Both the position numbers and the translations under genes were made by a program. From positions 7,169,501 to 7,233,500 of the forward strand of contig NZ_CP109583.1 in NCBI RefSeq assembly GCF_036250755.1: a stretch of DNA of 64,000 nt. The letters are read 5' to 3'. Positions 1 through 64,000 of the stretch are shown piece by piece. The notes beneath the pieces were generated by a model that searched no databases, had not been told where the DNA came from, and was given only the letters and a program-made list of their open reading frames with translations. How positions within the stretch are numbered: position 1 is the first letter of the stretch; each line of letters begins with the position of its first letter. Origin of the DNA: Streptomyces uncialis. GTDB lineage: Bacteria; Actinomycetota; Actinomycetes; Streptomycetales; Streptomycetaceae.

Positions 1-143
1 ATCGACGGGTTGGTCGTGACGCCCACGACGTGCTGCTGGTCGAGCAGCTCGGCGAGGTTGCCGGACGTGATCCGCTTGCGCGACAGGTCGTCCAGCCAGA
101 TCGCGACGCCTTCGTCGGAGAGGCGCTTGAGTGCGTCCGTCAT
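1..143 (-). CDS. tal: Transaldolase, N-terminal part (cut by window edge)
   Basis: The protein begins [12 protein letters not shown] and reaches the VGVTTNPSI motif typical of the first strand and helix of transaldolase before the window ends. Transaldolase moves a dihydroxyacetone unit between sedoheptulose-7-phosphate and glyceraldehyde-3-phosphate in the cytosolic non-oxidative pentose phosphate pathway. Only about 47 residues are visible; the catalytic lysine is outside the window. It starts 42 nt after the tkt stop on the same strand, the usual tkt-tal order, so the two are probably cotranscribed. An AGGAG box lies about 11 nt before the ATG. The family call rests on a short fragment plus context. 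Confidence 0.93.
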
Positions 144-185
144 GGAAATTGCATCTCCTACTTGATCATTGTTCGTCTGTGTGCG

Positions 186-2276
186 TCAGCGCTGGGCGTC
201 GGCCAGGGATTCCCGCGCCGCGGCCTCGATCGCCTCGGGGGTGAAACCGAACTCGCGGAAGAGGACCTTGCCGTCCGCCGAGGCACCGAAGTGCTCCAGC
301 GAGACGATCCGGCCCGCGTCACCGACGAAGCGGTGCCAGGTCAGCCCGATACCCGCCTCGACCGCGACCCGCGCCTTCACGGACGGCGGCAGCACCGCGT
401 CCCGGTACGACCGGTCCTGCTCCTCGAACCACTCCACGCACGGCATCGACACCACACGGGTCGGCACCCCGGCGGCCTGGAGCCGCGTCCGCGCCTCCAC
501 CGCCAGATGCACCTCGGAGCCCGTACCGATCAGCACGACCTCCGGGGCGCCGCCCTCGGCGTCGAAGAGGACATAGCCGCCCTTGGCGGTGTCCTCGTTC
601 GACTCGTACGTCGGCACGCCCTGGCGGGTGAGCGCCAGACCGTGCGGGGCGCCCACACCGAACTCCTTGGTGTACCGGCGCAGGATCTCCCGCCACGCGA
701 GCGCGGTCTCGTTGGCGTCGGCCGGCCGGACCACGTTCAGTCCGGGGATCGCCCGCAGCGAGGCCAGGTGCTCGACCGGCTGGTGCGTCGGGCCGTCCTC
801 GCCGAGACCGACGGAGTCGTGCGTCCACACATAGGTCACCGGCAGATGCATCAGCGCGGACAGCCGCACCGCGTTGCGCATGTAGTCGGAGAACACCAGG
901 AACGTCCCGGCGTAGATCCGGGTGTTGCCGTGCAGCGCGATGCCGTTCATCTCCGCGGCCATGGAGTGCTCACGGATACCGAAGTGGATCGTCCGGCCGT
1001 ACGGGTGCGCCTCGGGGAGCGGGTTGCCCTCCGGGAGGAACGACGAGTTCTTGTCGATCGTCGTGTTGTTCGACCCGGCCAGGTCGGCGGAGCCGCCCCA
1101 CAGCTCGGGGATCACCGCGCCGAGCGACTGGAGCACCTTGCCGGACGCGGCGCGGGTGGCGACACCCTTGCCCGTCTCGAACACCGGGAGTTTGTCCTCC
1201 CAGCCCGCGGGCAGCTCACCGGCGGCGATCCGGTCGAAGTCGGCGGCCCGCTCGGGGGAGGCGGTGCGCCAGGCGGCGAAGCCCTTCTCCCACTCGGCCT
1301 TGGCCTCGCGGCCCCGGTCCAGGGCGCCACGGGTGTGCGCGAGGACCTCGTCGGCGACCTCGAAGGTCTGCTCCGGGTCGAAGCCGAGCACCCGCTTGGT
1401 CGCGGCGATCTCCTCGTCACCGAGCGCCGAGCCGTGAGCCGCCTCGGTGTTCTGCGCGTTCGGCGCGGGCCACGCGATGATCGAGCGCATCGCGATGAAC
1501 GACGGACGCTCCGTCTCCGCCTTCGCGGCCTGGATCGCCGTGTACAGCGCCCGCGGGTCGAGGTCGCCGTCCGCCTTCGGCTCGACGCGCTGGACATGCC
1601 AGCCGTACGCCTCGTAACGCCCGAGGGTGTCCTCGGAGACCGCGGTCTCCGTGTCGCCCTCGATCGAGATGTGGTTGTCGTCCCACAGCATGACCAGGTT
1701 GCCGAGCTTCTGGTGCCCGGCCAGCGAGGACGCCTCGGCGGAGATGCCCTCCTGGAGGCAGCCGTCACCGGCGATCACGAAGATGTGGTGATCGAAGGGC
1801 GAGGCGCCCGGGGCGGCCTCGGGGTCGAACAGGCCACGCTCGTAGCGGGCGGCCATCGCCATGCCCACGGCGTTGGCGACACCCTGGCCGAGCGGCCCGG
1901 TCGTCGTCTCCACGCCGACCGTGTGGCCGTACTCCGGGTGCCCCGGGGTCTTCGAGCCCCAGGTGCGGAACGCCTTGAGGTCATCCAGCTCCAGACCGAA
2001 ACCGGCCAGGTACAGCTGGGTGTAAAGGGTCAGGGACGAGTGCCCCGCGGAGAGGACGAACCGGTCGCGGCCGGTCCAGTCGGCGTCGGCCGGGTCGTGC
2101 CGCATCACCTTCTGGAAGAGGGTGTACGCGGCCGGGGCAAGGCTCATCGCCGTACCCGGATGGCCGTTGCCGACCTTCTGTACGGCGTCGGCGGCCAGGA
2201 CACGGGCGGTGTCCACCGCACGCTGGTCCAGTTCGGTCCAGTCCAGTTCGGTGGTGGTGGTCGGCTTGGTGCTCAC
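186..2276 (-). CDS. tkt: Transketolase
   Basis: A 696-residue thiamine-diphosphate enzyme of full family length. It transfers two-carbon ketol units between sugar phosphates in the pentose phosphate pathway. Visible motifs are GNGHPGTAMS (about residues 37-45), the TPP/Mg site starting at GDG 170-172 and ending at DDN 199-201, and the central pyrimidine domain with IREHSMAAEMNGIA. The start is GTG; an AAGGAG box lies 12 nt upstream, slightly far, but no better in-frame start exists. Its promoter should lie in the AT-richer DNA at 2280-2450. It is followed by tal on the same strand. Confidence 0.97.
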   Translation of the reverse strand: MSTKPTTTTELDWTELDQRAVDTARVLAADAVQKVGNGHPGTAMSLAPAAYTLFQKVMRHDPADADWTGRDRFVLSAGHSSLTLYTQLYLAGFGLELDDLKAFRTWGSKTPGHPEYGHTVGVETTTGPLGQGVANAVGMAMAARYERGLFDPEAAPGASPFDHHIFVIAGDGCLQEGISAEASSLAGHQKLGNLVMLWDDNHISIEGDTETAVSEDTLGRYEAYGWHVQRVEPKADGDLDPRALYTAIQAAKAETERPSFIAMRSIIAWPAPNAQNTEAAHGSALGDEEIAATKRVLGFDPEQTFEVADEVLAHTRGALDRGREAKAEWEKGFAAWRTASPERAADFDRIAAGELPAGWEDKLPVFETGKGVATRAASGKVLQSLGAVIPELWGGSADLAGSNNTTIDKNSSFLPEGNPLPEAHPYGRTIHFGIREHSMAAEMNGIALHGNTRIYAGTFLVFSDYMRNAVRLSALMHLPVTYVWTHDSVGLGEDGPTHQPVEHLASLRAIPGLNVVRPADANETALAWREILRRYTKEFGVGAPHGLALTRQGVPTYESNEDTAKGGYVLFDAEGGAPEVVLIGTGSEVHLAVEARTRLQAAGVPTRVVSMPCVEWFEEQDRSYRDAVLPPSVKARVAVEAGIGLTWHRFVGDAGRIVSLEHFGASADGKVLFREFGFTPEAIEAAARESLADAQR

Positions 2277-2910
2277 CCTGGGTCAGGGCTCCTTCCGAGA
2301 ATTCAGGAACATGAAGACATGTCTGGCATTTCTTGCGTATCGCGGATATCTGGATACCCGCGACGACGCTGATGCCGGTGTGTCCGAGCGCTCACCGGCC
2401 GCTGTCGAGCCTACCGCTGTAGATGACGTGCACTTATTCGAGTCATTTCCAGACTGCCGGGGCCCGACGCGCTTCGCCTGTCGGGGCGCCCCCCGAGTGC
2501 ACCCGGCCGATCGGCGGGGGGCGGCGGTCCGCCCGCGAGCCCCCCGTCCGGAGCGCGCGCGGACGGGCGCCGCTCTGCTCGGGTGAGCGCCCCCGCGCCT
2601 CCCCGGACAGCACCCGATCCGGCCGTCCGGCGCGGGACCGGCATGACGCGACGGACGATCCTCGCCCCTTCCCGCGACCGTCCCCGAAAGGCCGCGCCGG
2701 GCGCTCCCACGGCTGTCCCCCGGTCGGCCCCGGACGCCCTTGCGAAGGGTGAACCCCGAGGTCGGAGAGGTCCTCCGGAGCACTCCCCAACACGGCCCAC
2801 CCCCGCGAAGGGCGAGGTAAGGCCAACGTCTACAGTGGCGTGGTACGCGTGAGCCTTTACCGGGACTTCACACCCGGTGGCTTGCTTTGATGTCTCTGTC
2901 AGGGGTGTAC
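2277..2910. promoter_or_regulatory. Divergent intergenic region between tkt and ctaB
   Basis: About 630 bp with no convincing gene; the ORFs across it are frame shadows of GC-rich DNA. The tkt-proximal part (2290-2450) is distinctly less GC-rich, as expected for a promoter, and has a TAGGCT -10-like box for tkt on the minus strand at 2408-2413. Near ctaB there is a TACAGT -10-like box at 2831-2836. No good -35 box accompanies either. The central part (2460-2800) is GC-rich and featureless to me. Confidence 0.4.
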
Positions 2911-3852
2911 GTGACGGCCGTTGAATCCCGTCCGGCGGGACTGCTCGGTACGAGCCGGGGTCACCGGCCGCTGCGAGCCCGGGTCATGGCTTTCGTGGCG
3001 CTGACCAAGCCGCGGATCATCGAACTGCTGCTGATCACCACGATCCCCGTGATGTTCCTGGCCCAGCAGGGTGTGCCCGATCTGAAGCTCGTACTGCTGA
3101 CGACGCTCGGCGGCTATCTCTCCGCGGGCGGCGCCAACGCGCTCAACATGTACATCGACCGTGACATCGACGCCCTCATGGAGCGGACGGCCCAGCGGCC
3201 CCTGGTCACCGGAATGGTCTCGCCCCGCGAGACGCTCGTCTTCGGCCTCACCCTCACCGTCGTCTCGACCCTGTGGTTCGGCTTCTTCGTCAACTGGCTC
3301 TCCGCGTGGCTCGCCCTCGGAGCCCTGCTCTTCTACGTCGTCGTCTACACGATGATCCTCAAGCGGCGTACCTCCCAGAACATCGTCTGGGGCGGGATCG
3401 CCGGATGCATGCCGGTCCTGATCGGCTGGTCCGCCGTCACCAACTCGCTGTCCTGGGCCTCCGTCGTCCTGTTCCTGGTCATCTTCTTCTGGACGCCGCC
3501 GCACTACTGGCCGCTGTCGATGAAGGTCAAGGACGACTACGCGCGCGTCGGTGTGCCGATGCTGCCCGTGATCGCGTCCAACAGGGTCGTCGCCCGGCAG
3601 ATCGTGCTCTACAGCTGGGTGATGGTCGGGGTCTCGCTGCTGCTCACCCCTCTCGGGTACACCGGGTGGTTCTACACCTCGGTCGCGCTCGCCGCGGGCG
3701 GATGGTGGCTGTGGGAGGCCCACGCGTTGTTCGCCCGGGCGAAGAGCGGGGTCACCGGCGGGAAGCTCAAGGAGATGCGGCTGTTCCACTGGTCGATCAC
3801 CTATGTGTCCCTGCTCTTCGTCGCGGTCGCGGTGGACCCCTTCCTCCGCTGA
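2911..3852 (+). CDS. ctaB: Protoheme IX farnesyltransferase (heme O synthase)
   Basis: A polytopic UbiA-family prenyltransferase that attaches farnesyl to heme B, giving heme O for cytochrome oxidase. With the GTG start chosen here it has 313 residues. The Asp-rich prenyl-diphosphate motif NMYIDRDID falls near residues 78-86 and the second motif [11 protein letters not shown] near 208. About eight or nine hydrophobic segments follow the [12 protein letters not shown] opening typical of COX10/CtaB. The GTG at 2911 is preferred because AGGGG sits 5 nt upstream; the ATG at 2890 in the same frame is an alternative. ctaA lies about 4.5 kb downstream on the opposite strand, separated by the repeat array and three other genes. 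Confidence 0.95.
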
Positions 3853-3934
3853 ACCCTTTCCGGGTGGGCCGCAGCAAAACCCCCCGGAGCCCCCCTCGTA
3901 CGCGCCGCCTCCGGCCGCGCCCCGGGGTCCCCTG

Positions 3935-4885
3935 TGCTGGACGTACTTGTTCCCGTGCGGGCCGTTCGTGGGGTGCGCAGTTCCCCCGCGGGTCGCCTTC
4001 GCTCGCGCTTCCCAGGTCCGTCCGGCGGGGCGCACTTCGTTCCTGTGCCGTCGCTCGGTGGGTGCGCAGTTCCCCGCAGGTCGCCTTCGCTCGCGCCGCC
4101 GAGGTCTCCTGTGCCGGGCGCATTTGTCCCTGTGCCGTCGCTCGGTGGGTGCGCAGTTCCCCGCGCCCCTGGATGCTGCCCTCTTGCGGTCGCTCTTCGG
4201 GTGCGGGCCCGCCCTCGTCTGTGCGCAGTTCCCCGCGGGTCGCCTTCGCTTGCGCTTCCCAGGTCCGTCCGGCTGGGCGCATTTGTCCCTGTGCCGTCGC
4301 TCGGTGGGTGCGCAGTTCCCCGCGCCCCTGGATGCTGCCCTCTTGCGGTCGCTGTTCGGGTGCGGGCCCGCCCTCGTCTGTGCGCAGTTCCCCGCGGGTC
4401 GCCTTCGCTCGCGCCGCCGAGGTCTCCTGTGCCGGGCGCATTTGTTCCTGTGCCGTCGCTCGGTGGGTGCGCAGTTCCCCGCGCCCCTGGATGCCGCCCT
4501 CTTGCGGTCGCTGTTCGGGTGCGGGTCCGCCCTCGTCTGTGCGCAGTTCCCCGCGGGTCGCCTTCGCTTGCGCCGCCGAGGTCTGTCCGGCGGGGCGTAC
4601 TTCGTTCCTGTGCCGTCGCTCGTGGGTTTCGCGCAGTTCCCCGCGCCCCTGGATGCTGCCCCCTTGCGGTCGCTCTTCGGGTGCGGGTCCGCCCTCGTCT
4701 GTGCGCAGTTCCCCGCGGGTCGCCTTCGCTCGCGCTTCCGAGGTCTGTCCGGCGGGGCGCACTTCGTTCCTGTGCCGTCGCTCGGTGGGTGCGCAGTTCC
4801 CCGCGCCCCTGGGGTCGCGCCACTTGCGGTAGCCGTTCGGGTGCGGCTGGCCCTTGGTTGCTCGCGCAGTTCCCCGCGCCCCTTT
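3935..4885 (+). repeat. Array 1, left arm: 12 direct repeat units with GCGCAGTTCCCC
   Basis: The 12-mer GCGCAGTTCCCC starts at 3975, 4064, 4151, 4223, 4310, 4382, 4469, 4541, 4631, 4703, 4791 and 4864. Intervals alternate between about 72 and 87-90 bp, so the higher-order period is about 160 bp. The short interval carries CCTGGATGCTGCCC and CTCTTCGGGTGCGGG. The long one carries GTCGCCTTCGCT, GGTCCGTCCGG and GTGCCGTCGCTCGGTGGGTGC. The intervals are themselves conserved, so this is a tandem array, not CRISPR. The long open frames across it on both strands encode only repetitive peptides and are not treated as genes. It begins about 80 bp after the ctaB stop. Confidence 0.95.
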
Positions 4886-4965
4886 GGGGGCGCCACCTGG
4901 GGCTGTTCTCCGTCTGCGGGGACGGGGTTGAACCATCCTCCTCGTGCAGGCGCTCGGCTGCGGGA

Positions 4966-5125
4966 GGGGGTGGGCGGGAATCTCTGCTCGCAGACTCCGA
5001 TGCTCTTCAGTAGGACCACACGTACGTCGTACCGAGCGTGTCGGATCGAGGACGGAGAATCCCGACCGGCCCCGACCCGAAGAACAAGCAGAACGCGCCC
5101 CAAAGGGGCGCGGGGAACTGCGCGA
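4966..5125. other. Core element copy A, candidate structured RNA or recombination centre
   Basis: A 160-bp segment about 96% identical to 40444-40602. It sits where the repeat units switch orientation: GCGCAGTTCCCC on its left, GGGGAACTGCGC on its right. It can fold into nested helices: 4976-4984 with 5055-5063 (8 of 9 pairs), 4987-4990 with 5047-5050, and 4997-5000 with 5041-5044, around an apical loop. A further hairpin CGCCCC-AAA-GGGGCG overlaps its right end. On the minus strand it could encode a short peptide (VLLKSIGVCEQRFPP), but no start or ribosome site supports that. Function and transcribed strand are unknown. Confidence 0.6.
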
Positions 5126-5375
5126 AGACGAGAACCGGCCCGCACCCGACGAGCGACAGCAAGAGGCAGCATCCAGGGGCGCGGGGAACTGCGCACCCAC
5201 CGAGCGACGGGCGAGGAACGAAGTGCGTCCCGCCGGACAGACCCGGGAAGCGCAAGCGAAGGCGACCCGCGGGGAACTGCGCGAAACCCACGGGCGACGG
5301 CACAGGAACGAAGGGCGTCCCGTCGGACGGACCTGGGAGGCGCAAGCGAAGGCGGCCCGTGGGGAAGGCCACGTT
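5094..5375 (-). repeat. Array 1, right arm: inverted repeat units (GGGGAACTGCGC)
   Basis: GGGGAACTGCGC is found at 5112-5123, 5183-5194 and 5271-5282, with a degenerate unit near 5349. These are the reverse complement of the units at 3935-4885 and keep the same alternating spacing (71, then 88 bp). The array is therefore head-to-head around the core at 4966-5125. It ends about 30 bp before the promoter of the next gene. Confidence 0.92.
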
Positions 5376-5396
5376 CCCCCCGCCCCTACCCGTCGG

Positions 5397-5408
5397 TAGG
5401 CTCGGCTC
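5397..5408 (+). promoter_or_regulatory. TAGGCT -10 box giving a leaderless mRNA
   Basis: TAGGCT at 5397-5402 is followed by six bases and then the ATG at 5409. Transcription is expected to start at or next to the A of the start codon, and there is no Shine-Dalgarno sequence. The same arrangement recurs at several other genes in this window. Confidence 0.5.
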
Positions 5409-5780
5409 ATGGCAGAGACGCAGCCCACCCCGGCCCCCGCCCCCGCGGCACCGTCCCCCTCCGGTCCGGCCGACAGGCCACCCCGGCGGACGGCACGCCT
5501 CGTCAAGGAGATCCGTGCCTTCGCCGAGGCGCACGGCGGAGCCGGGGCCCAGATCGCCTACCTCGGCCGCAAGGGCGCCCGTATCGTCCTCGTCGGTGAC
5601 GACGGCCGATGGGGCGATCTCGTCGCCCCGTCCATGACGGTCGCGGAGGATGCCGTACGCCGGTCGGGTGTCACCGTCCACGAATCCTTCGACGGCGACT
5701 TCGCCGCCAAGGTCCGCACCGGCCCCTACGAGTGGTCCCGCATGGCCGGAATCCAGCTGGGCGGCCCGCGGAACACATGA
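5409..5780 (+). CDS. Conserved hypothetical small protein
   Basis: A 123-residue protein. The first 28 residues are Pro/Ala-rich (QPTPAPAPAAPSPSG) and probably disordered. The rest is compact, with IRAFAEAHGGAGAQIAYLGRKGARIVLVGDDGRWGDLVAP and a C-terminal part rich in charged and aromatic residues. There is no signal peptide or membrane segment. I do not recognise a named family. It seems to have a leaderless promoter and lies 135 nt upstream of the glutamine-synthetase-like gene on the same strand, so a link to that enzyme is possible but unproven. Composition and codon bias support a real gene. Confidence 0.75.
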   Translation: MAETQPTPAPAPAAPSPSGPADRPPRRTARLVKEIRAFAEAHGGAGAQIAYLGRKGARIVLVGDDGRWGDLVAPSMTVAEDAVRRSGVTVHESFDGDFAAKVRTGPYEWSRMAGIQLGGPRNT

Positions 5781-5915
5781 CTCCCGGCCACCCGGCCCCG
5801 CACTCCCGGCCAACCCCGCCCCGCCGGCCCACCGGCCCCGCACAACTCCCTCGCGTCGCCCGCGTTAAGTGGGAGAAGGTGGCAGAGGTCAACGCGTGAG
5901 GCGAGGAGTCGGGTC

Positions 5916-7247
5916 ATGGGTGCCAGCGACAGGCGGACGGCGGCGGACGGGGAAGCGGAGGCCAGGGCGGCGCAACTCGCGGCCCGCGGTGTCGAGATGG
6001 TCGCCATGACCATCGTCGACAACGCGGGGATCTGCCGGGCCAAGACCTTCCCGCTGGCCCGGCTCCCCCAGGTGGCCGAACGGGGCGTCGGCATGGCCCC
6101 CTGCTTCGATGTGTACACCTCCGCCGACCGGATGGTCACCTCGCCGCATCTGGGCGGCCCGGACGGCGACCTGCGGCTCTTCCCCGACCTGGACCGGCTC
6201 GTCCCGCTCACCGCGCAGCCCGGCTGGGCCTGGTCGCCCGCCGACCGCTACGAGCAGGACGGCCGGGTCTACGCCTCCTGCCAGCGGCTGTTCGCCCGCC
6301 GGATGGCGGACCGCGCCGCCGCCCTCGGACTGCGGCTGTCGATGGGCTACGAGACGGAGTGGACCCTGCGGCGGCCCGACGGCAGCTGCCCCACCACCGG
6401 CCCCGCGTACGGGATGAGCCGGGTCGTGGAGCTGTCCGACTACGGCCGTGACCTCGTCCGCGCCCTCGACGAACAGGGCGTGCGCGTCCTCCAGTTCCAC
6501 CCCGAGTACTCGCCCGGGCAGTTCGAGGTCTCCACCGCCCCCGCCGACGGCCCGGTCGCGGCGGCCGACGACGTGGTCCTCGTCCGGGAGACGATCCGCG
6601 GGGTCAGCGCACGGCACGGACTGCGCGCCTCCTTCGCCCCCACGTTCCTCGCGGGCGGCGTCGGCAACGGGTGCCATCTGCACCTCAGCCTGCACCGCGG
6701 CACCACCGCGCTGCACCGCGACCCCACCGCCCCGTACGGGCTCGCCCCCGACGCGGCGGCGTTCCTCGCCGGCGTCCTGGAGCGGCTGCCCGCGCTGGTC
6801 GCCGTCGGCGCGGGCACCCCGGCGAGCGGGCTGCGTCTCGAACCCTCGCGCTGGGCGGGCGCCTACCGCTGCTGGGGCGTCGAGAACCGCGAGGCCGCGC
6901 TGCGGCTCGTGCCCGGCGACGGACACGCCGAGCTGAAGTGCTTCGACGCCACCGCCAACCCGTACCTCCTCGCCGGGAGCGTCATCGCCGCCGGACTCGC
7001 GGGCGTCGCGGAGGACGCGAAGCTCCCCGAACCGGTCGTCGGCGACCCGGCCACGCTCACCGGCGTACCCCGGCTCCCGCTCTCGCCGGACGAGGCGATC
7101 GGGCAGCTGGAGGCGTCCGATGTGCTGCGCGAGGCCATGGGGGAGGTGCTGTACGAGGCGGTGCTCGCCGTGCGCCGCGCCGAGTCGGAGGACTTCGCGG
7201 GCCGCGCCCCGGACGAGATCGCCGCCGGGACCCGGTGGCGGTACTGA
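5916..7247 (+). CDS. Glutamine synthetase family protein (GlnA-like)
   Basis: A 443-residue type I glutamine synthetase-like ligase. The N-terminal beta-grasp part (about residues 15-105) is followed by a catalytic domain with YETEWTLRR (near 145), FHPEYSPGQFEVS, GNGCHLHLSL (near 250) and the C-terminal GTRWRY. The variant motifs suggest an enzyme that gamma-glutamylates an amine other than ammonia rather than housekeeping GlnA; that is family inference. A GAGGAG box precedes the ATG. The stop overlaps the start of the downstream amidohydrolase (ATGA), so the two are translationally coupled. The same two domains are fused in fungal FluG, where the order is amidohydrolase then synthetase. Confidence 0.88.
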   Translation: MGASDRRTAADGEAEARAAQLAARGVEMVAMTIVDNAGICRAKTFPLARLPQVAERGVGMAPCFDVYTSADRMVTSPHLGGPDGDLRLFPDLDRLVPLTAQPGWAWSPADRYEQDGRVYASCQRLFARRMADRAAALGLRLSMGYETEWTLRRPDGSCPTTGPAYGMSRVVELSDYGRDLVRALDEQGVRVLQFHPEYSPGQFEVSTAPADGPVAAADDVVLVRETIRGVSARHGLRASFAPTFLAGGVGNGCHLHLSLHRGTTALHRDPTAPYGLAPDAAAFLAGVLERLPALVAVGAGTPASGLRLEPSRWAGAYRCWGVENREAALRLVPGDGHAELKCFDATANPYLLAGSVIAAGLAGVAEDAKLPEPVVGDPATLTGVPRLPLSPDEAIGQLEASDVLREAMGEVLYEAVLAVRRAESEDFAGRAPDEIAAGTRWRY

Positions 7248-8350
7248 TGCTGGAGCTGCCGCCGCTGGTCGACCACCACTGCCACGGGGTGCTGCGCGGC
7301 GACCTCGGCATCGGCTCGTTCGAGGCGTTCCTGTCCGAGTCCGACGCGCCCGCCGCGCCCGGCACCAGCTTCTTCGACACCCAGACCGGCTTCGCCGTCC
7401 GCCGCTGGTGCCCCCCGCTGCTCGGCCTCGACCCGCACGCGCCGCCCGCCCGCTATCTCGCCCGGCGCCGTGAACTCGGCGCGTACGAGGCGGGCCGCAG
7501 ACTCCTCGGGGACACCGGCATCGGGATGTTCCTCGTCGACACCGGGCTGCCCGGCGATCTCACCGGACCCGAGGAACTCGCCCGTACCGCGGGCGGCCGG
7601 TCCCGGGAGATCGTCCGGCTGGAACATCTCGCCGAGCGGGTGGCGGACACCTCCGGCGGCGCGGCGTCGTTCGTCACCGATCTCGCACAGGCGCTGCACG
7701 GTGCCGCGCGGACCGCCGCCGGGTTCAAGTCGGTCGCCGCCTACCGGTACGGCCTCGGGCTGGCCCCCGAACCGCCGACCGCCCCCGAGGTGCTGCGGGC
7801 CGCCGGACAGTGGCTCACCGGCCGCCGCCCGGCCGGCCGGCTCACCCACCCCGTGCTGCTGCGGCATCTGCTGTGGAGCGCGGTCACCACCGGACTGCCC
7901 CTGCAACTGCACACCGGCTTCGGCGACCCCGATCTGCGGCTGGACCGCGCGGACCCGCTGCTGCTCACCGACTTCGTGAAGGCCACCGCCGGACGCGGCT
8001 GCGACCTGGTGCTGCTGCACGGCTACCCGTACCACCGGGGCGCGGGATATCTCGCGGCCGTGTTCCCGCACGTCTACGCGGACATGGGCCTCGCCCTCAC
8101 CCACACCGGCGCCCGCGCGCGGGACGTCCTCGCGGAGATGCTGGAGCTCACCCCGTTCGGCAAGCTCCTCTTCTCCACCGACGGCTACGGTCTGCCGGAG
8201 CTGTACGTCGTGGGGACCCGGCTCTTCCGCACGGCGCTCGGCGAACTGCTGGGCGCCTGGGTGCGTGAGGGTGCCTGGTCCCGCGCCGACGCGCGGCGGG
8301 TCGCGGGACTGATCGCCGCCGGGAACGCCCGGCGCGTGTACGACCTGTGA
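7247..8350 (+). CDS. Amidohydrolase family protein (FluG N-terminal type)
   Basis: A 367-residue TIM-barrel metal-dependent hydrolase. Metal ligands visible are the VDHHCHG motif at residues 8-14, the conserved LQLHTGFGD segment (near 220), LLHGYPYHRG, and FSTDGYGLPE (near 305), whose Asp is the typical last ligand. The ATG overlaps the TGA of the glutamine-synthetase-like gene by one base, so the two are coupled. The pair probably works in sequence on one substrate, for example making and then cleaving a gamma-glutamyl or amide intermediate. The substrate is unknown. There is no signal peptide, so it should be cytosolic. Confidence 0.85.
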   Translation: MLELPPLVDHHCHGVLRGDLGIGSFEAFLSESDAPAAPGTSFFDTQTGFAVRRWCPPLLGLDPHAPPARYLARRRELGAYEAGRRLLGDTGIGMFLVDTGLPGDLTGPEELARTAGGRSREIVRLEHLAERVADTSGGAASFVTDLAQALHGAARTAAGFKSVAAYRYGLGLAPEPPTAPEVLRAAGQWLTGRRPAGRLTHPVLLRHLLWSAVTTGLPLQLHTGFGDPDLRLDRADPLLLTDFVKATAGRGCDLVLLHGYPYHRGAGYLAAVFPHVYADMGLALTHTGARARDVLAEMLELTPFGKLLFSTDGYGLPELYVVGTRLFRTALGELLGAWVREGAWSRADARRVAGLIAAGNARRVYDL

Positions 8351-8359
8351 GTCCTGGCG

Positions 8360-9364
8360 TCAGACGGCCGTGAACTCGGGATCGGCCTGGGCGGGCACCC
8401 GTACCGTCTCCTCGGGCCGCTCCCGCAGGGCCAGCAGCACCCGCAGGGTGGCGATCCACACCAGGCACGAGCCGAGCATATGGGCGCCGACCAGCACCTC
8501 GGGCAGATCGGTGAAGTACTGGACGTACCCGATGGCGCCCTGGGCCATCAGCACCACGAACAGCTCCCGGGTGCGCGCCAGCGGGCCCTTCGGCGCGTCG
8601 ACCGCCTTCAGCACGAACCACAGCGCGAACGTCAGCGACACCACGACCCACGCGAGGACCGCGTGCAGCGTGGTGACCATCTCCCAGTCGACGTCCATCC
8701 GGGGCACATCGCTGGAGTCGCCCGCGTGCGGTCCCGCACCGGTCACCACCGTGCCGACGGCGATCAGCAGTCCGGTCACCACGACCATCACCCAGACGAG
8801 CTGCTGGACGGCCTTGCCGACCAGCGGACGCGGGACGCCGTCGCCCTCATGGGTGCGCTGCCACATCACCGTGGCCACCGCGATCAGCGCGGTCGACAAC
8901 AGGAAGTGCGCGGCGACGGTGTACGGGTTGAGGCCGACGAGGACAACGATGCCACCGAGCACGGCGTTGCCCATGACCAGCCAGAACTGCGCCCAGCCCA
9001 GCCGGGTGAGGCTGCGGCGCCACGGCTTCTGCGAGCGGGCGGCGACGATCGCCCAGCCGACCGCCGCGCACAGCACGTACGTGAGCAGCCGGTTGCCGAA
9101 CTCGATGTATCCGTGCAGACCCATCTCGCTGGTCGCGGTCAGGGAGTCGTCGGTGCACTTGGGCCAGGTCGGGCAGCCGAGGCCGGAGCCCGTGAGCCGG
9201 ACGGCACCGCCCGTGACCACGATCACGACCATCATCACCAGCGACGAGAGGGCGGCGCGCCGGACCGTCGCGGTGGTGGGGGTCCAGCGTGCGGCGATGT
9301 AGGCCAGCGGGTTGCGCGCGGCTTGAGCGAGCTCGGCTCGGGTCACTTTTGGCACGCGCACCAT
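8360..9364 (-). CDS. ctaA: Heme A synthase (COX15/CtaA family)
   Basis: A 334-residue polytopic membrane enzyme that oxidises the heme O methyl group to give heme A for the aa3 oxidase. Seen are the first membrane segment followed by GGAVRLTGSGLGCPTWPKC, the heme-ligand region GLHGYIEFGNRLLTYV, and further His-bearing helices (AAHFLLST, TTLHAVLAW, GAHMLGSCLVW). The ATG at 9364 (MVRVPKV) is chosen; a GTG at 9385 in the same frame would add seven residues, and neither has a strong ribosome site. It converges with the amidohydrolase gene, only 9 bp away. It forms a functional pair with ctaB at 2911. Confidence 0.95.
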   Translation of the reverse strand: MVRVPKVTRAELAQAARNPLAYIAARWTPTTATVRRAALSSLVMMVVIVVTGGAVRLTGSGLGCPTWPKCTDDSLTATSEMGLHGYIEFGNRLLTYVLCAAVGWAIVAARSQKPWRRSLTRLGWAQFWLVMGNAVLGGIVVLVGLNPYTVAAHFLLSTALIAVATVMWQRTHEGDGVPRPLVGKAVQQLVWVMVVVTGLLIAVGTVVTGAGPHAGDSSDVPRMDVDWEMVTTLHAVLAWVVVSLTFALWFVLKAVDAPKGPLARTRELFVVLMAQGAIGYVQYFTDLPEVLVGAHMLGSCLVWIATLRVLLALRERPEETVRVPAQADPEFTAV

Positions 9365-9442
9365 CGTAAGCGGCAGCTTGTGCACGGCTTCACGAGGGGG
9401 ACGGTCCGGCCTGGCGGGTCTTGTTCCCGGCCTGTTCCCGGC

Positions 9443-10258
9443 TCATTCCCAGCGGAAGAACCGTGCCGCCGCCCCGAGTCCGAGGACGGCCCAGACGGTG
9501 AGTGTCCCGAGATCGGCCCAGGGCATCCCGGCCCCGTCCCGCAGGACGTCCCGCAGCCCGTCGGACAGTGCCGCGATCGGCAGCAGTTCCAGCACCGCGC
9601 GGGAGGCCTCCGGGAAGCGGTCCAGCGGGACCACCACCCCGCCGCCGACCAGCAGCAGCAGGAACACCAGGTTCGCGGCGGCCAGCGTCGCCTCCGCCTT
9701 GAGGGTGCCGGCCATCAGCAGTCCGAGGCCCGAGAACGCGGCGGTGCCGAGCACGAGCAGCAGCAGCACGGTCAGCGGACTGCCCTCGGGCGACCAGCCG
9801 AGGCCGAACGCGATGGCGGTGAGCAGCGCCACCTGGAGCACCTCGACCACCAGGACGGACAGCGTCTTCGCGGTCATCAGGCCCCAGCGCGGCAGCGGGG
9901 ACACGGCCAGCCGCTTGAGCACCCCGTAGCGCCGTTCGAAGCCGGTGGCGATGGCCTGGCCGGTGAACGCCGTCGACATCACCGCGAGTGCCAGTACCCC
10001 GGGCGCGAGGAAGTCGACGGGTTCGCCCGCGCCGGTGTCCACGATGTCGACCGAGCTGAACAGGGCGAGCAGCAGCGCCGGGATGATCACCGTGAGCAGC
10101 AGCTGTTCGCCGTTGCGCAGCAGCATCCTGGTCTCCAGGGCGGCCTGCGAGGCGATCATGCGGGCCAGCGGGGCGCTGCCCGGACGGGGGGTGTGGGTGC
10201 CGCGGCCGACCGGGGCGCCGACGGGCACCCCGGGGGTGGTGTTGGTCCGGGCGGTCAT
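9443..10258 (-). CDS. ABC-2 type transporter permease
   Basis: A 271-residue membrane protein with about six helices in the DrrB/ABC-2 arrangement. Examples are LLLTVIIPALLLALFSSV, VLALAVMSTAFTGQAIATG, VLQVALLTAIAFGLGW and LVFLLLLVGGGVVVPL. The last four residues overlap nothing, but its ATG overlaps the TGA of the ATPase gene by 4 bp, so the two are translated together as one exporter. The first 30 residues are polar and cytosolic. The substrate cannot be read from the sequence; this family exports drugs, lipids or polyketides. Streptomyces often keep such a pair beside the suf operon. Confidence 0.92.
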   Translation of the reverse strand: MTARTNTTPGVPVGAPVGRGTHTPRPGSAPLARMIASQAALETRMLLRNGEQLLLTVIIPALLLALFSSVDIVDTGAGEPVDFLAPGVLALAVMSTAFTGQAIATGFERRYGVLKRLAVSPLPRWGLMTAKTLSVLVVEVLQVALLTAIAFGLGWSPEGSPLTVLLLLVLGTAAFSGLGLLMAGTLKAEATLAAANLVFLLLLVGGGVVVPLDRFPEASRAVLELLPIAALSDGLRDVLRDGAGMPWADLGTLTVWAVLGLGAAARFFRWE

Positions 10259-11187
10259 GAGCGCAGCTCCCTGCCGGTCAGTTCCAGGAAGACGTCTTCC
10301 AGGGTGTGCCGCTCCACCGAGATCCGGTCGGGCATCACCCCGTGCTGGGCGCACCACGAGGTGACGGTGGCGAGCAGATGCGGGTCGATGTCGCCGGTCA
10401 CGCGGTACGCCCCCGGGCTCAGCTCGTCGGCCCGGCTCCCGACGGGGAGCGCCTTCAGCAGGGAGACGAGGTCGAGTCCGGCGCGTCCGGAGAAGCGCAG
10501 GGTGTTCTCGGCGCCGCCCCGGCACAGCTCGTCGGGCGAGCCGTGGGCGATGACCTTGCCCGCGTCGATGACCGCGACATCGTCGGCGAGCTGCTCGGCC
10601 TCGTCCATGTGGTGGGTGGTGAGGACGACGGAGACCCCGTCGGCGCGCAGTTCGCGCACCAGGTCCCAGGTCGCGCGGCGGGCCTGCGGGTCGAGTCCGG
10701 CGGTGGGCTCGTCGAGGAAGACCAGCTCCGGGCGGCCCACGACGGCCATGGCGAGGGCGAGGCGCTGCTGCTGGCCGCCGGACAGCCGCCGGTAGGTGGT
10801 CCGGCCGCAGCCGCCGAGGCCGAGCCGGTCGATCAGGGCGGGGACGTCGAGGGGGTGCGCGTGGAGCCCCGCGACATGCCGCAGCATCTCTTCGGCGCGG
10901 GCGCCGGAGTACACACCACCCGACTGGAGCATCACCCCGATCCGGGTCCGCAGGTCCGCGGCCTGGCGGACCGGGTCGAGCCCGAGGACCCGTACGGTTC
11001 CCGCGTCCGGGCGGCGGTAGCCCTCGCAGATCTCCACGGTGGTGGTCTTCCCGGCGCCGTTGGGTCCGAGCACGGCGGTGATCCCGGCCTCGGCGACCAG
11101 GTCGAGCCCGTCGACGGCGGCCCTGGGGGATTTCTTTCCGTACCGTTTCACCAGTCCGTGGACCTGGAGGACGGGCTCGCTTCGCAT
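10255..11187 (-). CDS. ABC transporter ATP-binding protein
   Basis: A 310-residue ABC ATPase. Walker A GPNGAGKTT is at residues 41-49, the Q-loop near 88, signature LSGGQQQ at 135-141, Walker B LVFLDE at 155-160, and the switch His in TTHHMDEAE. The C-terminal 80 residues form the extra domain typical of DrrA-like ATPases, ending LEDVFLELTGRE. It powers the permease at 9443 through a 4-bp overlapping operon. On the minus strand TAGACT (11201-11196) lies 8 nt before the ATG, so the message is probably nearly leaderless. It is divergent from sufR. Confidence 0.95.
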   Translation of the reverse strand: MRSEPVLQVHGLVKRYGKKSPRAAVDGLDLVAEAGITAVLGPNGAGKTTTVEICEGYRRPDAGTVRVLGLDPVRQAADLRTRIGVMLQSGGVYSGARAEEMLRHVAGLHAHPLDVPALIDRLGLGGCGRTTYRRLSGGQQQRLALAMAVVGRPELVFLDEPTAGLDPQARRATWDLVRELRADGVSVVLTTHHMDEAEQLADDVAVIDAGKVIAHGSPDELCRGGAENTLRFSGRAGLDLVSLLKALPVGSRADELSPGAYRVTGDIDPHLLATVTSWCAQHGVMPDRISVERHTLEDVFLELTGRELRS

Positions 11188-11412
11188 GGGTCGGAAGTCT
11201 AGGGAGCGGCCAGGGGTGCCGGGGCCACCGGGGTGACCCGCCGGGGCCGGTACGCCGCGCCCGGCCCGGTTCCGGACCCGGGCGGCGGGGGGCGGCGGGG
11301 GAGCGGGGGCCGGGGAGCGCGGGGCCGGTGGCGTGGCGGGTCCTTTAGCAGACCGACCCCGGTTAGGTAACCCTTAGTGACCAAGGCCACCGTGCCCGCT
11401 GACCTGGGTTGC
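11188..11412. other. GC-rich spacer between ABC operon and suf operon
   Basis: It holds the -10 box of the ABC operon at its left end and G/C-rich low-complexity DNA (11270-11330). An AT-richer stretch carries TTAGGTAACCCTTAG near 11361-11375 just before the suf promoter. I see no gene here; the 81-residue frame on the minus strand is compositional. Confidence 0.4.
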
Positions 11413-11459
11413 TTGTCCGGGCTCGGGGATTTACGCAACAATGGCGTTGTGAAATACGT
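11413..11459 (+). promoter_or_regulatory. suf promoter and SufR operator (CAAC-N6-GTTG)
   Basis: TTGTCC (11413-11418), an 18-bp spacer and AACAAT (11437-11442) make a promoter whose start point would be at the GTG of sufR (11449). Overlapping the -10 is CAAC-AATGGC-GTTG (11436-11449), inside a wider imperfect dyad TTACGCAAC / GTTGTGAAA. From memory, CAAC-N6-GTTG is the motif described for cyanobacterial SufR. Binding here would block polymerase, giving autorepression by holo-SufR. Confidence 0.7.
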
Positions 11460-12294
11460 CGGCGAGGCCCGGGTGACTCCGCAGGGAGGCCCTCAGGAGG
11501 AGTCCGCGACCGGTGAGCGTTCCACACGCAACCGGGTCGCGCGCTCCATCCTGGACCACGGCCCGTCGACCGTGGCCGACCTCGCGGGCCGCCTCGGCCT
11601 CACCCAGGCCGCCGTCCGCCGCCACCTCGACGCACTCGTCACCGACGATGTCGTCGCGGCGCGCGACCAGCGGGTCTACGGGGCCCGTACCCGGGGCCGG
11701 CCCGCCAAGGTGTTCGCCCTGACCGAATGCGGCCGGGACGCCTTCGACCAGTCGTACGACGAGCTCGCCTCCGAGGCGCTGCGCTGGATCGCGCGGGCCG
11801 CCGGTGGCGGAGCCGCCGGTGAGGCCGCGGTCGCCGCGTTCGCGCGGGACCGGATCGAGTCCCTCGCCGAGACGTACCGGGCCGCGGTCGAGGCCGCGCC
11901 CCCGGACAAGCGTACGGAGGCCCTGGCGAAGGCCCTGACCGCCGACGGGTACGCTGCTACGGCGCGAAGCGCGCCCGGTCGGCAGCGCGGCGAGCAGTTG
12001 TGCCAGCACCACTGCCCGGTCGTCCATGTCGCGGAACAGTTCCCGCAGCTCTGCGAGGCCGAGACCGAGATCTTCTCGCGGCTGCTCGGGACCCATGTCC
12101 AGCGACTGGCGACCATCGCCCACGGCGACGGCGTCTGCACCACGTACATCCCGAACGTGCCGGCCGCCCCCGAGGGGCCGGACGGGACGGAACCGCGGGA
12201 ACCACCGCGGGCGCCGCACCAGGCATCACCCAAGACAGCGCCCCGAACAGCGCGAGACCCATCAGCAAGCACGGCCGGGAGGAACCCCGCATGA
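11449..12294 (+). CDS. sufR: Fe-S cluster biogenesis transcriptional repressor SufR
   Basis: A 281-residue DeoR/ArsR-type winged-helix regulator. The helix-turn-helix covers [25 protein letters not shown], followed by the [13 protein letters not shown] wing. Near the C-terminus the Cys cluster [11 protein letters not shown]...FPQLCEAE provides likely Fe-S ligands. It senses cluster status and controls the suf genes. The GTG at 11449 is chosen because a good promoter places the transcript start there; an ATG at 11377 would lie upstream of that promoter. The stop overlaps the sufB ATG by 4 bp. The last 40 residues are Pro/Ala-rich and poorly conserved in character. Confidence 0.93.
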
Positions 12295-13712
12295 CTCTCC
12301 CCACGGAGACCGCCCACCCCGAACTCGATGGCCTTGGCACGTACGAATACGGCTGGGCCGACTCCGACGAGGCCGGTGCCGCGGCGAAGCGCGGTCTCAA
12401 CGAGGACGTCGTCCTGGACATCTCCGGCAAGAAGAGCGAGCCGGAGTGGATGACCAAGCTCCGCCTCAAGGGGCTGCGGCTGTTCGAGAAGAAGCCCATG
12501 CCCAGCTGGGGCTCGGACCTGTCCGGGATCGACTTCGACAACATCAAGTACTTCGTGCGTTCCACGGAGAAGCAGGCGGAGTCCTGGGAGGACCTGCCCG
12601 AGGACATCAAGAACACGTACGACAGGCTCGGCATCCCCGAGGCGGAGAAGCAGCGCCTGGTCGCCGGTGTCGCCGCGCAGTACGAGTCCGAGGTCGTCTA
12701 CCACCAGATCCGTGAGGACCTGGAGGAGCAGGGCGTCATCTTCCTCGACACCGACACCGCCCTCAAGCAGCACCCGGAGCTCTTCAAGGAGTACTTCGGC
12801 ACGGTCATCCCCGTAGGCGACAACAAGTTCGCGTCGCTGAACACGGCCGTGTGGTCCGGCGGCTCGTTCATCTACGTCCCCAAGGGCGTGCATGTCGAGA
12901 TCCCGCTCCAGGCCTACTTCCGGATCAACACCGAGAACATGGGCCAGTTCGAGCGGACGCTGATCATCGTCGACGAGGACGCCTACGTCCACTACGTCGA
13001 GGGCTGTACCGCGCCGATCTACAAGTCGGACTCCCTGCACTCCGCGGTGGTCGAGATCATCGTGAAGAAGGGCGCCCGCTGCCGTTACACGACCATCCAG
13101 AACTGGTCGAACAACGTCTACAACCTGGTCACCAAGCGCGCCGTGGCCTACGAGGGCGCGACCATGGAGTGGGTCGACGGCAACATCGGCTCCAAGGTCA
13201 CCATGAAGTACCCGGCCGTCTACCTGATGGGCGAGCACGCCAAGGGCGAGACGCTGTCCATCGCCTTCGCGGGCGAGGGCCAGCACCAGGACGCGGGCGC
13301 CAAGATGGTCCACATGGCCCCCAACACCTCCTCGAACATCGTCTCCAAGTCGGTGGCCCGGGGCGGTGGCCGCACCTCCTACCGCGGTCTGATCGAGATC
13401 GGTGAGGGCGCGCCCGGCTCCAAGTCGAACGTCCTGTGCGACGCGCTGCTCGTCGACACGATCTCCCGTTCCGACACCTACCCCTACGTCGACGTCCGCG
13501 AGGACGACGTCTCCATGGGGCACGAGGCGACCGTCTCCAAGGTCTCCGAGGACCAGCTCTTCTATCTGATGAGCCGCGGCCTCACCGAGTTCGAGGCCAT
13601 GGCGATGATCGTGCGCGGCTTCGTGGAGCCGATCGCCAAGGAGCTCCCCATGGAGTACGCCCTTGAGCTGAACCGGCTGATCGAGCTCCAGATGGAGGGC
13701 GCGGTCGGCTGA
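12291..13712 (+). CDS. sufB: Fe-S cluster assembly protein SufB
   Basis: A 473-residue scaffold subunit of the SufBCD complex, which assembles nascent Fe-S clusters in the cytosol. The central beta-helix segment [22 protein letters not shown] and the C-terminal core [40 protein letters not shown] are characteristic. The assembly-site cysteine is probably the one in [16 protein letters not shown] lies about 9 nt before the ATG, which overlaps the sufR stop. It is the longest gene of the operon. Family length and motifs are complete. Confidence 0.97.
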
Positions 13713-13733
13713 CCCCGGCCGCCCCGCCGTCCC

Positions 13734-13756
13734 GGGGGTCCGGCCCCCGGACCCCC
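13734..13756 (+). terminator. Intra-operon hairpin between sufB and sufD
   Basis: GGGGGTCCGG (13734-13743) pairs with CCGGACCCCC (13747-13756) around a 3-nt loop. It lies 22 nt after the sufB stop, inside an 87-nt gap in an otherwise tightly packed operon. There is no U-run. It may partly terminate transcription or protect the sufR-sufB part of the message from decay. Confidence 0.5.
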
Positions 13757-13799
13757 GCAGCGTCACGTCTTATCCCAGAAAGCGAGCACTACGACAGCC

Positions 13800-14981
13800 A
13801 TGGCTGAGGCTCAGAATCTCCCGGTGGGGTCCACCACCGCCGGCGCCATCGCGGTGGCGGCCGAGTCGACCGTCGCCACCCGCATGAGCGCGCCCCCGTC
13901 CTTCGACGTGGCGGACTTCCCCGTGCCCCACGGCCGTGAGGAGGAGTGGCGGTTCACGCCGCTCGACCGGCTGCGCGGACTGCACGACGGCACCGCCGTC
14001 GCGACCGGCTCCGTCAAGGTCACCGTCGAGGCCCCCGAGGGTGTCGTCGTCGAGACCGTCGGCCGTGACGACGCGCGCCTCGGCCGGGCCGGCACGCCCG
14101 TCGACCGGGTCGCCGCGCAGGCGTACTCGTCCTTCGAGACGGCGTCCGTGATCACCGTCCCCAAGGACACCGTCCTCACCGAGCCGGTGCGGATCGCGGT
14201 CCACGGCGAGAGCGGTACCGCGTTCGGCCACCAGGTCGTCGAGCTGGGCGCCTTCGCCGAGGCCGTGGTCGTCGTCGACCACACCGGTGACGCCGTCCTC
14301 GCCACGAACGTCGACTACGTCCTCGGTGACGGGGCCAAGCTCACCGTCGTCTCCGTGCAGGACTGGGACGACGAGGCCGTCCACGTCGCCCAGCACAACG
14401 CGCTGATCGGCCGGGACGCCCTGTTCAAGTCGGTCGTCGTCACCTTCGGCGGGGACCTCGTACGTCTCCACCCCCGGGTCGCCTACGCGGGCACCGGTGG
14501 TGAGGCCGAGCTGTTCGGTCTGTACTTCACCGACCGGGGCCAGCACCAGGAGCACCGTCTCCTGGTCGACCACAACACCCCGCACTGCAAGTCCAACGTC
14601 GTCTACAAGGGCGCGCTCCAGGGCGACGGCGCGCACGCGGTGTGGATCGGTGACGTGCTGATCGAGGCCAGGGCCGAGGGCACCGACACCTACGAGATGA
14701 ACCGGAACCTCGTCCTCACCGACGGTGCCCGGGTCGACTCCGTGCCGAACCTGGAGATCGAGACCGGTGAGATCGTCGGCGCCGGACACGCCTCCGCCAC
14801 CGGCCGCTTCGACGACGAGCAGCTCTTCTACCTGATGGCCCGCGGCATCCCCCAGCAGGAGGCCCGCCGTCTCGTGGTGCGCGGCTTCTTCGCCGAGCTG
14901 GTCCAGCAGATCGGCCTGCCCGACGTCGAGGAGCGGCTGATCACCCGGATCGAAGAGGAGCTGGAGGCGTCGGTCGCATGA
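13800..14981 (+). CDS. sufD: Fe-S cluster assembly protein SufD
   Basis: A 393-residue paralogue of SufB and partner in the SufBCD scaffold. Visible family segments are FPVPHGREEEWRFTPLDRLRGL near residue 40, the beta-helix core, and the C-terminal SATGRFDDEQLFYLMARGIPQQEARRLVVRGFF with the HxxxxCKSNVVYKG segment (HNTPHCKSN) near residue 262. The final four bases overlap the start of the Rieske gene. The 87-bp gap before it is the widest inside this operon and contains a strong hairpin. Confidence 0.96.
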   Translation: MAEAQNLPVGSTTAGAIAVAAESTVATRMSAPPSFDVADFPVPHGREEEWRFTPLDRLRGLHDGTAVATGSVKVTVEAPEGVVVETVGRDDARLGRAGTPVDRVAAQAYSSFETASVITVPKDTVLTEPVRIAVHGESGTAFGHQVVELGAFAEAVVVVDHTGDAVLATNVDYVLGDGAKLTVVSVQDWDDEAVHVAQHNALIGRDALFKSVVVTFGGDLVRLHPRVAYAGTGGEAELFGLYFTDRGQHQEHRLLVDHNTPHCKSNVVYKGALQGDGAHAVWIGDVLIEARAEGTDTYEMNRNLVLTDGARVDSVPNLEIETGEIVGAGHASATGRFDDEQLFYLMARGIPQQEARRLVVRGFFAELVQQIGLPDVEERLITRIEEELEASVA

Positions 14982-15295
14982 CGTTCGTACGCGCCTGCGG
15001 AGTGAGCGAGCTGGAGGACGACACCCCGAAGAGGGTGGAGCTCGACGGCACGCCGGTCTCGGTCGTCCGTACCGAGGGCGAGGTGTTCGCCATCCACGAC
15101 ATCTGTTCGCACGCGAACGTCTCCCTCTCCGAGGGCGAGGTGGAGGACTGTCAGATCGAGTGCTGGCTGCACGGCTCCAGCTTCGACCTCCGCACCGGCA
15201 AGCCGTCCGGCCTTCCCGCGACGCGCCCTGTTCCCGTATACCCCGTAAAGATCGAAGGGGACGACGTGCTCGTCTCCCTTTCCCAGGAGTCCTGA
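14978..15295 (+). CDS. Rieske [2Fe-2S] ferredoxin-type protein in the suf operon
   Basis: A 105-residue single-domain Rieske protein. The ligand motif is CSH (about residues 45-47) and CWLHG (about 63-67), the standard CxH...CxxH spacing. It resembles the ferredoxin subunits of aromatic dioxygenases, but no dioxygenase is near. Its position between sufD and sufC is the usual actinobacterial arrangement. It overlaps sufD by 4 bp and ends 7 nt before sufC. It probably supplies electrons for assembly or acts as a cluster carrier; its precise role is not established by the sequence. Confidence 0.93.
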   Translation: MTFVRACGVSELEDDTPKRVELDGTPVSVVRTEGEVFAIHDICSHANVSLSEGEVEDCQIECWLHGSSFDLRTGKPSGLPATRPVPVYPVKIEGDDVLVSLSQES

Positions 15296-15302
15296 GGCAC
15301 CC

Positions 15303-16067
15303 ATGGCAACGCTTGAAATCCGAGACCTGCACGTCACCGTCGAGGCCGACAACGCCACGAAGGAGATCCTCAAGGGCGTCGACCTGACCGTGAAGCAGGG
15401 CGAGACGCACGCCATCATGGGCCCCAACGGCTCCGGCAAGTCGACCCTCGCCTACTCGCTGGCCGGTCACCCCAAGTACCAGATCACCGGGGGCACCGTC
15501 ACCCTCGACGGCGAGGACGTCCTGGAGATGTCCGTCGACGAGCGGGCCCGCGCCGGCCTGTTCCTCGCGATGCAGTACCCCGTCGAGATCCCCGGCGTCT
15601 CCGTCTCCAACTTCCTGCGCACCTCCGCCACCGCCATCCGCGGTGAGGCCCCCAAGCTGCGGACGTGGGTCAAGGAGGTCAAGGAGACCATGCAGCGGCT
15701 CCACATGGACCCGGCCTTCGCCGAGCGCAACGTCAACGAGGGCTTCTCCGGCGGCGAGAAGAAGCGCCACGAGATCCTTCAGCTGGAACTGCTCAAGCCG
15801 AAGATCGCGATCCTCGACGAGACCGACTCCGGCCTCGACGTGGACGCCCTGCGGGTCGTCTCCGAGGGCGTCAACCGCGTCCGCGGCACCGGCGAGGTGG
15901 GCACCCTCCTCATCACGCACTACACCCGCATCCTGCGGTACATCAAGCCCGACCAGGTCCACGTCTTCTCGGGCGGCCGCATCGTCGAGTCCGGCGGCGC
16001 CGAGCTCGCCGACAAGCTGGAGAACGAGGGCTACGAGGCTTACGTGAAGGGTGGCGCATCCGCGTGA
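15303..16067 (+). CDS. sufC: Fe-S cluster assembly ATPase SufC
   Basis: A 254-residue soluble ABC ATPase that drives conformational change in SufBCD. Walker A GPNGSGKST is near residue 40. FSGGEKKRHEILQLELLKPK is the SufC-type signature, and AILDETDSGLDVDAL is Walker B with the D-loop. There are no membrane segments. The stop overlaps the sufS GTG (GTGA). It completes the scaffold with SufB and SufD. Confidence 0.97.
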   Translation: MATLEIRDLHVTVEADNATKEILKGVDLTVKQGETHAIMGPNGSGKSTLAYSLAGHPKYQITGGTVTLDGEDVLEMSVDERARAGLFLAMQYPVEIPGVSVSNFLRTSATAIRGEAPKLRTWVKEVKETMQRLHMDPAFAERNVNEGFSGGEKKRHEILQLELLKPKIAILDETDSGLDVDALRVVSEGVNRVRGTGEVGTLLITHYTRILRYIKPDQVHVFSGGRIVESGGAELADKLENEGYEAYVKGGASA

Positions 16068-17332
16068 CTGTGGCCCGACAGGGGCTCTCCGGCCTCCTCG
16101 ACACCGAGGCGATCCGCAAGGACTTCCCGATCCTGGACCGGGTGATCCACGGCGACAAGAAGCTGGTGTACCTGGACAACGCGGCCACGTCCCAGACGCC
16201 GCGCCAGGTCCTCGACGTGATCTCCGAGTACTACGAGCAGCACAACGCGAATGTGCACCGCGGTGTCCATGTGCTGGCCGAGGAGGCCACCGCGCTGTAC
16301 GAGGGCGCGCGTGACAAGGTCGCCGCGTTCATCAACGCGCCCAGCCGCGACGAGGTGATCTTCACCAAGAACGCCTCCGAGTCGCTGAACCTCGTGGCCA
16401 ACATGCTGGGCTGGGCCGACGAGCCCTACCGGGTGGACCACGAGACCGAGATCGTCATCACGGAGATGGAGCACCACTCCAACATCGTCCCGTGGCAGCT
16501 GCTCTCGCAGCGCACCGGCGCGAAGCTGAAGTGGTTCGGCCTCACCGACGACGGCCGTCTCGACCTGTCGAACATCGAGGAGGTCATCACGGAGAAGACG
16601 AAGATCGTCTCCTTCGTGCTGGTCTCCAACATCCTCGGCACGGTCAACCCGGTCGAGGCGATCGTGCGCCGTGCCCAGCAGGTCGGCGCGCTCGTCCTCA
16701 TCGACGCCTCGCAGGCCGCTCCGCACATGCCGATGGACGTCCAGGCGCTCCAGGCGGACTTCGTGGCCTTCACCGGCCACAAGATGTGCGGTCCGACCGG
16801 TATCGGGGTGCTGTGGGGCCGCCAGGAGCTCCTGGAGGACCTGCCCCCGTTCCTCGGCGGCGGCGAGATGATCGAGACGGTGTCCATGCACTCCTCGACC
16901 TACGCGCCCGCCCCGCACAAGTTCGAGGCGGGCACCCCGCCCATCGCGCAGGCGGTGGCGCTGGGCGCGGCCGTCGACTATCTCGACGCCATCGGGATGG
17001 ACCGGATCGCACAGCACGAGCACGCGCTCACGGAGTACGCCGTCAAGCGGCTCCTGGACGTGCCCGACCTGCGGATCATCGGCCCCACCACGGCCGAGGA
17101 CCGCGGCGCCGCGATCTCGTTCACACTCGGTGACATCCATCCGCACGACGTGGGCCAGGTCCTCGACGAGCAGGGCATCGCCGTCCGCGTCGGTCACCAC
17201 TGCGCGCGGCCGGTCTGTCTGCGCTACGGAATTCCTGCGACCACGCGGGCGTCGTTCTATCTGTACTCCACGCCGGGCGAGATCGACGCTCTGATCGACG
17301 GCCTGGAGCACGTACGGAACTTCTTCGGCTGA
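16064..17332 (+). CDS. sufS: Cysteine desulfurase SufS
   Basis: A 422-residue class V aminotransferase-fold PLP enzyme that takes sulfur from cysteine as a persulfide. The PLP lysine is in AFTGHKMCGPTGIG (K240) and the catalytic cysteine in VGHHCARPVCLRYG (C380). This is the group II desulfurase pattern that pairs with a zinc sulfur acceptor, here SufU encoded next. The GTG at 16064 overlaps the sufC stop; a second GTG two codons later is possible. It ends 14 nt before sufU. Confidence 0.96.
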   Translation: MTVARQGLSGLLDTEAIRKDFPILDRVIHGDKKLVYLDNAATSQTPRQVLDVISEYYEQHNANVHRGVHVLAEEATALYEGARDKVAAFINAPSRDEVIFTKNASESLNLVANMLGWADEPYRVDHETEIVITEMEHHSNIVPWQLLSQRTGAKLKWFGLTDDGRLDLSNIEEVITEKTKIVSFVLVSNILGTVNPVEAIVRRAQQVGALVLIDASQAAPHMPMDVQALQADFVAFTGHKMCGPTGIGVLWGRQELLEDLPPFLGGGEMIETVSMHSSTYAPAPHKFEAGTPPIAQAVALGAAVDYLDAIGMDRIAQHEHALTEYAVKRLLDVPDLRIIGPTTAEDRGAAISFTLGDIHPHDVGQVLDEQGIAVRVGHHCARPVCLRYGIPATTRASFYLYSTPGEIDALIDGLEHVRNFFG

Positions 17333-17346
17333 GGGGCTCTGGGATC

Positions 17347-17805
17347 GTGAAGTTGGACTCGATGTACCAGGACGTCATCCTGGACCACTACAAGCACCCG
17401 CACGGGCGTGGTCTGCGGGACGGTGACGCCGAGGTGCACCACGTCAACCCGACGTGCGGTGACGAGATCACGCTCCGGGTGAAGTACGAGGGACGGCGGA
17501 TCGCCGACATCTCGTACGAGGGGCAGGGGTGCTCGATCAGTCAGGCGAGCGCCTCGGTGCTGAACGACCTGCTCGTCGGCAAGGAGCTCGACGAGGCCCA
17601 GAAGATCCAGGGCGTCTTCCTGGAGCTGATGCAGTCCAAGGGCCGCATCGAACCGGACGACGCCATGGAGGAGGTCCTGGAGGACGCGGTCGCGTTCGCC
17701 GGGGTCTCCAAGTACCCGGCACGGGTGAAATGCGCCCTGCTGAGCTGGATGGCCTGGAAGGACGCGACGGCCCAGGCTTTCGCGAAGGAGGCGAGGAGCG
17801 CATGA
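17347..17805 (+). CDS. sufU: Sulfur-transfer protein SufU
   Basis: A 152-residue IscU-fold protein of the SufU type. C37 (NPTCGDE, with D39), C62 (GQGCSIS) and C129 (ARVKCALL) are the expected zinc ligands and sulfur acceptor. The insertion between C62 and C129 that marks SufU rather than IscU is present. It receives persulfide from SufS and passes it to SufBCD. The start is GTG (KLDSMYQDVILDHYKHP). Its stop overlaps the sufT ATG by 4 bp. Confidence 0.95.
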   Translation: MKLDSMYQDVILDHYKHPHGRGLRDGDAEVHHVNPTCGDEITLRVKYEGRRIADISYEGQGCSISQASASVLNDLLVGKELDEAQKIQGVFLELMQSKGRIEPDDAMEEVLEDAVAFAGVSKYPARVKCALLSWMAWKDATAQAFAKEARSA

Positions 17806-18137
17806 GCGACAACGAGACACTGATGAAGCCCGCGTCGGAGGAAGAGGTCCGCGAGGCACTCCTCGACGTGGTCGACCCCGAGCTGGGGATCGACGTGGTC
17901 AACCTGGGGCTGATCTACGGCGTCCATGTGGACGACGCGAACATCGCCACCATCGACATGACGCTCACCTCGGCGGCCTGTCCGCTGACCGACGTCATCG
18001 AGGACCAGGCGAAGTCGGCCACCGAGGGCATCGTCAACGAGCTGCGCATCAACTGGGTGTGGATGCCGCCGTGGGGCCCCGACAAGATCACGGACGACGG
18101 CCGTGAGCAGCTTCGGGCGCTGGGCTTCAACGTCTGA
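17802..18137 (+). CDS. sufT: MIP18/DUF59 family Fe-S assembly factor SufT
   Basis: A 111-residue MIP18-family protein with the conserved blocks VVDPELGIDVVNLGLIY (residues 24-40) and MTLTSAACPLTDVI with its conserved cysteine. It ends with the WMPPWGPDKITDDGREQLRALGF signature. SufT-type proteins help mature Fe-S proteins such as aconitase. It is the last gene of the suf operon, overlaps sufU, and is followed by a strong terminator hairpin about 100 nt downstream. Confidence 0.93.
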   Translation: MSDNETLMKPASEEEVREALLDVVDPELGIDVVNLGLIYGVHVDDANIATIDMTLTSAACPLTDVIEDQAKSATEGIVNELRINWVWMPPWGPDKITDDGREQLRALGFNV

Positions 18138-18236
18138 CCGCTGCTCGAACACCGTTCGATCGCCCTTCGGGTGCCGCTCGGACACCGCCGAGCACCCCCG
18201 GCCACCCGTACCGGGCCTCGGCACACGCGCTTCACC

Positions 18237-18266
18237 CGGCCCCACCGGACACCTCCGGTGGGGCCG
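18237..18266 (+). terminator. Terminator hairpin after the suf operon
   Basis: CGGCCCCACCGGA (18237-18249) pairs perfectly with TCCGGTGGGGCCG (18254-18266) around a 4-nt loop. There is no U-run, as is common in Streptomyces. It lies between the convergent sufT and MFS genes and may work in both directions. Confidence 0.8.
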
Positions 18267-18275
18267 CGTGCTGTC

Positions 18276-18382
18276 CCACGGGTACCGGGACGGTGCCCCT
18301 GTCCTTCACGGGACCGGGACGGTGTCAGACGGGGGTACCGGGACGGTGTCCCTGTCCCCACGGGTGCCGGACGGTGTCAGAC
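18276..18382. repeat. Degenerate ~30-bp tandem repeat reaching the MFS stop codon
   Basis: Segments built from CACGGGTACCGGGACGGTG plus CCCTGTCC or TCAGACG occur three to four times. The final copy contains the TGA (complement of TCA at 18377-18379) of the MFS gene. The same TCAGACG occurs at 18325-18331 in an earlier copy. Confidence 0.75.
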
Positions 18383-20074
18383 GCCCCGGCCGGCGGGGGT
18401 GGCCGGGGTCTCGGGCGCCGGGTCCTGATCCGCCGCCGCCGTCCCCGCCGCCGCCGGGCGCGCCCCGGCCCTGGCCTTCGCCCTCGCCCCGGCCGTGGCG
18501 GCGCGGGCGGTGAAGGTGCCCGCCGCGCAGATCACCGCGAAGCCGAGCAGGGTCCAGCGGGCCTGGCCCAGCGGTGCCGGTCCGCCCACCGCGACCAGCA
18601 CCCCGGCGACCGCCGTACCGAACGCCGTGGCCAGCGAGGTCACCGTCGCGATGGCCGCCGCCGCCCGGCCGCCCTCCCCGGGATCGGCGGTGGACGTCAT
18701 CGCGGCCACGGACAGATGCGGGTACGCCGCCCCGATCCCCGCGCCCGCCAGGAACAGCACCGGGACCCAGACGGCCACCAGCGCGAGCGGCGCGTCCGCG
18801 CGCTGGAGCAGCCCGAGGACCGCGAGCCCCGTCGCCAGGACCACCGGTCCGGCGACCAGCAGCCGCCGCACGGTCCCGGCGCGGGTCACCGACGAACTGG
18901 CGATCTGGGTGAGCGACCAGCCCAGTGACACCGCCGCGCCGAAGAATCCGGCCGCGAGCGGCGGGAGCCCGCCGAGCCGCTGGCCGAACAGCGGGACGAA
19001 CGCCTCCACGGCGACCCCGAAGGACAGCAGCGCGAGCGTCAGGTACACCCACTTCAGCGGGGAGTCCGACCGGTAGGTCGCGGCGGGGAACACCCGTACC
19101 GGACCGCGCCGCTCGTACGCCACGAACGCGGCCGTCAGCACCAGCGCCGCGGCGATGCCCAGGGCCATCGCCCAGGCCCGCTCCAGGACAGCGGTCACGC
19201 TCACTGCCGTGGTCGCGGCGGTGACCAGCGCGAGCGACCCGAACGGCACCGGGCCCGGTGTATCGCTCCGGCCACCGCGCGGGACCACCCGGACCACGGC
19301 GGCGCAGCACACCGCCGCGACCACCGCCATCAGCGCGAACGCCGTCCGCCAGGAACCGAACTGCGCGAACAGCCCGCCGAGCGCCGGACCGGCGAAGTTC
19401 CCGACGCCGTACATCGCGGACATCAGCGCGTTGCCCCGGGTCCACAGCCGCCGGGGCAGCGCCGTACGGATCACGGCGAAGCCGAGGCCGGACAGCAGTC
19501 CGCCGCCGAGCCCCTGCACGGCCCGCCCCACCAGCAAGGTCGGCATCCCCGGACTCACCGCGCAGACCAGCGACCCCGTGAGGAACAGGGCGAAGCCCGT
19601 GACATAGGCGCCGGTGTTCCCCCAGCGGGCCAGCGACCGGCTCACCAGCATCGTCGCGATCACCATGGCGACCAGGTAGACCGTCATGCCCCAGGCGTAC
19701 AGCCGCTCACCGCCGATGTCGGCGACCGTCGTCGGCAGCAGGCTGGACGCGAGATAGATGTTGACCGCGCCGACGAGCACCCCGGCCGCCATCACCAGCG
19801 CGGCGCCCCGGTGCTCGGGCCCCAGCAGTTCCCGCCAGCGGGGCGGGGCGTCGGCAGCGGGGGTGGGGGCGGCGGGAAGGGCGGGTCCCGGCGGTGCGGA
19901 GGGGCGGGTGCGGTGGCGGCCGGCGGGGGCACCGTGGCTGTCGGGGTCGGCGGTGGTGTCGGGGTCGGCGGTGGTGTCGGGTCGGGCGTGCCCGGCGCCG
20001 CCGTCGGAGGCACCGGGTCCGCCGGGTCCGCCGTGGTTGTCGGGGCCGGTGTTCCGGCCGTTCGGGGGAGTCAT
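18377..20074 (-). CDS. MFS transporter (drug efflux type)
   Basis: A 565-residue major facilitator. The first 115 residues are a hydrophilic Pro/Thr/Asp-rich tail with a duplicated 18-bp repeat (DPDTTA twice). About 14 membrane helices follow. Motif C-like segments (GLGFAVIRTALP, YGVGNFAGPALGGLFAQFGSW) and LLVGRAVQGLGGG suit a proton antiporter of the DHA2 type. The ATG at 20074 (MTPPNGRN) is chosen; an upstream extension into the SMR promoter is unlikely. It is divergent from an SMR pump with its regulator, so both pumps may be under the same control. The substrate is unknown. Confidence 0.87.
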   Translation of the reverse strand: MTPPNGRNTGPDNHGGPGGPGASDGGAGHARPDTTADPDTTADPDSHGAPAGRHRTRPSAPPGPALPAAPTPAADAPPRWRELLGPEHRGAALVMAAGVLVGAVNIYLASSLLPTTVADIGGERLYAWGMTVYLVAMVIATMLVSRSLARWGNTGAYVTGFALFLTGSLVCAVSPGMPTLLVGRAVQGLGGGLLSGLGFAVIRTALPRRLWTRGNALMSAMYGVGNFAGPALGGLFAQFGSWRTAFALMAVVAAVCCAAVVRVVPRGGRSDTPGPVPFGSLALVTAATTAVSVTAVLERAWAMALGIAAALVLTAAFVAYERRGPVRVFPAATYRSDSPLKWVYLTLALLSFGVAVEAFVPLFGQRLGGLPPLAAGFFGAAVSLGWSLTQIASSSVTRAGTVRRLLVAGPVVLATGLAVLGLLQRADAPLALVAVWVPVLFLAGAGIGAAYPHLSVAAMTSTADPGEGGRAAAAIATVTSLATAFGTAVAGVLVAVGGPAPLGQARWTLLGFAVICAAGTFTARAATAGARAKARAGARPAAAGTAAADQDPAPETPATPAGRGV

Positions 20075-20231
20075 GTATTCGAGCGTTCCATTGAAGGAAC
20101 CCCGGAGACTTCGCCCCCGAATCAGGCGGCAGGGACCTCGCTGACCTGGGGGTTTCGTCGTTCCGCTCGGGATCGGGTCTCCAGTCGCGGTGCGGGGTGC
20201 CGGGGTCCGCCGGTGCCGGGGAGCGCCGATA

Positions 20232-20268
20232 TGTACGGCCGTACCCATCGATAGGTACACTCGTACAC
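20232..20268 (+). promoter_or_regulatory. SMR promoter with two GTAC dyads (likely TetR operator)
   Basis: GTACGGCCGTAC (20233-20244) is a perfect 12-bp palindrome. A second dyad, GTACACTCGTAC, lies at 20255-20266. The -10 box TACACT (20256-20261) is inside the second dyad, and the start codon follows 7 nt later, so the message is probably leaderless. A regulator bound here would cover the promoter. The TetR encoded by the second gene is the obvious candidate. Confidence 0.6.
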
Positions 20269-20589
20269 ATGGGATATCTGTTCCTCGCCGGTGCCATCGC
20301 CGCCGAAGTCGTCGCGACCACCTCGATGAAGTACAGCGAGGGGTTCAGCAGACTGTGGCCGTCCGTGATCACCACGATCGGCTACGTCATCGCGTTCACC
20401 CTGCTCGCGCAGACCCTCAAGACCGTGCCGGTCGGCTCGGCGTACGCGATCTGGGCCGGGGTGGGCACCGCGGTGATCGCCGCGATCGGGATGCTCTTCC
20501 TCGGGGAGGCCCTGACCGCCTTCAAGGTCGCGGGCATCGCCATGGTCATCGGCGGCGTGGTCCTGCTCAATATGGGCGGGGCCCACTGA
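20269..20589 (+). CDS. Small multidrug resistance (SMR) efflux protein
   Basis: A 106-residue membrane protein with four helices: GYLFLAGAIAAEVVATTSMK, WPSVITTIGYVIAFTLLAQTL, SAYAIWAGVGTAVIAAIGMLF and AGIAMVIGGVVLLNM. The essential Glu in helix 1 (AAEVVATTSMKYSEGF) and the GSAYAIWAG block are those of EmrE/QacE-type pumps. It exports cationic drugs in exchange for protons as a dimer. The ATG at 20269 lies next to the expected transcript start; the upstream extension in the same frame spans the promoter and is rejected. The stop overlaps the start of the TetR gene. Confidence 0.93.
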   Translation: MGYLFLAGAIAAEVVATTSMKYSEGFSRLWPSVITTIGYVIAFTLLAQTLKTVPVGSAYAIWAGVGTAVIAAIGMLFLGEALTAFKVAGIAMVIGGVVLLNMGGAH

Positions 20590-21122
20590 TGGCCCGCCGG
20601 TACGACCCCGAGCGGCGGCAGCGGATCATCGACGCGGCGATCCGGGTGGTCGCGGACCAGGGCATCGGCGGCCTCAGCCATCGCACGGTGGCCGCCGAGG
20701 CGGACGTACCGCTCGGCTCGACCACCTACCACTTCAGCACCCTGGACGAACTGACCGTCGCCGCGCTGCGCCAGGCCAACGAGAACGGCTCGGCGTTCTT
20801 CGCGGAGCGGCTCGACGGGGGCGGCGATCTCGCGGCGGACGTGGCGCGGGCGATCGGCGAGTGGATCGCCCGGGAACGCCGCTGGGTGGAGGTGGAGTAC
20901 GAGCTGTATCTCGCGGCGCTGCGCAGACCCGCGCTGCGGCCGGTCGCCGCCGAATGGGGACGCGAATTCGTCGAGCGGCTCACCGCACGGACCGACCCCG
21001 TCACCGCGAAGGCGCTCGTCGCACTGGTCGACGGGATCTGTCTCCAGGTCCTGCTGACCGGCGCGGACTACGACGAGGAGTACGCCCGCGAAGCCCTGTC
21101 CCGGGTGGTCCGCGCACCCTGA
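20589..21122 (+). CDS. TetR/AcrR family regulator of the SMR pump
   Basis: A 177-residue TetR regulator. The N-terminal helix-turn-helix is clear (RRQRIIDAAIRVVADQGIGGLSHRTVAAEADVPLGSTTYHFSTLDELTVAAL, residues 9-61), and the C-terminal ligand domain is helical. Its ATG overlaps the SMR TGA by one base. It most likely represses its own two-gene operon through the GTAC dyads at 20232-20268 and releases on binding a drug. Codon use is like its neighbours. Confidence 0.93.
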   Translation: MARRYDPERRQRIIDAAIRVVADQGIGGLSHRTVAAEADVPLGSTTYHFSTLDELTVAALRQANENGSAFFAERLDGGGDLAADVARAIGEWIARERRWVEVEYELYLAALRRPALRPVAAEWGREFVERLTARTDPVTAKALVALVDGICLQVLLTGADYDEEYAREALSRVVRAP

Positions 21123-21143
21123 CCCGGGCCGTACGGGCCGCCA

Positions 21144-21180
21144 TTGGCCCAGCCGCCCCCCGGCCGGTTAGGTTGCACTC
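21144..21180 (+). promoter_or_regulatory. dapD promoter, leaderless type
   Basis: TAGGTT (21169-21174) is followed by six bases and the ATG of dapD, so transcription should begin on the start codon. TTGGCC (21144-21149) could serve as -35 with a rather long 19-bp spacer. No Shine-Dalgarno is present. Confidence 0.55.
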
Positions 21181-22170
21181 ATGACCGACACGACTGCTGT
21201 ACGCACCACCGGCGCCGTCGCCGCCGGGCTCGCCACCGTCACCTCCGACGGCGCCGTCCTCGACACCTGGTTCCCCGCCCCCGTCCTCGACGCCGGACCC
21301 GGCCCGGCCGGCACCGAGCGGCTGAGCGCCGAGCGCGCCGCGGAACTCCTCGGCGAGGGTGCCGCGCGAGCCGTCGGCACCGACGCCCGCCGCGGGGTCG
21401 AGGTCATCGCCGTCCGTACGGTCATCGCGTCCCTCGACGACAAGCCGCTCGACGCGCACGACGCTTATCTGCGGCTGCACCTGCTGTCCCACCGGCTGGT
21501 CAAGCCGCACGGGCAGAACCTCGACGGGGTCTTCGGGCTGCTCACCAATGTCGCGTGGACCTCGCTCGGCCCCGTCGCCGTGGACGACATCGAGACGGTC
21601 CGGCTGAACGCCCGCGCCGAGGGCCTGCACCTCCAGGTCACCTCCGTCGACAAGTTCCCCCGGATGACCGACTACGTCGTCCCGAAGGGCGTCCGGATCG
21701 CCGACGCCGACCGGGTCCGGCTCGGCGCGCATCTGTCCGAGGGCACCACCGTCATGCACGAGGGCTTCGTCAACTTCAACGCCGGGACGCTCGGCACCTC
21801 CATGGTCGAGGGCCGGATCTCCGCCGGGGTCGTCGTCGGTGACGGCTCCGACATCGGCGGCGGCGCCTCCACCATGGGCACCCTCTCCGGCGGCGGCAGC
21901 GTCATCATCTCCATCGGCGAACGCTGCCTCGTCGGCGCGGAGGCCGGGGTCGGGATCGCCCTCGGCGACGAGTGCGTGGTCGAGGCCGGGCTGTACGTCA
22001 CCGCCGGTACCCGGATCACCCTGCCGGACGGTCAGATCGTCAAGGCCCGTGAGCTGTCCGGCGCGTCGAACATCCTCTTCCGCCGCAACTCCGTGACCGG
22101 AGCGGTCGAGGCCCGCCCGAACAACGCCGTCTGGGGCGGTCTCAACGAGGTTCTGCACAGCCACAACTGA
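21181..22170 (+). CDS. dapD: 2,3,4,5-tetrahydropyridine-2,6-dicarboxylate N-succinyltransferase
   Basis: A 329-residue actinobacterial-type DapD that succinylates tetrahydrodipicolinate in the lysine/meso-diaminopimelate pathway. The N-terminal domain is followed by a left-handed beta-helix with hexapeptide repeats. These include [66 protein letters not shown] and [26 protein letters not shown]. The active site lies at the trimer interface. A leaderless promoter and a strong downstream terminator show it to be monocistronic. Confidence 0.96.
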
Positions 22171-22190
22171 CCCCTGCGACGTGCCGCTCC

Positions 22191-22236
22191 GGGCGGCCCG
22201 CACGGCACCGGTCCCCGGTCGCCGCGCGGGCCGCCC
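22191..22236 (+). terminator. Terminator after dapD
   Basis: GGGCGGCCCGC (22191-22201) pairs with GCGGGCCGCCC (22226-22236). The loop contains a second small stem, ACCGG / CCGGT. It lies 20 nt after the dapD stop. Confidence 0.7.
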
Positions 22237-22367
22237 TTCGTCGTCCGCGGGCACCGGCGCGCCGTACGGGGAAACGTCCGCGCACAGGCATAGCCGCCGG
22301 GCACCGCACCCGTCCGACAGGGCAGACGCCCCTGCCCGGGGGCGCCCACGTGTCGAGGAAGGTGACG

Positions 22368-23000
22368 ATGGATGCCGAAGGGCAGCAGAGTTTCCGGGAG
22401 TTCCTGGCGAACCGGTCGTCGGCGTTGCTGAGGACCGCCGTGCTGCTGAGCGGGGGCGATCAGCACGCCGGGGAGGATCTGCTCCAGAGCGCGCTGCTCA
22501 AGGTCGTCGGCCGCTGGAACCGGATCGACGACCATGAGGCGTACATCCGCCGCATCCTGTACCGGCAGCAGGTCAACCGCTGGCGGCTGAAATGGCCCCG
22601 GCGCGAGGTGGTGGTCGCCGAACCGCCCGAGCGGAAGGCCGCCGGTGACGCCCACGCGACCGCCGAGCTGCGGCTCGTCCTGATGGCGGCCCTGACCCGG
22701 CTCACCGCACGCCAGCGCTCCGTCCTGGTGCTGCGCTACTTCGAGGACCTGCCCGAGGCCGAGGTGGCCCGGATACTGGGCTGCACGGTCGGCACCGTCC
22801 GGTCCACCACCCACCGCGCGCTGGCCCGGCTGCGCTCCCGCTCCCCGGAGCTGGTCGCCCTGACCGGCGGCGAGCCCGGCTGGGCCCGTCGGCAGGACCC
22901 GCCCGGCGGATCACCCTCCGGGCCACGACCACTCGACCCGGCCGCCCCCCAGGAGACCCGGCGGCCCGGCGGCACCACGTACGCGGAGGCAAGCCCGTGA
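22368..23000 (+). CDS. RNA polymerase sigma factor, ECF group (SigE family)
   Basis: A 210-residue sigma-70 protein. Region 2 covers FREFLANRSSALLRTAVLLSGGDQHAGEDLLQSALLKVVGRW and region 4 covers LTARQRSVLVLRYFEDLPEAEVARILGCTVGTVRSTTHRALARLR. A Pro-rich tail of about 45 residues follows. The ATG at 22368 has AGGAAGG at good distance; a GTG at 22350 is less likely. The stop overlaps the next gene by 4 bp. That gene encodes a membrane protein that may act as sensor or anti-sigma factor, although it has no zinc-binding anti-sigma motif. The regulon is unknown. Confidence 0.92.
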   Translation: MDAEGQQSFREFLANRSSALLRTAVLLSGGDQHAGEDLLQSALLKVVGRWNRIDDHEAYIRRILYRQQVNRWRLKWPRREVVVAEPPERKAAGDAHATAELRLVLMAALTRLTARQRSVLVLRYFEDLPEAEVARILGCTVGTVRSTTHRALARLRSRSPELVALTGGEPGWARRQDPPGGSPSGPRPLDPAAPQETRRPGGTTYAEASP

Positions 23001-24178
23001 ATGTCGAGAACGTGCTGAGGAGCACCCTGCGGGAACGGGCGGAGCACACCGGGGCCGCCCCCGCCGATCTCGCCGACCGGGTGCTGGGTGCCCGCCGCCG
23101 CAGGCGCCGCGTCCGCTGGGGCCTGTCGGTGCTGGTCGCCCTGACGGCCACCGGACTCGCCCTCGGACAGATGCTGGGCGGCTCGGTGGACACCCGTCCG
23201 GCCAGCGAACGGGACAAGCGGGACGTGATCGGCCGCGCCGACCAGAGCCCGCCGCGCGAGTTCGTCGCGGCGGGGGACACCGCGCTCGCCGCGCACTACA
23301 CGATCCACTGGGCGGACGTCTCGTCGCAGCGGATCGGCCGACGCGACTATCAGCTCCTCGACCAGCGGACCGGCACCTACCGGCCCGTCCCCTGGCGCTT
23401 TCTGGACGTGGCACCGGGACTGCGGACCGCCGCCGTGCTGGAGCAGGACCTGCCCGCCCGCCGGGTCGGTCTCGTCGACATGACGACCGGCAAGGTCACC
23501 CGCTGGATCGATCTGCCGGGCAACAAGGCCGGCGCCGTCTCCTTCTCACCGGACGGCAACCGGCTGGTGGCCACGACGTACGACGGGACACCGGAGGAGA
23601 TCACCCTCGGGCAGGGAAGCCATTTCGCGCGGGCCGACGCGCGGCGCACCGGGTTCTGGATCATCGATCTGCGCTCGGGCCGCACCGCATGGCACCCGGC
23701 ACCCGACGAGGCGGAGTACACCAGCTTCATCCCCCGCCGGGACTTCGACTGGAGCTCGGACGGACGGCTCGTCCGCAGCCCGAACGACAAGAAGGGGTAC
23801 GACTACTACGACCTGAAGGGCGGCAAGGCCACCGCGCCCACCGCCGAGAAGCACCTCACGTCCCACCCCGGTGAGGTGTCTCCGGACGGCACACTGGTGG
23901 CGGGCGGACCGGCCGGGAACACCACCTCCTGGCTGATCGACGCCCGTACCGGGGCCCGCGAGGACGATGTAACCGGCTCGGAGTTCCTCGCCTGGGCGGA
24001 CGACAGAAGAGCCGTCTTCCTGGGCTGCCGGGGCCTGACCTGCGAAGACTGGGACAAGCGGGTGGAAACGCTGCTCCTGGTCGATGTGCGCACGGGCCGT
24101 GTCGAACCGCTCAGCGGAGAGCGCCCCATGAACAAGACCGAGAAGGAGCTCTGGCAGCCGGTCTTCGCGCCACGCTGA
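22997..24178 (+). CDS. Membrane-anchored beta-propeller-like protein coupled to sigma gene
   Basis: A 393-residue protein with a cytosolic N-terminus (about 35 residues, ending in an Arg run) and one membrane helix (WGLSVLVALTATGLALGQML, about 37-58). A large extracellular domain follows, with repeated strands such as VSFSPDGNRLVATTYDG and FDWSSDGRLVRSPNDK, like WD40/TolB propellers. It overlaps the sigma gene by 4 bp (GTGA), so coupling is strong. It may be the membrane partner or anti-sigma of the sigma factor; the short N-terminal region would be the interaction part. That is inference from gene order only. Confidence 0.82.
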   Translation: MNVENVLRSTLRERAEHTGAAPADLADRVLGARRRRRRVRWGLSVLVALTATGLALGQMLGGSVDTRPASERDKRDVIGRADQSPPREFVAAGDTALAAHYTIHWADVSSQRIGRRDYQLLDQRTGTYRPVPWRFLDVAPGLRTAAVLEQDLPARRVGLVDMTTGKVTRWIDLPGNKAGAVSFSPDGNRLVATTYDGTPEEITLGQGSHFARADARRTGFWIIDLRSGRTAWHPAPDEAEYTSFIPRRDFDWSSDGRLVRSPNDKKGYDYYDLKGGKATAPTAEKHLTSHPGEVSPDGTLVAGGPAGNTTSWLIDARTGAREDDVTGSEFLAWADDRRAVFLGCRGLTCEDWDKRVETLLLVDVRTGRVEPLSGERPMNKTEKELWQPVFAPR

Positions 24179-24184
24179 CCCCCC

Positions 24185-24219
24185 CGGGCCCGGGACGGGG
24201 CGATCCCGTCCCGGGCCCG
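24185..24219. terminator. Bidirectional terminator between convergent genes
   Basis: CGGGCCCGGGACGGG (24185-24199) pairs perfectly with CCCGTCCCGGGCCCG (24205-24219) around a 5-nt loop. It is 6 nt after one stop and 21 nt from the stop of the convergent nuclease gene. Confidence 0.85.
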
Positions 24220-24240
24220 AGGGCCTGCCGCGACCGCCGG

Positions 24241-26088
24241 TCAGGGGCGGAAGCGCAGCACCTGCGGGTCGTGGTCGCTGTTCTGGTCCGCGAACTCCGC
24301 GTTGAGGTGGACCGAGTCGTAGGCGAAGCCGCCCCGGCGCACCGAAGGACTGATCAGGATCTGGTCGAGCACCTGGCTGTTGCCCTGGTACGTGTACGAG
24401 TACCGGTCCGACTCCGGCAGCGACCTGACCGCCGGCCACAGCGCCCCGCCGTCCGCCAGGAGCTCGGTGGTCCGGGAGAACTCGAAGTCGTTGATGTCGC
24501 CGAGGGCGATCACATCGGCGTTCCGCTGGACCTTCAGGATGTCCTTGACGAAGGAGTTCAGCTCGGTCGCCTGGAGATGCCGCTGGGTCTCCGAGGAGCG
24601 GTTCGGGGGCTGGAACTGCGAGGTCAGTGCCTGGTCGCCGCCCTTCGAAGCGAAGTGGTTGGCGATCACGAACACCGTACGGCCCCGGAAGACGAACTCG
24701 CCGGCGAGCGGCTTGCGGCTGCTCTCCCAGGCAGGTGAGGCGGGGGTGATCCGGCCCGGGGACACGGTCAGCGCGGCCTGGCCGCCGATCCGGGTGACCC
24801 CGGCGGCGGTCGTCGCGTCCCCGCCGGCGCGGTCGGTGAAGGACACCCGCTCCGGGTCGAAGAGGAACACCTGGCGGATGTTGCCGCCGGGCTGGCCGCC
24901 GTCCGCGCCGTCCACCGGGTCGATGGACCGCCACGCGTAACTCGGTCCGCCCTGCGCGACGATGGCCTCCGTGAACTTGCGGACCGTGGCGTCGGCGGAC
25001 ACCGTGCCGTCGTTCACCGGGCCGTTGCCGTCCTGGATCTCCTCCAGCGCGACGATGTCCGGCGAGGCCAGATTGCCGACCACGGCCTTCGCCAGCGCGT
25101 CGAACTTCTCCTGCGGGTCGCCCGGGTCGAGGTTCTCCACGTTGTAGGTGGCCACCGCCAGCTCGCGGTGGTGCTGCGGGCGGGTCCGCTCCCGCTCCGG
25201 ACCCCGGTCCGCGACCGTGCCGAGCGTGCGGGCGGTCAGGGTGTAGCCGCCGAACTGGTTGAAGTCCAGCGGCCCCTCGGCGCCGCCCGTCAGCACATCA
25301 CCGACATCGGCCACCGGGAACGGCCGCTCCGCGAGCGGGATCAGGGACTGGACCTGGAGCCGTCCGGTGTTCTGGTCGTCGTACGAGCCGTAGACCGTGC
25401 CGCCGCGCCGGTTGTCGTTCTCGTCCGGCTTCACCGTGACCCACAGCGCGCTGTACGGGTCGGTGGCGCCGACCACCCGCGAGGTGCCGACCCGGACGTT
25501 CATGCCCTCCAGGGACTCGTAGCGGTCCAGCGCGTAGGCGCGCGGGCGCAGCGGCAGCCCGTTCACCGAACCCTGCGCCGCCGGGTCGCCCACCGGGGCG
25601 TAGGCGTCGGGCACGGACCGGCGGTCGAGGGTCACCGGCGCGGGCAGCGCGTTGCCGGAGGAGTCGACCGTGACGGTCGCGCGGCTGAGCTGGGTCAGCG
25701 ACTGGTTCCCGCTCGACGCGCCGCCCGGGACGTACTCGGCGACGGTCCCGGAGACCCGTACCGCGTCACCGACGGCCACCTTCGGGGTGGTCCCGGTGAA
25801 GACGAAGAGGCCCTCGCTGGTGGCCGGATCGCGGTCCGGGTTCGGGTCCTGGAACCAGAACCCTCTGGACGAGCCGTAGCCACGGACCCCGGTCACGATC
25901 CCGGTGACATCCGTGACCTGCTGCCCGGCGAGCGGGGATATCCGGGTGGTGCCCTGGACGTCATGGACGGCGACCGGGCCCGAGTCCGGCCCGGCCTGGG
26001 CGGGAGCGGTGAGGACCACGGCCGTCAGGGTGGAGCAGACGGCGGCGACGGTGAGCGTGGCGAGACGGGTCGAGGTGCTGCTCGGCAA
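24241..26088 (-). CDS. Secreted endonuclease/exonuclease/phosphatase family protein
   Basis: A 615-residue exported nuclease of the ExeM/NucH type. The TTG start is preceded by GGAGG 8 nt upstream, and a signal peptide follows (LATLTVAAVCSTLTAVVLTAPAQA, cleavage after AQA). An OB-fold-like region (VTDVTGIVTGVRG, VAVGDAVRVSGTVAEY) precedes the catalytic domain from about residue 300. That domain has VATYNVENLDPGD, IVALEEIQDGNG (metal Glu), ANHFASKGGD, ALGDINDFEFS and a final SDHDPQVLRF. It should degrade extracellular DNA or RNA, perhaps for phosphate. Longer upstream frames are low-complexity and were not used. Confidence 0.9.
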   Translation of the reverse strand: MPSSTSTRLATLTVAAVCSTLTAVVLTAPAQAGPDSGPVAVHDVQGTTRISPLAGQQVTDVTGIVTGVRGYGSSRGFWFQDPNPDRDPATSEGLFVFTGTTPKVAVGDAVRVSGTVAEYVPGGASSGNQSLTQLSRATVTVDSSGNALPAPVTLDRRSVPDAYAPVGDPAAQGSVNGLPLRPRAYALDRYESLEGMNVRVGTSRVVGATDPYSALWVTVKPDENDNRRGGTVYGSYDDQNTGRLQVQSLIPLAERPFPVADVGDVLTGGAEGPLDFNQFGGYTLTARTLGTVADRGPERERTRPQHHRELAVATYNVENLDPGDPQEKFDALAKAVVGNLASPDIVALEEIQDGNGPVNDGTVSADATVRKFTEAIVAQGGPSYAWRSIDPVDGADGGQPGGNIRQVFLFDPERVSFTDRAGGDATTAAGVTRIGGQAALTVSPGRITPASPAWESSRKPLAGEFVFRGRTVFVIANHFASKGGDQALTSQFQPPNRSSETQRHLQATELNSFVKDILKVQRNADVIALGDINDFEFSRTTELLADGGALWPAVRSLPESDRYSYTYQGNSQVLDQILISPSVRRGGFAYDSVHLNAEFADQNSDHDPQVLRFRP

Positions 26089-26631
26089 GGGAGATCCCTC
26101 CAGGGTCGGGACGGGTCGGGTGGAGAAGGGTGGGGCTGGTCGGGTCGGTACGAGCGGGGCGGTACGGGTACGGCGGTACGGGTACGGGCACGGCTGTCGG
26201 GACCGGACGCCGGGACGGGTGGAACGCGGGCTGAACGCCGGGGCGGGCCGGACGGCGCGGGCCGGGCGTCCGGGGTGGTGCGGGGGTGGCATCGGGTCGT
26301 TCGGGGCGCGTGGTGGTGCGGGGGTGGTGTCCGGGCGGCGCACGGGGTGCCACCGGTGGTCGTCCCGGCGGTGCTCCCCGGCCGTCGCGGGTGTCGGCGG
26401 TGGCTGTGGTGCTGGTGATGAGGGCGGTCACGGGCCGGGCCGGTCCGGGCGACGCTCTGCCCGGGTCCCGTCACCGTGCGGTTTCTACGCGCGTCAATCT
26501 CTTGCGTCGGCGGGGGAGTTGTCAAGGTCCCGGAGGTGTACTCCACTTGTCGAGTACATGAACCAGGCGGCATGGGGTGAAATCCGTCTAGGCTGAGCGG
26601 CCGGACCATATGCCTGGAGGAGAACCCCCCG
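26089..26631. promoter_or_regulatory. Divergent region: low-complexity DNA and a GTACTC dyad
   Basis: 26100-26260 is G-rich simple sequence (GGGTCGGTACGAGCGGGGCGG-like repeats) with no gene. The more balanced part 26480-26630 should hold promoters. TGTACTC (26537-26543) and GAGTACA (26552-26558) form a perfect 7-bp inverted repeat with an 8-bp spacer, a possible operator. TAGGCT at 26589-26594 is a likely -10 for the downstream gene, which also has a GGAGGAG ribosome site. Long frames read across the region on either strand are compositional. Confidence 0.45.
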
Positions 26632-28176
26632 ATGTCAGACCGTTCCCCGCTGCCCCCGGTGCTGCTGCGCCCCGAGGCGGAGCTCGCCCGGGAGGCGCTC
26701 GCCGCCCCCCTGTTCTCCCGCGCCGTGCGGCTCGCGCGGTGGGCCGCCCCCGGGACCCCGGTGAGCGCCGGGGGAGAACTGGCTGAGGAACTGCTGCCCG
26801 CGGCGGCCGTCGAGCTCGGACTCCTCGACCCCGGCGCGGTGGGCCTCGGCGAGGACACCGGCGTGAGCGGGTCCGTCCCGGCCGCCCAGGTCGAGGACGC
26901 GCTCGCGGACGCCGGTGAGGCCTGGCGGGTCGCGGTCGACACCGGACTCGTCGAGGTCACGGAACCGGCGGACGAGCCGGCGGACGGCTACGAGGACGGA
27001 CCCGACGGCACCGCCACCCAGGGCGAGGAGCTGGAGCTGATCACCTCGGGCTCGCCGCAGGACGTCCTCACGCTCTGGCTCACCGCCCTCGACACCGTCC
27101 TGGCCGACGCGACCGTCCCCGATCTGGACGACCTGATCGGCTCCGTCGACGAGGAGGGCCTGGTCGACCTGCGGGAACTCGACTGGGACCCGGAGGCCGA
27201 GGCCGACTTCCTCGAAGGCGTGCTCGGCAATCTGTATCTGCTGACCGTCGACGAGGACGGCCCCGGCGACGGCCCGGTGCCGCTGCCCGCGCTCGCCGCG
27301 TCGATGCTCGTGCCCGACGACATGGGCGAGCCCACCGACGACGTGCTGGAGCAGGTGTCCGACGCGATGCTGAAGCTCGACGGCCAGTTCCGGATGCTCG
27401 CCCCGGTCGGCCTGGTCGAGTACCGGCCCGTGGACGAGGCGCTGATGGCCGACGCCGACGAGTCCGCCGCGCCCGGCGCCGACGGGCCGGCCGTCCCGGA
27501 CGACGACATCGACGTGAGCCGCTACGGCATGGTCCGGCTCACCCCGCTGGGCCTGTACGGGGTACGGGCGCGGATGCTGGAGGCCGGTCTCGACGTCCCC
27601 CTCGTCGGGGACCTCGCGGACAAGGGCGCGGACGTCCTGCTGGACCGCGCCGGAGCCTTCCCGCCCGCCGCGGCCCGCGCCGAGACCGCGCTGTGGCTCG
27701 GCCGCCGCGAACCGCTCGCCGCCGCCCGGGAACTGCTGTCCGCCGCACGCGGCGAGGACGCGGACGGCCCGCTGCGCAGGCTCAGTTGCCAGCAGGCCCT
27801 CGCCGTGCTCGGCGCCCCCGCGGAACCGGCGGTACGGGAGGTGCTGGACGATCCGGAGCTGGGCGGTCTGGCCCGGGTGTGGCTCACCGAGCACGGCGCC
27901 ACCGACGTCCCGCCGCCCGGTGAGGACATGATCTTCTGGCTGACCGTCGACACGGTCGCCGCCCAGCTCGCCGCCGAGGGCAACAGCGAGGAACTCCAGG
28001 GGCTGGTCGAGGGCATCGCCGCCCAGCACTCCGGGTTCTTCGGCACGGTGTGGCGGGTCGACCACCCCGCCACGGCGGACGTCCTGGAGGCGATGGGGAG
28101 GCTGCACCCCGACAAGGCGGTGGCCAAGCTGGCCCGGAAGGCCGCGTTCAAGGCCCGGTCGCACCGGGCCTCGTGA
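26632..28176 (+). CDS. Hypothetical acidic protein
   Basis: A 514-residue, strongly acidic, soluble protein with no signal peptide or membrane helix. Asp/Glu-rich stretches (EVTEPADEPADGYEDGPDG; TVDEDGPGDGP; DADESAAPGADGPAVPDDDIDV) separate helical blocks. The C-terminal third resembles HEAT-like repeats (RLSCQQALAVLGAPAEPAVREVLDDPELGGLARVWLTEHG). I do not recognise a named family. GGAGGAG stands before the ATG and a TAGGCT box 38 nt upstream. It is monocistronic and followed by a strong hairpin. Confidence 0.82.
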   Translation: MSDRSPLPPVLLRPEAELAREALAAPLFSRAVRLARWAAPGTPVSAGGELAEELLPAAAVELGLLDPGAVGLGEDTGVSGSVPAAQVEDALADAGEAWRVAVDTGLVEVTEPADEPADGYEDGPDGTATQGEELELITSGSPQDVLTLWLTALDTVLADATVPDLDDLIGSVDEEGLVDLRELDWDPEAEADFLEGVLGNLYLLTVDEDGPGDGPVPLPALAASMLVPDDMGEPTDDVLEQVSDAMLKLDGQFRMLAPVGLVEYRPVDEALMADADESAAPGADGPAVPDDDIDVSRYGMVRLTPLGLYGVRARMLEAGLDVPLVGDLADKGADVLLDRAGAFPPAAARAETALWLGRREPLAAARELLSAARGEDADGPLRRLSCQQALAVLGAPAEPAVREVLDDPELGGLARVWLTEHGATDVPPPGEDMIFWLTVDTVAAQLAAEGNSEELQGLVEGIAAQHSGFFGTVWRVDHPATADVLEAMGRLHPDKAVAKLARKAAFKARSHRAS

Positions 28177-28207
28177 CCCGGCGGTCCGGCGCCCCGCGCG
28201 TCGGACC

Positions 28208-28239
28208 GCACCCCGGGGGTTTCGGTCACCCCGGGGTGC
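28208..28239. terminator. Terminator between convergent genes
   Basis: GCACCCCGGGG (28208-28218) pairs with CCCCGGGGTGC (28229-28239) around a 10-nt loop. It lies 31 nt after the stop of the acidic-protein gene and faces the kinase gene from the other strand. Confidence 0.75.
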
Positions 28240-28435
28240 GTCGGTTCGCCGGTTCGGCAAGCGGCGGTTCGCCGGGCATCGCCCGGAGCGGCCGGGCCGC
28301 GTTCCTGCCCCGGGCACCCCTGGAGCGGTCCCCCGGGCACTTACGGATGTGGGCTGTACGGGAACCGAGGACGGCCTGTGGTGGGAACCCGAGGACGGGC
28401 TGTTCCGGAGCCCGGCTCCGGGTGCCGAGGGTGAC

Positions 28436-31315
28436 TCAAGTGCGTGCGGGGGCGTACGCCTTGACCTCCGCGCGGCCGAGCCGGACGTACCAGCCGTGGC
28501 GGTCGGCGGCCAGTTCGGCCACCGTCCCGCCCGTGTCCCAGCTGCCGAGCGGTTTCCCGTCGGAGCTCCGGAACGCCTCGCAGATCCGTCCGGCCACCGC
28601 GTACACCACCGCGCCGACCAGCACCGGCGGACAGGAGGCGGGGCCGTCGCCGACGCTCCTGGCGGACCAGCGCGGCTTGCCCGTACCCGGGTCGACGCAT
28701 TCCAGCGTCCGGCCGCCCGACCAGTGCACCAGCGCTCCGCCGGTCCCCACCGGGGCGCGGGTGCCGCCCGCGCGCCGGGGCCAGTTGGGCTCCAGGCCGA
28801 GGGTCGCCCGGCCCCAGGACAGTGCGCCGGTCGCGGGGTCGATGCCGTGCAGCCGCCCGCCCGACACCAGCAGCGCGGCGTCCCCGACCCGGCCGAACGC
28901 GGTGGTGCCCGGTGACACGGTGAGCCCGAGTTCCCGCTCCCGGACGCGTTTTCCCCGGGCCGGGTCGAGCAGGACCAGCCGTCCCCCGGCGTCCAGCAGC
29001 GCCGGTCGGTCGTCCGCCACCGCCCCGGCGACCGCCCAGCCGGGCCGGCCGTCGCTCCGGCCGCCCTCCTCGTACGTCCAGCGGTTCCGGCCGTCGTCCA
29101 GGCCGACGTAACGGGCGATCGCGCCCGGGGCCGGGTCGGTGAGGAGCACACCGCCGGGGAACGCGACCGCCCGCTCCCACCGGACGGACTCCGTACGCCG
29201 CCAGAGCCGTTCGCCGGTCGTCAGGGACGCGGCGTGCAGCAGGTACTTCGCGGGGTCGCCGGTGTCCTCGTACAGGCCGACCAGGGTCCGGCCCGACACG
29301 GTGAACCACAGGGGGCCCGACGGGAGGCGCGGGTCCAGGGGCAGGGCGCGCCCGTCGCGCAGCCGCAGCGGCCGGGTGCCCAGATCGCCCGCCGTGAGCA
29401 GACCCCCGACGACACCCCAGGCGGTGGGGGCGGAGGTGGACGCCTTCGCCGCCCACGCCCGTCGGCCTCCGGCCGCGTCATGGGCCTGGACGGTACCGAC
29501 GGCCGGGTACACATCGCGGGTGCCGTGCACGACCACCCCCGTCCCGCTCGCGAGGATGGCGTCCACCGCGCCGCCGTCGCCCGCCGACAGGGTCCAGCGG
29601 GGGGCGTCCGGGCCCGCCCCGCCCGTACGCACCTCCCACTCGGGAGGTCCGGACGGGCCGTCGTCCGGGGTGAGGAGGCTCGCCGCGTAGGCCACGAGAC
29701 CGGCGAAGCCGCCCGCTCCGGCGATCAGCAGACCGCGACGCCCCAGCTTCCGCAGCCGCCGCGCGCGCTCTCCGGGCAGCGGGACGGGAACCTTCGGGAC
29801 GGCAGGGGTGGCCCCGGACGGGGGGCCACCGGCTGTCGTCGTCCGAGTGGCGGTGTCCGCCCGGATCTTCAGGTCGGTCTTCGGGCGGGTGCTCGTGGCG
29901 GCTGGTGTGGCGGCGGCCGTGGCGGCGGGGCGCGGGTCCGGGTTCATGGCCGGGTCCGGGGTCGTGCCAGTGCTCGTGTCCGGGGTCGGGACGGTGGCCT
30001 GTGCGCGTGGGTCGGCGGGTCCGCTCGCCTTGTCGCCCGGGGTGCGCGGGGCGCCCGGGGGCGGCTGGGGTGGTGCTCCGACCAGGGTCCGTACCGGGTC
30101 CGTACGCCACCACAGGGGGGCCGCCCGGTCCGCCGTGCGGCGCAGGATCTCGGCCGGGCCGGGGCGTCGGGCGGGCTCCTTGCGCAGACAGTCCGCGACG
30201 AGCGCCCGCAGCCCCGCGGCCCAAGGCACCCCGTCCAGATCGGGTTCGTCGTGGACGGCCCGGTACAGCAGCACGGCCGCGTTGCCCGCCCCGAAGGGCG
30301 CCCGGCCGGACGCCGCGTACGCCAGGACCGCGCCCAGGGCGAAGACATCCGTCGCGGATGTCACGGGTGTGCCCTCCGCGATCTGCTCGGGGGCCATGTA
30401 GCCGGGTGTCCCGATCAGCGCCCCGGTCCCGGTCAGGCCCGGGTGGGTGCCGTCGGTGACCCGGGCGATCCCGAAGTCGATCACCCGGGGCCCGTCGCCG
30501 GTCACCAGGACGTTCGACGGCTTCAGGTCGCGGTGCACCAGCCCCGCCGCATGGATGTCGCGCAGCGCCTCCGCGAGGGCCCCGCCGAGCGCGAGCGCGG
30601 CGGCCGGGGCGAGCGGGCCGCCGACCGCGACGGTACGGCGCAGGGTGACCCCCGGCAGATACGCCGTGGCGAGCCAGGGCAGCGCGGAGTCCGGGTCGGC
30701 GTCCACCACCGCCGCCGTGAACGCGCCGGTCACCGCCCGCGCGGCAGCGGCCTCCCGGCGGAACCGCGCCCGGAAGTGCGCGTCCCCGGCGAGATGCGCG
30801 TGCACGGTCTTCACCGCGACCAGCCGCCCGCCCGGACTGCGTCCCAGATACACCTGCCCCATCCCGCCCGAGCCGAGCCGCGCCAGCAGCCGGTGCCCGC
30901 CGAGTTGTTCCGGGTCACCCGGCCGCAGCGGTTCACCGACTCCTGGCGGTGCGCCGGCCGGTGCACTGGCCGGTGTGTCCGGTGTGTCCGGTGTGTCCGG
31001 TGTGTCCGGTGGCGTCCCGTCCGCGCCGGGCGGTGTCCCGAGCCGTCCTCGGGGTGCCCGGTCCGGTCCGGGCCGCGTCCCGTCCGCTCCGAGGGGTGTC
31101 TCGGTTGCCCCGGGACGTGCCTCGCCCTCCCCGGCCGGGTCGCCGTCCCCGGGGGGTGTCCGCTCGGTCCTGGGCCGCGTCTCGTCCACTCCGGGGGGTG
31201 TGCGGGCGGCCCCGGGACGTGCCTCGCCCCGCCCGGCGGGTGCTCCGATCCCTCCGGGGGGTGTGCCGTCCGTTCCGGGTGGCTTCCCGCTCGCCCCCGG
31301 CGGTGTCCCGCTCAT
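28436..31315 (-). CDS. Ser/Thr protein kinase with PQQ-like repeat domain
   Basis: A 959-residue bacterial Hanks-type kinase. The first 125 residues are a Pro/Gly/Thr-rich low-complexity tail ending in DTP repeats. The kinase domain follows: Gly loop LGSGGMGQVY (147-156), Lys169 in VAVKTV, catalytic loop HRDLKPSNVL (near 260) and DFGIAR (near 280). A linker precedes one hydrophobic helix (GLLIAGAGGFAGLVAYAAS, near 525). The outer part has Trp/Gly-rich strand repeats like PQQ-binding beta-propellers, which may sense an extracellular ligand. No alternative start lies between the repeat tail and the kinase domain, so the tail seems to be translated. It lies 105 bp after a similar kinase gene on the same strand. 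Confidence 0.9.
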   Translation of the reverse strand: MSGTPPGASGKPPGTDGTPPGGIGAPAGRGEARPGAARTPPGVDETRPRTERTPPGDGDPAGEGEARPGATETPLGADGTRPGPDRAPRGRLGTPPGADGTPPDTPDTPDTPDTPASAPAGAPPGVGEPLRPGDPEQLGGHRLLARLGSGGMGQVYLGRSPGGRLVAVKTVHAHLAGDAHFRARFRREAAAARAVTGAFTAAVVDADPDSALPWLATAYLPGVTLRRTVAVGGPLAPAAALALGGALAEALRDIHAAGLVHRDLKPSNVLVTGDGPRVIDFGIARVTDGTHPGLTGTGALIGTPGYMAPEQIAEGTPVTSATDVFALGAVLAYAASGRAPFGAGNAAVLLYRAVHDEPDLDGVPWAAGLRALVADCLRKEPARRPGPAEILRRTADRAAPLWWRTDPVRTLVGAPPQPPPGAPRTPGDKASGPADPRAQATVPTPDTSTGTTPDPAMNPDPRPAATAAATPAATSTRPKTDLKIRADTATRTTTAGGPPSGATPAVPKVPVPLPGERARRLRKLGRRGLLIAGAGGFAGLVAYAASLLTPDDGPSGPPEWEVRTGGAGPDAPRWTLSAGDGGAVDAILASGTGVVVHGTRDVYPAVGTVQAHDAAGGRRAWAAKASTSAPTAWGVVGGLLTAGDLGTRPLRLRDGRALPLDPRLPSGPLWFTVSGRTLVGLYEDTGDPAKYLLHAASLTTGERLWRRTESVRWERAVAFPGGVLLTDPAPGAIARYVGLDDGRNRWTYEEGGRSDGRPGWAVAGAVADDRPALLDAGGRLVLLDPARGKRVRERELGLTVSPGTTAFGRVGDAALLVSGGRLHGIDPATGALSWGRATLGLEPNWPRRAGGTRAPVGTGGALVHWSGGRTLECVDPGTGKPRWSARSVGDGPASCPPVLVGAVVYAVAGRICEAFRSSDGKPLGSWDTGGTVAELAADRHGWYVRLGRAEVKAYAPART
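30972..31007. repeat. Four perfect 9-bp tandem copies (GGTGTGTCC) in kinase gene
   Basis: GGTGTGTCC is repeated four times without mismatch, encoding Asp-Thr-Pro repeats on the minus strand. The unit is a multiple of three, so copy changes keep the frame. It lies inside a wider Pro/Gly-rich repetitive N-terminus. Confidence 0.9.
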
Positions 31316-31420
31316 CGCCGTACCCGGCCCGTCACGGGCGTTCCCCTCTCGCCGTCAGCGGATCGGGCGGGGCGTCGTCCCGCCCGACCGTTGGCCATGG
31401 GTCCTCCGACCCGTACGTCA

Positions 31421-34111
31421 TCAGTCGTCCGGCCCGCCGAGGGTGTGGACGGTTCCGGTGGCCCATACATGGACCACTCCGTCCCCCGCCGCCGCGCGGA
31501 CCGTGTCGAACCGTTCCACGGGCGCGGCCCACACAGTGTCGCCCGTCGCCGCGTCCAACGCGTGCACACCCCAGCCGGGACGGCCGCCGCCCGGTGTTTC
31601 CCTGACCGCCGGATCGGGGCCCGCCGCGTACATCAGACCGTCGGCCACCAGCGGTACGTTGCTGTCCTCGGCGAGCGGGGCCACGTCATGGCGGCGCCAG
31701 CGGACGGCGCCGCCGTCCACGTCGAGCGCGCCGAGCCCGCCGCCGTCCGTGCCGAAGTGGACGAGACCGCCGACCACCACGCCGGTGATCCCGACCGGGT
31801 CGCCTTCCTCCGGCTGCCGCGACCAGCGGACGCCGCCGCTGGCCCGGTCGACGGCCTCGACCCTGTCGTACACCGCCTGATGGACGACGCCCCTGGCCCC
31901 GGGGCGTACCCCGGGCCGGGCGGAGCCGCCCGCGATCTCCTCCAGTACGTCGCCGTCCCGCTCGCGCAGCAGGAACAGCGGACCGGTGGGGGCGGCGCGC
32001 CGACGGTCGCCCGATCCGTCGACCGCGAGGGCCAGGACACCGTCCGCCAGCTCCGCGCCGATGGCCTCGGCGGCGGTGCCCTGACGGAACCAGAGCGGTT
32101 CGCCCCGTGCCCGGCCATAGGCGTACACGCGCCACGGCTTCCCCGCCGAGGAACGTTTCTCCCATCGGGTGCCGTACGGCCAGGTGGTGACGAGGCAGAG
32201 CCGGTCGGCGGAGCGGACGAGCAGCGTACGGGTGCCGTCCGGTGTCCACGCGTCGGTCAGCGGACCCGGACGGCCCGGAAATCCCGCGAGGCCCGGGGTC
32301 TCCCAGCGGACCGTACCGGCCGCCGAGTCGAGGGCGATGATCGCCGTGTCCCACATGGTGTGGCGCAGGGCGTGCACCGTCCTGCCGTCCGGATGGACGG
32401 AGTTCACCTCCGGGTACGTCCACGAGGTGGTGCCCGTCCGGGCGTCGAGCCGGTGGAGGGTGGTGTCCGTGTGGGCGAGGAGCGCGGGTCCGTCGCGGTG
32501 GAGGGTGACGGTGGACGTGGCGGGTGCGGCGATCTCACGGCTCCAGCGGACGACGCCCCGGGGCAGGGTCCGCGCGGACGGCGTCCGCCGCGGCTTCCCC
32601 GCCCCCGCGGTGTCCCCGGACGCGTTGTCGTCGCTGAGGGCGAGCGCCGTCGCGGTGGCGGCGGCCGAGGCCGCGGCCAGCCCGGCCGCCCCCCAGGAGA
32701 GAAACCGGCGACGGGCCAACAGGCCACGCGGGGGCTGCTCAAGAGCACCGCGCGGGGGGTCCCCGGTGGGGGCGGCGGTGACGGTGGTGTCGGCGGGGGC
32801 GCTGGGGCTGGTGTCGGCGGTGACGGTGCCAACAGCGGTGACGATGGCGGTGTCAGGGGCGGGAGGCGGTGGGCCGGTGGGGACCCGGCCGTCAGGTGCT
32901 GTGCCGTCAGGTGGTGGCCCGGCGGGGGCTTGACCAACAGGTGAGGGGCCGGAAGGTGATGCGCCACCAGGCGTTGGACCGGCGAGCCTTGGACCGGCGA
33001 GCCTTGGGTCAGCGAGCCTTGGGTCAGCGGGTGTGGGGGTGGCGGGAGCCGTGTGCTGGGCGTCGGGGGTGGCGGGAGCCGTGCTCCCGGACGCGGCCCA
33101 CTCGGTGTACGCGGTGACCGCGCGGGCCGCCGCGAGGTCGTGGTGGCCGATCAGCTCGGTGACCGTGGGCGCCTCCCACCAGGGCGCCGACGCTCTCGGC
33201 GCGCACCAGGCCAGCAACTCCGGGACGGTGGGACGGTCCGCGGGCTCCTTGGCCAGACAGCGGCCGAGGAGATCGTCCCAGCCGCCGTCGGGGACCCCGA
33301 TCAGATCGGGCGCCTCATGGACGGTGCGGTAGAGGATCTGGGGCGCGGTGCCGGAACCATGGGGGTTGCGGCCGGTCGCGCTGAGCGCGAGGAGCGCGCC
33401 GAGGGCGAAGACATCGGCGGCCGGGCCGGTCTCCCCGTCCCGGGTGATCTGCTCGGGGGCCATGAAGCCGGGGGAGCCGATGATCTCCCCGGTGCCGGTC
33501 AGCGTCTCCTCGTCGTCCGAGGCCGTTCCGTCGCCGCGCCCGGTGTCCCCGCCGGGGTCGCCGCCCGTGGCGCGGGCTATCCCGAAGTCGATGACCTTCG
33601 GCCCGTCGGCCGTCACCACGACATTGGACGGTTTCAGATCGCGGTGCACCAGTCCCGCCGTATGGACGGCCGCCACCGCCTCCGCGAGTGCAGCGCCGAG
33701 CGCGGCGAGGTTCCCGGAGTCCAGCGGACCGAGCGCGGCCAGCGCCTCCGAAAGGGCGGGACCGGCACAGAACTCGACGGCCAGCCAGGGGTGTCCGGCC
33801 TCGGGATCGGCACCCAGGACGGCCGCGGTGAAAGGTCCGCGGATGGCTCGTGCCGCTGCCGTCTCCCGCCGGAACCGTTCCCTGAATCGGGGGTCCGCCG
33901 CCAGGTGCGGGTGCACCACCTTGACGGCGACGAGCCGCCCCGAAGCGGAACGTGCCAGGAACACCCGGCTCATCCCGCCCGCCCCGAGCGGCGCCACCAG
34001 AAGGTACTCCCCGAGCCGCCCGCCGGGCCCGGCGCCACCGGGACCGCTCCCGTACCCGAAGGCGGAACCGCCGTCCGCGCGCTCCGGCATCTCTTCCGTG
34101 CCCCGCACCAT
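31421..34111 (-). CDS. Ser/Thr protein kinase with PQQ-like repeat domain (second)
   Basis: An 896-residue Hanks-type kinase, paralogous to the one at 28436. The kinase domain starts soon after the N-terminus: Gly loop LGAGGMSRVF (42-51), Lys64 in VAVKVV, HRDLKPSNVV near 155, DFGIAR near 175, and GSPGFMAPEQ in the activation segment. A Pro/Ala-rich linker, a hydrophobic segment (FLSWGAAGLAAASAAATATALAL) and PQQ-like propeller repeats follow. The ATG at 34111 has GGAGGAGGG at good spacing. It is the upstream gene of the kinase pair, which may be one operon. Duplication is indicated by shared domain order. Confidence 0.91.
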   Translation of the reverse strand: MVRGTEEMPERADGGSAFGYGSGPGGAGPGGRLGEYLLVAPLGAGGMSRVFLARSASGRLVAVKVVHPHLAADPRFRERFRRETAAARAIRGPFTAAVLGADPEAGHPWLAVEFCAGPALSEALAALGPLDSGNLAALGAALAEAVAAVHTAGLVHRDLKPSNVVVTADGPKVIDFGIARATGGDPGGDTGRGDGTASDDEETLTGTGEIIGSPGFMAPEQITRDGETGPAADVFALGALLALSATGRNPHGSGTAPQILYRTVHEAPDLIGVPDGGWDDLLGRCLAKEPADRPTVPELLAWCAPRASAPWWEAPTVTELIGHHDLAAARAVTAYTEWAASGSTAPATPDAQHTAPATPTPADPRLADPRLAGPRLAGPTPGGASPSGPSPVGQAPAGPPPDGTAPDGRVPTGPPPPAPDTAIVTAVGTVTADTSPSAPADTTVTAAPTGDPPRGALEQPPRGLLARRRFLSWGAAGLAAASAAATATALALSDDNASGDTAGAGKPRRTPSARTLPRGVVRWSREIAAPATSTVTLHRDGPALLAHTDTTLHRLDARTGTTSWTYPEVNSVHPDGRTVHALRHTMWDTAIIALDSAAGTVRWETPGLAGFPGRPGPLTDAWTPDGTRTLLVRSADRLCLVTTWPYGTRWEKRSSAGKPWRVYAYGRARGEPLWFRQGTAAEAIGAELADGVLALAVDGSGDRRRAAPTGPLFLLRERDGDVLEEIAGGSARPGVRPGARGVVHQAVYDRVEAVDRASGGVRWSRQPEEGDPVGITGVVVGGLVHFGTDGGGLGALDVDGGAVRWRRHDVAPLAEDSNVPLVADGLMYAAGPDPAVRETPGGGRPGWGVHALDAATGDTVWAAPVERFDTVRAAAGDGVVHVWATGTVHTLGGPDD

Positions 34112-34244
34112 CAACGTCCCTCCTCCGTAACGACGCTACGCCCGTACGCCGTCCTCCCGTCCGGTGAACACCGACGCCCGGACGATCACAGCGACGCACA
34201 TGGGACACAACGGGGTTGCATCCGGCCGAAATCCTCCCCGGGAC

Positions 34245-34274
34245 TTGTCCACGCAGGATCGAGATATCTAACAT
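34245..34274 (+). promoter_or_regulatory. Promoter of the GntR-type gene
   Basis: TTGTCC (34245-34250), an 18-bp spacer and TAACAT (34269-34274) resemble a standard sigma-HrdB promoter. The start point would be around 34281, almost at the ATG at 34283. Confidence 0.5.
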
Positions 34275-34282
34275 TTCACCGT

Positions 34283-35320
34283 ATGGGCGGCGTACACGGT
34301 GCCGACGGAACGAGAGGCGTACGGATGCGGAACGCGAGCGGTTCCGGAGGGCCGGGCGGGCCGGGGCGTACCGGCATCGCCGGGGCACCTGGCCGGACGG
34401 CCCGCGTCGACGCGCCGAAGAGCCCGCCCGCTCCCACTCTCCAGCTTCTCCCGCTCGACCCGGCCGGTGCCGGGGACCGAGCGGTTCCGCTTGCGTGGGG
34501 AACCGGCACCGGCACCGGTCCCGGCGACTTGCGATATTCGGGGACTTCGGGGACTTCGGGGACTGTCGGGGCGGCGGGTGACAGCGGGGCCTTCGCGGGG
34601 ATCGGTGTCGGCGGGGTGCGCCGGGTCCGGCGGACCCTGCTCCGCGACCAGGCGTACGAGTCGATCCGGGACGCCATCGTGGGCGGGGACATCCCGCCCG
34701 GCTCGGTCGTCCGGGACACCGAGCTCGCCGAACTGCTCGGCCTCTCCCGCGCACCGGTGCGCGAGGCGTTCTCCCGGCTCACCGACGAGGGTCTGCTGGA
34801 GTCGAAACCGCAGAGCTACACACGGGTGACCGAACTCGTCGCCGCCGATGTCCGTGACGCGGCGGCCGTGGTCCGGGCCATGCACGAGGTGGCCGTCCGG
34901 GCAGCCGTACCGCGCCTCACGGACACCGACCTCCAGGCGATGCGCGAGGCCGACGCCCGCTTCCTGCGGTTCGTGTCCGAGGGGGACATCGATGCCGCGC
35001 TGCACGCCGACGACGAACTGCACCACACCCTCGTCCGGGTCGCCGACAACCGCGCGGCGGCGGCCACCATCCGCCGCTACACCCCGCTGATCCGCCGACT
35101 GGAACGCGACCGCTTCGGTGATCCGGTGACCTGCCGGTCCGCCGGACTGCACGACCGTCTGATCGCCGCGTGCGCGGCCCGTGACCTCACGGCCGCATGC
35201 ACGGTGACCACCGAGATCTGGCGTGGCCTGGAGCAGTTGGCGGACGACTGCGACGCGGACGGGCCGGGCCCGGTGGACGCCCTGACCGGCCCGGGCTCCC
35301 CGCGTCGTACGGGACGATAG
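34283..35320 (+). CDS. GntR family transcriptional regulator (FCD type)
   Basis: A 345-residue protein if the first ATG is used. The first 110 residues are Gly/Pro/Thr-rich with a short SGTSGT repeat. The DNA-binding domain is typical GntR (LLRDQAYESIRDAIVGGDIPPGSVVRDTELAELLGLSRAPVREAFSRLTDEGLLESKPQSYTRV). The FCD effector domain follows, with metal-binding type residues (DDELHHTLVRVADN, SAGLHDRLIAACAARD). The start is chosen for its closeness to the promoter; an ATG at 34325 with AGAGG before it is a fair alternative. It is divergent from the kinase operon; its target is unknown. Confidence 0.87.
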   Translation: MGGVHGADGTRGVRMRNASGSGGPGGPGRTGIAGAPGRTARVDAPKSPPAPTLQLLPLDPAGAGDRAVPLAWGTGTGTGPGDLRYSGTSGTSGTVGAAGDSGAFAGIGVGGVRRVRRTLLRDQAYESIRDAIVGGDIPPGSVVRDTELAELLGLSRAPVREAFSRLTDEGLLESKPQSYTRVTELVAADVRDAAAVVRAMHEVAVRAAVPRLTDTDLQAMREADARFLRFVSEGDIDAALHADDELHHTLVRVADNRAAAATIRRYTPLIRRLERDRFGDPVTCRSAGLHDRLIAACAARDLTAACTVTTEIWRGLEQLADDCDADGPGPVDALTGPGSPRRTGR

Positions 35321-35379
35321 CCGCCTTCGCCCAGCCCCGCCGAAGGCCGGGCGCCTTTCCCGTTTCGAACCATGCTGCT

Positions 35380-35434
35380 CGTCGGCCGTACGGCCGACGG
35401 CGGGTGGGGCCCCGGATGCCGGGTACCCCACCCG
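35380..35434. terminator. Two adjacent hairpins between convergent GntR and TerD genes
   Basis: CGTCGGCCGTACGGCCGACG (35380-35399) is a perfect palindrome. Right after it, CGGGTGGGG (35401-35409) pairs with CCCCACCCG (35426-35434), and inside that CCCGG pairs with CCGGG around ATG. The second hairpin is only 8 nt from the TerD stop on the minus strand. Together they should terminate both genes. Confidence 0.8.
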
Positions 35435-35441
35435 AAGGGTG

Positions 35442-36659
35442 TTACAGCGCCTGCGCGCTCGGCTTCACCATGCCGCGCACCGTGCGGGACTTGACGAAGT
35501 CGCCCAGGGCCGTCATCTCCCACTCGCCGCTGAACTGCCGGATGAGCTTGCACATGATGACGCCTGTCTGCGCCTCGGCGTTCGTCAGGTCGAAGCGGAC
35601 CAGCTCCTCGCCCGTCGCCCCGTCGAGCAGCCGGCAGTACGCCTTGGCGACATCGGTGAACTTCTGGCCCGAGAAGGAGTTCACCGTGAAGACCAGGCCC
35701 GTCGCCTCCTGGGGGAGCCGGCCGAGGTCGACCATGATGACCTCGTCGTCCCCCGCGCCCTCGCCCGTGAGGTTGTCGCCGGAGTGCTTGATGGAGCCGT
35801 TCAGGATCGAGAGCTTGCCGAAGTAGCAGCTGTCGAGGTGGTTGCGCTTCGGGCCGTACGCGATCACCGAGGCGTCGAGGTCGATGTCCGCGCCGCGGTA
35901 CGCGGGCTCCCAGCCGAGGCCCATCCGCACCTGGGACAGCATCGGACGGCCGCCCTTGACCAGCGACACCGTCTGGTTCTTCTGAAGGCTGACGCGGCCC
36001 TTGTCGAGGTTGATCTTGCCCGCGCCGAGCGGCGGCGCCGCGGGCGGGGCGGCCGGGGCCGCGGCGGGCGGCGGGGCCTGCTGCTGGGCGACCGGGGCCG
36101 GGGCCGGGGGCGGCGGCGCCGCGGCGACCGGGGCGGCGACCGGGGCGGCCGGAGCCGGTTCCTCCACGCTCACGCCGAAGTCCGTCGCGATGCCCGCGAG
36201 GCCGTTCGTGTAGCCCTGGCCCACCGCGCGGGCCTTCCACACGCCGTTGCGCAGATAGACCTCGACGATCACCAGCGCGGTCTCCCCGCTGAGCTGCGGC
36301 GGGGTGAAGGTGGCCAGGACGGAGCCGTCGTCGGCGTTGCGGATCGTGGCCGTGGGCTCGATGCCCTGGAAGGTCTGCCCCGCCGCGTCCGGGCTGGCCG
36401 TCACGACGATCTTCTCGATGCCCGCGGGGACGGCCGAGGTGTCCACCGTGATCGCGTCGGGCGCCGTGCCGTTGCCCGAGCGGTAGGCCACACCCGGGCC
36501 CGCGGGCTGGTTGTAGAAGATGAAGTCGTCGTCGGAGCGCACCTTGCCGTCGGCGGTGAGCAGCAGGCCCGAAACGTCGAGCCGCACCGGAGCGGCGACG
36601 TCGACCGCCACTCGCGCGGCGGTGAGAGGGATGTTCGAGCCGGGGGTCATAGCTGTCAT
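35442..36659 (-). CDS. TerD family protein with two TerD domains
   Basis: A 405-residue cytosolic protein with two TerD/CABP calcium-binding type domains joined by an Ala/Pro-rich linker (about residues 175-225, APVAAPVAAAPPPPAPAPVAQQQ). Domain 1 includes VRSDDDFIFYNQPAGPGVAY. Domain 2 includes KGGRPMLSQVRMGLGWEP, DLDASVIAYG, HSGDNLTGEGAGDDEVIMVDL and FTVNSFSGQKFTDVAKAYCRLLD. The acidic runs are the expected calcium ligands. Such proteins are linked to tellurite and general stress resistance. No other ter genes are near. The ATG at 36659 (MTAMTPGSN) lacks a ribosome site; an ATG at 36650 is possible. Confidence 0.92.
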   Translation of the reverse strand: MTAMTPGSNIPLTAARVAVDVAAPVRLDVSGLLLTADGKVRSDDDFIFYNQPAGPGVAYRSGNGTAPDAITVDTSAVPAGIEKIVVTASPDAAGQTFQGIEPTATIRNADDGSVLATFTPPQLSGETALVIVEVYLRNGVWKARAVGQGYTNGLAGIATDFGVSVEEPAPAAPVAAPVAAAPPPPAPAPVAQQQAPPPAAAPAAPPAAPPLGAGKINLDKGRVSLQKNQTVSLVKGGRPMLSQVRMGLGWEPAYRGADIDLDASVIAYGPKRNHLDSCYFGKLSILNGSIKHSGDNLTGEGAGDDEVIMVDLGRLPQEATGLVFTVNSFSGQKFTDVAKAYCRLLDGATGEELVRFDLTNAEAQTGVIMCKLIRQFSGEWEMTALGDFVKSRTVRGMVKPSAQAL

Positions 36660-36721
36660 GCCGGGGTAACGAACGACCCCGCACCGCCGTTCCCTCACCC
36701 GCACGACAAGTCGCGAATCCG

Positions 36722-36880
36722 CTCAAATGGACCCCCAGGTCGCCTTCGCTCGCGCTTCCGAGGTCCCCCGGCTGGACGTACTTGTCCCCGCACAGGCCGT
36801 CCGTGGGTGCGCAGTTCCCCGCAGGCCGCCTTCGCTCGGGCTCCGGGGCTTCCTGCCGGGCCGCTTCGGATCGCCGACCT
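36722..36880 (+). repeat. Isolated unit of the GCGCAGTTCCCC repeat family
   Basis: GCGCAGTTCCCC occurs at 36809-36820. It is flanked by other family blocks: CAGGTCGCCTTCGCTCGCGC near 36736 and GGACGTACTTGTCCCCG near 36774, matching array 1 around 3940-4015. It fills the gap between the TerD start and the epoxide-hydrolase-like stop. The rest of the gap shows nothing. Confidence 0.85.
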
Positions 36881-36896
36881 CGGCGGCCGGGTGCGG

Positions 36897-37778
36897 TTAC
36901 TGGTGCGTGGCCAGGAACGGCAGGAGGACGTCGGCCATCTCGTCGGGTACCTCCTCCGCGAGGTCGTAGCCGGCGTCGAAGGTGTGTCCGGTGACGTCGT
37001 GGGCCATGAGCCGCATCTGGGACTCGTTGCGGTCACCGATGAACGCGGATCCGCCGAGGGCCAGCACCGGGATGTCCAGTTTCTTCTGTGCGGTCCGCCG
37101 GTTCTGTTCGGCGTCGACGAGCATGGCCCGGTAGATGGAGAGCATCGCGCGGATCCCGCCAGGCATGGAGTAGCAGCGCACGTATTCGTCGACCGCGTCG
37201 GGGGTGGCGCTGTCCGGCCGGCTGCGCTCGTACTTGATCATGTAGGTGATCAGCTCGCGCTCGTGTCCGGCGATCAGCATCTCGGGTATGTCCGGCTGGA
37301 AGTAGAAGCCCAGGTGCCACAGGTGCATGCCGCTGGAGATGTTCTCGGGGGTGAGGGCTGTGTGGTCCTCGAAGCCGAATCCGGGGAACAGGGCCTCGGC
37401 GAACACGAGAGCGGTGACGTGGTCGCGGTGGCGGGCGGCGAGTTGGTAGCCGATCACCGCTCCCCAGTCCTCGCCCGCGACGGCGTATGTCCCGTGTCCG
37501 AGGTGGTTCATCAGCTCTGCGATGTCGTCGCTCATCGTCGCGGAGTCGTAGCCGTCCGACGGGCGGGCGGAGTCGCCGAGACCGCGAAGGTCCGGGACGA
37601 CGACGGTGCAGTGGGGCGTCAGCTTCGGGACGAGGTGGCGCCAGTGGTAGCCGGTCTTGGGCACGCCGTGCAGGAGCACCACCGCGGGGCCGGACCCGGC
37701 TGTGCGGTAGTGCAGACTCGTTCCGTTCACGGCGGCTCGGCCCGTGCGGACGGGCGTTCCGTCATGGTCGAACATCAT
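36897..37778 (-). CDS. Alpha/beta hydrolase, epoxide hydrolase-like
   Basis: A 293-residue hydrolase. The oxyanion block VVLLHGVPKTGYHW (near residue 32) has the HGxP pattern of epoxide hydrolases. PDLRGLGDSARP follows, and the nucleophile elbow is AGEDWGAV (Asp in xxDxG, near 100), an Asp rather than Ser, as in epoxide hydrolases and dehalogenases. A tyrosine-bearing cap (ISSGMHLWHLGFYFQPD) and a C-terminal His (GYDLAEEVPDE region) complete the fold. AAGGTGG precedes the ATG. It lies 38 bp after an unknown gene on the same strand and is probably under the TetR at 39209. The substrate is unknown. Confidence 0.88.
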   Translation of the reverse strand: MMFDHDGTPVRTGRAAVNGTSLHYRTAGSGPAVVLLHGVPKTGYHWRHLVPKLTPHCTVVVPDLRGLGDSARPSDGYDSATMSDDIAELMNHLGHGTYAVAGEDWGAVIGYQLAARHRDHVTALVFAEALFPGFGFEDHTALTPENISSGMHLWHLGFYFQPDIPEMLIAGHERELITYMIKYERSRPDSATPDAVDEYVRCYSMPGGIRAMLSIYRAMLVDAEQNRRTAQKKLDIPVLALGGSAFIGDRNESQMRLMAHDVTGHTFDAGYDLAEEVPDEMADVLLPFLATHQ

Positions 37779-37816
37779 GTTTTTCCACCTTCTCGGTGTA
37801 CGTCGCGATGCGGGTG

Positions 37817-39097
37817 TCAGTGGGCTCGCGCGGGGTCGACGAGGGTCACCAGGCGGCTCGGTCCGGTGCCGTCCGCGGTTGTCCGGGCAGCGGAACGGCC
37901 GGCGGGGCGCAGGGTGACGTTCTCCGGGTAGAGCCGGCCGAGCAGGGCCAGTACGACGAGGTCGTCCTGACCGGTGGCGTCCAGGGTGACGTCGCCGCTC
38001 CGCGTCCACACCAGTCCCGGCGCGCGCAGCGCGGACCAGGCGTCGGCGGTGCCGGACGCGTCACCTGCGGCGGGGTCCTCACGCTGGGTGTAGCGGTGGC
38101 CGCGCAGGGCTTGGCCGAGGTCGACGCGGGCGGTGGTGCCGTCGTGGGTGACCTCGATGCGGGCGGTGCGGGTCCCGTCGGCGACCGGCGCGGTGACGGT
38201 ACGGGCGGAGAACGGGCCGGATGTGGTGGTGGCGGGCGGCAGGTCCTCGACGAGGGTGCGGGGTGCGGCGTAGTAGTCCCGCACCGCGGGGACGTACGTG
38301 GCGGCTTCACCGACGGCCGGGTCGGGGCGCCAGGTCAGCAGGTGCCGGGGTGCGGTCAGCGGTGGCTGGTCGAGGACGGCGGGCAGGGCGGTGCCGCCAC
38401 CCGCCTCGAAGCCGTAGCCGGCCGGGCCGGAGGTGCCGGTGACGACGTGGCGGGCGAGGACCACGATGCTGGTGTGCCGGATCTGCCGGACCAGGAGTTC
38501 GGTGAGGAACGCGTCGCGGGCCGGTTCGGTGTGCCGCAGTCCGGTCGGGGTGATCAGGAGCGGGACGTCCTGCCAGTTGGTGAAGGTCAGCAGGGCGTCG
38601 CGCAGCAGGACCATCTGGTGGAGCCACTCGTTGTAGAGCTGCATCGTGACCGGTCCGCCGCGACGTCCGCGGAGCAGATCGGCTGCGGGAGGGGTGAGCA
38701 GGTGGCCGTAGCAGTGGCTGCGGACGACCAGCGGGCCGGCGGGCAGCGGTACCGGATCGGTGAGCAGCCTCTCCAGCGCCTCGGTCGACCAGGAGGCAAG
38801 TTCCTGGCCGATCGTCTCGGCCTGCGCGCCCAGTTCGCGTGCTGCCGGGGCACTGTCCGGGCCGGGGGACAGCGGGAGGGAGGTCTCCCGGGTGCCGAGG
38901 GCGAGTGCCGCGCGGATCTGGTCCTCCAGCACCTCGCTGTCGGCGCTGGTGAGGGCGTTGTCGTCGATGATGCCCTGGAGCAGCGGCTCGGTGGCGGTGA
39001 AGAACTCGCGGGCGGTCAGGGCGGTGCCGGCCGCGGGGAAGGTGTTCCAGCGGCTTCCGCCGAGAGCGGGCGTACTCGGGACGGGGGCGGGGGGCAT
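37817..39097 (-). CDS. Protein of unknown function in TetR-controlled operon
   Basis: A 426-residue soluble protein without signal peptide or membrane helix. I do not recognise a family. The N-terminal half is helical and acidic (REFFTATEPLLQGIIDDNALTSADSEVLEDQIRAALALG). The middle has RSHCYGHLLTPPAADLLRGRRGGPVTMQLYNEWLHQMVLLRDALLTFTNWQDVPLL, which could include a metal or heme site (His, Cys). The C-terminal third looks strand-rich. GGAGG stands 4 nt before the ATG. It is the first gene of a two-gene operon with the epoxide-hydrolase-like enzyme, and a dyad 75 bp upstream matches one upstream of tetR. Confidence 0.8.
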   Translation of the reverse strand: MPPAPVPSTPALGGSRWNTFPAAGTALTAREFFTATEPLLQGIIDDNALTSADSEVLEDQIRAALALGTRETSLPLSPGPDSAPAARELGAQAETIGQELASWSTEALERLLTDPVPLPAGPLVVRSHCYGHLLTPPAADLLRGRRGGPVTMQLYNEWLHQMVLLRDALLTFTNWQDVPLLITPTGLRHTEPARDAFLTELLVRQIRHTSIVVLARHVVTGTSGPAGYGFEAGGGTALPAVLDQPPLTAPRHLLTWRPDPAVGEAATYVPAVRDYYAAPRTLVEDLPPATTTSGPFSARTVTAPVADGTRTARIEVTHDGTTARVDLGQALRGHRYTQREDPAAGDASGTADAWSALRAPGLVWTRSGDVTLDATGQDDLVVLALLGRLYPENVTLRPAGRSAARTTADGTGPSRLVTLVDPARAH

Positions 39098-39171
39098 GGG
39101 TCCTCCGAAGTCTTCGACCGAAGCGGGGCGGGGTCGCCTGATCCCGTGTCCGGGCGGGCACCGGCGACTTT

Positions 39172-39191
39172 TCTGGATCGTGCGATACAGA
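39172..39191. promoter_or_regulatory. Operator 1 of the TetR regulator (TCTGGATCG dyad)
   Basis: TCTGGATCG-TG-CGATACAGA is an imperfect palindrome with 8 of 9 arm positions matched. The first 13 bases recur at 39805-39817 just upstream of tetR. This copy lies 75 bp before the start of the unknown gene at 37817-39097, in the gap after tetR. Confidence 0.7.
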
Positions 39192-39208
39192 TTCCGGGCA
39201 TGAAAAAC

Positions 39209-39787
39209 TCAGTCGAGGGCGGCCAGCGCGACCTCCACAAGGGGTTCGAGGGCGCGGACGTCCGGCGTGATCTTCGCGGAGACCAGCAGTCCGTTGAGGA
39301 AGGTGACGAGGAAAGCGGCGAGGCTGTACGGGTCGTGCCGCTTCGCGATCTCACCCCGCTCCGCCGCGACCCGCAGCACTTCGGCGAGCGCGTCCCGGCC
39401 GGCGTCCTGCATGTCGCGCACGGTGCGCCGGGTCGCCGCGTCCTCCGGCAGGCGCTCGCAGGCGGCATTGACCACCAGGCAGCCCCGGCCGTCGTCCTCC
39501 ACGGCGATCCGGACCCGCTCGACCAGCATCGTGCGGATCGCCGACCGGGCGTCCGCCCCCTCCTCCAGACTGCGCAGGGCGTCCGCCGCGAGGGTGGTGC
39601 GGTAATGCTCCAGCGCCGCCCGGTACAGGCCGGCCTTGTCGCCGAACGCGGCATACAAGGACCCCTGCCCGATCCCCAGGTGTCCGGTCAGGTCGCGCAC
39701 CGAGGTGGCCTCGTAGCCGCGCGTCCAGAACAGCTCCATCGCACGGCTCACCGCCGCCTCCGTGTCGAACTCCCGGGTCCTTGCCAT
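39209..39787 (-). CDS. TetR/AcrR family transcriptional regulator
   Basis: A 192-residue TetR regulator. The helix-turn-helix covers residues 8-57 (EAAVSRAMELFWTRGYEATSVRDLTGHLGIGQGSLYAAFGDKAGLYRAAL). The C-terminal domain contains a Cys-bearing GRGCLVVNAACERL segment common in the YxaF/AcuR-like group. It is upstream of, and in the same direction as, the unknown gene and the hydrolase. A shared dyad lies both before tetR and before that operon, so it probably represses itself and them and responds to a reactive substrate of the hydrolase. Confidence 0.93.
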   Translation of the reverse strand: MARTREFDTEAAVSRAMELFWTRGYEATSVRDLTGHLGIGQGSLYAAFGDKAGLYRAALEHYRTTLAADALRSLEEGADARSAIRTMLVERVRIAVEDDGRGCLVVNAACERLPEDAATRRTVRDMQDAGRDALAEVLRVAAERGEIAKRHDPYSLAAFLVTFLNGLLVSAKITPDVRALEPLVEVALAALD

Positions 39788-39804
39788 GACCTCACCGTAA
39801 CCTA

Positions 39805-39824
39805 TCTGGATCGTGCGCTCAAGA
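39805..39824. promoter_or_regulatory. Operator 2 of the TetR regulator, at its own promoter
   Basis: TCTGGATCGTGCG at 39805-39817 is identical to the first 13 bases of operator 1. The right arm (CTCAAGA) is more diverged. It lies 18-37 bp upstream of the tetR start codon, suited to autorepression. Confidence 0.6.
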
Positions 39825-39868
39825 AAAAATCCGCGGCCGCCCGGCCATTCGCTGACCCGCAGGCCGCC

Positions 39869-40108
39869 TCACGGCTGCTCGTCGTCAGCGTCCTCGGCGG
39901 TGTCCGGGTCGCGCGGCGGGCGCAGGCGCATGGCCTCGTCGATCCGCCCGTACTCGGCGAACGCGGCGCCGAGCGGGGTCGGGTGGCCTTCGCGGCCGAA
40001 CATCCGCAGCGGGTCGTAGGCCCGGACCTGGTTGGTGATGAGCGATCCGGCGACGCGGAGCATGTCCGGCCAGTGCGCGGCGATCCGCTTGAGGTTCACC
40101 TTGTTGCG
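39869..40108 (-). pseudogene. Tn3-family transposase, C-terminal remnant
   Basis: About 80 residues (NKVNLKRIAAHWPDMLRVAGSLITNQVRAYDPLRMFGREGHPTPLGAAFAEYGRIDEAMRL) match the C-terminal part of Tn3-type TnpA, including the WPDMLRVAGSL block and PTPLG..AEYGRI. The rest of the gene is missing. The fragment is cut exactly where a GCGCAGTTCCCC repeat unit begins (40109), with no open frame continuing. After the family block, the reading frame ends in an Asp/Glu/Arg tail unlike TnpA. It is a dead relic of a transposition event near the TetR module. Confidence 0.8.
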
Positions 40109-40380
40109 GCGCAGTTCCCCGCGCCCCTGAGGTCGCGCCCCTCAGGGTTCCTGTTCGGCTGCGGGTGTTCCTTGGTTGCTCGCGCAGTTCCCCGCGCCCC
40201 TGGGGTTCCCCACCTGGACGTACCTGTTCCTGTGCGGGTACGTCCGTGGGTGCGCAGTTCCCCGCGCCCCTGGATGCTGCCCCATTACGGTCGCTCTTCG
40301 GGTGCGGGCCGGTCCTCGTTTTTGCGCAGTTCCCCGCGCCCCTGAAGGGGCGCCCACCTGGGGCTGCCGTCCGTCTGCGG
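40109..40380 (+). repeat. Array 2, left arm: four direct units
   Basis: GCGCAGTTCCCC starts at 40109, 40192, 40252 and 40324, with the CCTGGATGCTGCCCC block between the last two. Same orientation as the left arm of array 1. The last unit with its flank (GGCGCCCACCTGGGGCTG) matches the last unit of array 1 (4864-4912). It begins abruptly inside the Tn3 transposase remnant. Confidence 0.92.
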
Positions 40381-40443
40381 GCTGTCAGCAACCGGGGCCG
40401 GGGTTCATACCCCCCTCCTCGCGCACCCGCCGGACTCACCGAA

Positions 40444-40602
40444 GGGGGTGGGCGGGAATCTCTGCTCGCAGACTCCGATGCTCTTCAGTAGGACCAGCGA
40501 ACGTCGTACCGAGCGTGTCGGATCGAGGACGGAGAATCCCGACCGGCACCGACCCGAAGAACAAACAGAACGCGCCCCAAAGGGGCGCGGGGAACTGCGC
40601 GA
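40444..40602. other. Core element copy B, candidate structured RNA or recombination centre
   Basis: About 96% identical to 4966-5125, with one single-base indel and a few substitutions, mostly in the apical part near 40496-40505. The stem segments are unchanged: GGGAATCTC 40454-40462 with GAGAATCCC 40532-40540, CTCG 40465-40468 with CGAG 40524-40527, CCGA 40475-40478 with TCGG 40518-40521. As in copy A, flanking repeat units change orientation here. About 60 bp between the last left-hand unit and the core are not conserved between copies. Confidence 0.6.
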
Positions 40603-40855
40603 AACCACCGAGCGACGGCACAGGAACGAAGTACGCCCCGCCGGACAGACCTGGAAAGCGCAAGCGAAGGCGACCCGCGGGGAACTGCGCGAAACCACCG
40701 AACGACGGCACAGGAACGAAGTGCGCCCAGCCGGACGGACCTGGGAAGCGCAAGCGAAGGGCGACCCGCGCAAAACCACCGAGCGACGGCACCGGAACGA
40801 AGTGCGTCCCGCCGGACGGACCTCAGAGGCGCAAGCGAAGGCGGCCCGCCACGAC
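40572..40855 (-). repeat. Array 2, right arm: inverted units ending in the MFS gene
   Basis: GGGGAACTGCGC occurs at 40589-40600 and 40679-40690, with a degraded unit near 40760-40780. Intervening blocks (GGAACGAAGT, CGCCGGACAGACCTG, GCGCAAGCGAAGGCG) match the right arm of array 1. The last block runs into the 3' end of the MFS gene and supplies its final codons and stop. Confidence 0.9.
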
Positions 40856-42028
40856 CAGTCCGGCCGAGCCCAGCGCGAGCAGCAGCACCCGGTGGTCCAC
40901 CCCCGCGACCAGCCCCGCGCCCACACCCAGCGCGACCGCGTTCGGCGCGAGCAGCAGCGTGTTCGCGGTGGCCACCGCACGGCCCAGGAACGCCTCGGGC
41001 ACCGCCCGCTGCACAGCGGTCAGCGCCGCGATCAGCACACACGGCAGCCCCGCCCCGACGGCCGCCGACGCCACCAGCGCCACCGACACGTCCGGCACCG
41101 CCCGCGCCGCGACCGCCACCGCGAACAGACCCGCCCCGTACGCCGCGAACCGCCGCTCGCCCAGTCGCCGCAGCAGTCGTCCGGCGACCGCTCCCACCGC
41201 GACCGACCCCACGCCCTGTGCCGTGTACAGCGCCCCCACCCAGCCCGGTGGCCGTCCGAGCCCCTCGTCCACCACGGCGAAGACGACCGCGCCGTTGACC
41301 CCGGCGAGCAGCATCACCGCCCCGCCGCCGACCAGCAGGGGCCGTAGCGCGGGACGGCCCCACAGCTCCCGCACCCCCTCGGCCACCGCGCCGAACCCCC
41401 GCGCCGTGCCCGGCTCCGGACGGGGTTCGTCCACCCGTACCCGCGCGTAGAGACCGGCCGCGAGGGCGAACAGCACCGCGGCGAGGACGGCCACCGCCGG
41501 GCCGCCGTACGCGGTGAACAGGCCCGCGCCGGCGAGCGGGGCGATCAGTTTCACCCCCTCGTTGGCGGTCGTCCGCAGCCCGTTGAAGTCGCCCAGCAGA
41601 TCCCGGTCCACGATCCGCGTGACCAGCGCGCCCTCCGCCGCGTCCTGGACGACACCGGTCGCGCCGTACAGCACCAGGACCGTGAACAGCAGCCACAGCC
41701 GGTCCGCCGAGTCCACCGCGCACAGGGTCAGGAGGAGCAGGGCGAGCGCCAGGTTCGAGCGGACCAGCAGGGGGTGGCGCCGGGTGCGGTCGGCCAGCGT
41801 GCCGAGCAGCGGGCCGAGCAGCACGGGCGCCCAGAGTGCGAAGGTGCACAGCGCCGCGAGGGCGTTCGATCCCGTGAGGTCCTTCACCCAGATCCCGGCG
41901 GTCAGCCACAGCAGCGACGCCCCGCATCCGGCGCCGACCACCCCGCCCAGATACAGCGCCGCGTCGCGGTCGCGCAGCACCCTGCCCGTCGCTCCGGTCC
42001 CGCCGGTCCCGCACTTCTCGCCTGTCAT
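40823..42028 (-). CDS. MFS transporter
   Basis: A 401-residue major facilitator with about 12 helices, of the enterobactin-exporter/MFS_3 type. The A-like motif GTLADRTRRHPLLVRSN between helices 2 and 3, LVTRIVDRDLLGDFNGLRTTANEGVKLIAPLAGAGLF, and a Gly-rich C-terminal half are seen. The last codons (GRLRLRL then TGA) are made of repeat-family DNA: CGCCTTCGCTTGCGC is the standard block, and the stop arises where other copies read CCTCCCAGG or similar. The native C-terminus may have been replaced. The substrate is unknown; there is no clear ribosome site before the ATG. Confidence 0.87.
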   Translation of the reverse strand: MTGEKCGTGGTGATGRVLRDRDAALYLGGVVGAGCGASLLWLTAGIWVKDLTGSNALAALCTFALWAPVLLGPLLGTLADRTRRHPLLVRSNLALALLLLTLCAVDSADRLWLLFTVLVLYGATGVVQDAAEGALVTRIVDRDLLGDFNGLRTTANEGVKLIAPLAGAGLFTAYGGPAVAVLAAVLFALAAGLYARVRVDEPRPEPGTARGFGAVAEGVRELWGRPALRPLLVGGGAVMLLAGVNGAVVFAVVDEGLGRPPGWVGALYTAQGVGSVAVGAVAGRLLRRLGERRFAAYGAGLFAVAVAARAVPDVSVALVASAAVGAGLPCVLIAALTAVQRAVPEAFLGRAVATANTLLLAPNAVALGVGAGLVAGVDHRVLLLALGSAGLVVAGRLRLRL

Positions 42029-42255
42029 GAGAGGCGATCGTGCGGCTAAGACCCCCCGGCCGGGATCAGGCGGTTGCCTCAGATCCGGCCGGGTCCGAGG
42101 GGCGGACCGTATCCGCGGGTACCGATGAGTTCCGAGTCACCCGGGAGTCACCCCTCACACAGGACCTCACAGGACCGCATCACCGCCGCCCGACCGCTGA
42201 CCCGCCGGCCGCCTACGTACGACGCACCGCCGGCCCTCCCCGTGAAGGAGCCACC

Positions 42256-43020
42256 ATGTCCACCCCGCCCAGCCCGCCCGCGCCGTTCGTCGACCTCACC
42301 TCCCAGGCCCGGTCGGTCGCCCGGCTCGCCGAGGGGGTCCGTGAGGACCAGCTCGACGCGCCCACCCCGTGCCCCGACTACGCGGTACGGCACCTCCTGG
42401 GCCATCTCGTCTCGCTGTCCGTCGCGTTCCGCGACGCGGCCCGGCGGGAGCTGGGGCCGACCACCGACACGTCCCCCGGCTCGTCCCTGCCCGAACTCCC
42501 CGCCGACTGGCGCGTGGCGCTGCCCGGGGCACTGGCCGAGATGGCCGAGGCGTGGCGCGACCCCGCCGCCTGGGAGGGGGAGACCCGCGCGGGCGGGGTG
42601 CCGCTGCCCGGTGCCGTCGCGGGGCTCGTCGCCGTGGACGAACTCGTCGTGCACGGCTGGGACCTGGCGCGGGCCACCGGCCAGGAGTACGCGCCCGACG
42701 AGGCGGCCCTGCGGGCGAGCGAGGCACTTCTGACCCCCGTCGAGGACCCGGCGGCCGACCCCACCGAGCAATCGGTCACCGAGGACCCCGCAGCCAAGGA
42801 CCCCGCAGCCAAGGACCCCGCAGCCAAGGACCCCGCAGCCAAGGACCCCGCAGCCAAGGACTCCGCCGCTAAGGACTCCGAAGACTCCGCAGGCGACCCC
42901 GCCGGTGACGCGTCCAGCGGTGCGGGGCTCTTCGGCCCGCCCGTGCCCGTCCCGGACGGCGCGCCCCTCCTGGACCGGGTCATCGGTCTCAGCGGGCGCG
43001 ACCCCGGATGGCGCGCCTGA
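42256..43020 (+). CDS. TIGR03086-type metal-binding protein (maleylpyruvate isomerase/DinB-like)
   Basis: A 254-residue protein with the DinB-like four-helix domain of the mycothiol-dependent maleylpyruvate isomerase group. Visible are SVARLAEGVREDQLDAPTPCPDYAVRHLLGHLVSLSVAFRDAA (metal His near residue 50) and AVDELVVHGWDLARATGQE with the second His pair. Near residues 176-206 an insert of DPAAK repeats separates the domain from a short C-terminal tail that matches the usual end of the family (FGPPVPVPDGAPLLDRVIGLSGRDPGW). The normal protein is about 190-200 residues, so the insert is extra. Its role is not known. Confidence 0.88.
   Translation: MSTPPSPPAPFVDLTSQARSVARLAEGVREDQLDAPTPCPDYAVRHLLGHLVSLSVAFRDAARRELGPTTDTSPGSSLPELPADWRVALPGALAEMAEAWRDPAAWEGETRAGGVPLPGAVAGLVAVDELVVHGWDLARATGQEYAPDEAALRASEALLTPVEDPAADPTEQSVTEDPAAKDPAAKDPAAKDPAAKDPAAKDSAAKDSEDSAGDPAGDASSGAGLFGPPVPVPDGAPLLDRVIGLSGRDPGWRA
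42784..42873 (+). repeat. 15-bp minisatellite, five perfect copies plus one degenerate
   Basis: GACCCCGCAGCCAAG is repeated exactly five times (42784-42858), then once with changes (42859-42873). It encodes Asp-Pro-Ala-Ala-Lys in frame. Copy number could vary without breaking the gene. Confidence 0.97.
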
Positions 43021-43154
43021 TCCCACGGCCCGCCCGCCGGGACCCCGGGGCCGGACGCCCGCACGGACGGTGGCGGAGCGTCACCGTACGCACCGTTGTC
43101 ACCGTTCGGGCCACTCGCCCGGCATGGGCGCGGTGTTTTTGGGAGACTGGCCGG

Positions 43155-43691
43155 ATGATCGATATGCGTGTGGCGAATTCCGCCGACTACGACCGGATCG
43201 ACGCCCTCGACGATTCCTTCACCACGGACCGGATCATGCATGTGACCTCCGGGGAGGCGGGCTTCGAGATCCGGAGCGTGGCCGTGCAGCCGCCACTGCG
43301 CAAGGAGTACCCGCCCACCGGCGAGGAGGGCGGCGGCAGCGGGGACCCGGACGCCCCGCACATCGTCGTCGCCGTCACGGACGGCGAGATCATCGGATTC
43401 GTCGCCGTCCGCTACGCCGCGTGGAACCGGCGGGCGCATGTCGAGCAGATCACCGTCGCCCCCGGGCACCGCGGCAAGGGCCTCGGCAGCGCGCTGATGG
43501 CCCAGGCCGAGGCGTACGGGCGCAAGTGCGACGCGCGGACGCTGTGGCTGGAGGTCACCAACGTCAACGCGCCCGCCGTACGGGCCTACCGGCGGATGGG
43601 CTTCGAGGTCTGCGGGCTCGACACCAGTCTGTACGTGGGCACGCCGTCCGAGGGCGAGATCGCGCTGTACATGGGCAAGTCGCTGATGTGA
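43155..43691 (+). CDS. GNAT acetyltransferase, streptothricin acetyltransferase-like
   Basis: A 178-residue GNAT enzyme. LDDSFTTDRIMHVTSGEAGFEIRSVAVQPPLRKEYP, FVAVRYAAWNRRAHVEQITVAPGHRGKGLGSALMAQAE (acetyl-CoA loop HRGKGLG), LWLEVTNVNAPAVRAYRRMGFEVCGLDTSLY and the ending EIALYMGKSL closely follow streptothricin N-acetyltransferases (STAT/Nat1) as I remember them. These acetylate the beta-lysine of streptothricin and give resistance. No streptothricin synthesis genes are in the window, so it would be a stand-alone resistance or a general amine acetyltransferase. A strong terminator follows. Confidence 0.87.
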   Translation: MIDMRVANSADYDRIDALDDSFTTDRIMHVTSGEAGFEIRSVAVQPPLRKEYPPTGEEGGGSGDPDAPHIVVAVTDGEIIGFVAVRYAAWNRRAHVEQITVAPGHRGKGLGSALMAQAEAYGRKCDARTLWLEVTNVNAPAVRAYRRMGFEVCGLDTSLYVGTPSEGEIALYMGKSLM

Positions 43692-43698
43692 CGGGCCC

Positions 43699-43724
43699 GG
43701 TACGGCCCCGGCGGGGGCCGTACC
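43699..43724. terminator. Terminator between convergent GNAT and PBP genes
   Basis: GGTACGGCCCC (43699-43709) pairs with GGGGCCGTACC (43714-43724) around a 4-nt loop, 8 nt after the GNAT stop and 30 nt from the PBP stop. Confidence 0.8.
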
Positions 43725-43753
43725 GCCGCCGCGAACGGCGTGCCGTCACGTCC

Positions 43754-45208
43754 CTACTTCAGGGCGGCGGCCATCATGGCCTTCGCGATCGGCGCCGCGA
43801 GGCCGTTGCCGCTGACCTCGGAACGGGCCGCGTCCGACTGCTCGATGAGGACGGCCACGGCGACCTGCTTGCCGCTGTCCGGGTCCTGGCCGTACGAGGT
43901 GAACCACGCGTACGGCTTCTCGCTGTTGTTCACACCGCGCTGGGCCGTGCCCGTCTTGCCGCCCACGGTGGCCCCGGGGATACGGGCGTTGCTGCCGGTG
44001 CCCTCCTCGACGACCGTCTCCATCGCGGAACGCAGGCCCCGCGCCGTGGACTCGCTGAGGACCCGCTCGGTGGCCGGGTCCGTGAAGTCCTCCAGGGTGT
44101 TCCCGTCGGCGTCGGTGACCTGGGAGACCATATGCGGCTCGACCAGCTCGCCGTCGTTCTCGATGACCGCCGACACCATCGCGATCTGGAGCGGTGTCGC
44201 CGTCACCTCGAACTGCCCGATACCCGTGAGCGCCGTGGACGGACGGTCCATGCCCTTCGGGTAGACGCTCTCGTACGCGCGGACGGGGATGTCCTGCTCG
44301 GCGTCGTTGAAACCGAACTTCTCCGACATGGCCCGGACCTTGTCCTCCCCGAGGTCCACGGCGGCCTTGGCGAAGACGTTGTTGCACGAGTAGCGCAGGG
44401 CCGTGCGCAGCGAGGCGTTCTCACAGGGGGCCGTGGCGATCGCGTTCTCCAGGACCCGGGTGGTGTCGGGGAGCTTGTACGGGCTGGGGCTCTTGGTGGC
44501 CTCGTCCACCGAGGAGTACAGGCCCTCCTCCAGCGCCGCCGCCGCGACGACCAGCTTGAACGTCGAACCGGGCGCGAGCGGGTTGCGTATCGCGCGGTTC
44601 ACCAGCGGCTTGTCGGGGTCCTCACCCAGCTCGCTCCACCGCGCGACGTCCTGCTGGCCGGAGCCGGAGAACACCGACGGGTCGTACGACGGGGTCGACA
44701 CCATCCCGAGGACCCGGCCCGTGGCCGGATCGAGGGCGACCGCCGCGCCCTTGGTGTCCCCGAGCGCCTCGAACGCGGCCCGCTGCACCTCCGGATCGAT
44801 GGTCGTGACGACACCGCCCGGGTCGGCGCGCTTGCCCGTCAGCACATCCATCGGGCCGCCCAGCTCCAGGGAGGTGCCGTCGAGTACGTCCTGGTAGACG
44901 CCCTCCAGGAGGTTCGCCCCGTACACCTGCGAGCTGTAGCCGGTGACCGGCGCGTACAACTCGCCCTCCTTGTACGTGCGCTTGTACGCGAGGTCGCTGC
45001 CCGTGGTGCGCTTCGAGCCGGTGACCGCTTCCCCGGCCACGATGATGTCACCGAGCGGATAGGCGTACTGCTCGATCGCCTTGCGCCGGTTCTCCTTGTT
45101 GTCCGCGAGGGCCTGGCCTTCGTAGAACTGCACCCAGGTGACCCGCCCGAGCAGGGCGAGGACGAGGAGCAGCGAGAAGACCGAGGCACGTCTGATCATC
45201 TTGTTCAT
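43754..45208 (-). CDS. Penicillin-binding protein 2 (class B transpeptidase)
   Basis: A 484-residue class B PBP. One N-terminal membrane anchor (SVFSLLLVLALLGRVTWV, residues 9-26) precedes a short non-catalytic domain. The transpeptidase domain has S215TFK, S274CN and K418TG, all intact. It cross-links peptidoglycan on the outside of the membrane. Length is typical for the short PBP2 proteins of Streptomyces. It stands alone, without a RodA/FtsW partner, and is converged on by the GNAT gene. The response-regulator gene lies 86 bp upstream in the same direction. Confidence 0.95.
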   Translation of the reverse strand: MNKMIRRASVFSLLLVLALLGRVTWVQFYEGQALADNKENRRKAIEQYAYPLGDIIVAGEAVTGSKRTTGSDLAYKRTYKEGELYAPVTGYSSQVYGANLLEGVYQDVLDGTSLELGGPMDVLTGKRADPGGVVTTIDPEVQRAAFEALGDTKGAAVALDPATGRVLGMVSTPSYDPSVFSGSGQQDVARWSELGEDPDKPLVNRAIRNPLAPGSTFKLVVAAAALEEGLYSSVDEATKSPSPYKLPDTTRVLENAIATAPCENASLRTALRYSCNNVFAKAAVDLGEDKVRAMSEKFGFNDAEQDIPVRAYESVYPKGMDRPSTALTGIGQFEVTATPLQIAMVSAVIENDGELVEPHMVSQVTDADGNTLEDFTDPATERVLSESTARGLRSAMETVVEEGTGSNARIPGATVGGKTGTAQRGVNNSEKPYAWFTSYGQDPDSGKQVAVAVLIEQSDAARSEVSGNGLAAPIAKAMMAAALK

Positions 45209-45294
45209 CCTGTCCGGTAGGACGAACGGCGCAGTTCAGGGGTTCCCCGCCAGCCCGCGCGCGGCGGCGCGGCGGTCCGATTCTCATGGAGTGT

Positions 45295-45984
45295 TCAGGA
45301 ACTCCGGACGAACCCGGCCTCGTAGGCGGCGATCACCGCCTGGGTCCGGTCCCGGGCCCCGGTCTTCGCCAGGACCCCCGCCACATGGGTCTTCACCGTC
45401 GCCGCGCCGACCTCCATCCGGGCGGCGATCTCCGCGTTGGTCAGCCCCCGGGCCATCAGCCGCAGTACGTCGCCCTCCCGGCCGGTCAGCCGCGCCACCC
45501 ACGGCGGGGCGGGCGCGGCCCGTCCGTGCGCCCCGGCGAGCGCCCGGACGGCCGCCGGGAACAGCAGGGTGTCGCCGCGCGCGACCAGCCGCACCGCCTG
45601 TACCAGGGTGTCCGCGTCGGTCCGCTTCAGCAGGAACCCGGAGGCGCCCGCGCGCAGTGCCTCGTACACGAAGGCGTCGTTCTCGAAGGTCGTCACCACC
45701 AGCACCCGGGGCGGGGTGCCGACGGGGGCGCCCACGATGCGTTCGGTCGCGCGGATGCCGTCGATGCCCGGCATCCGGACGTCCATGAGCACCACATCGG
45801 GCTGAAGCTCCCGCACCACGGTGACCGCCTCGGCCCCGTCCGCCGCCTCCCCGACGACGGTCAGATCCGGCTCGGCCTCCAGGATCACCCGCAGCGCGGT
45901 GCGCACCATGCGCTCGTCGTCGGCGAGCACCACGCGCAGGGGGCGCGGCGCGGCGGAGAATCCGGTGGGTGACGGGGTCGTCAT
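45295..45984 (-). CDS. LuxR-family two-component response regulator
   Basis: A 229-residue NarL/LuxR-type regulator. The receiver domain has VLADDERM (acidic pair), phospho-acceptor Asp in DVVLMDVRMPG (near residue 68), and a Lys in FLLKRTD. The DNA-binding domain is LTGREGDVLRLMARGLTNAEIAARMEVGAATVKTHVAGVLAKTG. Its partner is the histidine kinase at 46144, upstream on the same strand. GGAAAGG lies before the ATG. A block of 7-bp tandem repeats lies 17 bp upstream in the leader. Confidence 0.95.
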   Translation of the reverse strand: MTTPSPTGFSAAPRPLRVVLADDERMVRTALRVILEAEPDLTVVGEAADGAEAVTVVRELQPDVVLMDVRMPGIDGIRATERIVGAPVGTPPRVLVVTTFENDAFVYEALRAGASGFLLKRTDADTLVQAVRLVARGDTLLFPAAVRALAGAHGRAAPAPPWVARLTGREGDVLRLMARGLTNAEIAARMEVGAATVKTHVAGVLAKTGARDRTQAVIAAYEAGFVRSS

Positions 45985-46000
45985 GGGTCCCTTTCCTTAA

Positions 46001-46056
46001 GGCAGCGGGCAGCGGGCAGCGGGCAGCGGGCAGCGGGCGGCGGGCGGCGGGCAGCG
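46001..46056. repeat. Eight 7-bp tandem copies (GGCAGCG) in the regulator leader
   Basis: Exactly 56 bp: GGCAGCG eight times, two of them GGCGGCG. It lies between the kinase stop (46144) and the regulator start (45984), 17 bp before the start codon. A 7-bp unit in a non-coding position could vary leader length. Confidence 0.95.
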
Positions 46057-46143
46057 GATACGTGTGCCCATACATGCACGTACGGGTGGACGCGTACGGG
46101 GTGCGGGGCGGGTGCGGTCCGGCCCGGGGTGCGAACGGCGGGG

Positions 46144-47541
46144 TCACCGTGGGGCGCGCAGGGGCAGCCGTACCCGCAGCAGCCAGCGGTCCTCCCGGGC
46201 GCCCGACTCGGTGCGGCCGCCCAGCAGCCGCGCGCGGTCCGCGATGCCGCGCAGCCCATGGCCGCCTCCCGGACGCGACGCGGTGTCCGCCGGTCGGGGC
46301 AGCGGGTTGTGCGCCGTGATGTCCAGGTTCCCGTCCGCGACGGTGACCGTCAGATCCACCCGGACCCCGGCGCCCGCGTGCCGCAGCGCGTTGCTCAGCG
46401 CCTCCTGCACGATCCGGTACGCCTCCCGGGACACCTGCGGCGGCAGCGCGCCGAAGCCGTGCGGGCCCGGGTCCAGGGTGGTGTCCAGCAGCGCGCCACC
46501 GGCGCGGGTGCGCCGCAGCAGCCCGTCCAGGTCGGTCTCCAGGGTCGGCGCGGGCGCGGTCGTGCCCCGCTCACCGGTGTCGCGCAGCACCCCGAGGACG
46601 GCGTCGAGTTCCCCGACCGTGCGCCGGGTGGTCTCCTCGATCGCGGCGAGGGCCTCCCGGACGAACCCGGGATCGGTGTCGAGGACCTTGCGGGCGGCGA
46701 CCGCCTGGAGGGTGACCGCGCTGAGCGCGTGCCCCACCGAGTCGTGGAGCTCGCGGGCGAGCCGCCCCCGTACCGCGAGATCGGCGGCGCGCCGCTCCGC
46801 CTCCGCGAGCCGGTCGGCGGGCGCCGGGCCGAGCAGCGCGGGCGCCGCCCGGGCCAGCAGCGCCCCGGCGAGCGCGACGCACCCGGCGAGCAGCAGCAGC
46901 ATCGCGGCGCCCGCGAGCGGTGACAGGACGAGCGCCCACGCGCCCCCGTCGCGGTAGAGCTCCCCGAGAGGCCCCGTCCGCAGCCCGGGGACCACCGGCA
47001 GCAGGAGCACCACCGAGGCGAACGGGACGACCGCGAGGGTCATCCCGCTGGTCACCGCGCCGACCGCCAGATGCAGGGTGAACCACACGGCCGTGCGCCC
47101 CCGGGCCGCTCCGCCGCGGGCGGGCCCGTCCGCCAGCTCGGTGCCGTCGCCGTCGCCGATGCCGCAGAGCGCGCGGACGGCGGTCACCGACAGCGGGCGG
47201 GTCGGCGGGAACAGCGCGGTGACGGCGGCCAGCGGCAGTCCGGCCAAGAGCGCCAGCACATGCGGGGGTCCCAGGAAGGCGGGACCGCCGATCTCCGTGC
47301 CCATGCTGACGAGCACGATCGAGCCGACCAGGTAGTACGGCATCGAGAGCGCGCCGCCGAGGACCAGATGGGTCCAGCGGCGCAGGGCCCGGCGCCCGTA
47401 CAGGGCCGACAGCCCCCGGGCCGGGGCGGACAGCGCCCGCGTGACGATCCGGGTCATGGCCCCGGTCGAGTTCTCGGTCATGCTCCCGGCGTTGCTCCCA
47501 GCCTTGCTTCCGGCCATTCTTCCGGCCTTGCTTCCGGTCAT
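46144..47541 (-). CDS. Two-component sensor histidine kinase (HisKA_3 type)
   Basis: A 465-residue kinase. The first 35 residues contain a short repeat (GSKAG, GSNAG). Five or six membrane helices follow, then the dimerisation/phosphorylation segment RLARELHDSVGHALSAVTLQAVAARKVLD (phospho-His in LHDSVGH) and a NarX-type ATPase domain (EALSNALRHAGAG as N-box, GGGHGLRGIADRARLLGG as G-box). It overlaps the upstream membrane-protein gene by 4 bp and precedes the response regulator by 159 bp. There is no large external domain, so it may sense the membrane or use the upstream protein. Confidence 0.93.
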   Translation of the reverse strand: MTGSKAGRMAGSKAGSNAGSMTENSTGAMTRIVTRALSAPARGLSALYGRRALRRWTHLVLGGALSMPYYLVGSIVLVSMGTEIGGPAFLGPPHVLALLAGLPLAAVTALFPPTRPLSVTAVRALCGIGDGDGTELADGPARGGAARGRTAVWFTLHLAVGAVTSGMTLAVVPFASVVLLLPVVPGLRTGPLGELYRDGGAWALVLSPLAGAAMLLLLAGCVALAGALLARAAPALLGPAPADRLAEAERRAADLAVRGRLARELHDSVGHALSAVTLQAVAARKVLDTDPGFVREALAAIEETTRRTVGELDAVLGVLRDTGERGTTAPAPTLETDLDGLLRRTRAGGALLDTTLDPGPHGFGALPPQVSREAYRIVQEALSNALRHAGAGVRVDLTVTVADGNLDITAHNPLPRPADTASRPGGGHGLRGIADRARLLGGRTESGAREDRWLLRVRLPLRAPR

Positions 47542-48818
47542 GGGGACACCCGCCCGTCCGGTGCGTCTCCCGCGTCCGGCCCGTCCGGCGTCCAGGGCCG
47601 GGGAACCGGAGCGGGGGCCGACGCGGGGCCCGGCGTGGAGGCGGCAGCGGAGGCCGGGGCATCCGTCGGGCGGACGGGCGCCGGGGTGGCGCCCGCGTGC
47701 GCTCGGGCGCGCCCCGCGAGGAACCGCGCGCCGACGGCGGCGACGAGTGCTCCGGCGATCATCTGGCAAGCGTAGGCGAGGTACATGGGACCGCTGGTCC
47801 CCGAGGCGATGCCTCCGCCGCCGAGCGAGGCGAGGCTGATCCAGCCGCCCCAGGTGGCCGTGGCACCCGAGCCGAGCCAGGCCGCCGCGAGCGCCACCCA
47901 CACCGGCACCCGTACCCGCACCCGCACTCGCACCCGCACTCGCACCGGTACCCGTACCCGTACCCGCGCCCGCACCGGTGCCCGCGCCCGCGCCCGCGCC
48001 CGCACCCCCACCCACCGCGCGCCGTCCCGCCCGAGGACCAGCAGCCCCGCACCGGCCACCGCCACCAGCGGGAACACCGCGCTGGTGGCCTCCATCACGG
48101 CCAGCTCCCCGGTGCTCCGTCCGGCGAGCCTGGTGCCGTCCGCGCCCATGGCGGACCCGGACGCCCACAGCGTGTGCAGGGTCGCGGGGACCAGGGCGAC
48201 CAGTGCGGCGGCGCCCGTGACGGCCCGGGGGGCGGCCCCGGCGGGCGGCAGGTCCCGTACCCGGTCCCGCCACAGATGCCCCCAGCGGTCGCGGGCGTAC
48301 AGCGCGAACAGGGCGCCCAGCGAAAGCCCTTGCACGATGAAGCCGCCGTAGACCATCCCGAAGACCCACTCGTGCAGGAAGGGTTCGGCCCCCTCCCCAC
48401 CGCCTTCGCCATCCCCGGCGGACACGCCCGGTCCGCCCCCGCCGAGCGCGCGGACCAGCAGCTGGAGCGGGTACGCGGTCATGATCGGGGCCAGCAGCCC
48501 GGTGGCGGTCCACATCGGCACCACCAGCAGCCAGGCCGGGACGCGCCGCCCCCACGGCCGGGTGAGCAGCAGCGCGAGCACGATCACGCAGGCGTCGAGG
48601 ACGAGGGTGACCAGGTTCGCGACGGCGGTGACGGCCGGGTCGTCGAGCAGCAGGCTGTCCTCGGGCATCCCGATACGACTGCCGCCGAGCCAGGCGGTCT
48701 TGAGGGCGAGGTACGGGACGCACGCGGTGATCGCCACGGCGCGCAGCACCCGACGGGCACGGTCGGGCGGCGCGGTCGTGGTGCGGGGCCCGCCGGTGGG
48801 CTCCGGGGTCGGTGTCAT
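47538..48818 (-). CDS. Polytopic membrane protein coupled to histidine kinase
   Basis: A 426-residue membrane protein with about eight or nine helices (ITACVPYLALKTAWL, LVTLVLDACVIVLALLL, WLLVVPMWTATGLLAPIM and others). GGGAGG lies 8 nt before the ATG. Its TGA overlaps the kinase ATG, so it is probably part of the signalling unit as sensor or accessory. Between two helices an odd stretch alternates Arg with Val, Ala or Pro for about 35 residues (VRVRVR, ARARAR), encoded by 6-bp repeats at 47900-48008. The C-terminal 60 residues are Pro/Ala-rich. I know no named family for it. Confidence 0.83.
   Translation of the reverse strand: MTPTPEPTGGPRTTTAPPDRARRVLRAVAITACVPYLALKTAWLGGSRIGMPEDSLLLDDPAVTAVANLVTLVLDACVIVLALLLTRPWGRRVPAWLLVVPMWTATGLLAPIMTAYPLQLLVRALGGGGPGVSAGDGEGGGEGAEPFLHEWVFGMVYGGFIVQGLSLGALFALYARDRWGHLWRDRVRDLPPAGAAPRAVTGAAALVALVPATLHTLWASGSAMGADGTRLAGRSTGELAVMEATSAVFPLVAVAGAGLLVLGRDGARWVGVRARARARAPVRARVRVRVPVRVRVRVRVRVRVPVWVALAAAWLGSGATATWGGWISLASLGGGGIASGTSGPMYLAYACQMIAGALVAAVGARFLAGRARAHAGATPAPVRPTDAPASAAASTPGPASAPAPVPRPWTPDGPDAGDAPDGRVSP
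47900..48008. repeat. 6-bp repeat tract encoding an Arg-Val/Arg-Ala run
   Basis: Units CGCACC, CGTACC, CGCACT and CGCGCC follow each other for about 110 bp. On the minus strand they give alternating Arg and Val/Ala/Pro. Frame is kept because the unit is a multiple of three. Confidence 0.9.
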
Positions 48819-48978
48819 GGCTCCAACCTCCCGCGCCGGGGCCCTCGTCCACCTCCTGCCGGACGACGATCCGCCTCCGCCGCTCGGGGGAGGCCGGGCC
48901 GTCCCGGTCCCGGCCCGGGGCAGCCGAACGGACGGCCGCCGATGGATGCCCCCGCCCCGGAATGCCACACTGACCGTC

Positions 48979-49614
48979 ATGGACCGAACCCCACCCACCT
49001 CCGCAGCCCCGCAGATACCCGAACTGCCCTTCGTGGTGCGCTCCTACGGACCCGAAGGCCACTGGACGTACGCCGACGGCGTTCTCGGCGCGCGGGCCGG
49101 TGCCCGGCAGGACCGGTTCGTGCCGCCGGGGGGCCACGCGCTCGCCCCCTCCTCGGACGCGCCCCGGCTGCTCGGCACGGCCCCGGAGGGCGACTTCCAG
49201 CTGAGCGCGCGGGTCACCGTCGGCTTCGCGGGGGACTTCGACGCGGGTGTGCTGTACGTCCACGTCGGTGAACGGGAGTGGGCCAAGCTCTGCTTCGAGC
49301 GCTCGCCCGGTGTCCCCACCATCTGCTCGGTGGTCACCCGGGGCCATTCCGACGACGCCAACTCCTTCACGGTCGACGGTGACAGCGTCTGGCTGCGTGT
49401 GAGCCGTACCGGCGACGCCTTCGCGTACCACGCCTCCACCGACGGCGAGCGCTGGACCTTCGTCCGTACGTTCGCCCTCGGCAGCCCCGGGGACACGGCC
49501 CGCGCCCTGGTCGGCTTCATGGTCCAGTCCCCGGTCGGTGACGGCTGCCCGGCCGAGTTCCGGGACCTCGCCTTCCACCGCCACGCCCCCGCGGACCTCC
49601 GCGACGGCAGCTGA
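48979..49614 (+). CDS. DUF1349-like concanavalin-fold protein
   Basis: A 211-residue cytosolic protein. It resembles the DUF1349 family of beta-sandwich proteins: GDFQLSARVTVGFAGDFDAGVLYVHVGEREWAKLCFERSPGVPTICSVVTRGHSDDANSF, then WLRVSRTGDAFAYHASTDGERWTFVRTF and a final VGFMVQSPVGDGCPAEFRDLAF. Such proteins are concanavalin-like and may bind carbohydrate; the exact role is unknown. It is divergent from the membrane-protein/kinase operon. No clear ribosome site is seen, and a CACACT box 7 nt before the ATG would fit leaderless expression. Confidence 0.85.
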   Translation: MDRTPPTSAAPQIPELPFVVRSYGPEGHWTYADGVLGARAGARQDRFVPPGGHALAPSSDAPRLLGTAPEGDFQLSARVTVGFAGDFDAGVLYVHVGEREWAKLCFERSPGVPTICSVVTRGHSDDANSFTVDGDSVWLRVSRTGDAFAYHASTDGERWTFVRTFALGSPGDTARALVGFMVQSPVGDGCPAEFRDLAFHRHAPADLRDGS

Positions 49615-49753
49615 CCGGGACCGGGACCGGAACCGGCTCGGCGACCCGGCTCAGCGACCGGGCCCCGGGTGTGCGTGAGGGGGGAATGTGCCGATCCGCC
49701 ACGGTGTTGCCCCGGGGAAAAGTGGTCCCGGAGAGAAGTGAGAGCGGTCTGTC

Positions 49754-50506
49754 ATGCGCGTCGAGATCTGGAGTGACATCGCCTGCCCCTGGTGCTATGT
49801 CGGAAAGGCCCGCTTCGAGAAGGCGCTGGCCGGGTTCCCGCACCGTGAGCAGGTAGAGGTGGTCCACCGCTCCTTCGAGCTGGACCCGGGACGGCCCAAG
49901 GACGAGGTGTCGCTGGTCCTGCCGATGCTCAGCAAGAAGTACGGCATGACCGAGGAGCAGGCACGGGCGGCCGAACTCGATCTCGGGCGGAACGCGGCGG
50001 CCGAGGGGCTGGCGTACCGCACCGAGGGACGTGACCACGGCAACACCTTCGACATGCACCGGCTGCTGCACTTCGCCAAGGAGCACGGCAGGCAGGACAC
50101 GCTGATCGGTCTGTTCTACCGGGCGAACTTCGCCGAGGAGGAGTCCGTCTACGGCGCCGCCGAGGACCGGCTGGTGGCCCTCGCCGCCGAGGCGGGCCTC
50201 GACGCGGACGCCGCCCGCGCGGTCCTCGCGGACCCGGAGCGCTACGCCGACGCGGTCCGCGCCGACGAGCGCGAGGCCGCCGAGCTGGGCGCGAACGGCG
50301 TCCCCTTCTTCGTCCTCGACCGCCGGTTCGGTGTGTCCGGGGCCCAGCCCGCCGAGGTCTTCGCCCAGGCCCTCGACCAGGCGTGGGGCGCCCGCTCCCC
50401 GCTCACCCCGATCGTCCCGGCCGGCGCGGACACCGACGCCGAGGCGTGCGGGCCCGACGGCTGCGAGATACCGCAGGACGCGAACCGGGCCGCCGACCGG
50501 GCCTGA
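49754..50506 (+). CDS. DsbA family oxidoreductase (FrnE-like)
   Basis: A 250-residue thioredoxin-fold protein. The redox motif CPWC is at residues 11-14 (WSDIACPWCYVGKARFEKAL), followed by the helical insertion typical of the FrnE/2-hydroxychromene isomerase-like group and the cis-Pro loop GVPFFVLDRRFGVSGAQP. There is no signal peptide, so it acts in the cytosol, as a thiol oxidoreductase or chaperone under stress. The C-terminal tail (CGPDGCEIPQD) adds a second Cys pair, an extra common in actinobacterial members. GGAGAGAAG lies upstream of the ATG. Confidence 0.94.
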   Translation: MRVEIWSDIACPWCYVGKARFEKALAGFPHREQVEVVHRSFELDPGRPKDEVSLVLPMLSKKYGMTEEQARAAELDLGRNAAAEGLAYRTEGRDHGNTFDMHRLLHFAKEHGRQDTLIGLFYRANFAEEESVYGAAEDRLVALAAEAGLDADAARAVLADPERYADAVRADEREAAELGANGVPFFVLDRRFGVSGAQPAEVFAQALDQAWGARSPLTPIVPAGADTDAEACGPDGCEIPQDANRAADRA

Positions 50507-50640
50507 GCTTCCACGGGCGCCTGAGCTGCCACGGGCCTGGGCTCTATCGGGCCTGAGGTTCCACGGGCGTGAACCCGGCCACCAGCCGCGCCTGAGCTTG
50601 CGCAGGCGCGAACCCGCCACCGGTCACGCCCGCGTTTCCG
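50507..50640. repeat. Degenerate 16-18-bp tandem repeat after the DsbA-like gene
   Basis: GGGCCTGAGCTTCCAC and variants repeat about four to six times from the stop codon of the DsbA-like gene onward. No gene or strong hairpin is seen. Confidence 0.6.
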
Positions 50641-50729
50641 CAGTTCAAAGGCGGGCGCGGGGGCGTCCCCGGCCGGATACACCGGGAGGCGTCATGGACC
50701 GGGGCGCGGAGGGGCGGCACAGTGAGGCC

Positions 50730-51776
50730 ATGGAGACACTTGCCGTTACCGCGATCCGTACCGAGTTCACTCCCGAGGCGACCTATCTGAACACCGCCAG
50801 CACCGGGCTGCTCCCCGCCAGATCCGTCACCGCGATGCGGGAGGCGGTGGATGCCACGGCCGCGGGGCGGCCGGCCGATATGTTCGAGGATCTGGAGGCG
50901 AGCCGCGCGAGTTTCGCGCGGCTCGTCGGCGTCCCGGCGTCCCGGGTCGCGGCGGGGGCGTCCGTCGCCGTCTACACCGGGCTGGTCGCCGCTTCCCTGG
51001 CGCCGGGCACGGAGGTGCTCACCGCCGAAGGGGACTTCAGCTCGCTGGTCACCCCCTTCCGTGTCCGCCAGGATCTGAAGGTGCGCGAGGTGCCGCTGGA
51101 GCGGATCGCGGACGCGGTGCGCCCCACGACCGGTCTGGTCGCGGTGAGCGCCGTCCAGTCCGCCGACGGACGGATCGCCGATCTGCCCCGTGTCCGGGAG
51201 GCCGCCCTCGCCCACGGCGCCCGTACCTATGTCGACGCGTCGCAGTCCGCGGGGTGGCTGCCGATCGACGCCGACGCGTACGACTACGTGGTGTCCGTCG
51301 CGTTCAAGTGGCTGCTGTGCCCGCGCGGTGTCACGTTCCTCGCCGTCCCCGAGGACTTCGGCGGGCTGAGCCCCGTGTTCGCGGGCTGGGTGTCGGGGGA
51401 GCGGCCCTGGGACAGCTGCTACGGCCCGGTCCAGGAGCTGGCACGCTCGGCCCGCCGGTTCGACGAGAGCCCGAGCCTCTTCTCGTACGTGGGGGCGCGG
51501 CACTCCCTGGCCCTGGTCGAGAGCGTGGGCGTGGACGCGATCCGTGCCCATGACGTGGCCCTGGCCGACCGCTTCCGCGCGGGTCTGGACGCCCTCGGGC
51601 ACACCCCGGTGCCGTCCCCCGGCTCCGCGATCGTCTCGGTCCCCGGGCTCGGGACCCGCCAGCGGGAGTTCAGCGACGGCGGGATCGAGGTCTCGGACCG
51701 CGCGGGCAATCTGCGCGCGGCGTTCCACGTCCACAACACGGAAGGGGACGTCGACCGGCTCCTGAGCGCCCTGTAG
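50730..51776 (+). CDS. Class V aminotransferase-like PLP enzyme
   Basis: A 348-residue PLP-fold protein of the cysteine desulfurase/isopenicillin epimerase-like group. TYLNTASTGLLP at the N-terminus, VDASQSAGWLPIDADAYDYVVSVAFKWLLCPRGVTFLAV with the Schiff-base Lys (AFKWLL, near residue 198), and the small C-terminal domain are present. No catalytic Cys loop like SufS is evident, so it is more likely an aminotransferase or lyase. The ATG at 50730 starts at the conserved block; an ATG at 50694 with GGGAGG before it would add 12 residues and is quite possible. It converges with the marR gene. Confidence 0.88.
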   Translation: METLAVTAIRTEFTPEATYLNTASTGLLPARSVTAMREAVDATAAGRPADMFEDLEASRASFARLVGVPASRVAAGASVAVYTGLVAASLAPGTEVLTAEGDFSSLVTPFRVRQDLKVREVPLERIADAVRPTTGLVAVSAVQSADGRIADLPRVREAALAHGARTYVDASQSAGWLPIDADAYDYVVSVAFKWLLCPRGVTFLAVPEDFGGLSPVFAGWVSGERPWDSCYGPVQELARSARRFDESPSLFSYVGARHSLALVESVGVDAIRAHDVALADRFRAGLDALGHTPVPSPGSAIVSVPGLGTRQREFSDGGIEVSDRAGNLRAAFHVHNTEGDVDRLLSAL

Positions 51777-51949
51777 GAACCCGGGGCCACCCGGGACCCG
51801 GGAACGGGAGCGGGACCCGGCAGCGGGACCGGGAACAGGACCGGGAACGGGCCCCGGGACCCGTAAGGCGAGCCGCCCGGACCGCCGTACGCTCCGCCCC
51901 CGCCCGTACGCGCCCGCCCCCGCCCGTACGCCCGCCCCCGTACGCCCGC
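51777..51949. other. Low-complexity spacer between convergent genes
   Basis: A run of GGGACCGGGAAC-like and then CGCCCGTACGCCCG-like simple repeats. I see no gene and no single clear hairpin; the repeated G- and C-rich halves could pair with each other loosely. Confidence 0.5.
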
Positions 51950-52486
51950 TCACGGCCCGCCGTGCTCCTCGCGCGGCGGTGCCCCGGGCGGCACGTCCCC
52001 GCGCTCCCGGGGGGCCTGCCCGCACAGGTTCGTCTCGACCTTCTCCAGCAGCCGGGCCAGCTCCCGGCGCTCCGCGGGGTCGAGACCGCCGAGGGTCCGG
52101 GTCTCCAGTTCGCACCAGGCCGCCGCCATCCGGTCGTGCAGCGCGCAGCTCGGCTCGGTCGCCTCCACCAGGACCGCGCGCCGGTCGCAGGGGTCCTGTC
52201 CGCGCCGGACATGGCCCGCCTGCTCCAGCCGCTGGAGCATCCTGGTCACCGTCGAGGGGTCCAGGTCCAGCACCTTGATCAGCTCGGACGGGCGCACCGG
52301 CCCGGAGCTCCACAGATGCATCATCAGGAACTCCTGGCCCGGGTACAGGTCCAGGTCCCGCAGCAGTTCGCGGGCGGTGACGCGGTGCAGCCGCGCCACC
52401 CGCGCCAGGGCGTTGCTGACGGGGCCGCCCCGGGCCGCCGGGGGACAGTCGGGGTCGGACGGGGCGGGGCCGGAGGAAGCGGTCAT
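51950..52486 (-). CDS. MarR family transcriptional regulator
   Basis: A 178-residue winged-helix regulator. The core is LARVARLHRVTARELLRDLDLYPGQEFLMMHLWSSGPVRPSELIKVLDLDPSTVTRMLQRLEQAGHVRRGQDPCDRRAVLVEAT, where SELIKVLDLDPSTVTRMLQRLE is the recognition helix and DPCDRRAVLV the wing. It has unusual Cys residues and a Pro/Arg-rich C-terminal tail. It is divergent from an Old Yellow Enzyme gene; a perfect 16-bp palindrome lies between them. It likely represses that enzyme and is relieved by a reactive electrophile. Confidence 0.93.
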   Translation of the reverse strand: MTASSGPAPSDPDCPPAARGGPVSNALARVARLHRVTARELLRDLDLYPGQEFLMMHLWSSGPVRPSELIKVLDLDPSTVTRMLQRLEQAGHVRRGQDPCDRRAVLVEATEPSCALHDRMAAAWCELETRTLGGLDPAERRELARLLEKVETNLCGQAPRERGDVPPGAPPREEHGGP

Positions 52487-52610
52487 GGGGAGGGCTCCTG
52501 GGTGGGCGGGGCGGACCGGGGCAGCGGGGGGTCCGGCTGCCGGGGGGCCGGTGGTGGCGGGGTCGCCGCCGAACCGCGTTACGGGCGTGGGGGGTTGGTC
52601 CGCCAGATTA

Positions 52611-52669
52611 CCTTGGCCGGCCAAGGAATGAGTTACAGTGGCGCGCGGTTCTCTTGCTTGGCCGACCAA
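52611..52669. promoter_or_regulatory. MarR operator region: palindrome plus a weaker second site
   Basis: CCTTGGCCGGCCAAGG (52611-52626) is a perfect palindrome. TTGGCCGACCAA (52658-52669) is a near-palindrome of the same core, 32 bp downstream of the end of the first. TACAGT (52634-52639) between them may be the -10 of the reductase gene. Binding at both would cover its promoter. Confidence 0.7.
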
Positions 52670-52741
52670 CTATCGCCCCGGCCGGCCATCGCGCCGACCA
52701 CCTGGAGCGCCGGCCGGACCATTGCGCCGGCCAACCATCAC

Positions 52742-52789
52742 ACCGCCCGACCTTCGTACCGCCCGACTTTCGCACCGCCCGACCTTCGT
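52742..52789 (+). repeat. Three 16-bp tandem copies in the reductase leader
   Basis: ACCGCCCGACCTTCGT at 52742, 52758 (two changes) and 52774, directly before the ribosome site of the reductase gene. Upstream, 52670-52740 holds CCGGCC-rich loosely repeated sequence. Confidence 0.85.
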
Positions 52790-52818
52790 ACCGATCACCG
52801 TGCTGGGGAGCAGTCACC

Positions 52819-53901
52819 ATGACGACAGCGTTCGACCCGATCGACCTCGCCGGGACGCGGCTCGCCAACCGCGTCGCGATGGCGCCGATGACCCGCAGCC
52901 GCGCCGGTGCCGCCGGAGTGCCCACCGCGCTGACGGCCGAGTACTACGCCCAGCGGGCGACCGCCGGTCTGATCATCACCGAGGGCGTCCAGCCCAGCGC
53001 GGTGGGACAGGGCTATCCGGACACACCGGGTCTGCACAGCCCGGAGCAGACCGCCGCCTGGCGCGCGGTCACCGACGCGGTGCACGCGCGCGGCGGCCGG
53101 ATCTTCGCCCAGCTGATGCACACGGGCCGGATCGGGCACCCCAGCCTGCTGCCGGACGGGCTGGTGAACGTCGGGGCGTCCCCGGTGGCCGCCCAGGGCG
53201 AGGTGTACACCGCCGAGGGCGCCAAGGCCTTCGTCACCCCCCGGGAGCTGACGGACACCGAGGTCCACGCGACCGTCGCGGACTTCGCGTCGGCGGCCCG
53301 CAACGCGGTGGACGCCGGGTTCGACGGGGTCGAGCTGCACGGCGCCAACGGCTATCTGATCCACCAGTTCCTCGCGGCCGGGTCCAATGTCCGCACCGAC
53401 GCGTGGGGCGGTTCGCCCGTGGCCCGCGCCCGGTTCGCCGTCGCGGTGACCGAGGCGGTGGCGGCGGAGATCGGCGCCGCGCGCACCGCGCTGCGTATCT
53501 CGCCCGGAAACGGGTTCAACGACATCAGCGAGCCGGACCCGGAGCCCGTGTACACCGAACTGGTGCGGCGGCTGGAGCCGCTCGGGATCGCCTATCTGCA
53601 TCTCTCCGAGGGCTCCGCGCGGATACGTGAACTGACCCACACCCTGCGCAAGCTCTTCTCGGGCGTACTGATCCTCAATCCGCCCTCGCCCGACGACGCG
53701 GACGGCACCGATCACCGGGCGCTCGCCCTCGTCGAGGACGGCACCGCCGACATGGTCGCCTTCGGCACACTGTTCCTCGCGAACCCGGACCTCCCGGCGC
53801 GGCTGCGGACCGCCGGTCCGTACAACCCCCCGCACCGCCCCAGCTTCTACGGCGGCGACGCCCGTGGATACACCGATTACCCGACGCTCGACGGAAGCTG
53901 A
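52819..53901 (+). CDS. Alkene reductase, Old Yellow Enzyme family
   Basis: A 360-residue FMN-dependent TIM-barrel reductase of alpha,beta-unsaturated carbonyls. NRVAMAPMTRSRA (residues 16-28, FMN binding Thr), ARGGRIFAQLMHTGRIGHPS (Gln, His), GFDGVELHGANGYLIHQFL (catalytic His/Asn pair replaced as HGAN) and the phosphate-binding GTADMVAFGTLFLANPDLP near the C-terminus are present. GGGGAG stands before the ATG. Expression is probably controlled by the divergent MarR regulator. It ends before a very strong terminator. Confidence 0.95.
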   Translation: MTTAFDPIDLAGTRLANRVAMAPMTRSRAGAAGVPTALTAEYYAQRATAGLIITEGVQPSAVGQGYPDTPGLHSPEQTAAWRAVTDAVHARGGRIFAQLMHTGRIGHPSLLPDGLVNVGASPVAAQGEVYTAEGAKAFVTPRELTDTEVHATVADFASAARNAVDAGFDGVELHGANGYLIHQFLAAGSNVRTDAWGGSPVARARFAVAVTEAVAAEIGAARTALRISPGNGFNDISEPDPEPVYTELVRRLEPLGIAYLHLSEGSARIRELTHTLRKLFSGVLILNPPSPDDADGTDHRALALVEDGTADMVAFGTLFLANPDLPARLRTAGPYNPPHRPSFYGGDARGYTDYPTLDGS

Positions 53902-53940
53902 CGAAGCGCCGACCCGTCTCCAAGTGCCACGGGAACGCGC

Positions 53941-53980
53941 GGCGGGGCGGTGACCGGAAGGTTCCGGTCACCGCCCCGCC
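53941..53980. terminator. Bidirectional terminator between reductase and ectD
   Basis: GGCGGGGCGGTGACCGGAA (53941-53959) and its exact complement TTCCGGTCACCGCCCCGCC (53962-53980) give a 19-bp perfect stem. It lies 15 nt from the ectD stop and 39 nt from the reductase stop. Confidence 0.9.
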
Positions 53981-53995
53981 GTACCACCGTGGTGC

Positions 53996-54895
53996 TCAGC
54001 GCACGGGGGTGAAGTCCCGTGCCCCGATGTACTCCGGCCTGCGGACCGGCGCGGCGAAGGGCTCCTGCGCCGTGTTCTCCACGCTGTTGAAGACGATGAA
54101 GACATTGCTGCGCGCGTACGGGGTGATGTTGTCGCCCGAGCCGTGCATGCAGTTGCAGTCGAACCAGGTGGCCGACCCCGCCGCACCCGTGAACAGCCGG
54201 ATGCCGTGCTCGTCCGCGAACTGTGTGAGCGCCCCGTTCGACGGGATGCCCGCGTCCTGCATCTGGAGCGACCGCTTGTAGTTGTCCTTCGGGGTCGCCC
54301 CCGCGCAGCCCAGGAACGTCCGGTGCGAGCCCGGCATGATCATCAGACCGCCGTTGGTGTCGAGGTTGTCGGTCAGCGCGATCGACACGGACACCGTCCG
54401 CATGTTCGGCAGCCCGTCCTCGGCGTGCCAGGTCTCGAAGTCCGAGTGCCAGTAGAACCCGGACGCCCCGAACCCCGGCTTCACATTGATCCGGGACTGA
54501 TGGACGTACACGTCCGAGCCGAGGATCTGCCGGGCGCGGCCCACCACCCGCTCGTCGCGCACCAGCGCGGCGAACACCTCACTGATCCGGTGCACCTCGA
54601 AGACCGAGCGGATCTCCTGGGAGGACGACTCCACGATCGACCGGGGGTCGGCGCGGATCGCCGGGTCGCCGACCAGCCGGTCGAGTTCGGCGCGGTAGCC
54701 GGTCACCTCGTCGGGCGTGATCAGCTGGTCCACGGTCAGGAAGCCGTCCCGCTCGAACGAGGCCAGGTCCTCGCGCGCGACGGGGCCCGGGGCGTCCGGG
54801 GAGTTCCAGACGACCGGGTCCTTGCGCGGCACGGACACCTCGGTGGCGCCCCGGCTCGGGTACAGGTCCGCGCGGATGTCGGTCGTGGTGGCCAT
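53996..54895 (-). CDS. ectD: Ectoine hydroxylase
   Basis: A 299-residue Fe(II)/2-oxoglutarate dioxygenase that hydroxylates ectoine to 5-hydroxyectoine. GFYWHSDFETWHAEDGLPNMRTVSVSIALTDN has the HxD iron ligands (HSD) and the EctD signature; SATWFDCNCMHGSGDNITPYARSN carries the second His. The ending is RRPEYIGARDFTPV. It is the last gene of ectABCD, 3 bp after ectC, so it is cotranscribed. The strain should make hydroxyectoine as an osmolyte and heat protectant. Confidence 0.97.
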   Translation of the reverse strand: MATTTDIRADLYPSRGATEVSVPRKDPVVWNSPDAPGPVAREDLASFERDGFLTVDQLITPDEVTGYRAELDRLVGDPAIRADPRSIVESSSQEIRSVFEVHRISEVFAALVRDERVVGRARQILGSDVYVHQSRINVKPGFGASGFYWHSDFETWHAEDGLPNMRTVSVSIALTDNLDTNGGLMIMPGSHRTFLGCAGATPKDNYKRSLQMQDAGIPSNGALTQFADEHGIRLFTGAAGSATWFDCNCMHGSGDNITPYARSNVFIVFNSVENTAQEPFAAPVRRPEYIGARDFTPVR

Positions 54896-54898
54896 CGT

Positions 54899-55297
54899 TC
54901 ATACCTCCTCGGTCAGAAGCGGATATACGCCGTTCTCATCGTGGTCCTCACGGCCCGTGACGGGCGGGTTGAACACGCACACGCACCGGAAGTCGGTCTT
55001 CGGCCGCAGGGTGTGCCGCTCGTGCCCGTCCAGCAGATACATCGTCCCCGGGCTGATCCAGTACTTCTCGCCGGTCTCGTCGTCGGTCAGCTCGGCCTCG
55101 CCCTCGACGCACAGCACGGCCTCGATGTGGTTGGCGTACCACATGGAGGTCTCCGTACCCGCGTACAGCACGGTCTCGTGCAGCGAGAAGCCGACCCGCT
55201 CCTTGGCGAGGACGATGCGTTTGCTCTCCCAGGTGCCCGAGCGCGACTTCACATGACGGTCGGTTCCCTCGATGTCCTTCAACGATCGGACGATCAC
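54899..55297 (-). CDS. ectC: L-ectoine synthase
   Basis: A 132-residue cupin enzyme that cyclises N-gamma-acetyl-diaminobutyrate to ectoine. It begins [18 protein letters not shown] (GTG start) and has the cupin strands [66 protein letters not shown]. The metal ligands are Glu in the HIEAVLC segment and His in [13 protein letters not shown] is found about 12 nt before the GTG. It is separated from ectB by about 220 bp, wider than other gaps in the operon. Confidence 0.97.
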
Positions 55298-55517
55298 GGT
55301 GACGTGCTGCCTTTCTCTGGCGGACGGACGGCGCCGGACGGATGACGCCGGACGGACGGGTGTCCCCGGCGGACGGGCGCTGCCCGGGACCGGCCGGGAC
55401 GGCGCCGGGACATGGATCAGGTAGGGGGGCCGGGTATCGGGACCGGGACCGGGTCCGGCGTGGGGCCTGGTCCGGTTCAGGGCCGGGTTCGGGGCCGGAT
55501 CAGGGTCCGGGTCCGGG
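55298..55517. other. GC-rich spacer between ectB and ectC
   Basis: The part at 55430-55515 is simple sequence of GGGACCGG and GGTCCGGGT units just beyond the ectB stop. It may contain weak hairpins. No gene or clear promoter for ectC is visible. Confidence 0.5.
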
Positions 55518-56789
55518 TCAGGCGGTCTCGCGGACCGCGCGGGTGAGGGTGCGCAGGCCCTCCTCCAGCTCGTCGGGGGAGACGGTCAGCGCGGGAAGCA
55601 GCTTGACGACCTCGCCCTCGGGGCCCGAGGTCTCGATCAGCAGCCCCAGCTCGAAGGCGCGCCGCGCCACCCGGGAGGCCCGCCCCTTGTCGTGGAACTC
55701 CACACCCCACACCAGTCCGCGGCCCCGGAACTCCTTGATCTCCTCGCGGTGCTCCTCGGCCAGCGCGCCCAGCGCCTCCTGGACCTGCTGCCCGCGCGAC
55801 AGGGTCTGCTTCTCCATCGCGGGCCCGTCCGACCAGTACGCCTCCAGGGCCGCCGCGGCCGTCACGAACGCCGGGTTGTTGCCGCGGAAGGTGCCGTTGT
55901 GCTCGCCGGGCTCCCAGATGTCCAGCTCCGGCTTGAACAGGCACAGCGACATCGGCAGCCCGTAGCCGCTGATCGACTTGGAGACCGTCACGATGTCCGG
56001 CACGATGCCCGCCTCCTCGAAGGAGAAGAACGCGCCGGTGCGCCCGCAGCCCATCTGGATGTCGTCCACGATCAGCAGCATGTCCCGCCGCGCGCACAGA
56101 TCCGCCAGCGCCCGCAGCCACTCGGCGCGCGCCACATTGATGCCGCCCTCGCCCTGCACGGTCTCCACGATCACCGCGGCCGGCTGGTTGAGCCCGGAGC
56201 CCTGGTCCCCGAGCAGCCGCTCGAACCAGAGGAAGTCCTGCACCTGGCCGTCCAGGTAGTGGTCGAACGGCATCGGGGTGCCGTGCACCAGCGGGATGCC
56301 CGCGCCCGCCCGCTTGAAGGCGTTGCCCGTGACCGCCAGCGAACCCAGCGACATCCCGTGGAACGCGTTGGTGAACGACACGATCGACTCGCGGCCCTTC
56401 ACCTTGCGGGCCAGCTTCAGCGCGGACTCCACGGCGTTGGTGCCGGTCGGACCCGGGAACATCACCTTGTAGGGCAGGTCACGGGGACGCAGCACCAGGT
56501 TCTGGAACGACTCCAGGAACGCCCGCTTCGCCGTCGTCGACATATCGAGACCGTGGGTGACCCCGTCGCGCTCCAGGTAGTCGATCAGGGCGCGTTTGAG
56601 TACGGGGTTGTTGTGGCCGTAGTTGAGCGACCCGGCCCCCGCGAAGAAGTCGAGGTACTCATGGCCGTCCTCGTCGTACATACGGCTGCCCTGGGCACGG
56701 TCGAAGACGGTGGGCCAGCTGCGGCAGTAGCTGCGCACCTCCGACTCCAGGGTCTCGAAGACGCTCAGGTCGGGCTGGGTGATGGTCAC
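55518..56789 (-). CDS. ectB: Diaminobutyrate-2-oxoglutarate transaminase
   Basis: A 423-residue class III aminotransferase that makes L-2,4-diaminobutyrate from aspartate semialdehyde and glutamate, the first ectoine step. [25 protein letters not shown] opens the fold; [45 protein letters not shown] contains the cofactor Asp and the Schiff-base Lys (VSKSIS). AGGAG lies 7 nt before the GTG start. It is 88 bp after ectA. Full length for the family. Confidence 0.97.
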
Positions 56790-56877
56790 GGCAGGTCTCC
56801 TGGCTGTTCGGGGTGACAGGTGGTGGGGCGGGTCGGCGTGAGCGGGACGGGCGCCGTTGGTACGGGTCCGGCGCCGG

Positions 56878-57432
56878 TCAGCCGGCGAACGGGCCGATGC
56901 GGTAGAGGATCTCGGGGTCGTGCCCGCCGTCGGGGAACACCCCGGCGCCGAAGAGCACCTCCCGGTCGACGGCCAGCCCGTGCCGTTCGGCGTACGAGAG
57001 GAACAGCCGCTCGGAGGCCGTGTTGCCGGGCGTGATGGTGGTCTCCAGCGCGTTCAGCGCGACGGGCGCGGACGCCCGGTCGGCGGTGACCCGCCCGGTG
57101 AGCCCGTCCAGCAGCGCCGCGGCGAGTCCCCGGCCCCGGTGCGCCGTGTCGACGGCGACCTGCCAGACGACGAGCGTGCCCGGACGGGTGGGCCGGATGT
57201 ATCCGGTGATGAAGCCGACCGGCTGCCCGTCCGCGTCACGTGCCACCACGGAGGTGCCCGCGAAGTCGCGGCACCACAGGAGATAGCTGTAGGAGGAGTT
57301 CAGATCGAGGGTCCGGGAGTCCCGTGCGATGCGCCAGAGCGCACCGCCGTCGGCCACCGTCGGACGGTCGATCCGTAGTCCGTCGGGCATTTCTCGGAAT
57401 TGCGTTCGCAGGTCTGCTTGTGCAGCGGTCAT
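56878..57432 (-). CDS. ectA: L-2,4-diaminobutyric acid acetyltransferase
   Basis: A 184-residue GNAT enzyme that acetylates diaminobutyrate at the gamma-amino group. RIDRPTVADGGALWRIARDSRTLDLNSSYSYLLWCRDFAGTSVVA is the EctA-type N-terminus; VAVDTAHRGRGLAAALLDGL is the acetyl-CoA site and ALETTITPGNTASERLFLSYAERHG the family C-terminal block. First gene of ectABCD. No ribosome site precedes the ATG; a TAAATT box 8 nt upstream may give a nearly leaderless message. A terminator-like hairpin lies 113 nt further upstream. Confidence 0.96.
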   Translation of the reverse strand: MTAAQADLRTQFREMPDGLRIDRPTVADGGALWRIARDSRTLDLNSSYSYLLWCRDFAGTSVVARDADGQPVGFITGYIRPTRPGTLVVWQVAVDTAHRGRGLAAALLDGLTGRVTADRASAPVALNALETTITPGNTASERLFLSYAERHGLAVDREVLFGAGVFPDGGHDPEILYRIGPFAG

Positions 57433-57896
57433 GCGGATTTAATTTACCGAGCAATTCCTTGGATTGCATGGCCCGGTGGGGTTACTTCCAGGGCGTCGTT
57501 GTGTTATCACGCGGGCGCATGCGGACGCGCGAGGAGGCAGCAAAAAGCCCGTTTCGTACTGGATTTATGGTACGAAACGGGCTTGATGTGGAATGGATCA
57601 CAGGATCGTCGACCTGGCGGAACCTGCCGCAATTGCGCCGCCGTGCGTTCACGAAACCTTAGCGTTTAGGGTTTGGATAAGCGGGCAGGAGAATATGGGC
57701 GCCTGAGCGAAAACTAATTCCGAATATTAATGCCCGTACAGGCAACCCCGGCCCCGTGAATTACGTCCACGATTCCAGGAGGCCCGTACGGACCGCTCGG
57801 CGCCCCCGCCGGACGGACCCGCCGGGCGGACATGGTGGCCCTCCGGCGCCCGCCCGGCGGAGGCCCGACGGCCGCCGCCCCGGCCCGCCCAGGGGC
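57433..57896. promoter_or_regulatory. ectA upstream region, AT-rich, with candidate promoter
   Basis: About 460 bp without a gene, clearly lower in GC than the rest of the window (57435-57470 and 57655-57750 especially). On the minus strand TAAATT lies 8 nt before the ectA ATG, with TGCAAT 16 bp further up as a poor -35. The region between 57585 and 57760 could hold osmotic promoter elements but I cannot point to a known motif. Confidence 0.4.
57541..57584 (-). terminator. Intrinsic terminator with U-run upstream of ectA
   Basis: AAGCCCGTTTCGTAC (57545-57559) and GTACGAAACGGGCTT (57570-57584) form a perfect 15-bp stem with a 10-nt loop. Read on the minus strand it is followed by TTTTTG, so it is a textbook Rho-independent terminator in the ectA direction. 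It either ends transcription from the aminotransferase gene (stop at 57897) or acts as an attenuator in a long ectA leader. Confidence 0.85.
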
Positions 57897-58940
57897 TCAG
57901 CCCGACAGCGCCCCGGCCAGCGCCGCCAGCGAGCGCTCGACCACCTCGTCCGTCGCGTCCGGGCCGTAGTGGTTGACCCGCACCATCTCCCGCGCCAGCG
58001 CCCCGCCCCCGGCCACCAGCGGCAGCCCCGGGTCGAGCGCGAGCGCCCGCGCCACCACCGCGGACGCGTCCGCGCCCGCCGGGACCCGCAGTGTCGTCGC
58101 CACCGGGGCCGCGTCCCGCGCCTCGGTGACATACGGCTCCAGCCCGATGCCGAGGGCCGTCGCCCCCGCCCGGGTGGCCCGTGCCGCCGCCGCGTGACGT
58201 GCCATCACGGTGTCCGGCCCGACCGACTCGATCCGCTCGACGCACGCCTCCAGCGCCAGCATCTCCAACTGCGCGGGCGCGTGCAGCAGCGCCCGGCGCC
58301 CCGCGTCGATCCACCGCTCCTTCCAGTCCAGCAGCGACAGATACGAACGCCGCGGCGCCTGCGGGTTCGCGGCCATCCGCGCCCACGCCCGCTCGCTCAC
58401 CGACACCGCCGACACCCCGGCCGGACCGCCCATCGCCTTCTGCGCGCCGATCACGCACAGGTCCACGCCCCACGCGTCCGGCAGCAGTGGTTCCGCGGCC
58501 ACGGAGGCCACCGCGTCCAGCATGAACAGCGCGCCGTGCCGCCGGACGACCTCACCGATCGCGGCGACCGGGTTGGTGTTGCCGGTGGCGGCCTCGGCGT
58601 GCACGAGCGACACGAAGTCGATCTCCGGACGGTCCGCCAGCGCCCGCTCGACCTCCTCGGGCGTCACCGCCGCGTGGTACGGCACCGCGAGGTCGATCAC
58701 CTTCGCGCCGCAGTCCCGCAGCCAGTCCCCGAAGGTCTGCCCGTACGGGCCGGTGATGACGTTCAGCGCGGTCGTGCCCGGACCGGCCGCCCCCCGGATA
58801 CAGCCCTCCAGCGGGAGCAGGGCCTCGCCCTGGGTGATCACGACGTCCTGCTCGGTGGCCAGCAGACCCGCCACCCGCCGCTCGATCGCGGCGAAACGGT
58901 CGGCGGTCAGGGGCGCCAGGTCGAGTAGGGGATGGCTCAC
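57897..58940 (-). CDS. Class V aminotransferase (alanine-glyoxylate type)
   Basis: A 347-residue PLP enzyme. LLATEQDVVITQGEALLPLEGCIRG and GTTALNVITGPYGQTFGDW are the SGT/AGT-like N-terminal blocks. FMLDAVASVAAEPLLPDAWGVDLCVIGAQKAMGGPAGVSAVSVS contains the cofactor Asp and the Schiff-base Lys (GAQKAMGGP). A small C-terminal domain follows. GTG start with GAGGAGAG 7 nt upstream. Members make glycine from glyoxylate or act in sulfur-amino-acid pathways; the exact substrate is not readable here. It is divergent from an amidohydrolase gene; a terminator lies 310 nt downstream. Confidence 0.9.
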   Translation of the reverse strand: MSHPLLDLAPLTADRFAAIERRVAGLLATEQDVVITQGEALLPLEGCIRGAAGPGTTALNVITGPYGQTFGDWLRDCGAKVIDLAVPYHAAVTPEEVERALADRPEIDFVSLVHAEAATGNTNPVAAIGEVVRRHGALFMLDAVASVAAEPLLPDAWGVDLCVIGAQKAMGGPAGVSAVSVSERAWARMAANPQAPRRSYLSLLDWKERWIDAGRRALLHAPAQLEMLALEACVERIESVGPDTVMARHAAAARATRAGATALGIGLEPYVTEARDAAPVATTLRVPAGADASAVVARALALDPGLPLVAGGGALAREMVRVNHYGPDATDEVVERSLAALAGALSG

Positions 58941-59053
58941 GGCGGTGCTCTCCTCGGTACGGGAAGCCGTGGACGGCTCACGGAACGACATGAGCGTAAC
59001 CGCAGGTCGCCGGGGGCGGGACAGGAGCCTGCCGGGCCCGCGCGGGCGAGGGG

Positions 59054-59066
59054 TAGGTTGCGGGAC
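59054..59066 (+). promoter_or_regulatory. TAGGTT -10 box, leaderless amidohydrolase mRNA
   Basis: TAGGTT (59054-59059), seven bases, then ATG at 59067. No Shine-Dalgarno and no clear -35. Confidence 0.5.
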
Positions 59067-60158
59067 ATGAGCGATCGCACGGTGCTGCACGTGAGCGGAC
59101 GGGTGCTGGTGGGACCCGACGACGTACGGGACGAACTGTGGGTGGTCGGGGGGCGGATCACCTACGAGCGGCCGGCCGGGGTCCGGGACACCGTCACCGT
59201 ACGGGGGTGGGCGCTGCCCGGTCTGGTGGACGCGCACTGCCATGTGGGACTGGACGCCCACGGGCCCGTCCCCGCCGCGACCGCCGAGAAGCAGGCCCTC
59301 ACCGACCGCGCGGCCGGGGCCCTGCTGATCCGCGACGCGGGCTCCCCCTCCGACACCCGCTGGATCGACGACCGCGAGGACCTGCCGAGGATCATCCGCG
59401 CGGGCCGCCATATCGCCCGCACCCGCCGCTACATCCGCAACTACGCCCATGAGATCGAGCCCGCGGACCTCGTCGCGTACGTCGCCCAGGAGGCCCGCCG
59501 CGGCGACGGCTGGGTCAAACTCGTCGGCGACTGGATCGACCGCGACGCGGGCGACCTCACGGCCTGCTGGCCCCGGGACGCCGTCCGGGCCGCGATCGCC
59601 GAGGCCCACCGGCTGGGCGCCCGGGTCACCGCGCACTGCTTCGCCGAGGACGCGCTGCGCGATCTGGTGGAGGCCGGTATCGACTGCGTCGAGCACGCCA
59701 CCGGACTCACCGAGGACACCGTCCCGCTGTTCGCGGAACGCGGCGTCGCCATCGTCCCCACCCTGGTCAACATCGCCACGTTCCCCCGGCTCGCGGACGG
59801 CGGCGAGAGCAAGTTCCCCCGCTGGTCCGCGCATATGCGACGGCTCCACGCCCGGCGGTACGACACCGTGCGCGCCGCCTACGACGCGGGAGTGCCCGTC
59901 TTCGTCGGGACGGACGCGGGCGGCTCGCTCCCCCATGGACTGGTCGCGGACGAGGTCGCCGAACTCGTCACCGCGGGCATCCCGCCCGTCGAGGCCCTGT
60001 CCGCCACCACCTGGGGCGCCCGGCGGTGGCTCGGCCGCCCCGGCCTCACCGAGGGCGCCCCGGCGGACCTGGTCGTCTACGAGACGGACCCCCGGGCGGA
60101 TGTCCGGGTCCTCGCGGCTCCGCGACGGGTGGTGCTCCGCGGCCGGATCGTCGGCTGA
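59067..60158 (+). CDS. Amidohydrolase family protein (imidazolonepropionase-like)
   Basis: A 363-residue metal-dependent hydrolase. The metal motif HCH is in LPGLVDAHCHVGLD (about residue 55). Further ligands are in WVKLVGDWIDRDAG (Lys), ARVTAHCFAE (His), DCVEHATGL (His) and VFVGTDAGGSLPHG (Asp, near 292). The N- and C-terminal beta-sandwich (HVSGRVLVGPDDVRDELWVVGG; GAPADLVVYETDPRADVRVLAAPRRVVLRGRIV) is complete. It resembles the prolidase/imidazolonepropionase-like group. Cytosolic; substrate unknown; monocistronic. Confidence 0.9.
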   Translation: MSDRTVLHVSGRVLVGPDDVRDELWVVGGRITYERPAGVRDTVTVRGWALPGLVDAHCHVGLDAHGPVPAATAEKQALTDRAAGALLIRDAGSPSDTRWIDDREDLPRIIRAGRHIARTRRYIRNYAHEIEPADLVAYVAQEARRGDGWVKLVGDWIDRDAGDLTACWPRDAVRAAIAEAHRLGARVTAHCFAEDALRDLVEAGIDCVEHATGLTEDTVPLFAERGVAIVPTLVNIATFPRLADGGESKFPRWSAHMRRLHARRYDTVRAAYDAGVPVFVGTDAGGSLPHGLVADEVAELVTAGIPPVEALSATTWGARRWLGRPGLTEGAPADLVVYETDPRADVRVLAAPRRVVLRGRIVG

Positions 60159-60505
60159 GCCGATCATCGCCCCCGGCGCGCACGCTGTTGACGAAGCGTC
60201 ACCCCGGCGGTCCGGGGCCGGTCCGCGTTGCCCGAAACCGCACCGGCACCGGCCTGACCCACCCTCCCCGGGTCCGTCTCCCGCACCCCACGGGTGACCG
60301 GAGGGAACATCCGTACCCGCATATTCAAACAAAAGCGCGAAAACCCCCCTTTGGGGTGAACTCACGCCAGGTGGCTGTCCGTTCACTCTCGGTGCGCGAG
60401 TATTCCGGCAACGGCACGGTCACCGCCCACGACGGTCCCCCGTCGCGGTGCCGAGGTGACCCCGCCGCGCACTTTCCTGATGTCTCTTGTGGGGGTCCCA
60501 CCACC
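60159..60505. promoter_or_regulatory. Upstream region of the surface-protein gene
   Basis: About 350 bp with no gene. 60310-60360 is AT-richer (ATATTCAAACAAAAG) and contains the hairpin ACCCC-CCTTT-GGGGT. The following 140 bp could be a long leader. No riboswitch that I recognise. Confidence 0.4.
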
Positions 60506-61453
60506 TTGAACAGCAACGCCATCCGCCTGCCCGCACGCCGTCTCGCCCAGGCCGCCGCCGCCACCGTGCTGGCCGCCGCGCCCACGGTCCTGGCCGGAGC
60601 GGGTACCGCGCACGCCACCGGCGGCGAGGGCAAGGCGAGCGCCGTCGTGCTCCGCACCGGACTCGACGTCTCCCTGCTCGACAAGACCGTGCGCGCCCCG
60701 CTCGCGGTCTCCCTGAACGACGTCCAGGCGCCCGCCAGCGCCGACCGGACCGCCCTGACCGCGCGGCTCGACGGCGTCGGGGGCGGCAAGCCGTTCAGCC
60801 TGCTGCGCGCGGACGTGGCCCAGGCCAAGGCCACCGTCGACAAGCAGCGGGCCGAGGGCTTCACCAACCTCGTCCGCGCCCAGGTCCACCTCCCCGGACT
60901 GCCGCTGCTGTCCCTCATCGAGGTGCAGCAGGTCACCGCGAAGGCCGTGTGCGCGGTGGGGCAGCGCCCCGTCGCCGAGTCCGAGGTGCTCGGGCCTGTG
61001 ACCGTGCTCGGCCAGAAGGTCACCCTGTCCGCCGGGGGCACCACCGAGGTGAAGGTCCCCGGGATCGGCGAGGTCCGGCTGGACCTCTCCCAGAAGTCCA
61101 CGACCACCCGCACCGCCGCGGCGACCGCGCTGGAGCTCGACGTCTCCGTGAACCCGCTCAAGCTGAACGTGGCCGACGTGAAGGGCACGGTCACCCTCGT
61201 CGGCGCCACGTGCGAGACACCCGCGAAGGCCGCCGTCGTCCCGTCCGCACCCGCGGAGCCGTCCGCCGAACCGTCGGCGCCCCCCGCCGAGGAGAAGCCC
61301 GAGGCGCCTGGCGTCAAGCCCCAGTCCGGCGGCGAGAACCTCGCGGAGACCGGCGGCAGCTCCATGACCCCGTACCTCGCGGGCGGCGCGGTGGCCCTCC
61401 TCGCGGCAGGCGCCGCCGCCTTCCACTTCACCCGCAAGCCCCGCAACACCTGA
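60506..61453 (+). CDS. Secreted, sortase-anchored surface protein (LAxTG)
   Basis: A 315-residue exported protein. The TTG start gives a signal peptide LARRLAQAAAATVLAAAPTVLAGAGTAHA-like (basic N-terminus, then a hydrophobic run, cleavage after AHA). The mature part is beta-rich without a named domain and has two Cys. A Pro/Glu-rich stalk (SAPAEPSAEPSAPPAEEKPEAPG) leads to LAETGG, a sortase signal of the actinobacterial class E type, then a hydrophobic helix and RKPRNT. No better start exists in frame; GGGGG is 10 nt before TTG. It should be cell-wall linked. Confidence 0.88.
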   Translation: MNSNAIRLPARRLAQAAAATVLAAAPTVLAGAGTAHATGGEGKASAVVLRTGLDVSLLDKTVRAPLAVSLNDVQAPASADRTALTARLDGVGGGKPFSLLRADVAQAKATVDKQRAEGFTNLVRAQVHLPGLPLLSLIEVQQVTAKAVCAVGQRPVAESEVLGPVTVLGQKVTLSAGGTTEVKVPGIGEVRLDLSQKSTTTRTAAATALELDVSVNPLKLNVADVKGTVTLVGATCETPAKAAVVPSAPAEPSAEPSAPPAEEKPEAPGVKPQSGGENLAETGGSSMTPYLAGGAVALLAAGAAAFHFTRKPRNT

Positions 61454-61477
61454 CACCACCCCCGTCCCGCACCGGGC

Positions 61478-61707
61478 AGCGCCCCGAAAGGGGCGCGGGG
61501 AACTGCGCAAGAGCGAGGGCGGCCCGCACCCGAGGGACGACCGCACCAGGCAGCGCCCCCAAAGGGGCGCGGGGAACTGCGCAAAAGCGAGGGCGGCCCG
61601 CACCCGAAGGACGACCGCACCGGGCAGCGCCCCAAAGGGGCGCGGGGAACTGCGCAAAGACGAGAGCGGCCCACACCCGAGGGACTACCGCAAGGGGGCA
61701 GCATCCA
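61478..61707 (-). repeat. Array 3: three inverted units, ending in the cobalamin gene
   Basis: GGGGAACTGCGC at 61497-61508, 61571-61582 and 61643-61654, spaced 74 and 72 bp, each preceded by a CGCCCC-AA-GGGGCG-type hairpin. Only the short type of interval occurs here and there is no core element. The last block (ACCGCAAGGGGGCAGCATCC) overlaps the 3' end of the gene on the minus strand. Confidence 0.93.
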
Positions 61708-63250
61708 GCGGCGAGGTCGAGGTCGAGGTCGAGGACATGGGCATAGGCGCAGGCGACGGCGACGGCAACGCCGAGCCCAGCGCCTCCAGGAACCGTCCCA
61801 CGGTCCCCGCGTCCCGCACCGCGACCCGAAGCCACCCGGCCCCCAGCCCGGGAAACGTGTCCCCCCGCCGCACGGCGAACCCGAGCCCTCGCAACCGCTC
61901 CCGGACCCCGATCCCATCGGGGACCCGGACCAGCACGAACGGCCCTTCGGGCACCCCGGCCACCGTCACCGCCGCGCCGAACCCGGCGAGGCCCGAGAGC
62001 AACCGCTCCCGGTCCTCGCCGACCCGCACCGCGACCCGTCCGGCCTCCGCCACCGCCTCCGGCGACACACAGGCCTCCATCGCGACCAGCCCGGGCGAGG
62101 ACACGGGCCACAACGGCTGGGCCCGTTCCAGCAGCCGTACCGTCCCGGGGTCGGCGACCACATAGCCGACCCGCAGCCCGGCGAGCCCCCAGGTCTTCGT
62201 CAGGCTCCGCAGCACGATCAGCCCCGGTACGCGGTGCCCGGCGAGCGATTCCCGTTCGCCGGGCACCGCGTCCATGAACGCCTCGTCCACCACCAGCGTC
62301 CGGCCGGGCCGGGCCAGCCCCGCCACGACCGCGGCCGGGTGCAGCACGGACGTGGGGTTCGTCGGATTGCCGATGACGACGAGATCCGCGTCGTCGGGCA
62401 CCGCCCCCGCCGTCAGCCGGAACCCGTCCTCCGGGCGCAGCAGCACCCGTTCCACCCGGTGCCCCGCGTCCCGCAGGGCCGCCTCCGGCTCGGTGAACTG
62501 CGGATGCACCACGACCGCCCGCTCCGGTGACAGCGCCCGCGCGATCAGGACGAACGCCTCGGCCGCCCCGGCGGTCAGCAGCACCTCCTCCGCCGTCACG
62601 GCGTGCCGCGCGGCCACCGCCGCCCGGGCCGCCCGGCCGTCGGGGTAGGCGGCCAGTCCCGTCAGCGACGCGGCGATCCGCTCGCGCAGCCAGTCCGGCG
62701 GCGTCCGCTCCCGGACGTTCACCGCGAGATCCGTCAGTTCCCGGCCGTCGTCGCGCACCTCGGCGTCCCCGTGGTGCCGCAGGTCGTACTCGGGCGCCTC
62801 GGCGGACAGCCCCGCCGCCTGCGGGAGTCCCGCCCCGAGGGCCAGCGCGCAGGTCGCCCGGGAGGGGCCCCCGTCCCGCCCGGCCGAGCGGCGTTTGGGG
62901 ACCAGCAGCCGCCCGCCCCCGATCAGCGCCGCGGCCTCTGCCACGGACGGCGTGCCCACCGCCGCGCGTGTCCGGTCCGACGGCTCCGGGACCGGGACAC
63001 CGGCCAGCCGGTCGGCCGGGTACGTCAGCAGCGGGACCCCGAGCCGCGCGGCGGCGCCGACCACCCCGGGCTCGCCGGCCTTCGCCGCCACCGTCGCGAG
63101 CGCGGACAGCGCGGAGCCGTCGGCCCCGGCCTCCCGCAGCACCGCGTGGACCAGCTCCAGCACCTCGTCCTCGGACACCCCGCGCGAGGCCCCGACCCCG
63201 GCCACCACCGGGCCGGGGGACGGCGACGGCGCGGGCACTGAAGACGTCAT
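61685..63250 (-). CDS. CobE/CbiG C-terminal domain fused to CobC-like aminotransferase
   Basis: A 521-residue two-domain cobalamin-pathway protein. Residues about 15-140 are the CobE/CbiG C-terminal domain (VVAGVGASRGVSEDEVLELVHAVLREAG, SALSALATVAAKAGEPGVVGAAARLGVPLLTYPADRLAGV). From about 165 there is a class I/II PLP domain: LAVNVRERTPPDWLRERI, LTAGAAEAFVLIARAL, IGNPTNPTSVL, VDEAFMD and RSLTKTWGLAGLRVGYV with the Schiff-base Lys. This is the threonine-phosphate decarboxylase/CobC type. The same fusion is known in actinobacteria (Rv2231c-like). The last residues (SPLDAAPLR) and the stop come from repeat-family DNA. GAGAGGAA is before the ATG. Confidence 0.9.
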   Translation of the reverse strand: MTSSVPAPSPSPGPVVAGVGASRGVSEDEVLELVHAVLREAGADGSALSALATVAAKAGEPGVVGAAARLGVPLLTYPADRLAGVPVPEPSDRTRAAVGTPSVAEAAALIGGGRLLVPKRRSAGRDGGPSRATCALALGAGLPQAAGLSAEAPEYDLRHHGDAEVRDDGRELTDLAVNVRERTPPDWLRERIAASLTGLAAYPDGRAARAAVAARHAVTAEEVLLTAGAAEAFVLIARALSPERAVVVHPQFTEPEAALRDAGHRVERVLLRPEDGFRLTAGAVPDDADLVVIGNPTNPTSVLHPAAVVAGLARPGRTLVVDEAFMDAVPGERESLAGHRVPGLIVLRSLTKTWGLAGLRVGYVVADPGTVRLLERAQPLWPVSSPGLVAMEACVSPEAVAEAGRVAVRVGEDRERLLSGLAGFGAAVTVAGVPEGPFVLVRVPDGIGVRERLRGLGFAVRRGDTFPGLGAGWLRVAVRDAGTVGRFLEALGSALPSPSPAPMPMSSTSTSTSPLDAAPLR

Positions 63251-63365
63251 GGACGGTTCCTCTCGGCGGCGGGGGAGCACCCGGGTACGGGGCGAACAGG
63301 TATCGGTCGGGTGATCAGTGGATCTTGTACGTGCGCACGGGCGGCCGATCGGCTAGCAAGGGACC

Positions 63366-64000
63366 ATGGCCGTGCTGGTGGCGCTGGGTTCGTTCGTGAT
63401 GACGCTGGTCGGCGGCTGGGCCGCGCTGCGGGTCGTCGACCGTCGGCATCTCGTGCTCGGCTTCGCGGGCGGTCTGATGCTCGGCGTTGTCGGCTTCGAC
63501 CTGCTGCCCGAGGCGATGGAGGGCGCCGGTCAGCGGCTGCACGGGGTGCCGGTCGCGCTGCTGCTGTTCGTCGGCGGTTTCCTCGTCGCCCATGTCGTCG
63601 AACGGCTTCTCGCGCTCCGCCAGTCGGAGCACGGCGCGCACGAGCCCGGCCATGTCCCGCAGGCCGGACTCGGCGCCGGTGCCGCGATGGTGGGGCACAG
63701 CTTCGCCGACGGGGTCGCCATCGGCGCGTCGTTCCAGGTCGACGCCGCGATGGGTACGGCTGTCGCGATCGCGGTGATCGCCCATGACTTCGCGGACGGC
63801 TTCAACACGTACACGGTCACCAGCGCGTACGGCAACGACCGGCGCAAGGCGCTCGCGATGCTGTTCGCGGACGCGCTCGCGCCCGTCGCCGGGGCCGCGT
63901 CGACCCTGCTGGTGACGATCCCGGAGGACGTCCTCGCCTGCTACCTCGGCTTCTTCGGCGGCGTCCTGCTGTACATCGCGGCGGCCGAGATCCTCCCGGA
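63366..64000 (+). CDS. ZIP family metal transporter (3' end outside window)
   Basis: At least 211 residues are visible and the frame is open at the window edge. It begins MAVLVALGSFVMTLVGGWAALRVVDRR, with several membrane helices. The metal-binding helices carry GHSFADGVAIGASF (residues about 112-125) and AHDFADGFNTYTV (about 139-151), the two ZIP signature motifs. The His/Glu-rich loop (LRQSEHGAHEPGHVPQ) before them is the usual cytosolic metal-binding loop. It imports zinc or another divalent metal. AAGGGA lies shortly before the ATG. It is divergent from the cobalamin gene. Confidence 0.9.
   Translation, partial: MAVLVALGSFVMTLVGGWAALRVVDRRHLVLGFAGGLMLGVVGFDLLPEAMEGAGQRLHGVPVALLLFVGGFLVAHVVERLLALRQSEHGAHEPGHVPQAGLGAGAAMVGHSFADGVAIGASFQVDAAMGTAVAIAVIAHDFADGFNTYTVTSAYGNDRRKALAMLFADALAPVAGAASTLLVTIPEDVLACYLGFFGGVLLYIAAAEILP

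What the first reader, a model, noticed from the sequence alone, without database searches (positions are those of the whole stretch)
4966..5125. Duplicated 160-bp core with a conserved nested stem at the orientation switch of two repeat arrays
The sequence occurs twice, 35.5 kb apart (second copy 40444-40602), about 96% identical, although neither lies in a gene. In both places repeat units point one way on the left and the other way on the right. Three helices can form (4976-4984/5055-5063, 4987-4990/5047-5050, 4997-5000/5041-5044), and nearly all differences between copies fall outside them. That suits a structured small RNA, a processed transcript, or the centre of a recombining or mobile repeat element. 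I recall similar short ORFs (KSIGVCEQRF) mis-annotated in other Streptomyces, which suggests a wide family.
Basis: partly seen in the sequence, partly recalled or inferred. Interest (0 to 1): 0.85.

Follow-up and report, generated by a model that had tools for sequence, protein, structure and literature searches.

The report
Recombining hairpin repeat family in Streptomyces
The 160-base sequence is one of about 210 non-coding hairpin repeats scattered between the genes of one Streptomyces lineage, set between mirror-image repeat arrays, and comparing two strains shows the lower stem almost frozen while the loop, the arrays and sometimes the direction of the core are reshuffled.

Summary
All 176 copies examined are intergenic; 162 of 176 lie between arrays of a GC-rich unit with mirror orientation (995 of 998 units). 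The unit is widespread in Streptomyces (57 of 101 genomes with a match, 41 with ten or more). The core was found only here and in S. uncialis DCA2648, a strain of the same lineage. In 20 of 20 other species examined the flanking genes of copy 1 are adjacent, with neither unit nor core between them, so the block is an insertion. At 84 strict orthologous loci (flanks 99.3% identical) the lower stem differs at 3 of 3780 sites, the loop at 210 of 1512; the loop changed at 64 loci and array length at 64. At two further loci the core is inverted. No Y1 transposase match and no Rfam match. Best reading: a new BIME/REPIN-like composite repeat whose copies recombine freely around a constrained hairpin. 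Mobiliser, transcription and function are unknown. The recalled wide family is not supported.

The parts
4064..4890 (-). left array: 11 '<' units (GCGCAGTTCCCCGCG type) with spacers; about 0.5 kb shorter in S. uncialis
   Evidence: strain difference (L094 against window)
4930..4964 (+). 5' variable module next to the stem (232 of 2856 sites differ between strains over 84 loci)
4965..5011 (+). core hairpin, 5' arm (AGGGGGTGGGCGGGAATCTCTGC...CTTCAGT)
5012..5030 (+). hypervariable apical segment (114 distinct forms in 176 copies; 210 of 1512 sites differ between strains)
5031..5085 (+). core hairpin, 3' arm (ACCGAGCG...GAATCCCGACCGG...GAAGAAC)
   Evidence: read from the sequence; part of the consensus fold
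5086..5094 (+). 3' variable module
5095..5111 (+). GCGCCCC-AAA-GGGGCGC hairpin, conserved, terminator-like (function inferred)
5105..5390 (+). right array: '>' units at 5109, 5180, 5268 with spacers
3853..5408 (.). whole block between ctaB (name recalled) and the next gene; the gap is about 45-140 bases by eye in 20 other species
40443..40562 (+). second copy of the core hairpin in the window
40109..40340 (-). left array of copy 2 ('<' units 40109, 40182, 40252, 40324)
40572..40822 (+). 3' hairpin and right array of copy 2 ('>' units 40586, 40676)

Best explanation
A lineage-specific, non-coding composite interspersed repeat of BIME/REPIN-like kind. Two mirror-image arrays of a GC-rich unit that is widespread in Streptomyces enclose a core of about 120 nt that folds into one long irregular hairpin with an interchangeable apical loop. 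SHOWN: about 210 copies, all 176 examined being intergenic; nearly strict mirror architecture; the whole block is an insertion relative to other species at the one site tested; between two strains, loop replacement, array growth and shrinkage, and core inversion, with the lower stem almost unchanged. INFERRED: the unit arrays, direct within an arm and inverted across the core, serve as homology for ordinary homologous recombination, which flips cores, changes array length and converts copies by short tracts, so the copies behave as one recombining population. INFERRED, weaker: the stem is kept because it works as a folded nucleic acid (RNA or single-stranded DNA), most likely in the element's own spread or upkeep, or as a tolerated two-way terminator at gene ends. 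The agent that first dispersed it is not identified.
For: Copy number. Intergenic 176 of 176; copies per intergenic gap 60/138 convergent, 101/445 tandem, 13/132 divergent (Fisher tests). Unit orientation 630:2 on the 5' side and 365:1 on the 3' side. Insertion: 20 of 20 relatives have neither unit nor core between the two genes. Strain comparison at 84 strict loci, flank identity 99.31%: lower stem columns 36-56 and 115-138 differ at 3/3780 sites, 3' hairpin 8/2436, loop 210/1512; loop changed at 64 loci, 34 of these S. uncialis loops occurring elsewhere among the 176 own copies; array length changed by over 20 bases at 64 of 84. Inverted cores at two further loci. Shuffling: all four combinations in 264 of 276 pairs of 24 chosen variable columns, near-zero r2 between most modules. 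Own copies depart from consensus at 5 of 7920 lower-stem sites against 825 of 3168 loop sites. Columns 57, 70, 107, 110 and 85 vary C/T opposite G, which keeps pairing.
Against: No compensatory double change. The four basal pairs (paired in 77-91% of copies) and three pairs near the loop (76/103 88%, 80/99 89%, 83/96 65%) vary in ways that break pairing. Taken without selection, core columns outside the loop (34-80, 99-146) differ at 86/7980 sites between strains, slightly more than the flanks (0.69%), because allele columns such as 57, 107, 110, 114 and 139 are reshuffled; only the lower stem is slower than the flanks. The fold is not strand-specific over 22 copies (mean z -2.49 on +, -1.92 on -). 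Columns 57 and 107/110/114 stay linked (r2 0.41-0.45) although the loop between them is nearly unlinked to them, which plain conversion does not predict without epistasis or loop-only exchange. No mobiliser, target duplication or excision product identified; homologous recombination is inference.
Confidence: 0.65

Rival explanations
1. The core is a host-serving structured RNA element (small RNA, 3'UTR stabiliser or bidirectional terminator) and purifying selection at many sites keeps the stem.
For: Lower stem nearly invariant; C/T opposite G changes keep pairing on the + strand; convergent gaps enriched; the core ends in a GC-rich terminator-like hairpin.
Against: 60 of 174 copies lie antisense to both neighbours and orientation flips at two loci; about 210 copies in one lineage only; no compensatory changes. 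No transcript data and no promoter scan were available or run.
Confidence: 0.18
2. A recent burst from a few masters with no constraint: the stem is uniform only because too little time has passed.
For: Lineage restriction; low private variation in the stem.
Against: At least 86 loci carry the core in both strains, so much of the dispersal predates their split; yet the lower stem differs at 3/3780 sites where the flank rate of 0.69% would give about 26, while loops of the same copies differ at 13.9%.
Confidence: 0.08
3. A true REPIN moved by a RAYT-type Y1 transposase acting on single-stranded DNA.
For: Hairpin with conserved arms and diverse middle; weak excess of T-type cores co-directional with replication (Fisher p 6e-4; permutation over the tested columns p 0.02).
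Against: 0 matches to Y1_Tnp (PF01797) in the own genome while 5 of 14 control genomes ring; the core is not a symmetrical REP doublet.
Confidence: 0.04
4. A dedicated invertible switch: the core is flipped on purpose, as in phase variation.
For: Two of 86 loci inverted between strains with flanks in place.
Against: Long inverted arrays suffice for homologous inversion; copies lie beside many different gene pairs. A recombinase gene was not searched for.
Confidence: 0.04

Closest known systems
REPINs (REP doublets forming hairpins; Bertels and Rainey 2011, PMC3116915, passages read)
   Same: Extragenic population of hairpins in one genome, conserved ends separated by a spacer.
   Different: REPINs are inverted doublets of short REPs associated with a RAYT gene; here a long asymmetric hairpin lies between arrays of a different unit and no Y1 transposase was found.
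BIMEs / REP clusters of enterobacteria (recalled)
   Same: Mosaics of oppositely oriented short palindromic units, mostly at gene ends.
   Different: A core of about 120 nt with a hypervariable loop at the switch point; unit orientation nearly strict on each side.
ERIC/IRU, BOX, NEMIS/Correia repeats (recalled; PMC2759123 on enterobacterial RU elements seen in a search listing only)
   Same: About 100-160-base non-coding imperfect palindromes in many intergenic copies; BOX also has modular repeated parts.
   Different: No sequence comparison with them was made; here there are mirror-image tandem arrays and rapid loop exchange at fixed loci between close strains.
GC-rich unit AGGGGCGCGGGGAACTGCGCG of Streptomyces
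   Same: The arrays are made of it.
   Different: Other species have the unit without this core; one (G059) has other hairpins at its array centres.

Membership tests
REPIN/RAYT | RAYT (Y1 tyrosine transposase, PF01797) in the genome | tested here: not met
   0 matches in the own genome, controls ring in 5 of 14
REPIN/RAYT | Two inverted copies of one short REP forming the hairpin | tested here: not met
   arms are long, imperfect and asymmetric
REPIN/RAYT | Extragenic, many near-identical copies | tested here: met
REPIN/RAYT | Excision intermediate in sequencing reads | not testable with these tools
   no reads available; at one locus S. uncialis lacks about 110 bases of the hairpin (L115)
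BIME | Oppositely oriented short palindromic units in mosaics at gene ends | tested here: met
   mirror arrays in 162 of 176; convergent gaps enriched, divergent depleted
BIME | Unit homologous to enterobacterial REP; binding of gyrase, IHF or Pol I | not tested
   no comparison or binding data
MITE | Terminal inverted repeats and target-site duplication shared with an autonomous element | tested here: inconclusive
   arrays are inverted, but exact ends and duplications could not be set because arrays vary; only one ancestral site was compared
Structured non-coding RNA family | Compensatory two-sided covariation | tested here: not met
   one-sided G-C/G-U changes only among kept pairs; most stem pairs never vary; some basal and apical pairs break
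Structured non-coding RNA family | Match to a known Rfam family | tested here: not met
   none at gathering score; one chance-level line
Structured non-coding RNA family | Transcription | not testable with these tools
   no expression data
Protein-coding gene (KSIGVCEQRF ORF) | Conserved reading frame | tested here: not met
   loop length differs between copies; core inverts
Diversity-generating retroelement | Reverse transcriptase and adenine-directed variation | not tested

The most novel reading that the evidence does not exclude
The core is an intragenomic replicator with a swappable loop cassette: a copying process that works through its folded form (RNA- or single-strand-templated) overwrites loops at existing sites without replacing the stems, so about 210 loci exchange loops while damaged stems are overwritten. 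The hint is that in 16 of 24 loop replacements of four or more bases the stem alleles on both sides stayed the same (two random copies share that haplotype with chance 0.33), and that stem alleles on the two arms remain linked across a nearly unlinked loop.
Probability: 0.1. Interest if true: 0.88.

Novelty: new variant of a known kind. Interest (0 to 1): 0.57.

Why it matters
Bacterial interspersed repeats are usually compared as static copies. Here two strains with 99.3% identical flanks show, at the same loci, a lower stem that hardly changes and a loop that is usually different: population genetics with recombination inside one genome. It is a natural assay for how repeats are exchanged, inverted and kept in Streptomyces. 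It also warns that ORFs called in such arrays are likely artefacts.

Tried and rejected
Rfam: nothing; the HIV_FS2 line is far below its cut-off. Plasmids, phages, viral contigs: no match. Weak blast hits in G014 and G062 (L040, L054 read) look like chance matches and were dropped. The five 3-mismatch hits in other Streptomyces were dropped because the reversed control also scores in two genomes.

G-quadruplex at the stem base: rejected as the conserved feature because the first G-run varies (columns 31-33). Protein coding: rejected (loop indels, inversion). Loop as a guide to neighbouring genes: 110 nine-base matches to own flanks against 98.8 +/- 10.9 permuted, no signal. Replication-strand bias: striking in the first cut (T-type p 6e-5 at 4.6 Mb; C-type none), weaker with dnaA as origin and after permutation (p 0.02); all copies together 101 of 176 co-directional, p 0.06; left open. 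Strand-specific folding: clear for the window copy, weak over 22 copies.

Missing cores between the strains: 14 rows were flagged, 88 junctions having been examined, and nine cases aligned; the output was cut, and among those I could read only L115 lacks the stem. A first, looser orthologue set (97 pairs, one dropped as gap-only) was replaced by the strict set of 84, with the same picture. Of 129 S. uncialis copies, 84 entered the strict set, two showed inversion, 43 were not used. In the looser mapping 25 of 129 found no own counterpart and four mapped without an own copy in the expected orientation (two of these are the inversions; L061 and L070 unresolved). The own stretches were chosen because they hold a core, so presence in both strains is partly built in; but 25 of 129 unmapped is about what the unfetched 35 of 211 own copies would give. 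Two copies with four edits were dropped from the 176; 17 exact copies were not fetched and 18 with 1-3 mismatches were not aligned. The 83-column 'stem set' (18/6972; 153 of 176 copies unchanged) was chosen as conserved in the same alignment, so one search gives contiguous, unselected columns instead.

Full report
WHAT IS THERE. The two window copies (4966-5125, 40444-40602) agree at 155 of 160 columns. The genome that holds the window (9,258,615 bases in 3 contigs) has 210 matches with at most 3 mismatches to the 23-base 5'-arm motif and 213 to a 24-base 3'-arm motif, none to the reversed controls. Of 211 counted with the C/T position left open, 193 match exactly (68 T; 125 C). I fetched stretches that merge to 140 segments (1.04 Mb) holding 176 of the 193 exact copies and analysed those.

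ANATOMY. The alignment of 176 copies shows long runs above 97% identity broken by variable modules: a 5' module, an apical segment of about 19 bases (most variable over about 11), a short module after the stem, and the arrays. RNAalifold gives one long irregular hairpin on the + strand, then a GCGCCCC/GGGGCGC hairpin. Pairs from 36/141 to 74/104 are kept in 99-100% of copies, but most never vary, so they say little. Five varying columns (57, 70, 85, 107, 110) change C/T opposite G, which keeps pairing; no pair has a two-sided change; four basal pairs are kept in only 77-91% and three near the loop in 65-89%. The window copy's + strand folds with z -3.34 (1 of 200 shuffles as good) and its - strand with z -1.05 (34 of 200); over 22 copies the means are -2.49 and -1.92. 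So the structure is plausible but not proven by covariation.

SURROUNDINGS. With a simple codon-usage gene caller of my own, 0 of 176 copies lie in genes. Of 174 with both neighbours called, 60 lie between convergent genes, 101 between tandem and 13 between divergent ones; set against the gene gaps in the same stretches this is 60/138, 101/445 and 13/132 (convergent against divergent p 3e-10). The stretches were chosen because they hold a core, so only the ratios count. Within 1.2 kb, 630 of 632 units on the 5' side point one way and 365 of 366 on the 3' side the other; 162 of 176 copies have both. Units without a core also occur in the window (18525, 36809, 47715, 61494-61641).

DISTRIBUTION. 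Of 392 Streptomyces genomes (own included; 380 of them at least 90% complete and at most 5% contaminated), only the own one has the core; five others have one 3-mismatch hit each and the reversed control hits two genomes. That strain is close to the window's (most of the longest matches 95-99.9% identical; unique flanks 99.3%). The array unit has a match in 57 of 101 genomes and ten or more in 41, with 1196 in the own genome and 855 in G059; the reversed control scores four hits in three genomes. In G059 mirror arrays flank different hairpins (only the first loci of that genome were read). So the mirror-array architecture is wider than this core.

INSERTION. At copy 1 the genes on both sides (ctaB and its neighbour; name recalled) are adjacent in 20 of 20 relatives that I picked from the list, with neither unit nor core between them and a gap of roughly 45-140 bases by eye, against 1556 bases here. 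Many relatives have a strong hairpin in the gap, and the window keeps what looks like its right arm (AAGGCCACG..CCCCGCC..TACCCGTCGGTAG), so the block may have entered a terminator (reading by eye). Relatives are distant (79-81% identity in the neighbour gene), so this dates the block only loosely, and arrays and core need not have arrived together.

DYNAMICS. At 84 strict orthologous loci (unique unit-free anchors on both sides; mean flank identity 99.31% over 1535 probes) the lower stem (columns 36-56, 115-138) differs at 3 of 3780 sites, the 3' hairpin at 8 of 2436, the loop at 210 of 1512, column 57 at 13 of 84, the 5' module at 232 of 2856, and array length by more than 20 bases at 64 of 84. 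All core columns outside the loop together differ at 86 of 7980, because a few allele columns are reshuffled; so it is the lower stem, not the whole core, that changes more slowly than the flanks. The loop is unchanged at 20 loci and changed at 64; 34 of these 64 S. uncialis loops occur in another own copy, close to the share of own copies with a twin (98 of 176). Over columns 81-98, 39 loci differ at one to three columns and 24 at four or more, so some change by point mutation is not excluded. At two further loci (own 5,925,565 and 6,155,655) the core is inverted while flanks and array orientation stay. Within the genome, 264 of 276 pairs of 24 chosen variable columns show all four combinations and linkage between most modules is near zero. 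This points to frequent exchange among copies rather than mutation alone: the loop changes about twenty times faster than the flanks.

MECHANISM. Shown: exchange, inversion, array change, constancy of the lower stem. Inferred: homologous recombination using the arrays as homology. At least 86 loci carry the core in both strains, so much of the dispersal predates their split; the lower stem nonetheless differs less than the flanks, so something besides recency keeps it. Selection on the folded stem (for the element's own upkeep or for a host role at gene ends) is my best guess. A puzzle remains: alleles on the two arms (57 with 107/110/114) stay linked (r2 0.41-0.45) across a loop nearly unlinked to them, and 16 of 24 larger loop replacements left them untouched (expected share 0.33). 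Either the arms are epistatic or loops can be exchanged alone.

COMPARISON. It works like BIMEs/REPINs and ERIC/BOX-type repeats (the latter recalled) but fails two defining features of REPIN/RAYT: no Y1 transposase match and no symmetrical REP doublet. Of PMC3116915 I read passages, of PMC8049555 the outline and abstract; other papers only as listings. I found no paper describing this repeat in searches, which cover open-licence PubMed Central only; sequence strings are rarely printed in full text, so this is weak.

VERDICT. Real, not chance, not a gene, not a wide Streptomyces family as far as 391 other genomes show; a new lineage-specific variant of a known kind of repeat with unusually visible recombination dynamics.

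Noticed in passing
40823-42028 (-): The predicted transporter gene ends inside the right array of copy 2: its last residues (...GRLRLRL) are encoded by repeat sequence.
   Followed up: no
39869-40099 (-): Short gene-like stretch just before the left array of copy 2, possibly a fragment.
   Followed up: no
18525, 36809, 47715, 61494-61641: Lone or tandem array units without a core in the same window.
   Followed up: partly
L338-L367 (genome G059): Another Streptomyces with 855 unit matches whose mirror arrays enclose different hairpins (GAGATGCGCAC..GTGCGCCATCTC and others): centres seem to differ by species.
   Followed up: partly
L115 against own 5,532,200: S. uncialis lacks about 110 bases, close to the hairpin stem, while the arrays stay: possible excision or deletion at a hairpin.
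   Followed up: partly
whole own chromosome (C1): The listed copies run from 0.92 to 7.75 Mb of 9.12 Mb with one at 8.43 Mb; the chromosome ends look nearly free of them (lists are capped).
   Followed up: no
42256-43020 (+): Predicted protein with a tandem DPAAK repeat (KDPAAKDPAAKD...).
   Followed up: no
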